This document shows positions 1 to 27,729 of a stretch of DNA of 27,729 bases, in pieces. The position numbers and the translations under genes were made by a program. Numbering within the stretch: position 1 is the stretch's first letter; each line of letters opens with the position of its first letter. A model generated the notes under the pieces. That model was not told the DNA's origin. It ran no database searches and saw only the letters and a program-made list of their open reading frames with translations. This DNA comes from a virus: the IMG/VR virus record IMGVR_UViG_3300002231_000204, positions 1 through 27,729 of that record. The stretch is one strand, 5' to 3'.

Positions 1-561
1 AGTTATGCTGATGATATAGTTATAAAATCACAGGCCTCTGGTAGTCGTATAGATGTGTCTAAGTTACAGAGGACTGATATTGGTAAAATAATATCTCCTT
101 TTCAGACTTTCGTTATAAACAACTGGGGTTTTTTAACCAAAGACGTACTTGGGATAGGGGATGTTTCTATTACTAATTCTAAGGCAAGGGAGCAAGTCTT
201 TAGGTATATGGTCGGTGTAATGGCAACTAATATATTATTCGAGGATGTGTTACAAACACGTTCACCGTTCCCAGCACCATTCCATGCGTTTGCTAATATG
301 ATGGAGAGTGATGATGATGTTTTGAAAGCTATTGGGGCATCAGCATTAGAAATGTCAGAGATACTACCTGTCTTTGGAGGTAGTTTAAAGTATGGTAGTA
401 GTCCATTTGGTGCTGGGTTCCAAACCGCTACGGATGTAATAACAACTGTATCTGGTAATAATTCTTTACCGAGGTCTTTGGAAACTATAGGGAAGGTCGC
501 TGGTGTCCCAGCGTCAACCCAATTAAGGAAATTTAACACGTTATTACAAGAACAAAATTAA
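1..561 (+). CDS. C-terminal part of a large phage virion/polyvalent protein (5' truncated)
   Basis: The frame is open from the first base of the window, so the start lies upstream; the GTG at 55 is internal to an ongoing frame. The visible 186 residues include a stretch like the C-terminal ends of very long phage polyvalent or internal virion proteins (ISPFQTFVINNWGFLTKD), followed by hydrophobic, Gly-rich segments around FGGSLKYGSSPFGAGF. The gene lies just upstream of a coiled-coil/membrane protein and the tail cassette, which fits a late structural gene. The family assignment rests on general resemblance and is tentative. Its catalytic or structural role cannot be told from this fragment. 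Confidence 0.6.
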   Translation, partial: SYADDIVIKSQASGSRIDVSKLQRTDIGKIISPFQTFVINNWGFLTKDVLGIGDVSITNSKAREQVFRYMVGVMATNILFEDVLQTRSPFPAPFHAFANMMESDDDVLKAIGASALEMSEILPVFGGSLKYGSSPFGAGFQTATDVITTVSGNNSLPRSLETIGKVAGVPASTQLRKFNTLLQEQN

Positions 562-574
562 GAGGGAAGAACTA

Positions 575-814
575 ATGCCGATAGACAACCATGAACACGA
601 CATGATAATGGGACATTTAATTGATATTAAAGAGTCTCAAGCGACTTTAAAGGCGAAGAGTGAAGCAACTTATGTTATAGTAGAAAAATTAGAGAAGAGG
701 GTTGGTAAGCAAAATGGTCGCATAGGTAAGTTAGAAAATTGGCGTAGTTACTTGGTTGGTATATGGGTAGCAATAAGTGCTATTGGTGGTATAGTATGGA
801 AAATATGGTTTTAA
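575..814 (+). CDS. Coiled-coil protein with C-terminal membrane anchor (XhlA/holin-like)
   Basis: This 79-residue protein has a charged helical N-terminal part, about residues 10-55, with heptad-like Leu/Ile/Val spacing (VIVEKLEKRVGKQNGRIGKL). One membrane helix follows at the C-terminus (YLVGIWVAISAIGGIVWKIW). That architecture is typical of XhlA-type haemolysin/holin accessory proteins of phages and of some other small lysis proteins. The RBS is GAGGGAAGA just before ATG 575, and the gene sits between a virion gene and the fibre genes, with endolysin and another holin candidate further downstream. A role in membrane permeabilisation is inferred from shape only; a tail-membrane interaction protein is an alternative. 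Confidence 0.65.
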   Translation: MPIDNHEHDMIMGHLIDIKESQATLKAKSEATYVIVEKLEKRVGKQNGRIGKLENWRSYLVGIWVAISAIGGIVWKIWF

Positions 815-833
815 ATAAGAGGATGAGGCAAGT

Positions 834-3800
834 ATGAAAAAGATTTTATTTCTATTAGTATTTTTAATGGCGATTACAGTTAGTGCTGGATTGCCCCCTT
901 CTCCATTTAAACCTGATGGTGCGTCAGATTCGCTTACGTATACCAACGGTACAGCTAATCTTGATATGAAGTATGTAGATGGCACATGGTGGTATTCAGG
1001 GAAATCAACAAGGATGCAATCATTTGGTGGAGTTATCATAGATAAATGGATTAACCCATTTATAGATACTACTGTAAAGTTTGATTCAACAACTTCAGAT
1101 TCTACATTCCCTAATGGGCAGGAATTAAATCTAGTCTATTGGGATTCTGTCGCGGGTGGTTGGGATAGCACCGATATTGTCCATCCTTATTACAAATACT
1201 TTCCGAATAAATTGTATGGGTATAGACATTGGATAGTCGCTTCGCCTTATAACAATGGTGCTTCTTATGAATCTCCGCATCTTTTTGTTGGTAACGATAT
1301 TGATAATATGCATCCTTTTATTGATTCTGTTGTTGGTAGCCCAACTTTCGGTGATTCTCTTGTTGGGGCTGTGGCTAAATCAGTCATTTATAATTCTGAC
1401 CCTGCTTTATTTTATGATACATTAACAGAAAAAACATGGGTATATTGGCGAGATTTGAGGGCTGGGACTTACAATTCTACACCTGATTCTTTATTTGTGG
1501 ATATTTCAGACCCTGACTCTACTATAATATGGGGAACTTATACAACCGATGGTTTAAATTGGTCTACCTCTGTCAAGCTATTAGAGACTCAAGATGATTG
1601 GTTCATTTATGATGATGATGGTGATGCTACTCCTGCTTATGATAGTTCTGATGGTGGCTCATATACAAGAGCTGATACACTTAGAGCTGTTGGTCGTTCG
1701 TGTGTATCTCCTTCTATCATCCGATATGATGGCAAATATCGTATGTATGGGACTACTCAGTCTTATAGAACAACAAGAGCTGGAAACGCAGTCGAATTTG
1801 CCAAAGATAGTTTATTCTATTGGGAAGCTGATTCCATTGGTGCGAACTCTTTTACGGAAGTTGGTTACGTTACGATAGATACTACCTCGCAAGCAACAGG
1901 AGCATCTGGTACTATTTGGCACGCAGAAGCAAGAGTATCCCCTGATTCAAGTATTTGGCTAACTAGCCTTGCTCCAACAGGTGCATCCCCTGCGTACCAT
2001 TTATCATTACAAAAATCAATAGATAGTGGAAAAACATTCCAACTTATAACAGAAACATTAGTAGATACGAACAACACTATTGGGGCGTGGGACAAAGATT
2101 TTATTTATAAAGCATCTATTGATTTTATGGATAAATATTTATTTACAGATAAAGGGATATACACTAAAGTACGTTTAGTTTATTCAGCTCAACTAACATC
2201 GGATGGTTATAGTATTGGGTATTCAGATGCTTGGTATAGATATGGTGATGTCTATGACGTTGGCGAATTCAATACTACAAGCAATTCAGGTTCAGGTTAT
2301 GAGATAGCTGAGAATAAAATCGGTGTAGATTTACCGATGAAGTCTTTACTGGCAGGGACAAATATAACACTTGACACATCTACGTCTGGTTCTATTACTA
2401 TAACAAGTAACGCCGACAGTCTTATAGCAAATTATGGTTTTGAATTACAAGCGGACACAGGTAGTGTTATCGTCTCCGCGAGTGACACTATAGGAGGAGT
2501 AAGTGGTTCTGCTAGACTCGTTGTTAAGGCTGATGGCGGTGATGCTATGATCCAGCTCATGGAAATTGATAATGGATGGAATATCCGCCATAAAGGTTCG
2601 GATAATGCTTTAGTTTTCTCTGGAACTTATGGTGGTTTCCCTCGGATGGAACTAAGTAGCGGGGGGAATTTAAAACTGAATAGTGCTTATACCTTGCCGA
2701 ACACAGACGGTACAACTAATTATGTTTTAAAGACAGATGGCTCTGGTACTGTAAGTTGGTCTGCTGATTTAACTGGCGGTACTGGTTCAACAGACTCGTT
2801 ATTTGTAAATGATACAACAGCTTTATCAACAGAAGGGTGGAAACAAACAGGAGATACATTACACCAAGACACTACCCAATATTTAGCGATTCAAGATACG
2901 AGTGGTTTATTCGGTGGTGGATCAACAGATTCGTTTTATGTTGCCGAAGCTGTATCTACTACTAATGGTTGGAAGCAAACAGGTGATACGATATTTATTG
3001 ATACAAGTTCAGGTGGTGGGTCAGGTGGATTATGGGATACTCTAGGTACTGCTGATACACTTACATATACTCTAGGGTCTGATACAGTCTTTTTCTTTTA
3101 TACTGCCGACGGTTGGGCTTTGGGGAGAGCAGGTTTATCTTTAGTAGATAGTCTAGAAGTTAATGACTTTATACGATTTATAGACGGTACAGATTCATTG
3201 TCATTTACTCCTCAACTTGTAGATTCAATGATTAACCAAAAGGGCGTGTATGCTCTTGATACAACTCAATATTTAGAACTTCAAGATACAAACGCATACA
3301 CACTAACAACTTTATTGTCAGCCGATACGGCAATAGGTGATAGTCTTGGTAGTTATTCTACTACTGCGGAGACTAATGGTTTGATAGGTGATACAGCTAC
3401 TATATTACGTGCCGAGATTGGGGATACCGCAAGACAAGCAACAAGTGATAGTCTATCCTTAGCTTTATTAAAAACTGGTGGTACTATGGGAAGTGGTGCT
3501 ACGGTGAACATGAATGCTGGTCATATAACAGGGGCAGATATTCTTTCTACTGATACTGTAATAATCGGAACAGATACTTTAGTTTCTGATGACATCCCAG
3601 CGTATTCATTAAGAATAAAAGTTAGAAACAATGCGACTGGGGCAACTTTACCAGCAGGTACTCCTGTATATTATACTGGTGGAGCGACTGCTGATGTCCC
3701 CCATGTAGATTCAGCTAAGGCATCGAGTAGTGCTACTATGCCAGCCATAGGTTTGTTAGAACGCGATATAGCAAATAACGCTGTTGGTTATGCTTTGACT

Positions 3801-4214
3801 GCTGGTGAGGTTCAAGGGTTGAATACGTCAACGTTATCTGTTGGTGAGGCTATTTATGTGGCTCAAGATGGTGGTTTTACCACCACAAGACCTACTAATG
3901 GGAATTTAGTCCAAAAGGTCGGTGTGGTCGGTCGTTCTCATGTAACACAGGGTATTATCAATGTTATAGGGGCTGGTCGTACAAATGATGTGCCTAACTT
4001 CGCTAAGGGGAACGGGTATGTATGGATGGGTGGAACTGACTCGGTGGCTACCGAGATAGACTTAGATTCTGCTATTGCTATAAAGATTGGAGATAGTTTG
4101 AATAGTTATTTTGATACATTAGAAAGCAATACTAAATACCAACCTATCGGACATGGTGACGCAGACTCTATCAAAGGAGTTGTTGTTAATTCTGCTCCTA
4201 GTATAGGGGGATGA
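834..4214 (+). CDS. Large tail-fibre protein, N-terminal portion: signal peptide, beta-propeller, fibre domains
   Basis: The 1126-residue frame opens with a Sec-type signal peptide (MKKILFLLVFLMAITVSAG). Residues about 100-480 look like a glycosidase-type beta-propeller: blade-like strings such as DGLNWS, VSPSIIRYDGKYRMYG and KVRLVYSAQ are spaced along it. A Thr/Ser/Asp-rich repetitive region follows, with two copies of GWKQTGDT. Near residues 910-1060 is a module I recognise from other phage fibres (ATLPAGTPVYYTGG, MPAIGLLERDIANNA, GAGRTNDVPN). The frame stops at a TGA (4212-4214) directly after a run of five Gs, and the sequence continues naturally in the +1 frame (see 4207-5964). It probably encodes a receptor-binding or glycan-binding fibre. 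The signal peptide is unusual for a tail protein. Confidence 0.8.
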   Translation: MKKILFLLVFLMAITVSAGLPPSPFKPDGASDSLTYTNGTANLDMKYVDGTWWYSGKSTRMQSFGGVIIDKWINPFIDTTVKFDSTTSDSTFPNGQELNLVYWDSVAGGWDSTDIVHPYYKYFPNKLYGYRHWIVASPYNNGASYESPHLFVGNDIDNMHPFIDSVVGSPTFGDSLVGAVAKSVIYNSDPALFYDTLTEKTWVYWRDLRAGTYNSTPDSLFVDISDPDSTIIWGTYTTDGLNWSTSVKLLETQDDWFIYDDDGDATPAYDSSDGGSYTRADTLRAVGRSCVSPSIIRYDGKYRMYGTTQSYRTTRAGNAVEFAKDSLFYWEADSIGANSFTEVGYVTIDTTSQATGASGTIWHAEARVSPDSSIWLTSLAPTGASPAYHLSLQKSIDSGKTFQLITETLVDTNNTIGAWDKDFIYKASIDFMDKYLFTDKGIYTKVRLVYSAQLTSDGYSIGYSDAWYRYGDVYDVGEFNTTSNSGSGYEIAENKIGVDLPMKSLLAGTNITLDTSTSGSITITSNADSLIANYGFELQADTGSVIVSASDTIGGVSGSARLVVKADGGDAMIQLMEIDNGWNIRHKGSDNALVFSGTYGGFPRMELSSGGNLKLNSAYTLPNTDGTTNYVLKTDGSGTVSWSADLTGGTGSTDSLFVNDTTALSTEGWKQTGDTLHQDTTQYLAIQDTSGLFGGGSTDSFYVAEAVSTTNGWKQTGDTIFIDTSSGGGSGGLWDTLGTADTLTYTLGSDTVFFFYTADGWALGRAGLSLVDSLEVNDFIRFIDGTDSLSFTPQLVDSMINQKGVYALDTTQYLELQDTNAYTLTTLLSADTAIGDSLGSYSTTAETNGLIGDTATILRAEIGDTARQATSDSLSLALLKTGGTMGSGATVNMNAGHITGADILSTDTVIIGTDTLVSDDIPAYSLRIKVRNNATGATLPAGTPVYYTGGATADVPHVDSAKASSSATMPAIGLLERDIANNAVGYALTAGEVQGLNTSTLSVGEAIYVAQDGGFTTTRPTNGNLVQKVGVVGRSHVTQGIINVIGAGRTNDVPNFAKGNGYVWMGGTDSVATEIDLDSAIAIKIGDSLNSYFDTLESNTKYQPIGHGDADSIKGVVVNSAPSIGG

Positions 4215-5964
4215 CGGTTTCGTCCCTAGATATTATGAAACAGGTGACTCTATTGGTTTCGCCGATTTGGCTACTCCTGTTTTGAATGATGTTACTATTT
4301 TTGGAGGTATAAGTGCTACTGGCTATATATCCCAATGGGATCACGGTACTGACTTAGATATATCAAATGCTTGGGCGGTTAGCGGGGTAGAACTAAAACT
4401 ACAATCTGATTCTGCTCTTGGGACTAATAGCGATTCTGCGTTCTTACATCCATCAGTTGTCTATATACCCGAGAGTTATTTAGGTTATAAGGTTTGGATG
4501 GCTACTACATCTTCTATTAACGCCGGGGAAGAACCTTATATATGGGTAACAAATACATTCGATACCGCCACAGGACATCCTAAAGACTTCCATTTATTTA
4601 TTGATTCGTCTGGGACAGTAGGTACTGGTGATACCTTATTTAACCCAATTTTAAAAGATGCAGACTATGGCACTTTAAGTGATTGTAACTTATCATTTGA
4701 TAAAGGTGGCAAGTTATGGCTTGTACTACGTGACATATCGACCCCAAACCAAAACTATGTAGGGGTGAGTACAAGTGACGGATTAAATTGGTCATCCCCT
4801 GATACAATTTTAACCGTGCCATCCGAAAATTCACAGGTATCACCGTCAATATTTGTTGACACAAATGGGACATATAAGATGTTTATGGTTGCTACTAATG
4901 ACACTCTCCCAACAAACCCCCCATTTAATCTTATAGACGTTCAAAACACCGTTGTTATGTACTCGGCAGACTCTATGACAGGACCTTGGACTCTAACTGA
5001 TACTACCGATATGGTAGCATCTGAACCTTTTGATACTTTAGAGATATGGCATTTGAGTATCGTCCCCTACTCCCCTGATTATTATATTGCTATAATAGCT
5101 GAAGCTCTGACAACAACCTCGTCAGGGCAAAGGATTACTATTTCTGAATCAAGGAACGGTGGTTTAAGTTGGACTCATCCAAAACTAATATTAGATAATA
5201 CTGGCGATACTACAGAATGGGACGGGACATTTTTGTATCGTGCAGATGGTTACTGGTTTGAACAAGGTAATCAAGTTTCTATGAAAATGATATATTCTGC
5301 TTCGAGGACAGGCGTAGCATCCCCAGATTCTACATGGGGGACTGGGGTCACTGATATTAACTTTTATGATAGTACAAGCTCTTTAACCTTCTCGGACACT
5401 CTTGGTGCTGGTGATACTGCTGTTTATTCAAAGGCAGGTGCGGAAGCTATATTTTTACAGGCAGGTAGTACATACACAAAAACAGTTGTAGTTGAGTTAA
5501 GTGGTTTAGCGGGTCGTAATACAATCCCTGTTTCTGATTCAGTCCATCTATCTTTTAGAATAATGGACAGTCTTAGCGTTATGTGTTTAGCCAAGGATTC
5601 GTCTTATGGAGTGGGTAATGAAATTGATACCTTATACGCATCCTTTGATGCAATGCCATACGATTTGGTCAGTGTAGATTCGTTGATATTTACATACAGA
5701 GAAACTGGTGCGACAACTATTGACAGTCTGTTTGAAATGATACCATCGGTTAGTGCTGTAAACGCCGACTCGACAATAAGCACTAGTTTAATTACTTCAG
5801 CTATATCAGGGGCTAGCTGGACTAGGTCGGCATATTATATTAACAGGACTAATTTAAGCGATGGTAGCCAATACGGTTTCCAGATGACAACCAATATTGA
5901 CAACGGTGAGAACCTTTGGATAGGAAGGATGTACTTAGTATGTACTATAAATATTACCTTATAG
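4207..5964 (+). CDS. Continuation of the tail-fibre protein in the +1 frame: second beta-propeller
   Basis: This frame is open from 4207 and has no ATG or Shine-Dalgarno near its beginning; the first alternative start is a TTG at 4267. It reads DDGFVPRYYETGDS directly after the upstream ...NSAPSIG, which is how fibre proteins typically continue. It is best read as the C-terminal 585 residues of one protein of about 1709 residues starting at 834. Residues about 60-370 form another propeller-like domain resembling the first one (SDGLNWSSPDTIL, VSPSIFVDTNGTYKMFM, KMIYSASR). The last 200 residues are a beta-rich C-terminal domain. Either one base in the G run is surplus or ribosomes shift +1 here. 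Confidence 0.7.
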   Translation, partial: GDDGFVPRYYETGDSIGFADLATPVLNDVTIFGGISATGYISQWDHGTDLDISNAWAVSGVELKLQSDSALGTNSDSAFLHPSVVYIPESYLGYKVWMATTSSINAGEEPYIWVTNTFDTATGHPKDFHLFIDSSGTVGTGDTLFNPILKDADYGTLSDCNLSFDKGGKLWLVLRDISTPNQNYVGVSTSDGLNWSSPDTILTVPSENSQVSPSIFVDTNGTYKMFMVATNDTLPTNPPFNLIDVQNTVVMYSADSMTGPWTLTDTTDMVASEPFDTLEIWHLSIVPYSPDYYIAIIAEALTTTSSGQRITISESRNGGLSWTHPKLILDNTGDTTEWDGTFLYRADGYWFEQGNQVSMKMIYSASRTGVASPDSTWGTGVTDINFYDSTSSLTFSDTLGAGDTAVYSKAGAEAIFLQAGSTYTKTVVVELSGLAGRNTIPVSDSVHLSFRIMDSLSVMCLAKDSSYGVGNEIDTLYASFDAMPYDLVSVDSLIFTYRETGATTIDSLFEMIPSVSAVNADSTISTSLITSAISGASWTRSAYYINRTNLSDGSQYGFQMTTNIDNGENLWIGRMYLVCTINITL

Positions 5965-6722
5965 TTTTATGTTTACTTATATCTTCGGTTTCTGCCCAAA
6001 CAACTACAACTTTTTCGGGTAGTAGTGGTATTGAAGATACATGGTTAAATAGAGGTTCACAAACTACACCTTATGGTCTAGCCGATACATTATTAGCTCA
6101 AAACGCTTTCGCTAGTCATTCTACTATTTTAATTAAAGCGTTAAGCATAACTGATTCTATCCCTATAACAGCGACAATAGTTGCTTGTTCAGTAAGGGTT
6201 TATTGTGAAGATATATCAGATAGTAAAAGAATATGGTCGTGGCGTGTTTGTAAATCTTGGTCTGAAGGTATTGATGCTCTTAGTGGGGCTACTCACAATC
6301 AGGCAGTAAAAGGTTTTGGGGCCGCAGCAAGAGATTGGACAACAGCAGGGGCTTTTTCCGAGGGTTCTCCTTTTTGTGATTCTTGTGATAATGATGGTGA
6401 CGGGACAGGGGCAGATAGGATCGGCGATACACTTTCATCAGCTACTTTTTCAACAACAGGTTGGGTCGCTATCCCAGTAGATACTTGTCATGCTAACGCA
6501 TGGCTAACTGGGGCTGATAATAACAATGGGGTGCAGTTATATGATGATGGGTATTCTGCTTTTACGACAGTGACATTTACTTCTTCCGAGGGGGCAAGTA
6601 ATACTCCTGAATTTATCTTTGTATGGACTGACGAGAGTGGCGTACCAAATGCTAGGCATTCTAGTGAAGGTGTCGGTGTAAGGCATTCAGGTGACGGTGC
6701 TTCTGCGAGGCATGGCGGATGA
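5940..6722 (+). CDS. Secreted DNRLRE-type/CBM-like fibre protein with His-rich tail
   Basis: I choose ATG 5940 because it gives a clean signal peptide (MYYKYYLIVLCLLISSVSAQ) and overlaps the end of the upstream gene by 25 bases; a longer start at 5916 would spoil the signal. The 260-residue product begins its mature part with a pattern typical of DNRLRE/TGF-beta-propeptide-like surface modules: EDTWLNRGSQTTPYG, then alternating strands ending in VRVYCED. Six Cys residues, including CDSCDN beside an acidic loop (DNDGDGTGAD), could bind Ca2+. The C-terminus carries three RH-containing repeats (NARHSSEG, VRHSGDG, ARHGG). It probably forms part of the adsorption apparatus or a secreted surface protein. 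The stop overlaps the next start (ATGA). Confidence 0.65.
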   Translation: MYYKYYLIVLCLLISSVSAQTTTTFSGSSGIEDTWLNRGSQTTPYGLADTLLAQNAFASHSTILIKALSITDSIPITATIVACSVRVYCEDISDSKRIWSWRVCKSWSEGIDALSGATHNQAVKGFGAAARDWTTAGAFSEGSPFCDSCDNDGDGTGADRIGDTLSSATFSTTGWVAIPVDTCHANAWLTGADNNNGVQLYDDGYSAFTTVTFTSSEGASNTPEFIFVWTDESGVPNARHSSEGVGVRHSGDGASARHGG

Positions 6723-8593
6723 AAAAACTAATATTATTTTTATTGCTTCTCTGCGGTAATGCGTGGGGGCAAGTGACAATAGATGGTCATACTTATGCTG
6801 ACACTGTTCATATAACAACATTTCCTTTTACCGCCACGACAAATGATAGGGCTTATATTTTGATGGGGGACACGTCGGGGGTTAAGTTACAAGCCACAGG
6901 GGCTATCTATTTCAACAACTGCGATACTTGTGCTTTAATTTCAGAAGGCTCGAACAAATATACCATTACCTTTGACTCAAACGGGACTACAAGGTATGGG
7001 GTTTATGCTTCTAATTGCGAAGATTTAAAGATACGTCGGGTAAGATTTGATGCGGGATGGGGGTATTCTGATACGTCAAACCCAAGCCCTATTCTTGTGA
7101 ATATTTTAGGCTCTAATGGGTTTAAAATAGATAGTTCTTATATAAGGAATACTGGCTATAGCGATATTGCTGATTGGGCAAATAATATGGCATGTATTAG
7201 ACTCATAGACGCATCTGGTCAAGTAATGTATAATAATAATATAGTGGCTTGTTCTTTAGAAACAAAAGGTTATGGTTTCCCTGGTAGGAACCGATACCCT
7301 CAAGTAACTATAATGATTAGACCAAGATTTAGTGATGCTACTTTAACGGCGGGGTCAAGAACTGACTATACGGCAAGGGTAGCTAATAATTATATCAAGA
7401 CAAATTGGTCAGGTGTGTTTGCTTATGGGCAAGAAGCATTACATGGTGTGATAGTTGTGGACACGAATACGATAGACGTAGCTTTTGTAAACGAATCTAA
7501 TACAAATTTCAATGGTTCATACCATGGCGATGGTGGTGGCTATGGGTTAGTTTGGTTAGAGAAAGTATTTGTATCAGGTAACACAATAAGACCTATAATA
7601 GATACAAATGCTAGCCCACCTATCTATGGCGGTTCTGGTGGGTTTATATCTCATGTTGAGGTTTCTACTGTATCGTCCGCCCCTAAATCGGAAGTTGATA
7701 ATAATGATATACATGGATTTGTCGTTAGGTCTAGCGACCATGGAACTGCTAATTTTGTAAAATATGGTGTTGATGGGATTAAATTCCATGATAACATTTA
7801 TAGGGCGACAGTAAATCCAAGTGGGTCGGGTGAAATTATGGCTGGTTGGTATTCTCATATATCTAATTGTGAGATGTATGATAATACTTACGAGGCTGTA
7901 ACCTTGAACGATGCCGACATCGCTTATGGGCTAAGATACAGGGGGATAGACTCTCTACAAACTGGGAACACCTTTGACAGAGAGTTAGTCTATAGTAATG
8001 ATTACCATGTATATTGGACCCCTGACGATGGTGATGGTGGAGTTGCTGATGGTATACAAAATAATTCATTTAATGGTTTTAGGTTTTATAGGGTAGATAC
8101 TGCTACCACTATGTCAGGGGATGGGCATTCTTTCTTTTATAATGCTTGGACTTTACAAACAGATTCTATGGTAAATACGTTTGCTGACACTGGTTCTTCT
8201 GATACCGCTTGGCTTGGGTCGTTGACTGATGATGATATGGTGTGGTGTAGAGATTTATCTATAAACGTTGAGGATAATGTTGGTGGCGGTATAAATGGTA
8301 CGGTTGTGTTAGTTAATAATTACGGTCAAGAGATATATAACTCCGCCGTTGGCACAGATGGGCTTGACACCTCAAGAGTAACATATTGGTGGAAAGCTGG
8401 CTCTGGTGACTCTATGGCTTTTAACCCGATAATAGGTACAGCTTCGTACGCAACTGAAAGTGATGTAGTCGATACATTCAATGTCGGGGCTACAGATACC
8501 ACTGTAACATTTACATTTACTGGCGTAGCGGGAGGTCCTGTTTCAGTCACAAAGAAAATACAAGGTGTTTATATAAGGAAAGGCAAGTTATAA
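6719..8593 (+). CDS. Parallel beta-helix tailspike-like protein with signal peptide
   Basis: The 624-residue product starts with a signal peptide (MKKLILFLLLLCGNAWGQ). The body shows the short Asn-rich turns of right-handed beta-helix (pectate-lyase-like) proteins: LKIRRVRFD, FKIDSSYIRNTGY, MYNNNIVAC, VANNYIKT, VSGNTIR, VDNNDIHGF, IKFHDNIY, MYDNTYE. The helix covers about residues 60-450, and an Ig-like C-terminal domain follows (VVDTFNVGATDTTVTFTFTG). This is the fold of phage depolymerase tailspikes that cut capsule or O-antigen, but I cannot identify catalytic residues, so enzyme activity is not shown. The start overlaps the upstream stop by four bases (ATGA), and the stop overlaps the next ATG (TAATG), so the cassette is translationally coupled. 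Confidence 0.72.
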   Translation: MKKLILFLLLLCGNAWGQVTIDGHTYADTVHITTFPFTATTNDRAYILMGDTSGVKLQATGAIYFNNCDTCALISEGSNKYTITFDSNGTTRYGVYASNCEDLKIRRVRFDAGWGYSDTSNPSPILVNILGSNGFKIDSSYIRNTGYSDIADWANNMACIRLIDASGQVMYNNNIVACSLETKGYGFPGRNRYPQVTIMIRPRFSDATLTAGSRTDYTARVANNYIKTNWSGVFAYGQEALHGVIVVDTNTIDVAFVNESNTNFNGSYHGDGGGYGLVWLEKVFVSGNTIRPIIDTNASPPIYGGSGGFISHVEVSTVSSAPKSEVDNNDIHGFVVRSSDHGTANFVKYGVDGIKFHDNIYRATVNPSGSGEIMAGWYSHISNCEMYDNTYEAVTLNDADIAYGLRYRGIDSLQTGNTFDRELVYSNDYHVYWTPDDGDGGVADGIQNNSFNGFRFYRVDTATTMSGDGHSFFYNAWTLQTDSMVNTFADTGSSDTAWLGSLTDDDMVWCRDLSINVEDNVGGGINGTVVLVNNYGQEIYNSAVGTDGLDTSRVTYWWKAGSGDSMAFNPIIGTASYATESDVVDTFNVGATDTTVTFTFTGVAGGPVSVTKKIQGVYIRKGKL

Positions 8594-9627
8594 TGAGCAA
8601 AGAAAACAAATGGTTTATATTCACGGTAGTATTCATACCTATCTTATTATTTGGTATGTATTCTGCTTGGGGGGCTAGTTTCAATCATACTGTATTTAGG
8701 ACAACAGACACAAGGCTCGATTCATCTGCAGTAGTAATATATCAAGATGGTGTTTTTTCGGGAAGTTATGTTATAAGCCAAGACACCACTTTCACCTTAA
8801 ATGATACATCTGTTTGGGCTATAACTAAGGTAGATTATTGGGATGGCACAGGTCTTTATTATCCTGACCCACCAACTATATACCAAAAGGGTACGGTCTC
8901 TGCTTCGGCAACAATTTCGGCGGCTAACATGGCTGAAATAGCTGATTCAGTAGATAGGTTACAAACAACTAACCATGGGAGTGGGGCATGGACAACAGGG
9001 TCTGTGAGTGGTTCAGGTTCAGATACTATTAGCGTATACGCTGTCGACACGTCAGGGGCTGATGCCACAACGGCTGACCAATTTGTTACAGTCAAGAACG
9101 CTTCAGGAGCTACGGTTATTACTGGTGTCACAGACGGCACAGGGTTAAAGGCTTTCTATCTAGACCCAGCTACTTATACCCTTATAGGCAGAGGTACTGG
9201 ATATGAATGGACATCGAGGTCTTTGGTTGTTAGTGGCAATAGTACAGACACTTTATTTGGGCAAGACTTAGCGGTAGGTTCACCTAGTGGTGGCGATATG
9301 GTCAGAGTATTTGGTTACTTGAAAAAATCAAATGACTCTGCTATTGTCGGGGCAAAGATTGAAGCTATTCGGGTTAAATCTAAGACTGCCGTAGATACGT
9401 CTGGTGTGCCTGTTATAATTAGTTCTGAGTCAGTATTCGGATATACAGATACTTTAGGGTATTGGTTTATAGATTTACGTAAAACTTCATCTTTCACCTC
9501 CGACACGACAAAAGGATTCTATAATATTACAGCTACTTATAACGGGTCACAACAATTTAGTATAGAGAAATTCTATGCCCCCGATGTAAGCACGATTAAC
9601 TTAGCAGATAGTTTGGCTGGTAGATAA
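8593..9627 (+). CDS. Ig-like (carboxypeptidase-regulatory-like) surface/tail protein with N-terminal membrane signal
   Basis: A hydrophobic N-terminal segment (residues 8-28, WFIFTVVFIPILLFGMYSAW) ends in a plausible signal-peptidase site near AWGA, otherwise it is an anchor. The rest is beta-rich. A strand/turn domain at about 30-100 is followed by a linker (DRLQTTNHGSGAW) that resembles a junction found in other phage tail proteins. Two modules of carboxypeptidase-regulatory/Ig-like type follow: VTDGTGLKAFYLDPATYTL near 190 and GYTDTLGYWFIDLR near 295. No catalytic motif is visible. It is the last gene of the signal-peptide-bearing cassette and overlaps both neighbours by one base, so a role in host recognition is inferred. 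Confidence 0.6.
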   Translation: MSKENKWFIFTVVFIPILLFGMYSAWGASFNHTVFRTTDTRLDSSAVVIYQDGVFSGSYVISQDTTFTLNDTSVWAITKVDYWDGTGLYYPDPPTIYQKGTVSASATISAANMAEIADSVDRLQTTNHGSGAWTTGSVSGSGSDTISVYAVDTSGADATTADQFVTVKNASGATVITGVTDGTGLKAFYLDPATYTLIGRGTGYEWTSRSLVVSGNSTDTLFGQDLAVGSPSGGDMVRVFGYLKKSNDSAIVGAKIEAIRVKSKTAVDTSGVPVIISSESVFGYTDTLGYWFIDLRKTSSFTSDTTKGFYNITATYNGSQQFSIEKFYAPDVSTINLADSLAGR

Positions 9628-10016
9628 TGCTTAAATTAAAAGAAGAAAATGGATTAGAGTATGAGGCTCGACTTGAAGTTGAGCTTCATAGAAGAGTAGA
9701 TAAGAGGTTACGTTCTATTCTCTTAGACCTCGCTTATGAGGTCGAGAGGAAGTATAAAAAAGATATTATCATTACTTGCCTTGAGCGTACCGAAAAGGAG
9801 AACCAGGAAGTTAATGGTTCTCCTTTTTCATCACATATGGATGGTCGTGGTGCTGACCTAAGAAGTTTTATTTTTTCTATAAAACAGCTTGACTATATAG
9901 AGAATTATTTGTATAATACATGGGGTAAGAGCTTTGTATATGTAAAGGTTCACGACTCAGGTAGTGGTCAGCATATACATTTGAACATAAGATATGAATA
10001 TAGAAAGGACTGGTAA
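9627..10016 (+). CDS. Endolysin-like D-Ala-D-Ala/L-Ala-D-Glu peptidase (peptidase M15 type)
   Basis: The 129-residue protein shows the two zinc-binding signatures of the M15/DD-peptidase fold: SSHMDGRGADLRS near residues 67-79 (the SxHxxGxAxD motif) and HDSGSGQHIHLN near 109-120 (second metal His pair). Such small single-domain enzymes cut peptide crosslinks of peptidoglycan in phage lysis or during DNA entry. There is no signal peptide, so a holin would be needed for lysis; candidates lie at 575 and 11967. ATG 9627 overlaps the upstream TAA. I am confident of the peptidase family. Whether it works as the lysis enzyme or as a virion-associated one is inferred from position. Confidence 0.8.
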   Translation: MLKLKEENGLEYEARLEVELHRRVDKRLRSILLDLAYEVERKYKKDIIITCLERTEKENQEVNGSPFSSHMDGRGADLRSFIFSIKQLDYIENYLYNTWGKSFVYVKVHDSGSGQHIHLNIRYEYRKDW

Positions 10017-10436
10017 ATGAGTGAAGATTGTCATGTAACAGGAGTATGTGGTTGCGATAAAAACAAGATAGAACTAACTGAAGCAGAGAAGAGAGTTATA
10101 GAATTGCTTAGGTATTTTAAGAAGGATAGAAGTCTACAACATTTACCTGCTATTTTTATAAAGAAATTACAAATAATGAAATCAAGAGATGAAGTCTATA
10201 ACAACACGAATAGCTGTTATGAGAATACTTTTGGTGAGGGTGATGGTGAGGCGTTTATAAACTGTAAGCGTAACTTTGAGAGGATTAGAGATATATTACA
10301 TAACGGTAACAACCATCTTGAGATAGACATACCATCGACTAAGTTAGAAGAAAAAGAGATATTAGAAGACCAATCGAATTACCTAGATATTTGGATGTGT
10401 AACCGTTGGGAGCGTAGGCAGTCGGGGGCTAACTAA
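10017..10436 (+). CDS. Unknown protein with N-terminal Cys cluster
   Basis: I do not recognise this 139-residue protein. It starts CHVTGVCGC, a compact Cys cluster that could hold a metal, and continues as a charged, largely helical protein (LTEAEKRVIELLRYFKKDR, IFIKKLQIMKSRDE) with an acidic middle (GEGDGEAF). It starts directly after the endolysin stop (TAA then ATG) and overlaps the next ATG (TAATG), so it belongs to the same late operon. No function can be assigned. Confidence 0.65.
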   Translation: MSEDCHVTGVCGCDKNKIELTEAEKRVIELLRYFKKDRSLQHLPAIFIKKLQIMKSRDEVYNNTNSCYENTFGEGDGEAFINCKRNFERIRDILHNGNNHLEIDIPSTKLEEKEILEDQSNYLDIWMCNRWERRQSGAN

Positions 10437-10576
10437 TGTCAGCAGAATATAGGCCTCGTTTAAATGAAGATGAGTACAAGATTATACTCGCGATGCGTGA
10501 AGGGTGGAAGCCCCCTATAAGTGAGATGCCTGAAGTTGATACTACTAAATCGCCAGCAAAGGTACTTAGTACTTGA
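10436..10576 (+). CDS. 5' piece of a split exonuclease gene (46 residues)
   Basis: The ATG overlaps the upstream TAA, and the frame reads MSAEYRPRLNEDEYKIIL then AMREGWKPPISEMPE, a short helical leader, before stopping at TGA 10574. Its last residues before the break (SPAKVL) join smoothly to VLDIETAP in the +1 frame of the following exonuclease gene if one base is skipped at CTT-A (10565-10568). Treated as one gene, 10436-11321 would give 294 residues. As it stands the piece has no stand-alone function that I recognise. Confidence 0.55.
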   Translation: MSAEYRPRLNEDEYKIILAMREGWKPPISEMPEVDTTKSPAKVLST

Positions 10577-11321
10577 CATAGAAACAGCCCCGTTGCAGAG
10601 CTATACATGGGGTCTATGGAAGCAAAATGTAGCTCCGTCACAAATTATATCAGATTGGTTTATGCTTACATGGTCTGCCAAGTGGCTATTTGGAAAAGAA
10701 ATATTCTCAGATAGGCTTACCTCTAAGGAAGCAATAGACCAAGACGATGCTAAAATCACAAAAAGTATATGGAGTTTATTAGATAAGGCTGATATAGTTA
10801 TAGCCCATAATGCTAACAAGTTCGATATTAAAAGGTTGAATACAAGATTTCTAATCCATGGGTTGAACCCACCTATGTCTTATCAAGTAATAGATACATT
10901 AGACCACGCAAGAAAAAGATTCGCTATATCATCTAACAAACTTGATTACATAAATCAGTTATTGGGCTTAAACAGAAAGATTGATACTGGTGGGTTTGAG
11001 TTATGGGTTGGATGTATGAGGGGCAATGTATCAGACTTAAAAAAGATGGAAGAATATAACAGGGGTGATGTTAGGATATTAGAGGAAACTTATTTAAGAC
11101 TAAGACCATGGATACAGCCACACCCAAATATAGGGTTGTTTATAGACAAAGATGTTACTTCTTGTCCTACCTGTGGCAGTCCTGAGATAAAATTCCACGG
11201 GAAGCCTTACACTACCACAGCTAATTTGTACGATTCATTCAGATGTACTGATTGTGGTTCTGTCGGTAGAAGTAAGAAGTCTTTACCTAGCACATCTAAA
11301 ACTCGTTCACTACCGAAATAA
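10521..11321 (+). CDS. DEDD-type 3'-5' exonuclease / RNase H-like nuclease with C-terminal zinc ribbon
   Basis: Motif Exo I is visible as YLVLDIETAP (Asp and Glu ligands), Exo II as IVIAHNANKFDIKRL and Exo III as NRGDVRILEETYLRL. This places it in the DnaQ/RNase_H_2 superfamily of metal-dependent nucleases. The last 60 residues contain two CxxC pairs (CPTCG and CTDCG) forming a zinc ribbon, probably for nucleic-acid binding. The listed GTG start at 10521 has no good RBS and adds a stretch (MRCLKLILLNRQQR) that looks like out-of-frame translation. The natural start is more likely ATG 10436 through a +1 shift near 10567. It may proofread or degrade DNA in phage replication or recombination. Confidence 0.75.
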   Translation: MRCLKLILLNRQQRYLVLDIETAPLQSYTWGLWKQNVAPSQIISDWFMLTWSAKWLFGKEIFSDRLTSKEAIDQDDAKITKSIWSLLDKADIVIAHNANKFDIKRLNTRFLIHGLNPPMSYQVIDTLDHARKRFAISSNKLDYINQLLGLNRKIDTGGFELWVGCMRGNVSDLKKMEEYNRGDVRILEETYLRLRPWIQPHPNIGLFIDKDVTSCPTCGSPEIKFHGKPYTTTANLYDSFRCTDCGSVGRSKKSLPSTSKTRSLPK

Positions 11322-11330
11322 GGAGGGTAT

Positions 11331-11633
11331 ATGGCAAAAGCTAAGAAACAGGTTAAGCAAGAATTCAGTTATGATTTAGTATTGATTAGTTGGATGGATG
11401 CTGAAGCGAGCAATGGTTGGTTTGACAATTCTGAAGTAGAGGAATATGTCAAGAAAAGCATGACCCCAGTAATATCGGTTGGTTTTTTATACAAAAAAGC
11501 TAGTAAAAGTAATCCTTATTATGTATTATTCGCTGATTTAGATGATGTGAATGGTCATAACAATAGAAGAATAATTATCCCAGACACGTGGGTTTATAGT
11601 GTGACAGTGCTACAGAAAGGCAAAAAAAAATGA
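11331..11633 (+). CDS. Unknown small basic-ended protein
   Basis: This 100-residue protein has a strong Shine-Dalgarno (AAGGAGGGT) before ATG 11331. It begins with a Lys-rich stretch (MAKAKKQVKQEF) and ends QKGKKK. In between are WMDAEASNGWFDN and SVGFLYKKASKSNPYYVLFADLDD, which resembles small phage proteins of unknown function predicted to have a compact SH3-like beta fold. I cannot assign a function. It is the last gene before the structured non-coding stretch at 11640-11966. Confidence 0.7.
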   Translation: MAKAKKQVKQEFSYDLVLISWMDAEASNGWFDNSEVEEYVKKSMTPVISVGFLYKKASKSNPYYVLFADLDDVNGHNNRRIIIPDTWVYSVTVLQKGKKK

Positions 11634-11684
11634 ATTTTGGTATAGCATTCGATATAGTAGTAGAATAACAACTGCTCCCAAGCA

Positions 11685-11817
11685 AAAAAGTAGGCGACTT
11701 GGACAGGATATATCGGTCTTGTGTAGTTCAATCGGCAGAACACCGCACGATAGATGGTGGATTTAAGACGTTGCGAATTCGATACTCGCCACAAGACAGT
11801 CCAAGTCCTTGCTTTTT
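11685..11817 (+). ncRNA. tRNA-like structured RNA on a 19-bp stem
   Basis: The inner part, 11716-11797, has an 8-bp acceptor-like stem (GTCTTGTG with CACAAGAC), a D-arm (GTTC / AATCGGCA / GAAC, keeping the loop GG) and a T-arm with loop TTCGATA and stem GCGAA/CTCGC, whose innermost pair is mismatched. The anticodon arm is not canonical: 11743-11760 gives at best a 4-bp CCGC/GTGG stem, no T before a clear anticodon, and about 12 extra bases before the T-arm. Outside, 11685-11704 pairs with 11799-11817 in about 19 bp (two G-U, one bulged C). It could be a decayed or unusual tRNA, or a tRNA mimic with another job. Confidence 0.5.
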
Positions 11818-11930
11818 AAAAGTACGTTTTTTACCCCTATTTAAAGCACCTTAAAGGCATCTTTTTTAGGACAAATGCTCTATTTTAAACGAAAAATATC
11901 CTACCCATAGTAGAACATAGGTAGAAAAAC

Positions 11931-11949
11931 AAAGCTCTTAGAGGGCTTT
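11931..11949 (+). promoter_or_regulatory. Hairpin in the leader of the holin-like gene
   Basis: AAAGCTC and GGGCTTT form a 7-bp stem (one T-G pair) around a 5-base loop, just upstream of the AGGAG ribosome binding site of the gene at 11967. There is no following T run, so it is not a convincing terminator. It may protect the mRNA 5' end or affect translation. Apart from the structured RNA at 11685-11817, I see nothing else definite between 11634 and 11966. Confidence 0.35.
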
Positions 11950-11966
11950 AAAACAGGAGATTTACA

Positions 11967-12248
11967 ATGGAATCATTATCGTATCTTTACCCTTTAGTAT
12001 CAGGTTCGTTTATCGTTCCTCTTACTGACTGGGTTAAAAAGAAATTACCTGCTGATTTTCCACTAACCGCACCTGCTATATCAGGTATCTTGAATTTAGG
12101 TGCTATGTGGTGTTTAGCCCAATTATTCGCACCAACCATGTCATTTGAAGCTATTGTAGCTTATGCTTTAGGTGGACAATTTACATCTCAAGTAGCCCAT
12201 GCTGGTTGGAAAACTACAAAGAAATTAACCTTATTAGGAGATAAATAA
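11967..12248 (+). CDS. Holin-like small membrane protein
   Basis: The 93-residue protein contains three hydrophobic stretches (SYLYPLVSGSFIVPL, PAISGILNLGAMWCLAQLF and SFEAIVAYALGGQFTSQ) and a basic tail (KTTKKLTLLGDK). Size and architecture match phage holins, which form inner-membrane lesions that let endolysin out. The RBS is CAGGAG at good spacing to ATG 11967. It lies about 2 kb downstream of the endolysin gene and heads a short group with a DUF2829 protein and a secreted protein. The call is by shape, not by recognised family motifs. Confidence 0.6.
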   Translation: MESLSYLYPLVSGSFIVPLTDWVKKKLPADFPLTAPAISGILNLGAMWCLAQLFAPTMSFEAIVAYALGGQFTSQVAHAGWKTTKKLTLLGDK

Positions 12249-12251
12249 ATT

Positions 12252-12521
12252 ATGAGACCAGACTTAGGATTTGAGGATGCTTTAATATTACTAAAAAAAG
12301 GTCAAAAAGTATATAGAATGGGTTGGAATGGTAAAGGCATGTTTCTTTATTATGTCCCATCAGATACTTACGCTACAAGAACTGAAGTAGCAAAAAAAGA
12401 ATTCGGAGAAACCGTCCAGTATGGTGCTTATATAGCGATGAAAACCGCCCAAGGTTATGTAGCCCCTTGGTCAGCATCTCAAACTGACTTATTAGCTACT
12501 GACTGGGAGATTTCAGAATGA
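12252..12521 (+). CDS. tad2-like: DUF2829 protein, Tad2-like (candidate Thoeris anti-defence)
   Basis: The 89-residue product follows the DUF2829 pattern throughout: GFEDALILLKKGQKVYRMGW, NGKGMFLYYVP, the conserved IAMKTAQGYVAPW and SASQTDLLATDWEI. The family includes Tad2, a phage protein that blocks Thoeris defence by sequestering its cyclic-nucleotide signal; this comes from published work on the family, not from the sequence here. Family membership is clear to me. Anti-Thoeris activity of this member is inferred, since many DUF2829 proteins are untested. It lies four bases after the holin-like gene, and its stop overlaps the start of the secreted protein (ATGA). Confidence 0.85.
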   Translation: MRPDLGFEDALILLKKGQKVYRMGWNGKGMFLYYVPSDTYATRTEVAKKEFGETVQYGAYIAMKTAQGYVAPWSASQTDLLATDWEISE

Positions 12522-12994
12522 AATACCTATTAACATTATTACTATTACTCGTGCCTATATCAGTAACCTTTGGTGCTGATGCTAACCCTACCTTTGAGGT
12601 TGGTAGTATGACTATTGACGGTGGTTCATCCCACCTAGCTTATTTTACTGGCTTTGAAATGAATCTCAAAAAGACTAAAGGTTTTGTTAATAAAATCCGT
12701 ACGGGATATTATCAAATCCGTAATGAATGGCCAGAGAAACAAGGTTATTTTGCTTGGAATCTTAGCCAAGTAACACTTAAAGAATCATGGTGGGACTTTT
12801 ATGCTTCATCGGGGTTTGGTGTACTAAACGAGGTTAATAACGGCGATGACTACCAAAAAGGTGGCACTATGTTAGAGTTTGGGTGTAAGGCTTTCGATAA
12901 GCTACCTATTGGTATAGGTGCTAAGTTATTCCCAGTAGATGATAGAGGTGATAAGGTATTTTTATATGGGATGATAAGTTTTAGTTTACCATAG
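12518..12994 (+). CDS. Secreted protein resembling a small outer-membrane beta-barrel
   Basis: A signal peptide (MKYLLTLLLLLVPISVTFGA, cleavage near FGA-D) precedes about 138 residues of alternating polar/hydrophobic strands with many aromatic residues: FEVGSMTIDGGSSHLAYF, KIRTGYYQIRNEW, WWDFYASSGFGVL, MLEFGCKAF, KVFLYGMISFSLP. This resembles small 8-strand barrels, although the last residue is Pro rather than the usual aromatic. A phage gene for a host outer-membrane protein could exclude superinfecting phage or change the surface, as Lom-type proteins may do. It ends 25 bases before a strong terminator and closes the rightward late transcription unit. Confidence 0.6.
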   Translation: MKYLLTLLLLLVPISVTFGADANPTFEVGSMTIDGGSSHLAYFTGFEMNLKKTKGFVNKIRTGYYQIRNEWPEKQGYFAWNLSQVTLKESWWDFYASSGFGVLNEVNNGDDYQKGGTMLEFGCKAFDKLPIGIGAKLFPVDDRGDKVFLYGMISFSLP

Positions 12995-13016
12995 TGATGT
13001 CATCACAAATTGTGAT
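12994..13016. repeat. Two overlapping palindromes after the late operon
   Basis: GTGATG-T-CATCAC (12994-13006) and ATCACAA-A-TTGTGAT (13002-13016) are both perfect inverted repeats and share the CATCAC segment, so only one can fold at a time. They sit between the last late stop codon and the terminator. They could be a protein-binding operator or alternative RNA hairpins; no further evidence is visible. Confidence 0.4.
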
Positions 13017-13019
13017 AAC

Positions 13020-13048
13020 AAGCCACTCTTAATAGGGTGGCTTTTTTT
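13020..13048 (+). terminator. Rho-independent terminator of the rightward late operon
   Basis: AAGCCACTC pairs with GGGTGGCTT (9 bp, one T-G pair) around loop TTAATA and is followed by a run of T (13042-13048). It lies 25 bases after the secreted-protein gene, exactly where late rightward transcription should stop before the convergent replication genes. Confidence 0.85.
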
Positions 13049-13049
13049 A

Positions 13050-13232
13050 TGTTAATGAACGCTACAAGAGTACAAACGCACCCCAATACCGATACGATAT
13101 TAGAACATTTTAGTACAAACTGTATACATTTATTGATAAATGTAAACGTTTTGTCTTATTTCGTTGTCATGTAATTCCATTATAGGGGACAATAATAGAA
13201 CAAATAAAGTTCTTATTCTAACAAATAGATAT
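13050..13232. other. Convergent intergenic region with small inverted repeats
   Basis: No coding frame is convincing here. I see ACATTTA-TTGA-TAAATGT (13124-13141), a perfect 7-bp hairpin, and AGAAC...GTTCT near 13197-13214. A leftward TATAAT at about 13170-13180 lacks a good -35. The region lies between two terminators facing each other and may simply be a spacer. Confidence 0.4.
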
Positions 13233-13266
13233 AAAAACGCCCTAGAATCATTTGGTCATCTAGGGC
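13233..13266 (-). terminator. Rho-independent terminator of the leftward replication operon
   Basis: GCCCTAGA (13239-13246) and TCTAGGGC (13259-13266) form a perfect 8-bp stem with a 12-base loop. Read leftward it is followed by a T tract (the A run 13233-13237). It stands about 55 bases after the helicase stop codon. Confidence 0.8.
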
Positions 13267-13320
13267 TATATATATAAGGATAAATGTTACTAACAGGGTC
13301 AAGACGCCTAAATTTTAACC

Positions 13321-14691
13321 CTATATTTTTATATCTTCTGTTTTAAACGATAAGTTTTCAAACCTAGTTCTATCACCTAACCAAGCTAAATGTATTATAC
13401 CTGTCTTACCGTGCCTGTTTTTACCTATAATTAGTTCTGCTTTACCCTCTACTAACAGTCTATTTGGATCTTGTGGGTCTAGATGTTGCTTATACATCTC
13501 TTCCCTGAACAAGAATATAACAGCATCAGCATCTTGTTCTAGCGATCCTGAATCTCTTAGGTCAGACAATTGTGGTCTCTTATCGGGTCTTGATTCTAAA
13601 GCTCTTGATAGTTGCGATAAGGCTATCACGGGTATATGTAGTTCTTTAGCTATAATTTTTAACCCTCTTGAAATCTCACCAACAGCTTCAGTCCTGTTAT
13701 TACCAACCCCTGCCATTAACTGGATATAGTCAACTATAAGTAGTTCAATACCACATTTAGATTTTAATTGCTTAGCTTTAGACCTTAGTGTTTGTATATC
13801 TAATGCTGGGGTATCATCTATTTCTATTTTTAGTTTATCCAACTTCTCTTTAGCTACTAATAAATTTCTATTATCTTCTTCTGTGAGTGCTGGGGGTATT
13901 ACTTCACCCTCATTAAAGGTTGGTTTAGACTTGGCTATTGGTACTCCTGCCGTAGAGAATAATAACCTCTCAGCTAGTTGCTCTTTGCCCATCTCAAGAG
14001 ACATAAACCCAACAGTTTTAGTTTTCCCTACATTCTCTGCTATATTCATTGCCAAACTTGTCTTAGCCATACCAGGTCTACCTGCTATAAGGTATAGATT
14101 AGAATCGGCAAACCCATGTAATATATTATCGAGGTCATTATAGCCAGAGATAACAAACCTTTTCTCCCCTCTTAGCGTAGACTCAACATCGTTAATAACG
14201 AGCTCAGATGCGTGTGATATAGAATCGAAAGTATCACCACTATTACCAGTATTAGCTTCCATGATAGCTGTCTCTGCTTCATCTACTAATTTACGTGCTG
14301 GTTCTTGACCTTTACGGCATTTATCTAACAACTGCTCAAACGTATTTATAACACCTCTGAGCTGTGCATACTCACGTACAATACGACACCAGTATTCTAT
14401 GTTAGCAGTTGGGCTATTTATACACTCATCTGCCAACTCGACAAGATACCCCCTCATATCTTTATCTTTGGGGCTTATTTTTTTTAATTCATTGTAGGTG
14501 GTAGATATGTCAACAGGTTCACCACGGGTCTCTAGTGAGCTTATAGCGGTATATATAGTCCTATGCTTAAGGTTAAAGAAATCAGTCATCCGTAACTGTA
14601 CCAATACCGTACTTATTACTTCTGGGTCTTTCAAACAAGCTCCTAACACAAGCTGTTCTGTTTGATAATCCTGTGGTGTCTCGTTATTCAT
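13321..14691 (-). CDS. dnaB: Replicative DNA helicase, DnaB family
   Basis: The 456-residue length fits DnaB. The N-terminal primase-interacting domain is recognisable (TEQLVLGACLKDPEVI, DFFNLKHRTIYTAI). The RecA-like core has Walker A GRPGMAKTS (near residue 205, with Ala where Gly is usual), the signature FMSLEMGKEQLAERLL, Walker B LLIVDYIQLM, then SRGLKIIAKELHIPVIALSQL, the DLRDSGSLEQDAD segment and the arginine-finger region IGKNRHGKTG. It would unwind DNA ahead of the replication fork as a hexamer. The RBS AGAAAGGGA precedes ATG 14691. It is the last gene of the leftward operon and is followed by a terminator. Confidence 0.96.
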   Translation of the reverse strand: MNNETPQDYQTEQLVLGACLKDPEVISTVLVQLRMTDFFNLKHRTIYTAISSLETRGEPVDISTTYNELKKISPKDKDMRGYLVELADECINSPTANIEYWCRIVREYAQLRGVINTFEQLLDKCRKGQEPARKLVDEAETAIMEANTGNSGDTFDSISHASELVINDVESTLRGEKRFVISGYNDLDNILHGFADSNLYLIAGRPGMAKTSLAMNIAENVGKTKTVGFMSLEMGKEQLAERLLFSTAGVPIAKSKPTFNEGEVIPPALTEEDNRNLLVAKEKLDKLKIEIDDTPALDIQTLRSKAKQLKSKCGIELLIVDYIQLMAGVGNNRTEAVGEISRGLKIIAKELHIPVIALSQLSRALESRPDKRPQLSDLRDSGSLEQDADAVIFLFREEMYKQHLDPQDPNRLLVEGKAELIIGKNRHGKTGIIHLAWLGDRTRFENLSFKTEDIKI

Positions 14692-14702
14692 TATTCCCTT
14701 TC

Positions 14703-14876
14703 TTATTTAACCCATACTCTACGACAACATTCAAAGTAATGCTTACCATCCTTAGTCCGTCTTATCATATAATTACAACATCTAGGACAAATAGCCCTTA
14801 GTCTTAATGTAAAAGCATTTATAGTGAATTTATCCTCAGAACCATCATCATGGTAATGAGTTGGTAGCCTAAACAC
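14703..14876 (-). CDS. Small zinc-ribbon-like protein (57 residues)
   Basis: A GTG start at 14876 overlaps the end of the upstream gene, and the frame runs to TAA 14703, a few bases before the helicase RBS. The product starts MFRLPTHYHDDGSEDKF and carries CPRCCNYM and, 20 residues later, CCRR, which is a plausible four-Cys metal site. It resembles no family I can name. The tight packing between two genes and the coupled start support it as real. The non-ATG start lowers confidence. Confidence 0.55.
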   Translation of the reverse strand: MFRLPTHYHDDGSEDKFTINAFTLRLRAICPRCCNYMIRRTKDGKHYFECCRRVWVK

Positions 14877-15528
14877 CTTTCACTATCCCACAGCTACGTG
14901 CGTATTTATATAATTTAGCTGGGTTTTTAAATAATAACCCCGCGGTTCTTACTCTACCAAACTTACGTTCTATTCTCCAGTCGTTCCAGTCTTGCCATCT
15001 ATCTATATGGAACCTACGGAATACTGGCCATATATGTATATCAAAATCTTTCCAATATCTTTTCATATTGACATACTCAAACATATCCTTAGACAACACC
15101 ACCTGGTTAGCCCACCTATGCTCGCCTGTACTTGGTGATATAGCATGAGATTCAGGCTCTATATATACTATATTACTATCACCTTTTTGGAATAATAGTT
15201 TGTAATGAGAACGGGTAGCTGTCCATAAGACTTCACCCTCGTTATCTATACATTTTACATGACCCTCAAAATCTAAATGGTGGCTATCCCATTTACGGAT
15301 TAGATGCATACCGTTTAGGGAATAATCTTTACGATGGAAGTAGTTATGTATCAATAGCTTATATTCACCATAATCTACTAACTCATAATAAACATGAGGG
15401 TTTAAATCAGTCTTTATTAAGTCACCGAAATATATCTTAGTTATTTGGTCTTTCCATTTGCTGTGTATGCCATGTATCACAATAGGCATATACTTAACAG
15501 CTACAGCCTTTTCATTAGTCCAGTCCAT
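14869..15528 (-). CDS. Unknown 219-residue protein, aromatic-rich
   Basis: I do not recognise this protein. It is rich in Trp, Tyr and His (HGIHSKWKDQITKIYFGDL, GMHLIRKWDSHHLDFEGH, HIWPVFRRFHIDRWQDWNDW) and ends with a basic stretch (RARSCGIVKGV-like). No signal peptide, membrane helix or classic nucleotide-binding motif is seen. Its ATG overlaps the stop of the DNA methyltransferase (TAATG), so the two are translationally coupled. A role in DNA modification or replication is possible only by association. Confidence 0.7.
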   Translation of the reverse strand: MDWTNEKAVAVKYMPIVIHGIHSKWKDQITKIYFGDLIKTDLNPHVYYELVDYGEYKLLIHNYFHRKDYSLNGMHLIRKWDSHHLDFEGHVKCIDNEGEVLWTATRSHYKLLFQKGDSNIVYIEPESHAISPSTGEHRWANQVVLSKDMFEYVNMKRYWKDFDIHIWPVFRRFHIDRWQDWNDWRIERKFGRVRTAGLLFKNPAKLYKYARSCGIVKGV

Positions 15529-16196
15529 TAAAACAACTCCTCCTGTCTTAGTCTTTCATTAGCTATATCACAATACTTTTGGTTTATTTCTATACCGATG
15601 TATCTACGACCAAGTTGTTTACAAGCGACAGGGGTAGTGCCGCTACCGAGAAATGGGTCGAGGATGAGGTCATTGGGGTTTGAATGATGGATAAGAAGCC
15701 ATTCAAACAACTTCACTTGCTTTGATGTCGGATGTCCAAAGGTTTTTTTAGGTATAGTGAATGCATCGTAAGAAGCGAATGACATAACGGAGTCCTTCCC
15801 TACTTTCCTGAAATCCTCTACTCCCCCAAATAATAAAATAGGCTCGGTTGAATACCATATATTATTATGTGAAGCACCGGAGTATTGACTCCCAGCAGGC
15901 TTGTTCCATTGTAAAAGCCTAAAAAATGGTGCATCGTTCGCTTCAAAGATAATAGGGAGCATCTTGCCCGCACAAAACCAAATTGTCTTTTTTGATACTC
16001 TGTTTAACTCTTTAAACCATTTCCCGATTTGTTCTTTAAACAAGTCTTCGGCGTCCCAGTCCTCTGCCTTTCTAACCCCATACGGCGGGTCAGTCAGCAC
16101 TAAATCCACCGCACCGTCAGGGATATGCTTCATCACCTCAAGGCAATCACCACATATAACTTTGTTGATAAAATCTTTAGGGTAACTAACCTCCAT
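15528..16196 (-). CDS. DNA methyltransferase (N6-adenine/N4-cytosine type, beta-class order)
   Basis: The catalytic motif DLVLTDPPYG is near residues 30-40, and the SAM-binding motif DPFLGSGTTPVACKQLGRRYIGIEI is near the C-terminus. With the catalytic motif first and the FxGxG motif last, this is the beta-class arrangement (N6-adenine or N4-cytosine MTases); DPPY favours adenine. At 222 residues it is a compact phage form with a small target-recognition region between the motifs. No cognate restriction enzyme is nearby, so it probably protects phage DNA from host nucleases or marks it. It overlaps the small gene upstream by 11 bases. Confidence 0.93.
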   Translation of the reverse strand: MEVSYPKDFINKVICGDCLEVMKHIPDGAVDLVLTDPPYGVRKAEDWDAEDLFKEQIGKWFKELNRVSKKTIWFCAGKMLPIIFEANDAPFFRLLQWNKPAGSQYSGASHNNIWYSTEPILLFGGVEDFRKVGKDSVMSFASYDAFTIPKKTFGHPTSKQVKLFEWLLIHHSNPNDLILDPFLGSGTTPVACKQLGRRYIGIEINQKYCDIANERLRQEELF

Positions 16197-16377
16197 AAAT
16201 ATCCTTCCTTCCCTTTGGTTTATCTTGAAGAAATTCGTATATATCTACCATCACCTTATTATAACCGACTAATTGCTTTTTGTCAAGCGACTTAATAAGT
16301 TCTAGCCTATCAATATGGAAGCCGTGTACTCGGTTAAGCAACTCTAATGACTGCTCGTATCTATCCTCTATTGTCAT
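16186..16377 (-). CDS. Small helical protein (63 residues), unknown
   Basis: The start ATGACAATAGAGG lies inside the end of the RuvC-like gene, and the stop region overlaps the methyltransferase start. The product (YEQSLELLNRVHGFHIDRLEL, SLDKKQLVGYNKVMVDIYEF) is predicted helical with a basic C-terminal end (KPKGRKDIYGG). No family is recognised. The gene contains a perfect leftward sigma70-type promoter (16258-16286) within its coding sequence. Confidence 0.6.
   Translation of the reverse strand: MTIEDRYEQSLELLNRVHGFHIDRLELIKSLDKKQLVGYNKVMVDIYEFLQDKPKGRKDIYGG
16258..16286 (-). promoter_or_regulatory. Leftward sigma70-type promoter inside the 63-residue gene
   Basis: On the minus strand TTGACA (16281-16286) and TATAAT (16258-16263) are separated by 17 bases, a perfect consensus match. 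It shares flanks with the promoter at 21642 (GCTTGACA ... GGTTATAATAA). It would start transcription just upstream of the methyltransferase and helicase. Confidence 0.7.
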
Positions 16378-16837
16378 ACTTTAACCCATATTCTGCTATA
16401 CATATAGCGTCAGCCATACCATCGCTATCTTTTTTGCTTCTTTTAGTCGGTAATAAACTAATATGCGGATATTTCTGCTTAACATATCTTATCGAAGCGG
16501 ACTTATCACCTTTAGGATACCCAACTAATATTTTCTTCTTCCATTCTTGAGGTCGTACTAGTATATATGGCAGATTCAAAGCTGAACAAATACCTTGTAT
16601 CATCCCAAACTGTTCACCGAATCTAAACACCGATGTGACACCTTGCTTCGGCATAGCCGATACTTTCTCTATGACAACGAGATCAGGTTGGTACATTTCT
16701 AACCTACCGACTATCATAGGCAAATCTAAATATATCTTCTCGCCTTTAGCCACAGGCATCATAACAACGCCGTCAACTTTGCTACCAAGCAACGCAATAG
16801 CCCCTTTGAACCCGACATCAATCCCTATGACTCTCAT
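16361..16837 (-). CDS. RuvC-like Holliday-junction resolvase
   Basis: The 158-residue protein shows the RuvC/RNase H-like layout: a first catalytic Asp in MRVIGIDVGFKGAIAL, Glu in PDLVVIEKVSAMP, the middle segment GQFGMIQGICSALNLP, and the C-terminal Asp pair in SDGMADAICIAEYG. Phage enzymes of this type resolve branched recombination and replication intermediates before packaging. It lies with SSB and a Sak4-like ATPase in the same leftward operon, which fits a phage recombination system. The start is set by an AAAGGAG RBS inside the 26-bp repeated junction at 16833-16858. Confidence 0.88.
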   Translation of the reverse strand: MRVIGIDVGFKGAIALLGSKVDGVVMMPVAKGEKIYLDLPMIVGRLEMYQPDLVVIEKVSAMPKQGVTSVFRFGEQFGMIQGICSALNLPYILVRPQEWKKKILVGYPKGDKSASIRYVKQKYPHISLLPTKRSKKDSDGMADAICIAEYGLKYDNRG

Positions 16838-17600
16838 GCTTCTCCTTTGGCTCGTGGAAATTTTGTTCTGCTATTTGACAAAATAGACTGCAATCTATTA
16901 CAGGCTCTTCGTCGATGCGACCAACGTTGCTGTCAAGCTCGTCGAGGAAAACCCTTTTGCGTTCTCCGTCCCCTGCGTAGCTCTTATTTATAGCAACATT
17001 TAATTTCCTCTCTATTTTGCTCATTCTATCAAATATATCAGGAAAATCTACTCTTATTTTATTCCAATAGCCCGACTGCCCTTTCGGGCATCCTATGCAA
17101 TTATTGTGACCATAGCCGAGCTTATACATTGTTGGCAATTCTATCCCTTGCCTTTCTAGTAAAGCAAGACAATCAGACTTAGATAACCCCTTTTCTATCA
17201 GATTAAACTCTAGGTTTAATTCAGGGAAGTTATCTTTTAATTTTTGCATTCTATTTCTTTCCCCCACATCAAAGCCAAAGATATGAATATCGTCGTGTCT
17301 TTGGAAATCTTCTCTCAACTTCTTTTTTAATTCAATAGTACATCTTGCACCATAAACCCCTGCTAAATATTTTGTTTTTTCAAAGACATCAAAATGGTCT
17401 GTATATTTTTCATTCTTAAGGATAATAACTTTTCTACCCAACCATCGCTCGACATCTTTTAAGAATTTTTTGTTTGATTTATGCTCACCGCCAGTATCGC
17501 AATAAACAATAGAACACCTATCATGATACTTATCAACAGCTAACTTGGCGGATATAGCAGATGTTGCCCCACACGAAAACCATGAAATAACTCTACTCAT
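16818..17600 (-). CDS. PAPS-reductase/ATP-sulfurylase-fold protein (adenine nucleotide alpha-hydrolase type)
   Basis: The 260-residue protein has a PP-loop-like start (ISWFSCGATSAISA), YCDTGGEHKSN, GARCTIELKKK, HIFGFDVGERNRM and a Cys motif NNCIGCPKGQSGYW. These are typical of phosphoadenosine-phosphosulfate-reductase family proteins carried by many phages, of which DndC is a relative. True PAPS reductases reduce activated sulfate. Phage members are of uncertain role, and a link to DNA phosphorothioation or tRNA/DNA thiolation is speculation. Both gene ends lie in copies of a 26-bp direct repeat, and the tail HEPKEKHE recurs in the upstream YopX protein, suggesting insertion or duplication at this junction. 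Confidence 0.85.
   Translation of the reverse strand: MSRVISWFSCGATSAISAKLAVDKYHDRCSIVYCDTGGEHKSNKKFLKDVERWLGRKVIILKNEKYTDHFDVFEKTKYLAGVYGARCTIELKKKLREDFQRHDDIHIFGFDVGERNRMQKLKDNFPELNLEFNLIEKGLSKSDCLALLERQGIELPTMYKLGYGHNNCIGCPKGQSGYWNKIRVDFPDIFDRMSKIERKLNVAINKSYAGDGERKRVFLDELDSNVGRIDEEPVIDCSLFCQIAEQNFHEPKEKHESHRD
16833..16858. repeat. 26-bp direct repeat, copy 1 (gene junction)
   Basis: This stretch is identical to 17596-17621. It covers the codons for the HEPKEKHE tail of one gene plus the AAAGGAG ribosome binding site and ATGAG start of the next. The two copies flank the PAPS-reductase-like gene. Confidence 0.85.
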
Positions 17601-18009
17601 GCTTCTCCTTTGGCTCGTGGATATTGCCGATTTGTTTGAGTGGTAACTGGCTCATTATAAATTTACCATAAGGAATACTTTGTCTTTCGTTTTTAGCATA
17701 ATGGAATAAGAATGTTGCTTGTTCAGGGCAATACTTAATCACCCATTCCCTACCAACATTATCTTCGATTTTATCATTTTCATATAATTCTTTACCGTTC
17801 TTATCTTTGAGACCTGTATATTGTTCGACAATTAAGTGTTTAGGTTTCTTACCGTCTTTACTTAACATGAAACCCCAAGCAGTTTCAGCCCACCCATCAA
17901 CCAAAACGCACTCACCAGTTAAACTAAAACCACCGAGATTTTCTAGTTCATACCCCAATAACCATTTTTTGTTTTTATCATCCCAAGCCCTAAACTTAAT
18001 TTCTCTCAT
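17593..18009 (-). CDS. YopX family protein
   Basis: The product shows the YopX pattern at both ends: MREIKFRAWDDKNKKWL at the start and EQYTGLKDKNGKELYENDKI near residue 75, followed by a beta-rich C-terminal domain. YopX proteins are common in phages of both Gram types and have no firmly established function. I start it at ATG 18009, six bases after AGAAAGGTGA, rather than at the GTG at 18018, which falls on that ribosome binding site. The C-terminal tail HEPKEKHE is shared with the next gene through a 26-bp DNA repeat. Confidence 0.85.
   Translation of the reverse strand: MREIKFRAWDDKNKKWLLGYELENLGGFSLTGECVLVDGWAETAWGFMLSKDGKKPKHLIVEQYTGLKDKNGKELYENDKIEDNVGREWVIKYCPEQATFLFHYAKNERQSIPYGKFIMSQLPLKQIGNIHEPKEKHE
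17596..17621. repeat. 26-bp direct repeat, copy 2 (gene junction)
   Basis: This stretch is identical to 16833-16858 and spans the end of the YopX gene and the start of the PAPS-reductase-like gene. It begins CTCATGCTTCTCC on the plus strand. Confidence 0.85.
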
Positions 18010-18014
18010 ATTAT

Positions 18015-18746
18015 TCACCTTTCTGTAGACACCCCGTGTCTTTCTTTTAAACCTAAAAACATTTCAAGTTGTGGTCGAATAAGCGGATGCCATCCGTCCC
18101 AAGCACAAACCTCGATTGCTTCTTTTTTTGTAAGTAAGCTCTTCATGTCGTCCCAACAATTTTTTCCGTCAAGGATTTCATCACGCCATTTTAATAATGG
18201 CTTCATATTAGCCCAATACTCTCTCCAAAAAGGTAGTTTTTTTGTTGAAAACCATTTACACCTAATATCAAAATTAAATGAGAAAATATACCCACCTGCT
18301 TTGATATACCCACCTGCTTTGATATACCTACCTGCTTTGATATACCAACCTGCTTTGATATACTCACCTGCTTCGATAGACTCACCTGCTTTGATATACC
18401 AACCTGCTTTGATATACTCACCTGCTTCGATATACCCATCTGCTTTGATATACCAACCTGCTTTGATATACCAACCCGCTCTGATATACCCACCTGCTTT
18501 GATATACCAACCTGCTTCGATAGACTCACCTGCTTTGATATACCTACCTGCTTCGATATACCCATCTGCTTTGATATACCAACCTGCTTCGATATACCAA
18601 CCTGTAACTTTTAGAAAACCATCAACAAGTAATCGTTTTTGTATATTCAAAGGGCAATTAGCTATTAAAGACCCTTTTACATGATACCCATATTCGTCTT
18701 TAAATTGTTCAAGTTCATCAGGACTGTTTATTGTATATGTTTTCAC
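18015..18746 (-). CDS. Hexapeptide-repeat protein, long copy
   Basis: The start is GTG 18746, overlapping the upstream stop (GTGA). Residues 1-50 form a short domain (TINSPDELEQFKDEYGYHVK, LLVDGFLKVTG). Eighteen tandem hexapeptides follow, of the type GWYIKA, GESIEA, GGYIKA, DGYIEA, and then a non-repeat C-terminal domain of about 85 residues (FDIRCKWFSTKKLPFWREYW). A strict six-residue period with Ile at a fixed place suggests a beta-solenoid such as a left-handed helix; the KA/EA alternation is reminiscent of bactofilin-like or other scaffold repeats. Function is unknown. The 18-bp DNA repeats make the array prone to length change. Confidence 0.75.
   Translation of the reverse strand: MKTYTINSPDELEQFKDEYGYHVKGSLIANCPLNIQKRLLVDGFLKVTGWYIEAGWYIKADGYIEAGRYIKAGESIEAGWYIKAGGYIRAGWYIKAGWYIKADGYIEAGEYIKAGWYIKAGESIEAGEYIKAGWYIKAGRYIKAGGYIKAGGYIFSFNFDIRCKWFSTKKLPFWREYWANMKPLLKWRDEILDGKNCWDDMKSLLTKKEAIEVCAWDGWHPLIRPQLEMFLGLKERHGVSTER
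18288..18605. repeat. 18-bp tandem repeat array, about 18 units
   Basis: Units such as CCAACCTGCTTTGATATA recur without spacers and code on the minus strand for the GWYIKA-type hexapeptides. Variation is mostly at the two positions that change W/G/E/R and K/E. The array is coding, not CRISPR. Confidence 0.9.
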
Positions 18747-18787
18747 CCTTCCACCGTCCTTAATCTAAGGTTCTCAGCAAGGACAGC
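18605..18787. repeat. Duplicated block, copy 1 (183 bp)
   Basis: It aligns without gaps to 18913-19095, at an offset of exactly 308 bases, with about a dozen mismatches by eye. It covers the N-terminal coding part of the long hexapeptide gene and the C-terminal codons of the short one. Confidence 0.85.
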
Positions 18788-19054
18788 TTTGATATACTCA
18801 CCTGCTTTGATATACCAACCTGCTTTGATAGACCCACCTGCTTCGATATACCAACCTGCTTCGATATACCAACCTGCTTTGATATACCTACCTGCTTTGA
18901 TATACCTACCTATAACTTTTAGAAAACCATCAACAAGTAATCGTTTTTGTATATCTAAAGAACAATTTGCTACTAAAGAACCTTTTACATGATACCCATA
19001 TTCATCTTTAAATTGTTCAAGTTCATCAGGACTGTTTATTGTATATATTTTCAT
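18743..19054 (-). CDS. Hexapeptide-repeat protein, short chimeric copy
   Basis: This 103-residue paralogue has the same N-terminal domain as the long copy (KIYTINSPDELEQFKDEYGY) but only seven hexapeptides (GRYIKA, GWYIEA, GGSIKA and others). After the repeats it ends AVLAENLRLRTVEG, which is the C-terminus of the neighbouring gene at 19051 (NAVLAENLRLRTVEG). Its own C-terminal domain is missing. It therefore looks like the product of a tandem duplication whose breakpoint fell inside the repeat array. ATG 19054 overlaps the upstream stop (ATGA), and its stop overlaps the GTG of the long copy, so it is still translationally coupled and may be expressed. Confidence 0.7.
   Translation of the reverse strand: MKIYTINSPDELEQFKDEYGYHVKGSLVANCSLDIQKRLLVDGFLKVIGRYIKAGRYIKAGWYIEAGWYIEAGGSIKAGWYIKAGEYIKAVLAENLRLRTVEG
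18785..18910. repeat. 18-bp tandem repeat array, seven units
   Basis: The units are of the same family as the array at 18288-18605 and encode the hexapeptides of the short paralogue on the minus strand. Confidence 0.85.
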
Positions 19055-19095
19055 CCTTCCACCGTCCTTAATCTAAGATTCTCGGCAAGGACAGC
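18913..19095. repeat. Duplicated block, copy 2 (183 bp)
   Basis: This is the partner of 18605-18787. It spans the N-terminal coding part of the short hexapeptide gene and the authentic C-terminus of the gene at 19051-19527. Confidence 0.85.
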
Positions 19096-19527
19096 GTTGG
19101 CAATCGACTCAATGGCTTCGTGGGCTGTTTGGTAATGATAACTGAATAATGTTTTATAGTAATTATTAGGTTTACTTGCAACTTTTTTAGTCGAAAAGCC
19201 AATTTTATCATTGCCACGTAATTCGTACTTCACTTCATCTGTATTAAGCAATTCTAAATCTTTCTCGGTGAAAATATGAGGTTTGTAGAATTCGCAAAGA
19301 TCACCGTTTGATTCCCCTGACAATTCTAAATTGTCAGCGTATCCATCCTCTAGGTTTGTAATAAATCGGAGTTTATTACTGGGCTTATATATAACCCACT
19401 TCCCTACCTCAAGTTCAGGTTTAGCGTCGTAGTGCTTGGAGAGGATAGAAGCCCCTTTAGCTTTATCGAAAATAGCAGAAGCCTTTATTTTTTGACCATA
19501 GTCAATTTTTTCTGTCGATAAAGTCAT
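19051..19527 (-). CDS. Unknown 158-residue protein; true start probably upstream through a frame break
   Basis: The frame from ATG 19527 reads MTLSTEKIDYGQKIKASAIF and continues as a mixed alpha/beta protein with LEVGKWVIYKPSNKLRF and a C-terminal helix ending AVLAENLRLRTVEG. ATG 19527 has no Shine-Dalgarno. The same frame is open further upstream (HEEVIKEIVCKC). ATG 19582 has a good AAAGGA site and overlaps the preceding stop, but it reaches this frame only if one base of the A run at 19564-19567 is skipped, giving MDNQKKHEEVIKEIV and 176 residues. No function is recognised. Its last 15 codons are duplicated into the next gene. Confidence 0.65.
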   Translation of the reverse strand: MTLSTEKIDYGQKIKASAIFDKAKGASILSKHYDAKPELEVGKWVIYKPSNKLRFITNLEDGYADNLELSGESNGDLCEFYKPHIFTEKDLELLNTDEVKYELRGNDKIGFSTKKVASKPNNYYKTLFSYHYQTAHEAIESIANAVLAENLRLRTVEG

Positions 19528-19574
19528 ACACTTACAGACTATTTCTTTAATTACTTCTTCGTGTTTTCTTTTGG

Positions 19575-19892
19575 TTATCCATTACTCGTTCCTTTATCTT
19601 TATAATGTTTCTGTTCTTGTCCGTTATCCATATAGGTCTTTAGGTCTTGTGGTCTTTCAAAGTCATAGCTCCTATTTAGCCAATTACCCATAAACCTCTT
19701 ATATCCCTTATACTGCTTGCCTTTTCTCTCATTAGCTAACAGCCAACCTCTAGCTTTCTTAATTTGTTCTACTAACCATTCCTCTGGTTGTTTGCCGAAG
19801 TAACCCCACCTATTCTCAACTATCCTTTTGAAATAGGCGGGATTTTCTTCGATAACCTGATTAAATTTCCGTATGTAATCAGGAGTAGTCAT
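19575..19892 (-). CDS. Unknown 105-residue protein next to SSB
   Basis: The basic, helical product (YIRKFNQVIEENPAYFKRIV, EEWLVEQIKKARGWLLANER, FMGNWLNRSYDF) begins directly at the SSB stop, with ATG 19892 overlapping it. The pattern of short helices with Trp/Tyr is like phage replication accessory proteins of the DnaC/helicase-loader neighbourhood, but no defining motif is visible. Its position between SSB and later early genes suggests a role in DNA replication; this is inference. Confidence 0.65.
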   Translation of the reverse strand: MTTPDYIRKFNQVIEENPAYFKRIVENRWGYFGKQPEEWLVEQIKKARGWLLANERKGKQYKGYKRFMGNWLNRSYDFERPQDLKTYMDNGQEQKHYKDKGTSNG

Positions 19893-20266
19893 TAGAACGG
19901 CAAATTGTCTTCGTTTAAGTTATCTTTAGGTTGGGCTGTGTCACTGCCAGTAGCCTTACTGCCACCAGTAAATGAGAAATTAGTTAGTTTAATGTTGGTG
20001 TAATATTTATCATCTACTTTAGAGTAATTTAATTCACCCTCAAGATAAATCTCACTTCCCTTACTGAAATACTGGGCTATTACTTCACCGACTTTGCCCC
20101 AAGCATCTATATTATGCCATTCCGTTTTCTCTTGCTGTTCACCTTGCTTATCTTTCCATTTATTAGACGTAGCAACAGAGAACTTACATAAGGTCGTACC
20201 GTTTACGTCCTTAGTCTCTGGGTCTTGTCCTATTCTACCCAATAAAATTACTTTGTTCACGCTCAT
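19892..20266 (-). CDS. ssb: Single-stranded DNA-binding protein
   Basis: The 124-residue protein has the classic SSB OB-fold run: MSVNKVILLGRIGQDPETK, TTLCKFSVATSNKW, TEWHNIDAWGKVGEVIAQYF, GSEIYLEGELNYSK. The disordered linker ends in the acidic tip EDNLPF, which docks partner proteins. It coats single-stranded DNA in replication and recombination. It lies directly downstream of the Sak4-like ATPase, with the stop and start adjoining, a pairing often seen in phage recombination modules. Confidence 0.96.
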   Translation of the reverse strand: MSVNKVILLGRIGQDPETKDVNGTTLCKFSVATSNKWKDKQGEQQEKTEWHNIDAWGKVGEVIAQYFSKGSEIYLEGELNYSKVDDKYYTNIKLTNFSFTGGSKATGSDTAQPKDNLNEDNLPF

Positions 20267-21330
20267 TATTTTACTCCTCTATTCTGTAAATGTTCATAGT
20301 ATTTAAGATACTCTTCTTTTGTCTTATTCGGGATATATTTCTTATGTGCTGACGTTACCGCTTTAGCCACAGGATAATGTTCTTTCTCTAATGGCTCAAT
20401 AGCCATAATCAACCTATCAATATCATCTTTCTCAACTAAAGCTCTTAGCTTAGACAATATCTCATTAGCATCGGACTTAGTTAAATCACCAGATTTAGAC
20501 GCGTTATATTTACCAAGAGACGTTTCCCATTTCTCAGGCACTATCCGTAATTGTACTCTAAGATTCTCAAGTTCTTCGACCTGTTCTTCGGTAGCATATT
20601 CTTTTTGTTCTGGCTTGTCGGCTTCATCATCACCTAACCAGCCGATAATAGTATTGGCTAAACGACCATCATCTTCTTCACCAGGTTTATAAAATACCTT
20701 ACCATCCAAAGAACGGCAACGTGTCTTAGAGGTAATAAAGTTATGTTCTAAATCCATATCACCGACAATATCAAACTCATATTCCATACCATCACGTTGT
20801 ATCGGAGCCATCCCCATTTTATTTATATGGGTCTTATTATTACTATCCTTTTCAACAACGTATTCAGTCTTAGTACGCATAGTAGTTATAAGATGACCAT
20901 TGAACGATAACATCGCATCTATAAACTTATTGTGTAATGGCGTAACTTCACGCCAGGCTGTATAGCTATTTTTGGACCTAGACTTCTTAGTAGCATCACC
21001 ATGGGCATCTAAGATACCACCAACGCCAGCCCAAGCATGAGTGAGTGAATCAATAACACAAATCTTATAATCATTATTCTGGGCTTCTTTGATAGCTTTT
21101 ATATAGTTCTCAACTTCATAGGTTTTTAATTCTAATACGTCAAAATCAAACAAATCAGCATACTTTTTAGCCGATCCTCTTTCCGAGTCGATAAAAGCTA
21201 TCTTATACCCATACTTTTTAGCTAAAGCAGTCGCCAAGTATAAAGATGTCATTGTTTTACCACCACCAGACGGTGAGCATAAAGCCATCCTTAACCATAT
21301 ACCACTTTTTTTTGCTTTAATAAAAGCCAT
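20266..21330 (-). CDS. Sak4-like RecA-fold ATPase (single-strand annealing recombinase)
   Basis: The N-terminal 220 residues carry Walker A CSPSGGGKTMTS near residue 18, KIAFIDSERGSA and Walker B YKICVIDSLTHAW, the pattern of AAA_24/Sak4 phage ATPases. These are RecA-core proteins that promote annealing with SSB's help. A C-terminal charged helical region of about 130 residues (EEQVEELENLRVQLRIVPEKW, LSKLRALVEKDDIDRL) follows, longer than in minimal Sak4. It directly precedes SSB in the operon, supporting a recombination role. A plasmid-type AAA replication ATPase is a less likely reading. Confidence 0.85.
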   Translation of the reverse strand: MAFIKAKKSGIWLRMALCSPSGGGKTMTSLYLATALAKKYGYKIAFIDSERGSAKKYADLFDFDVLELKTYEVENYIKAIKEAQNNDYKICVIDSLTHAWAGVGGILDAHGDATKKSRSKNSYTAWREVTPLHNKFIDAMLSFNGHLITTMRTKTEYVVEKDSNNKTHINKMGMAPIQRDGMEYEFDIVGDMDLEHNFITSKTRCRSLDGKVFYKPGEEDDGRLANTIIGWLGDDEADKPEQKEYATEEQVEELENLRVQLRIVPEKWETSLGKYNASKSGDLTKSDANEILSKLRALVEKDDIDRLIMAIEPLEKEHYPVAKAVTSAHKKYIPNKTKEEYLKYYEHLQNRGVK

Positions 21331-21545
21331 TATAAACTCTCCAATCTTATATCTTTACGCCATTGTATAGCATCATATATTTTCTCATCCAAGAATGTGG
21401 GTCTAATATCAGCATCTACTTCTTGGGCTATCTCATTTACATCATCATCTGAAAACATTAGATAGTCAGCTTCGTTCATAAAGTTATACACTTCACACAT
21501 AGTATCTTTAATACTGCTGACCCTGTTTGTGATTTTTAGTCTCAT
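21330..21545 (-). CDS. Small unknown protein, first gene of the leftward recombination operon
   Basis: The 71-residue, acidic-in-the-middle protein (MRLKITNRVSSIKDTMCEVY, LMFSDDDVNEIAQEVDAD) is not recognised. It follows a perfect leftward promoter at 21642-21669 by about 90 bases. The RBS GAAAGGAAG precedes ATG 21545. Its stop overlaps the start of the Sak4-like ATPase, so it is coupled to it. Confidence 0.65.
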   Translation of the reverse strand: MRLKITNRVSSIKDTMCEVYNFMNEADYLMFSDDDVNEIAQEVDADIRPTFLDEKIYDAIQWRKDIRLESL

Positions 21546-21641
21546 TTTTCTTCCTTTCTATATCTTGCCACACAAAAGCAAGAATAATTATTGCTTTTAT
21601 TTCTACATCTTTAAAGCGTTTGGCGAACTTCGTTCTTTTTT

Positions 21642-21669
21642 ATTATAACCAATTCTGAATGTTTGTCAA
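21642..21669 (-). promoter_or_regulatory. Leftward sigma70-type promoter of the recombination/replication operon
   Basis: TTGACA (21664-21669) and TATAAT (21642-21647) on the minus strand have a 16-base spacer. The flanks GCTTGACA and GGTTATAATAA match those of the promoter at 16258. It faces the genes at 21545 and below. Confidence 0.75.
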
Positions 21670-21712
21670 GCAAAAACTGTAAAATAAATAAAATAAATAT
21701 TACTTAATTTGC

Positions 21713-21740
21713 TTGACTTATCCTCAAAATATGTTATATT
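21713..21740 (+). promoter_or_regulatory. Rightward sigma70-type promoter, divergent from 21642
   Basis: TTGACT (21713-21718) and TATATT (21735-21740) are 16 bases apart, preceded by TTTGC as in the leftward promoter. It points into about 70 bases ending in a terminator hairpin and then into genes on the opposite strand, so it may make a short RNA. Confidence 0.5.
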
Positions 21741-21746
21741 CTTTAT

Positions 21747-21822
21747 TGAGTTTATTGTTTTGGTTGCTTCTTTATTCATTCCTTTCGAAAGCCCAGTATG
21801 TTATTGTACTGGGCTTATTTTA
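21747..21822 (+). ncRNA. Candidate small RNA between promoter and terminator
   Basis: A start about seven bases after the -10 at 21735-21740 would give an RNA of about 75 bases that ends in the hairpin at 21789-21816 plus a T-rich tail. No convincing coding frame lies in it, and it would be antisense to no annotated gene. It is a prediction from signals only. Confidence 0.35.
21789..21822 (+). terminator. Hairpin terminator
   Basis: AAGCCCAGTA and TACTGGGCTT form a perfect 10-bp stem with an 8-base loop, followed on the plus strand by ATTTTAT. In the leftward direction it follows the small membrane-protein gene closely (stop at 21825), but its T tract is weaker there. It may work both ways. 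Confidence 0.7.
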
Positions 21823-21824
21823 TA

Positions 21825-21983
21825 CTACCCAATTAACCATTCCGTACCAAACCAAAACACTAAGCTGGCTATAATAAACATTAAAGCTATTATTAAATAC
21901 CCTACTATTGCTGTACCACCATCTACTTCGTATTTACTGTCGTTATGTAAGCTCTCATTATCATCTTTATATTCTTTACTCAT
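21825..21983 (-). CDS. Small single-span membrane protein (52 residues)
   Basis: The polar N-terminus (MSKEYKDDNESLHNDSKYEV) is followed by one long hydrophobic helix (AIVGYLIIALMFIIASLVFW) and a short tail. ATG 21983 overlaps the TGA of the broken HTH gene (ATGA), which supports the start. The stop lies just before the hairpin at 21789-21816. No function is known; phage early membrane peptides sometimes act on the host membrane or exclude other phages. Confidence 0.55.
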   Translation of the reverse strand: MSKEYKDDNESLHNDSKYEVDGGTAIVGYLIIALMFIIASLVFWFGTEWLIG

Positions 21984-22179
21984 TTGTTACCATTCTCCAT
22001 CTCTTCTTGTATCGCTTGGTATATACAGATAGCGACAGGGAACGGAGTTTTTTTGTCCCCCCTTAGCTATTCGTTGTATAGTTTCTCTACGAAAAGCCAG
22101 TGCGTCTTGCTAGCTCATGTTTACTTAATCTACTTTTAGTGAGTAAACTCTCTAGTTCTAGGTGGCTTAAATTAATCAT
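21980..22179 (-). pseudogene. Small HTH regulator with two frame breaks
   Basis: ATG 22179 overlaps the upstream stop and reads MINLSHLELESLLTKSRLSK, HELARRTGF, the first half of a lambda-repressor-like HTH, then meets TAG. Skipping one base in the T run (22092-22095) continues as RRETIQRIAKGGQKNSVP. Skipping one more in the C run (22038-22040) gives VAICIYQAIQEEMENGNK and a TGA that overlaps the next ATG exactly. The repaired product of 65 residues is a plausible HTH protein. As written it is interrupted: assembly errors, decay or +1 frameshifting are all possible. Confidence 0.6.
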
Positions 22180-22408
22180 CATCCATCTCGTTTTCTTTTT
22201 TAGCAAATTCTTTATCGAGCTTATATATCCTTTCAGCCAATATACTATACACCGTAACTGACTTATCGAACCCAAGTACCATTCTACCGCTACAATATCT
22301 CTCAACGGTGTCAATACCGCAATTTAAAGCTGAAGCAAGCTCTTTATCAGACATATCAGCTTCATCTTTTAATGCGATTAACTGGGTACAAGTCATTCCT
22401 ACTACCAT
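22172..22408 (-). CDS. Small helix-turn-helix DNA-binding protein
   Basis: The 78-residue product has an HTH of Cro/C1 or terminase-like type around residues 10-45 (CTQLIALKDEADMSDKELAS, ALNCGIDTVERYCSGR), then a helical C-terminus (YSILAERIYKLDKEFAKKEN) and an acidic end. It could regulate the leftward early genes. ATG 22408 overlaps the upstream stop and its own stop overlaps the next HTH gene by eight bases, so the two regulators are coupled. Confidence 0.7.
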   Translation of the reverse strand: MVVGMTCTQLIALKDEADMSDKELASALNCGIDTVERYCSGRMVLGFDKSVTVYSILAERIYKLDKEFAKKENEMDDD

Positions 22409-22695
22409 TATAAATTCTCCTTACAATAATCGTTAGCCCATTCGGCAAACTTACCACCCCGTAAGCGTAACCCGATATGAAGCACAGGTTTAAACCTTTT
22501 TTCTCTTTTTATCCTGAAATGGCTCTCGGTAGATTTGTTATAAGACTTACAAGTTTTATCTCTATATACATCATTACAACTAGCACACTGAGAACATAAA
22601 CCATAAACATCCCAGCATTTAGATACTTGACTACTCTTGATTGACCTCCAAGAGCGTTTTTTCTTACACTTTACGCATATAGTAACCATTGCCAT
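22408..22695 (-). CDS. Cys-rich zinc-ribbon-like protein (95 residues)
   Basis: The N-terminus carries CVKCKKKRSW and, 25 residues later, CSQCASC, which could form one or two zinc sites. A very basic stretch (RIKREKRFKPVLHIGLRLRGG) that could touch nucleic acid follows. The start is ATG 22695 or ATG 22689; AAAGG stands 4 or 10 bases upstream. It overlaps the preceding gene by 32 bases. The CVKC...CSQC arrangement resembles small HNH-like or rubredoxin-like phage proteins, but no catalytic residues are evident. Confidence 0.65.
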   Translation of the reverse strand: MAMVTICVKCKKKRSWRSIKSSQVSKCWDVYGLCSQCASCNDVYRDKTCKSYNKSTESHFRIKREKRFKPVLHIGLRLRGGKFAEWANDYCKENL

Positions 22696-22924
22696 CTAAC
22701 CTTTCTGATTGACAAACTTTACAAAGATTCTTATTACATGATGAGACACGTTTAACGTTCCTTTTCTTTTTAACGGACGGCTCGTATTCATAACCGCATA
22801 CGGCACACCGCCATTTGACGATATAACTTCTATCATTGATGCTCATTAGTAAAGGTGTATCGCATTTAACCTTATTCTTGCGGGTTAAGCATCGAGTTAG
22901 GTTTACGCATAATTCCTCTCTCAT
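22664..22924 (-). CDS. Cys-rich zinc-ribbon-like protein (86 residues)
   Basis: Two CxxC pairs (CAVCGYEYEP and CKVCQSERL) lie about 28 residues apart, with a basic bridge (SVKKKRNVKRVSSCNK), the shape of a treble-clef or zinc ribbon. An N-terminal Cys (LCVNLTRCL) might contribute. ATG 22924 overlaps the stop of the 32-residue gene before it (AAATGA). Nucleic-acid or protein binding is likely from the fold class; the specific role is unknown. Confidence 0.65.
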   Translation of the reverse strand: MREELCVNLTRCLTRKNKVKCDTPLLMSINDRSYIVKWRCAVCGYEYEPSVKKKRNVKRVSSCNKNLCKVCQSERLDGNGYYMRKV

Positions 22925-23019
22925 TTCTTAACATCCTGACTAGCTCCGCATCTCTGGCAGTTGCCGTTTGCATCTAGGGCTGTTTGTAGTCCGCATTTAA
23001 TACACTTTACCCACTTCAT
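22921..23019 (-). CDS. Mini zinc-ribbon protein (32 residues)
   Basis: The whole product is a four-Cys knuckle: MKWVKCIKCGLQTALD then NGNCQRCGASQDVKK, with two CxxC pairs 15 residues apart. It overlaps both neighbours by stop/start (GTATGA and AAATGA), which strongly supports it despite its size. It probably binds zinc; its partner is unknown. Confidence 0.6.
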   Translation of the reverse strand: MKWVKCIKCGLQTALDANGNCQRCGASQDVKK

Positions 23020-23195
23020 ACGCAAGCCTTCACTTTCTTTCTATTTATATCATGCTCTATAATAGAGCCAACATGGAATTTATTACAGCTACGGCACATA
23101 TATACAACATACGTGTCTTGCCTTTTATGGTTTAACTGCTGGCAATCCCATTTGGCATGCCGATAACTCATATATTTCTTTTTAATGCACATCAT
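23016..23195 (-). CDS. Small Cys/His protein (59 residues)
   Basis: I start at ATG 23195, which overlaps the TGA of the upstream gene (GATGATG), rather than at the longer in-frame start at 23237. The product (MMCIKKKYMSYRHAKWDCQQ, YVVYMCRSCNKFHVGSI) has the CxxCxxxH pattern (CRSCNKFH) of small phage zinc-finger proteins, with basic N- and C-termini. It is a middle member of a coupled chain of tiny Cys-rich genes. Confidence 0.6.
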   Translation of the reverse strand: MMCIKKKYMSYRHAKWDCQQLNHKRQDTYVVYMCRSCNKFHVGSIIEHDINRKKVKACV

Positions 23196-23362
23196 CCCTC
23201 CCCGTTTAATAAATCTAGTTCTCTCACCGACAGGCAAAATTCACAAACCCAGTCAAATTCTGATTCTACATCTAACAAAGGCAACTCTGCCTTAGTAATT
23301 GGCGTACAATCAAAATCTAAATCTATTAGCCTATCACATCTATAACATTTTATTACTGACAC
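23192..23362 (-). CDS. Small zinc-ribbon protein (56 residues), GTG start
   Basis: The GTG start at 23362 overlaps the upstream TAG (TAGTG), and the stop overlaps the next ATG. The product has CYRCDRLIDLD and CEFCLSVRELD pairs 31 residues apart with an acidic bridge, so it is a likely four-Cys zinc protein. Overlapping junctions at both ends make the start choice firm. Confidence 0.6.
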   Translation of the reverse strand: MSVIKCYRCDRLIDLDFDCTPITKAELPLLDVESEFDWVCEFCLSVRELDLLNGEG

Positions 23363-23673
23363 TATTTGTTCAACCTCTCTTTTATAAGTTTAAGTAGTTC
23401 TTTGTCTTCAAGTATGTCCGCCATTAGCTTTGCTTTAGCATGTTTAGAGAGCTTCTCTCTCGCTATATCTATAAGATTATAGGATTTAACAAATAGCTTA
23501 AGGTGTTGATGGAAAAGTTGTTCGCAGTAGTCGTTCTCCATATCAGATGCGAGCTTTAACATTTGTTCATCACTGATATTATCTATTATTTTAGGGCTTA
23601 CATTTGGAAAATTGTATTTAATATCGTCTCTATGTAAAGATGTGATTTTAAAAAATTCTTGCTTGTGTGACAT
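23362..23673 (-). CDS. Unknown helical protein (103 residues)
   Basis: The product is almost wholly helical and charged (FPNVSPKIIDNISDEQMLKL, REKLSKHAKAKLMADILEDK) with no recognised motif, signal or membrane segment. It opens the chain of overlapping small Cys-rich genes (its TAG overlaps the next GTG). Confidence 0.65.
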   Translation of the reverse strand: MSHKQEFFKITSLHRDDIKYNFPNVSPKIIDNISDEQMLKLASDMENDYCEQLFHQHLKLFVKSYNLIDIAREKLSKHAKAKLMADILEDKELLKLIKERLNK

Positions 23674-23679
23674 TCTTTA

Positions 23680-23874
23680 TTACCCTTTATTTTTTTCTAT
23701 TTTTTCATTACATATAGCACAGCAATAACGACCTTTTGGAAACGGTCTCCCCGATTCAGCATTTACTTCGTCTGAATCGTCAACTGGGTAGCGGTCAACA
23801 AATCGACCAGAACTAAGCTTTGTATCGTTACCACATTCAACGCACATATTTTTATAGTCTTTTTCTTTTTCCAT
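23680..23874 (-). CDS. Small four-Cys zinc protein (64 residues)
   Basis: I place the start at ATG 23874, eight bases after AAAGGAGA, rather than at the longer in-frame start at 23964. The product has CVECGNDTKLSSG and CCAICNEKIEK pairs about 30 residues apart, a treble-clef-like spacing, with an acidic middle (DDSDEVNAE). No family is named with confidence. Confidence 0.65.
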   Translation of the reverse strand: MEKEKDYKNMCVECGNDTKLSSGRFVDRYPVDDSDEVNAESGRPFPKGRYCCAICNEKIEKNKG

Positions 23875-23885
23875 TTTATTCTCCT

Positions 23886-24005
23886 TTATTGCCAGCTGCC
23901 CAATAGTAGCAAGCTGATTGTTAAAATTATAGCCCCGATTGTAAGTGATAGCAGATGCCACCACTTATCGGTTGTTGGTTTTGGTTGGTATGGTTTGTTA
24001 TCCAT
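23886..24005 (-). CDS. Small membrane protein (39 residues)
   Basis: A short polar N-terminus (MDNKPYQPKPTTDKWW) is followed by a single hydrophobic helix (LLSLTIGAIILTISLLLLG). The stop (TAA 23886) runs into the RBS of the next gene. ATG 24005 has only a modest upstream site (GGTAACGGG). It is supported by its fit between neighbours and its clear membrane segment. Confidence 0.5.
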   Translation of the reverse strand: MDNKPYQPKPTTDKWWHLLSLTIGAIILTISLLLLGSWQ

Positions 24006-24024
24006 CCCGTTACCTCACTTTCTG

Positions 24025-24237
24025 TTATTTTATGGTGTACCTTGCGATCTCTCCTTGTTTATTCTCACAATAGTGGAATTCCGTTATTTCTGATATATCA
24101 ATGTATACAGTTGAATCAAAATGTCTGCGAATCGTTTCGTCCCTTTTTCGAGGTCTGTTTATTTCCAGTCTGTTTTTATACATTGTCATTTTTGCCTCAA
24201 AGCCTAAATCTATCAAATTTATTAGTTTTGTATCCAT
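24025..24237 (-). CDS. Unknown small protein (70 residues)
   Basis: The 70-residue product is basic in the middle (MTMYKNRLEINRPRKRDETI) with a beta-rich end (STVYIDISEITEFHYCENKQ). No known motif is seen. The RBS AGAAGGAAG stands at good distance from ATG 24237, and the gene follows ardA closely in the leftward early operon. Confidence 0.6.
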   Translation of the reverse strand: MDTKLINLIDLGFEAKMTMYKNRLEINRPRKRDETIRRHFDSTVYIDISEITEFHYCENKQGEIARYTIK

Positions 24238-24300
24238 TCCACTTCCTTCTTTCTATCGGGCGGATATTATCCGCCCTGTTGGTTGGTTTCTAGTTTAAAA

Positions 24301-24918
24301 TTAAAACTGTCTGAAATAATGTCCTTTGCTTGTGCTATAATCGTACATAATATCGCGTGCAGTTGATTCCCAGTCAATATGTATATAGTGCGGTAAATTT
24401 GTTGGTATATCCCCGCAACTTTCTAGCAATTCTTGAACAAAGTCCTCGTCTGAATTGTATTCTCCGTTATACGCCTCCTCAATATCAGCTAAATTTATAC
24501 CACAATCCAAGCCTGCCTCAAAAACCTCAACACCATAGTAAGAATCTTCAACTATTTTTTTATATTCAAAAAATTCAGCGTCTATGTCATATTCTCCGAC
24601 ATATCCACTTGGAATATTTTCATAATAGCAAACGATATACTCCTCCCTTGTTTCGCCATCATTTAGCTTCTCTGTTACTTTATCGAGCCAGTTTTTAATT
24701 TCCTCTTGTAGTTCGTTATAGCTATCAATTAAATCTAAATCGAATCGTTCCGTTATCAGTCTGCCGTTGTTATAGTCGGCTAAACTATGGAAAGATATTT
24801 CGAAGCCATTTGTTTTCGTTTCCTTTGGGGCTTCTACTTTTTGTCCGAAATGTTCTTTTATATAATTTCCCTTGTCTGCTCCTGTCAGGAGTACGTTGTT
24901 TCCTTCTCGTTTTAACAT
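24301..24918 (-). CDS. ardA: ArdA-like antirestriction protein
   Basis: The 205-residue acidic protein matches the ArdA layout: HSLADYNNGRLITERFDLDL at the start of the first domain, EYIVCYYENIPSGYVGEYDI in the middle, EEAYNGEYNSDEDFVQELLE in the third domain, and the C-terminal YIHIDWESTARDIMYDY ending FRQF. ArdA dimers mimic B-form DNA and inhibit type I restriction enzymes; the many Asp/Glu residues here fit. Being early in the leftward operon suits a protein needed soon after DNA entry. An N-terminal extension of about 40 residues (MLKREGNNVLLTGADKGN) precedes the core. Confidence 0.88.
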   Translation of the reverse strand: MLKREGNNVLLTGADKGNYIKEHFGQKVEAPKETKTNGFEISFHSLADYNNGRLITERFDLDLIDSYNELQEEIKNWLDKVTEKLNDGETREEYIVCYYENIPSGYVGEYDIDAEFFEYKKIVEDSYYGVEVFEAGLDCGINLADIEEAYNGEYNSDEDFVQELLESCGDIPTNLPHYIHIDWESTARDIMYDYSTSKGHYFRQF

Positions 24919-24971
24919 GGTCTTTCCTTCTTTCTTAGTTTATTTATTAGCTTTACTTTTAGTATAATAAT

Positions 24972-25316
24972 TTAAAATATTTTTCCTTGTTCTGTAAAGT
25001 CATATTCGTTTGCTTCAATTTCTTCTATAATTGTCTCGTCTTTGTACCAATATTCTAACTTGTCGTTGTAAATCTTTATGCAAAAATGCTCTATCTCTTC
25101 GATTAAATCTTGAAAAGTTGTGTATTTTGTAGGTTTTTCCATAAAACTAGCAATAGGTTTGTGTAGCCAATACTCAAGATTCTCTTCTGTCTCCTTTAAT
25201 TCGTCACTATAATTAATATTGATATACTTCCAAAGCCTTACGCCTTCCAAGTTTTCTATATTTTCATTGTTAAACTCAATAGATACGGTCTCCCCTCTAT
25301 CACCAAAGCGGTAGTT
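24972..25316 (-). CDS. Downstream piece of a split early gene (TA-like/phage unknown)
   Basis: The frame runs from NYRFGDRGETVSIEFNNEN to EANEYDFTEQGKIF. Its internal ATG at 25250 (MEGVRLWKY) lacks a ribosome binding site. It continues the ORF starting at 25479 if one base is removed from the A run at 25315-25320, giving 168 residues in all. The combined product is of a family I associate with phage and plasmid proteins of the form 'KTYKLNELPGETRQKVINNFR ... GDRGE', some of which are labelled antitoxin; function is not established. Confidence 0.55.
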   Translation of the reverse strand, partial: NYRFGDRGETVSIEFNNENIENLEGVRLWKYININYSDELKETEENLEYWLHKPIASFMEKPTKYTTFQDLIEEIEHFCIKIYNDKLEYWYKDETIIEEIEANEYDFTEQGKIF

Positions 25317-25479
25317 TTTTAGTAGTAAAATTAAAGATTTTACATAATTGTTTTAAATCGCTTACAATCTCATCACCTTGATGAAAATAATCGTCATAAC
25401 GAAAATTGTTAATAACCTTTTGTCTTGTTTCGCCTGGTAACTCATTCAGTTTATAAGTTTTAACTTCTTTAATTAACAT
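25300..25479 (-). CDS. Upstream piece of the split early gene
   Basis: ATG 25479 is preceded by AAAGGATTTAAG, the same leader as the gene at 25935. The 59-residue frame reads MLIKEVKTYKLNELPGETRQ and stops at TGA 25300, after LPLW. One base too many in the run of six As (25315-25320 on the plus strand) explains the break. The intact form would join to 24972-25316. Confidence 0.55.
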   Translation of the reverse strand: MLIKEVKTYKLNELPGETRQKVINNFRYDDYFHQGDEIVSDLKQLCKIFNFTTKKLPLW

Positions 25480-25524
25480 CTTAAATCCTTTGTTTAGTGT
25501 TTTTAACCTGATTATCTTGTATAC

Positions 25525-25935
25525 TCATATATTCCGTATGCATACCCCAGAACCACCACGCCAAGCAATACCATTTTCCATAGATTCCCACGATTTCCAA
25601 CTATTTTCGCAATTATCGTTATAATGTCTATTATATCTTAATGAATTCCGAGAAAGAATTGAACCGCCTTCAAATAAAGATAGAAGCATTCTAAATGCCT
25701 TTTTTGGCAAATCATAGGGTTCGTCATACGTTATTATATAGGTTATATTTTTATCTTTATCAAAGCAAGTAATAAAATAGAATATTTCATTGTCAACCTT
25801 TATCATGTCGCAATCATCCCACATGTCAATAGAACATTGTTCTATGTCCTCTTCGGTTATGTCAAATCGTTCTGTTAAATATTCAGACTCACCATAAATT
25901 AGTTCTGATTCGCTGTAAATTTGTAATTTTAACAT
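25525..25935 (-). CDS. Unknown acidic early protein (136 residues)
   Basis: I start at ATG 25935, six bases after AAAGGAT, rather than at the longer in-frame start at 25983. The acidic N-terminal half (ESEYLTERFDITEEDIEQCS) shares the 'LTERFD' element of ArdA's first domain (LITERFDLDL), hinting at a distant relationship or similar DNA-mimic acidity. The second half (DEPYDLPKKAFRMLLSLFEG, SWKSWESMENGIAW) is unlike anything I know. It is the first gene of the leftward early operon. Confidence 0.6.
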   Translation of the reverse strand: MLKLQIYSESELIYGESEYLTERFDITEEDIEQCSIDMWDDCDMIKVDNEIFYFITCFDKDKNITYIITYDEPYDLPKKAFRMLLSLFEGGSILSRNSLRYNRHYNDNCENSWKSWESMENGIAWRGGSGVCIRNI

Positions 25936-26001
25936 CTTAAATCCTTTGTTAAAGTTATTGTTATGATATACTCTATTAAGCATATCGACCTTTCAATAGT
26001 A

Positions 26002-26030
26002 AACTTAACCGTTCAACTTAATATTGTCAA
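26002..26030 (-). promoter_or_regulatory. Possible leftward early promoter
   Basis: TTGACA (26025-26030) with a 17-base spacer leads to TAAGTT (26002-26007), a weak -10, but the GGT before it and CTTGACA match the flanks of the other leftward promoters. It lies about 65 bases before the first leftward gene. Confidence 0.35.
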
Positions 26031-26226
26031 GGTTTTTTTTAGTTATTTGAAAGATTTATTTTTTCTAAAGGGCTATATTTTTAGGTATGCTATAACATAG
26101 GTTATAGTATTTAAATGCCGTAGTGAGCCTTAAAATGCTTTGTTTTTTAGGTTTTATCATGTTTTTACATGTTTTTAGTAAAAACAGCAAATCTATTGCG
26201 TTTTCAACCGTTGTTTTAGATGTAGA

Positions 26227-26255
26227 TTGACAAAAATACGTTTATTTACTATAAT
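26227..26255 (+). promoter_or_regulatory. Perfect rightward sigma70-type promoter
   Basis: TTGACA (26227-26232), a 17-base spacer and TATAAT (26250-26255). It should start near 26262, leaving a leader of about 195 bases before the regulator gene at 26456. Confidence 0.75.
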
Positions 26256-26329
26256 AGTGAAAATAAATGATTTATTTTACTTTAAGTTAACATAATATGA
26301 GAAGATTTTTAGTGAATATTTAATACTAT

Positions 26330-26410
26330 AAGTGTAAGTAAAATTTTTAAAAAATCAATTTTATTTTTAAGTTATAAAATTGATTTTCATTTTATATTTT
26401 ACTTACACTT
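26330..26410. repeat. Nested long inverted repeat in the regulator leader
   Basis: The outer arms 26330-26344 and 26396-26410 are perfect over 15 bp (AAGTGTAAGTAAAAT and its complement). The inner arms 26351-26364 and 26374-26387 are perfect over 14 bp (AAAATCAATTTTAT). The structure is AT-only in the middle with a 9-base loop. It could be an operator, an origin element or an RNA hairpin in the leader. Confidence 0.75.
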
Positions 26411-26455
26411 TAAAGATTGCCATAACTATACTTTTTTTTGAAAGACTATAAATAT

Positions 26456-26869
26456 ATGAATCATAGATTTAAATCAGCATGTAGGAGATACTTGACCGAT
26501 GACATGAATAGATTATTGACATACGAGCAGAAGGTTGAAATGGTAAACTTTATTGCTAAACAGCAAAGAGATGATAATAGGTATAATGGATTAACTTGTA
26601 AGAAGCTAGTTGAGAATGAGGGTATTGCTGATTATAGTGGTATAGGTGAGACACTGGATAGTTTGCCGTTAAGTGATAGGCAGCGGAATATAGCCCGGTA
26701 TAAATACCAAAGGTATACAATACCAGAGATCAGCCAATTATTATATATATCAGAGGCAACAGTAAGTAGGGAGATTGCTAATATCAAGCATATTATAGAT
26801 GACAATAGAGAGATGTTAGAGCCTGAATATGATGTATGGAGTAAGAAGACGACGAGCTATAATGAATAA
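26456..26869 (+). CDS. Sigma-region-4-like HTH regulator
   Basis: The C-terminal half has the pattern of sigma70 region 4 / LuxR-type HTH: SLPLSDRQRNIARYKYQRYT then IPEISQLLYISEATVSREIA and NIKHIID. The N-terminal half (HRFKSACRRYLTDDMNRLLT, EQKVEMVNFIAKQQRDDNRY) is helical and basic. A phage protein of this type can redirect host RNA polymerase to late genes. I start at ATG 26456 instead of TTG 26438. No strong ribosome binding site precedes either. It heads the rightward operon, under the promoter at 26227. Confidence 0.7.
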   Translation: MNHRFKSACRRYLTDDMNRLLTYEQKVEMVNFIAKQQRDDNRYNGLTCKKLVENEGIADYSGIGETLDSLPLSDRQRNIARYKYQRYTIPEISQLLYISEATVSREIANIKHIIDDNREMLEPEYDVWSKKTTSYNE

Positions 26870-26996
26870 ATGGCAGGATATACACCAAACAGGCGATAGG
26901 GGCAACGGAGGGAGAAAAGTGTACCGCACCTTACGTATATATAGTACCTACCCTTATAACTCCCATCAACTTAACCTAATTTATAATGAGGACTAA
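26862..26996 (+). CDS. Possible small basic protein (44 residues)
   Basis: ATG 26862 overlaps the regulator's stop. The frame reads MNKWQDIHQTGDRGNGGRKV and YRTLRIYSTYPYNSHQLNLI and ends at TAA 26994. It fills the gap to the next gene, but composition and lack of homologues in memory leave it uncertain. Confidence 0.35.
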   Translation: MNKWQDIHQTGDRGNGGRKVYRTLRIYSTYPYNSHQLNLIYNED

Positions 26997-27003
26997 TTTA
27001 GAT

Positions 27004-27120
27004 ATGATTGATATTGACGTGTGTTATATAGATTTAGGTAGAGGCTCTAATGTCCCTATGTGGTGTCATATAGAGCGTTTACGTGCTGTTATGGTATGTG
27101 ATGGACAGAATAGCTTATGA
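27004..27120 (+). CDS. Small unknown protein (38 residues)
   Basis: ATG 27004 follows ATGAGGAC at suitable distance. The frame reads MIDIDVCYIDLGRGSNVPMW then CHIERLRAVMVCDGQ, and its stop overlaps the ATG of the next gene (ATGA). It is supported mainly by this coupling. Confidence 0.45.
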   Translation: MIDIDVCYIDLGRGSNVPMWCHIERLRAVMVCDGQNSL

Positions 27121-27323
27121 TATTTAAAGATAGCTATTACAAGGTCACTTCAATAAGTAAGGCCCATACTTATTATTGTTACAAGCTTAAGGACTGGATG
27201 GGTTCTGTTGAGTTTAGAAATATTAGCGAAGCCGATAGGCAGGCTTATCGGGATGCTTTTTTATTTTTCACTGAAGGTCCAGGTTCTTTATCTTTCGATT
27301 ACGTAAGTCAGGATAGTTTATGA
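27117..27323 (+). CDS. Unknown small protein (68 residues)
   Basis: The product is rich in aromatic residues (SYYKVTSISKAHTYYCYKLK, FLFFTEGPGSLSFDY) and has no known motif. Its start overlaps the previous stop, and its stop overlaps a 14-codon ATG frame (27320-27364), which in turn overlaps the next gene. The whole string is coupled. Confidence 0.55.
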   Translation: MIFKDSYYKVTSISKAHTYYCYKLKDWMGSVEFRNISEADRQAYRDAFLFFTEGPGSLSFDYVSQDSL

Positions 27324-27360
27324 GGCATTCAGTACAAATTAAGCTATTGGGTGGTGTAGA

Positions 27361-27537
27361 ATGAGTGGAAGTAGGTTAGAGAAGACGTTGACAGAGTTAT
27401 TTGATGCTTTTGAGGAGTTATATGGTACTAAGGTAGTGGTGGATGTTACTTTTGATGTATATGTAGATGATGGTGGTAGGGATAAGTTATCGAGTTCAAC
27501 TATAGAGGATTTTTTAGGTAAAGATGGCAATAAGTAG
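27361..27537 (+). CDS. Small acidic protein (58 residues)
   Basis: ATG 27361 overlaps an upstream TGA (ATGA). The frame reads MSGSRLEKTLTELFDAFEEL, KVVVDVTFDVYVDDGGRDKL and ends at TAG 27535. A helix followed by an acidic beta segment is visible. No family is recognised. Confidence 0.5.
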   Translation: MSGSRLEKTLTELFDAFEELYGTKVVVDVTFDVYVDDGGRDKLSSSTIEDFLGKDGNK

Positions 27538-27729
27538 AGAGACGAAGGACCACATGAAGTGGTTAAAGCAGAAGAGTAAAGATGCTCGGGTACGTCAGGA
27601 CAAGGTGTGTCGTGAGTATTATCGTATGGTTAAGGACAAGCCTGAAGAGGTAGTTTTAGATGAGTTAATGGAGCGTTTTGATGTTAAGTCGCCTAAGACT
27701 ATCCGTAAGTGGTTACAGAAGCGTAGTGG
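27524..27729 (+). CDS. HTH protein, possibly terminase small subunit (3' truncated)
   Basis: ATG 27524 overlaps the end of the preceding gene by 14 bases, and the frame runs off the window. The visible part is basic and helical: MAISRETKDHMKWLKQKSKD, REYYRMVKDKPEEVVLDELM and an HTH-like KSPKTIRKWLQKRSG. Such a protein at the start of a phage late module is often a small terminase subunit, but the fragment is too short to be sure. Confidence 0.5.
   Translation, partial: MAISRETKDHMKWLKQKSKDARVRQDKVCREYYRMVKDKPEEVVLDELMERFDVKSPKTIRKWLQKRS

What the first reader, a model, noticed from the sequence alone, without database searches (positions are those of the whole stretch)
11685..11817. tRNA-like domain capping a 19-bp RNA stem, with no normal anticodon arm
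Acceptor, D-arm and T-loop are recognisable, but the anticodon arm is not, and the leader and trailer pair over 19 bp to end in a T run. A functional tRNA would have these flanks removed. This could be a tRNA mimic, for example a decoy for tRNA-cleaving defences, an RNase P or translation regulator, or the terminator-capping fold of the late operon.
Basis: partly seen in the sequence, partly recalled or inferred. Interest (0 to 1): 0.68.

Follow-up and report, generated by a model that had tools for sequence, protein, structure and literature searches.

The report
Phage tRNA mimic capping terminator stem
Between two genes of a virus that infects bacteria lies a short stretch whose RNA would fold into most of a transfer RNA, without a usable codon-reading arm, perched on a long double-stranded stem that ends like a transcription stop signal; it is either an RNA that imitates tRNA or a worn-out tRNA gene, and no relative was found to decide between the two.

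Summary
At 11685-11817 (+) a 20-nt leader (one bulged C) pairs over 19 bp with the trailer, ending in five T. Inside is a tRNA-derived domain. ARAGORN and Rfam miss it, but a tRNA covariance model built from 30 real tRNAs scores 11717-11798 at 31.7 bits (E 7e-7; next best in the window 10.2 bits), and the reverse search finds only tRNAs. Acceptor (8 bp), D-arm, T-loop and core contacts are intact. The anticodon arm has a bulge and no U33, the variable region has about 7 extra bases, and one T-stem pair is mismatched: more than one base from a normal tRNA. Leader-trailer pairing (-26.9 kcal/mol) exceeds that of all 59 comparison tRNAs (best -18.7). It lies in the only large gap (333 bp) of the late operon, upstream of a Tad2-like (anti-Thoeris) gene. 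It resembles Y RNA (YrlA) in concept, but real YrlA is permuted with its stem in the anticodon position; here the order is normal and the stem extends the acceptor end. No homologue was found, so covariation is untestable. Best reading: a stand-alone, non-decoding tRNA mimic on a terminator stem. Main rival: a decayed tRNA gene inside a terminator. Function is inferred.

The parts
11637..11666 (+). weak sigma-70-like promoter match (TTGGTA-18-TAGAAT), would start RNA about 10 nt before the stem
   Evidence: 9 of 12 matches; as many such sites are expected by chance, so weak
11685..11704 (+). 5' arm of the 19-bp stem, AAAAAGTAGG[C]GACTTGGAC, bulged C at 11695
   Evidence: pairing probability about 1 except the outermost A-T pairs
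11705..11715 (+). 11-nt mostly unpaired leader just before the acceptor stem (position of an RNase P cut), opposite one unpaired A at 11798
11716..11723 (+). acceptor stem 5' strand GTCTTGTG (includes a G-1 : C73 type eighth pair)
11726..11741 (+). D-arm, 4 bp, loop AATCGGCA with A14, G18 G19, A21
11743..11760 (+). degenerate anticodon-arm hairpin CCGCACGATAGATGGTGG: 4 bp (5 with a bulged G), no U33
11761..11772 (+). 12-nt variable region without a stem (about 7 nt longer than class I tRNAs)
11773..11789 (+). T-arm GCGAA TTCGATA CTCGC; loop consensus intact, A53-C61 mismatch
11790..11797 (+). acceptor stem 3' strand CACAAGAC; no CCA encoded
11799..11817 (+). 3' arm of the stem GTCCAAGTCCTTGCTTTTT, ending in a T run as in an intrinsic terminator
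11634..11966 (.). 333-bp intergenic region that holds the element; other gaps in the + operon are at most 84 bp
12252..12521 (+). Tad2-like gene (Pfam PF11195), second gene downstream; context only
   Evidence: E 3.4e-25

Best explanation
The element is a stand-alone non-coding RNA of about 135-145 nt. It began as a tRNA and keeps the parts that proteins recognise on the tRNA elbow and acceptor stem, but it has lost a usable anticodon arm. Its two ends are clamped into a 19-bp helix whose 3' half and T run also end the transcript (intrinsic terminator), so the tail stays double-stranded and no CCA end for charging is exposed. It would work as a stable tRNA mimic that occupies a tRNA-binding enzyme without being charged or decoded, for example a processing or modifying enzyme or a tRNA-cleaving defence nuclease. 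Shown by computation: tRNA ancestry, the clamp, the missing normal anticodon arm, the genomic position. Inferred: separate transcription, termination, stability, and binding or decoy action.
For: Independent tRNA model E 6.9e-7 at exactly 11717-11798. Reverse search: all 12 non-self matches are tRNA genes, with the caveat that L212-L219 were chosen for tRNA-like sequence. Core-contact residues (U8, A14, A15, G18, G19, T48, T54, T55, C56, A58) intact while damage is concentrated in the anticodon arm and variable region. Leader-trailer helix far outside real tRNAs and the best in the window. It sits in the only large gap of the operon, before a Tad2-like gene. Precedents: YrlA was proposed as a competitive inhibitor of an anticodon nuclease (PMC7790460); [quoted passage not shown] RNA decoys against CRISPR exist (PMC10651486, abstract).
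Against: No homologue, so no covariation or evidence of long-term selection. No expression data. The promoter match is no better than chance. For retron-Eco7, changing the anticodon or stem-loops of the phage tRNA-Tyr abolished rescue, so the authors presumed that translation function, not decoying, was needed (PMC11555353). A recently broken tRNA gene would look similar.
Confidence: 0.4

Rival explanations
1. A relic: a captured tRNA gene has lost its anticodon arm and now only fills the loop of an intrinsic terminator that ends the late transcript or attenuates the downstream Tad2-like operon. No tRNA-like function remains.
For: A-tract, stem and T run form a terminator-like unit; the tRNA departs from consensus in several places; another damaged phage tRNA turned up in passing, L013 3676-3752.
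Against: All acceptor and D pairs, the T-loop and core-contact bases are intact, which neutral decay would not favour; a 94-nt loop is unusual for a terminator; 59 real tRNAs show no comparable leader-trailer pairing.
Confidence: 0.35
2. A working but odd tRNA: the 11-nt unpaired leader lets RNase P cut at 11715/11716, the stem is a processing stalk (for example for RNase III), and the tRNA matures despite its unusual anticodon arm; the G-1:C73 pair recalls tRNA-His.
For: Single-stranded leader exactly at the RNase P site, 8-bp acceptor, intact core.
Against: No U33; the nominal anticodon in a 7-nt loop would be AUA with G33, to my knowledge not used in bacteria; irregular stem; no CCA; trailer locked in a helix; not called by ARAGORN or Rfam.
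Confidence: 0.1
3. A cis-acting switch: transcription starts just upstream and the tRNA-capped terminator controls read-through into the three-gene operon with the Tad2-like gene, for example released when a tRNA-cutting or tRNA-binding host factor acts on the nascent RNA.
For: Position directly upstream of 11967-12994, no sigma-70-like promoter found on the + strand between 11817 and 11967, terminator-like end.
Against: No alternative anti-terminator fold was identified; no homologues; cutting in the loop would not by itself open the stem.
Confidence: 0.1
4. A member of the bacterial Y RNA (YrlA) family carried by a phage.
For: Same concept: paired ends plus a tRNA-like domain of about 90-150 nt (PMC8394870); Y RNAs have been reported from mycobacteriophages (stated in PMC12282133).
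Against: No Rfam RF02553 match; real YrlA has permuted order with the stem in place of the anticodon arm and a closed acceptor hairpin; no TROVE/Ro protein in the record.
Confidence: 0.02

Closest known systems
Bacterial Y RNA YrlA (Rfam RF02553)
   Same: long helix made by the two ends plus a tRNA-like domain with D, T and acceptor elements and no anticodon arm
   Different: YrlA is permuted: stem - T arm - acceptor hairpin - D arm - stem, the stem standing where the anticodon arm would be. Here the order is that of a normal tRNA and the stem extends the acceptor end; no Ro protein gene in the record.
Phage-encoded tRNAs that counter tRNA-cleaving defences (T5/SP15 tRNA-Tyr, T6 tRNA-Tyr, T5 tRNA-Lys)
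   Same: phage tRNA-type RNA with altered loops
   Different: those are full tRNAs; in one case function needed an intact anticodon and stem-loops (PMC11555353); this one lacks a usable anticodon arm and has a clamped end
tmRNA
   Same: tRNA-like domain without a normal anticodon arm, extended by a helix
   Different: no match to a tmRNA model; helix is on the acceptor side
Intrinsic (bidirectional) terminators
   Same: A tract, stem, T run
   Different: stem of 19 bp with a 94-nt structured loop that is a tRNA domain
RNA anti-CRISPRs (Racr)
   Same: phage small RNA imitating a host RNA to mislead a defence (as a concept)
   Different: mimics CRISPR repeats, not tRNA; no shared sequence was tested

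Membership tests
tRNA (functional) | homology to tRNA in acceptor, D-arm and T-arm | tested here: met
   model R2 31.7 bits, E 6.9e-7; reverse model finds tRNAs
tRNA (functional) | 7-nt anticodon loop with U33 on a 5-bp stem | tested here: not met
   bulged stem, no U33
tRNA (functional) | recognised by standard gene finders above threshold | tested here: not met
   ARAGORN 0; RF00005 none to E 10
tRNA (functional) | matured by RNase P and 3' processing, CCA-ended, charged | not testable with these tools
   no CCA encoded; needs RNA work
YrlA / bacterial Y RNA | covariance-model match to RF02553 | tested here: not met
   none to E 10
YrlA / bacterial Y RNA | permuted order with the end-paired stem in the anticodon position | tested here: not met
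   compare with the order 11716-11797
YrlA / bacterial Y RNA | long stem from pairing of 5' and 3' ends | tested here: met
YrlA / bacterial Y RNA | linked Ro/TROVE protein gene | tested here: not met
   no PF05731 in the 33-kb record, which may be incomplete
tmRNA | match to tmRNA models | tested here: not met
Intrinsic terminator | G+C-containing stem directly followed by a T run | tested here: met
   (the simple scanner only accepts loops of 3-8 nt and so cannot see it)
Intrinsic terminator | ends transcripts in vivo | not testable with these tools
   needs 3'-end mapping
Phage RNA decoy against tRNA-targeting defence | binds or inhibits a tRNA-targeting enzyme | not testable with these tools
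   no partner known

The most novel reading that the evidence does not exclude
A new type of phage RNA: a non-permuted, anticodon-less tRNA clamped at its acceptor end by its own terminator stem, made in quantity to sequester or sense tRNA-targeting host enzymes, and placed upstream of an anti-defence operon.
Probability: 0.2. Interest if true: 0.8.

Novelty: new variant of a known kind. Interest (0 to 1): 0.45.

Why it matters
tRNAs are now recognised as common targets of bacterial immunity, and phages answer with replacement tRNAs. A phage RNA that keeps the shape proteins grip but drops the part that is cut or decoded would be a different answer, a decoy rather than a replacement, and a second, independently arranged example of the tRNA mimicry seen in Y RNAs. 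It gives a compact, testable RNA of about 135 nt. If it is a relic, it still shows how a tRNA gene can be absorbed into a terminator.

Tried and rejected
Homologue searches by neighbouring proteins: the exonuclease has distant relatives (L001-L038) without the element (blastn, nhmmer and ARAGORN); the 100-aa and 93-aa neighbours and the portal protein have none. DNA patterns in viral contigs gave nothing or ordinary tRNAs, some with long variable regions, and one chance match. blastn in phages and plasmids gave only tRNA fragments or chance. The element's own covariance model over 768 kb of loci found only tRNAs. The same model over 37 whole viral records was empty, but that search also missed the L214 match already seen, so it is uninformative. 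YrlA membership was rejected after fetching real YrlA RNAs. An attP reading was considered and set aside: both halves of a tRNA are present, not only the 3' part, and no integrase was seen among the proteins scanned (not every protein of the record was scanned). A suppressor tRNA for a recoded phage was set aside because the long genes are open under the standard code.

Full report
What was checked. The window is part of a 33,134-base virus record. Upstream are tail-type genes, an M15 peptidase (probable endolysin) and a DnaQ-like exonuclease; the second gene downstream is a Tad2-like (anti-Thoeris domain) protein.

The stem. 11685-11694 pairs with 11808-11817 and 11696-11704 with 11799-11807: 19 pairs, two of them G-U, with one bulged C at 11695, running into TTTTT. 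Folding energy is -44.6 kcal/mol against -29.9 +/- 3.7 for shuffles (z -3.9). Taken alone, the leader-trailer duplex is -26.9 kcal/mol; at the same spacing the next independent place in the window reaches -23.1. So the stem is not a usual companion of tRNA genes.

The tRNA domain. ARAGORN reports nothing and no Rfam family, tRNA included, reaches E 10. Yet the acceptor stem is 7/7 (8/8 with a G-1:C73 type pair), the D-stem 4/4, the D-loop AATCGGCA carries A14, G18, G19 and A21, U8 and A9 are present, and the T-loop TTCGATA with C61 is consensus. A descriptor with these features finds exactly this one place in the window; random sequence gives 0.01 per window. A covariance model built from 30 real tRNAs scores 11717-11798 at 31.7 bits, E 6.9e-7, next best 10.2 bits. 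The reverse search, with a model of the element, over 768 kb returns 12 matches besides itself, all tRNA genes (L212-L219 had been fetched with a tRNA-like pattern, but L106 and several tRNAs in L213 and L214 were not what the pattern matched). blastn of the 82-nt domain in phages finds mostly annotated tRNAs at chance-level E-values. tRNA ancestry is therefore well supported.

What is wrong with it as a tRNA. In the anticodon position there is only a weak hairpin, 11743-11746 / 11757-11760 (about -3.3 kcal/mol), extendable to five pairs with a bulged G; the loop CGATAGA has G where U33 belongs. The variable region is 12 nt without a stem in a domain whose D-arm is of class I type. A53-C61 is mismatched. 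No CCA is encoded, and the discriminator region runs into the outer helix. The cloverleaf is about 2 kcal/mol above the minimum-energy fold in a calculation that ignores tertiary contacts (-41.4 against -43.6). Several changes separate it from a normal tRNA. I did not run a scan of altered sequences to count them; the alignments to real tRNAs answer the point.

Comparison with Y RNA. The layout (paired ends, tRNA-like domain, no anticodon arm) first suggested bacterial Y RNA YrlA, described as a 90-150-nt RNA with a large end-paired stem and a tRNA-like domain (PMC8394870) and reported from mycobacteriophages (stated in PMC12282133). I fetched real YrlA RNAs from genomes. Their consensus runs stem, T-arm, acceptor hairpin, D-arm, stem: a circular permutation in which the end stem replaces the anticodon arm and the acceptor is closed by a loop. 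The window's element runs stem, acceptor, D-arm, anticodon remnant, T-arm, acceptor, stem. It is not a YrlA, it does not match RF02553, and no TROVE gene is in the record. The two would be different topological routes to a clamped, non-decoding tRNA mimic.

Relatives. None was found. The exonuclease has relatives at up to 67% identity, but their next genes differ where they were read and none carries the element. Neighbouring proteins have no relatives in viral contigs except the widespread Tad2-like gene. Pattern scans returned ordinary tRNAs or nothing.

How it most likely works. Shown by computation: tRNA origin, intact elbow and acceptor, disrupted anticodon arm, strong outer helix ending in a T run, placement before a Tad2-like operon. 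Inferred: it is a short terminated transcript, the clamped ends keep it stable and uncharged, and the retained tRNA face occupies a tRNA-binding enzyme. Precedents are the proposal that YrlA competes for an anticodon nuclease (PMC7790460) and the suggestion that phage tRNA-Tyr acts as a decoy or supplement against Septu (PMC13096335). Against this, retron-Eco7 rescue by phage tRNA-Tyr needed an intact anticodon and stem-loops (PMC11555353). The main rival is a tRNA relic inside a terminator; I give 0.40 to the mimic and 0.35 to the relic. A working odd tRNA or a cis switch for the downstream operon each get about 0.1.

Verdict. It is a new variant of a known kind (tRNA mimic or tRNA-derived RNA), interesting mainly because its topology differs from Y RNA and because it is directly testable, but it rests on a single sequence with no expression data.

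Noticed in passing
L113:1248-3638 (record G000 28247-30637, outside the window): Terminase large subunit appears interrupted by an intein: CLLGDTMVLLPNGSS... to ...GGVIVSN, inserted before SGKS of the Walker A motif, with LAGLIDADG-like stretches. Read by eye plus mixed helicase/primase/terminase PHROG matches.
   Followed up: partly
L013:3676-3752: Another degenerate tRNA-like element downstream of an exonuclease relative in a different phage: good T-arm and acceptor, anticodon position apparently a short hairpin with a GAAA loop; 24.2 bits with the session's tRNA model, 21.8 with Rfam tRNA (below threshold).
   Followed up: partly
L214:7142-7234 (-): Viral tRNA-Ile (UAU) of 93 nt with about 20 extra bases that form their own hairpin between anticodon arm and T-arm.
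   Followed up: no
L219:3145-3486 and L220:2805-3146: A permuted tmRNA (RF04321) directly followed by a long tRNA-Phe-like gene on viral contigs.
   Followed up: no
window 18015-19054 (-): Two adjacent genes with nearly the same start (MK.YTINSPDELEQFKDEYGYHVKGSL) and repeats of the type GWYIKAGGYIEAG, apparently a tandem duplication of a short-repeat protein.
   Followed up: no
window 26274-26410: Cluster of A+T-rich inverted repeats (15 bp perfect with 51 nt between, 14 bp perfect with 9 nt between, and a weaker one), possibly a regulatory or replication site.
   Followed up: no
window 9793-9827: Perfect 13-bp inverted repeat with a 9-nt loop inside the M15 peptidase (probable endolysin) gene.
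   Followed up: no
window 16818-17600 (-): PAPS reductase-like protein that also matches the SspD model of the phosphorothioation defence system (E 3.7e-15); more likely the common phage PAPS reductase-like family (phrog_424).
   Followed up: partly
L199 (genome G252), 779-1627 (-): At least four YrlA copies in tandem within about 850 bp of one contig of a genome from the class of Xanthomonas.
   Followed up: no
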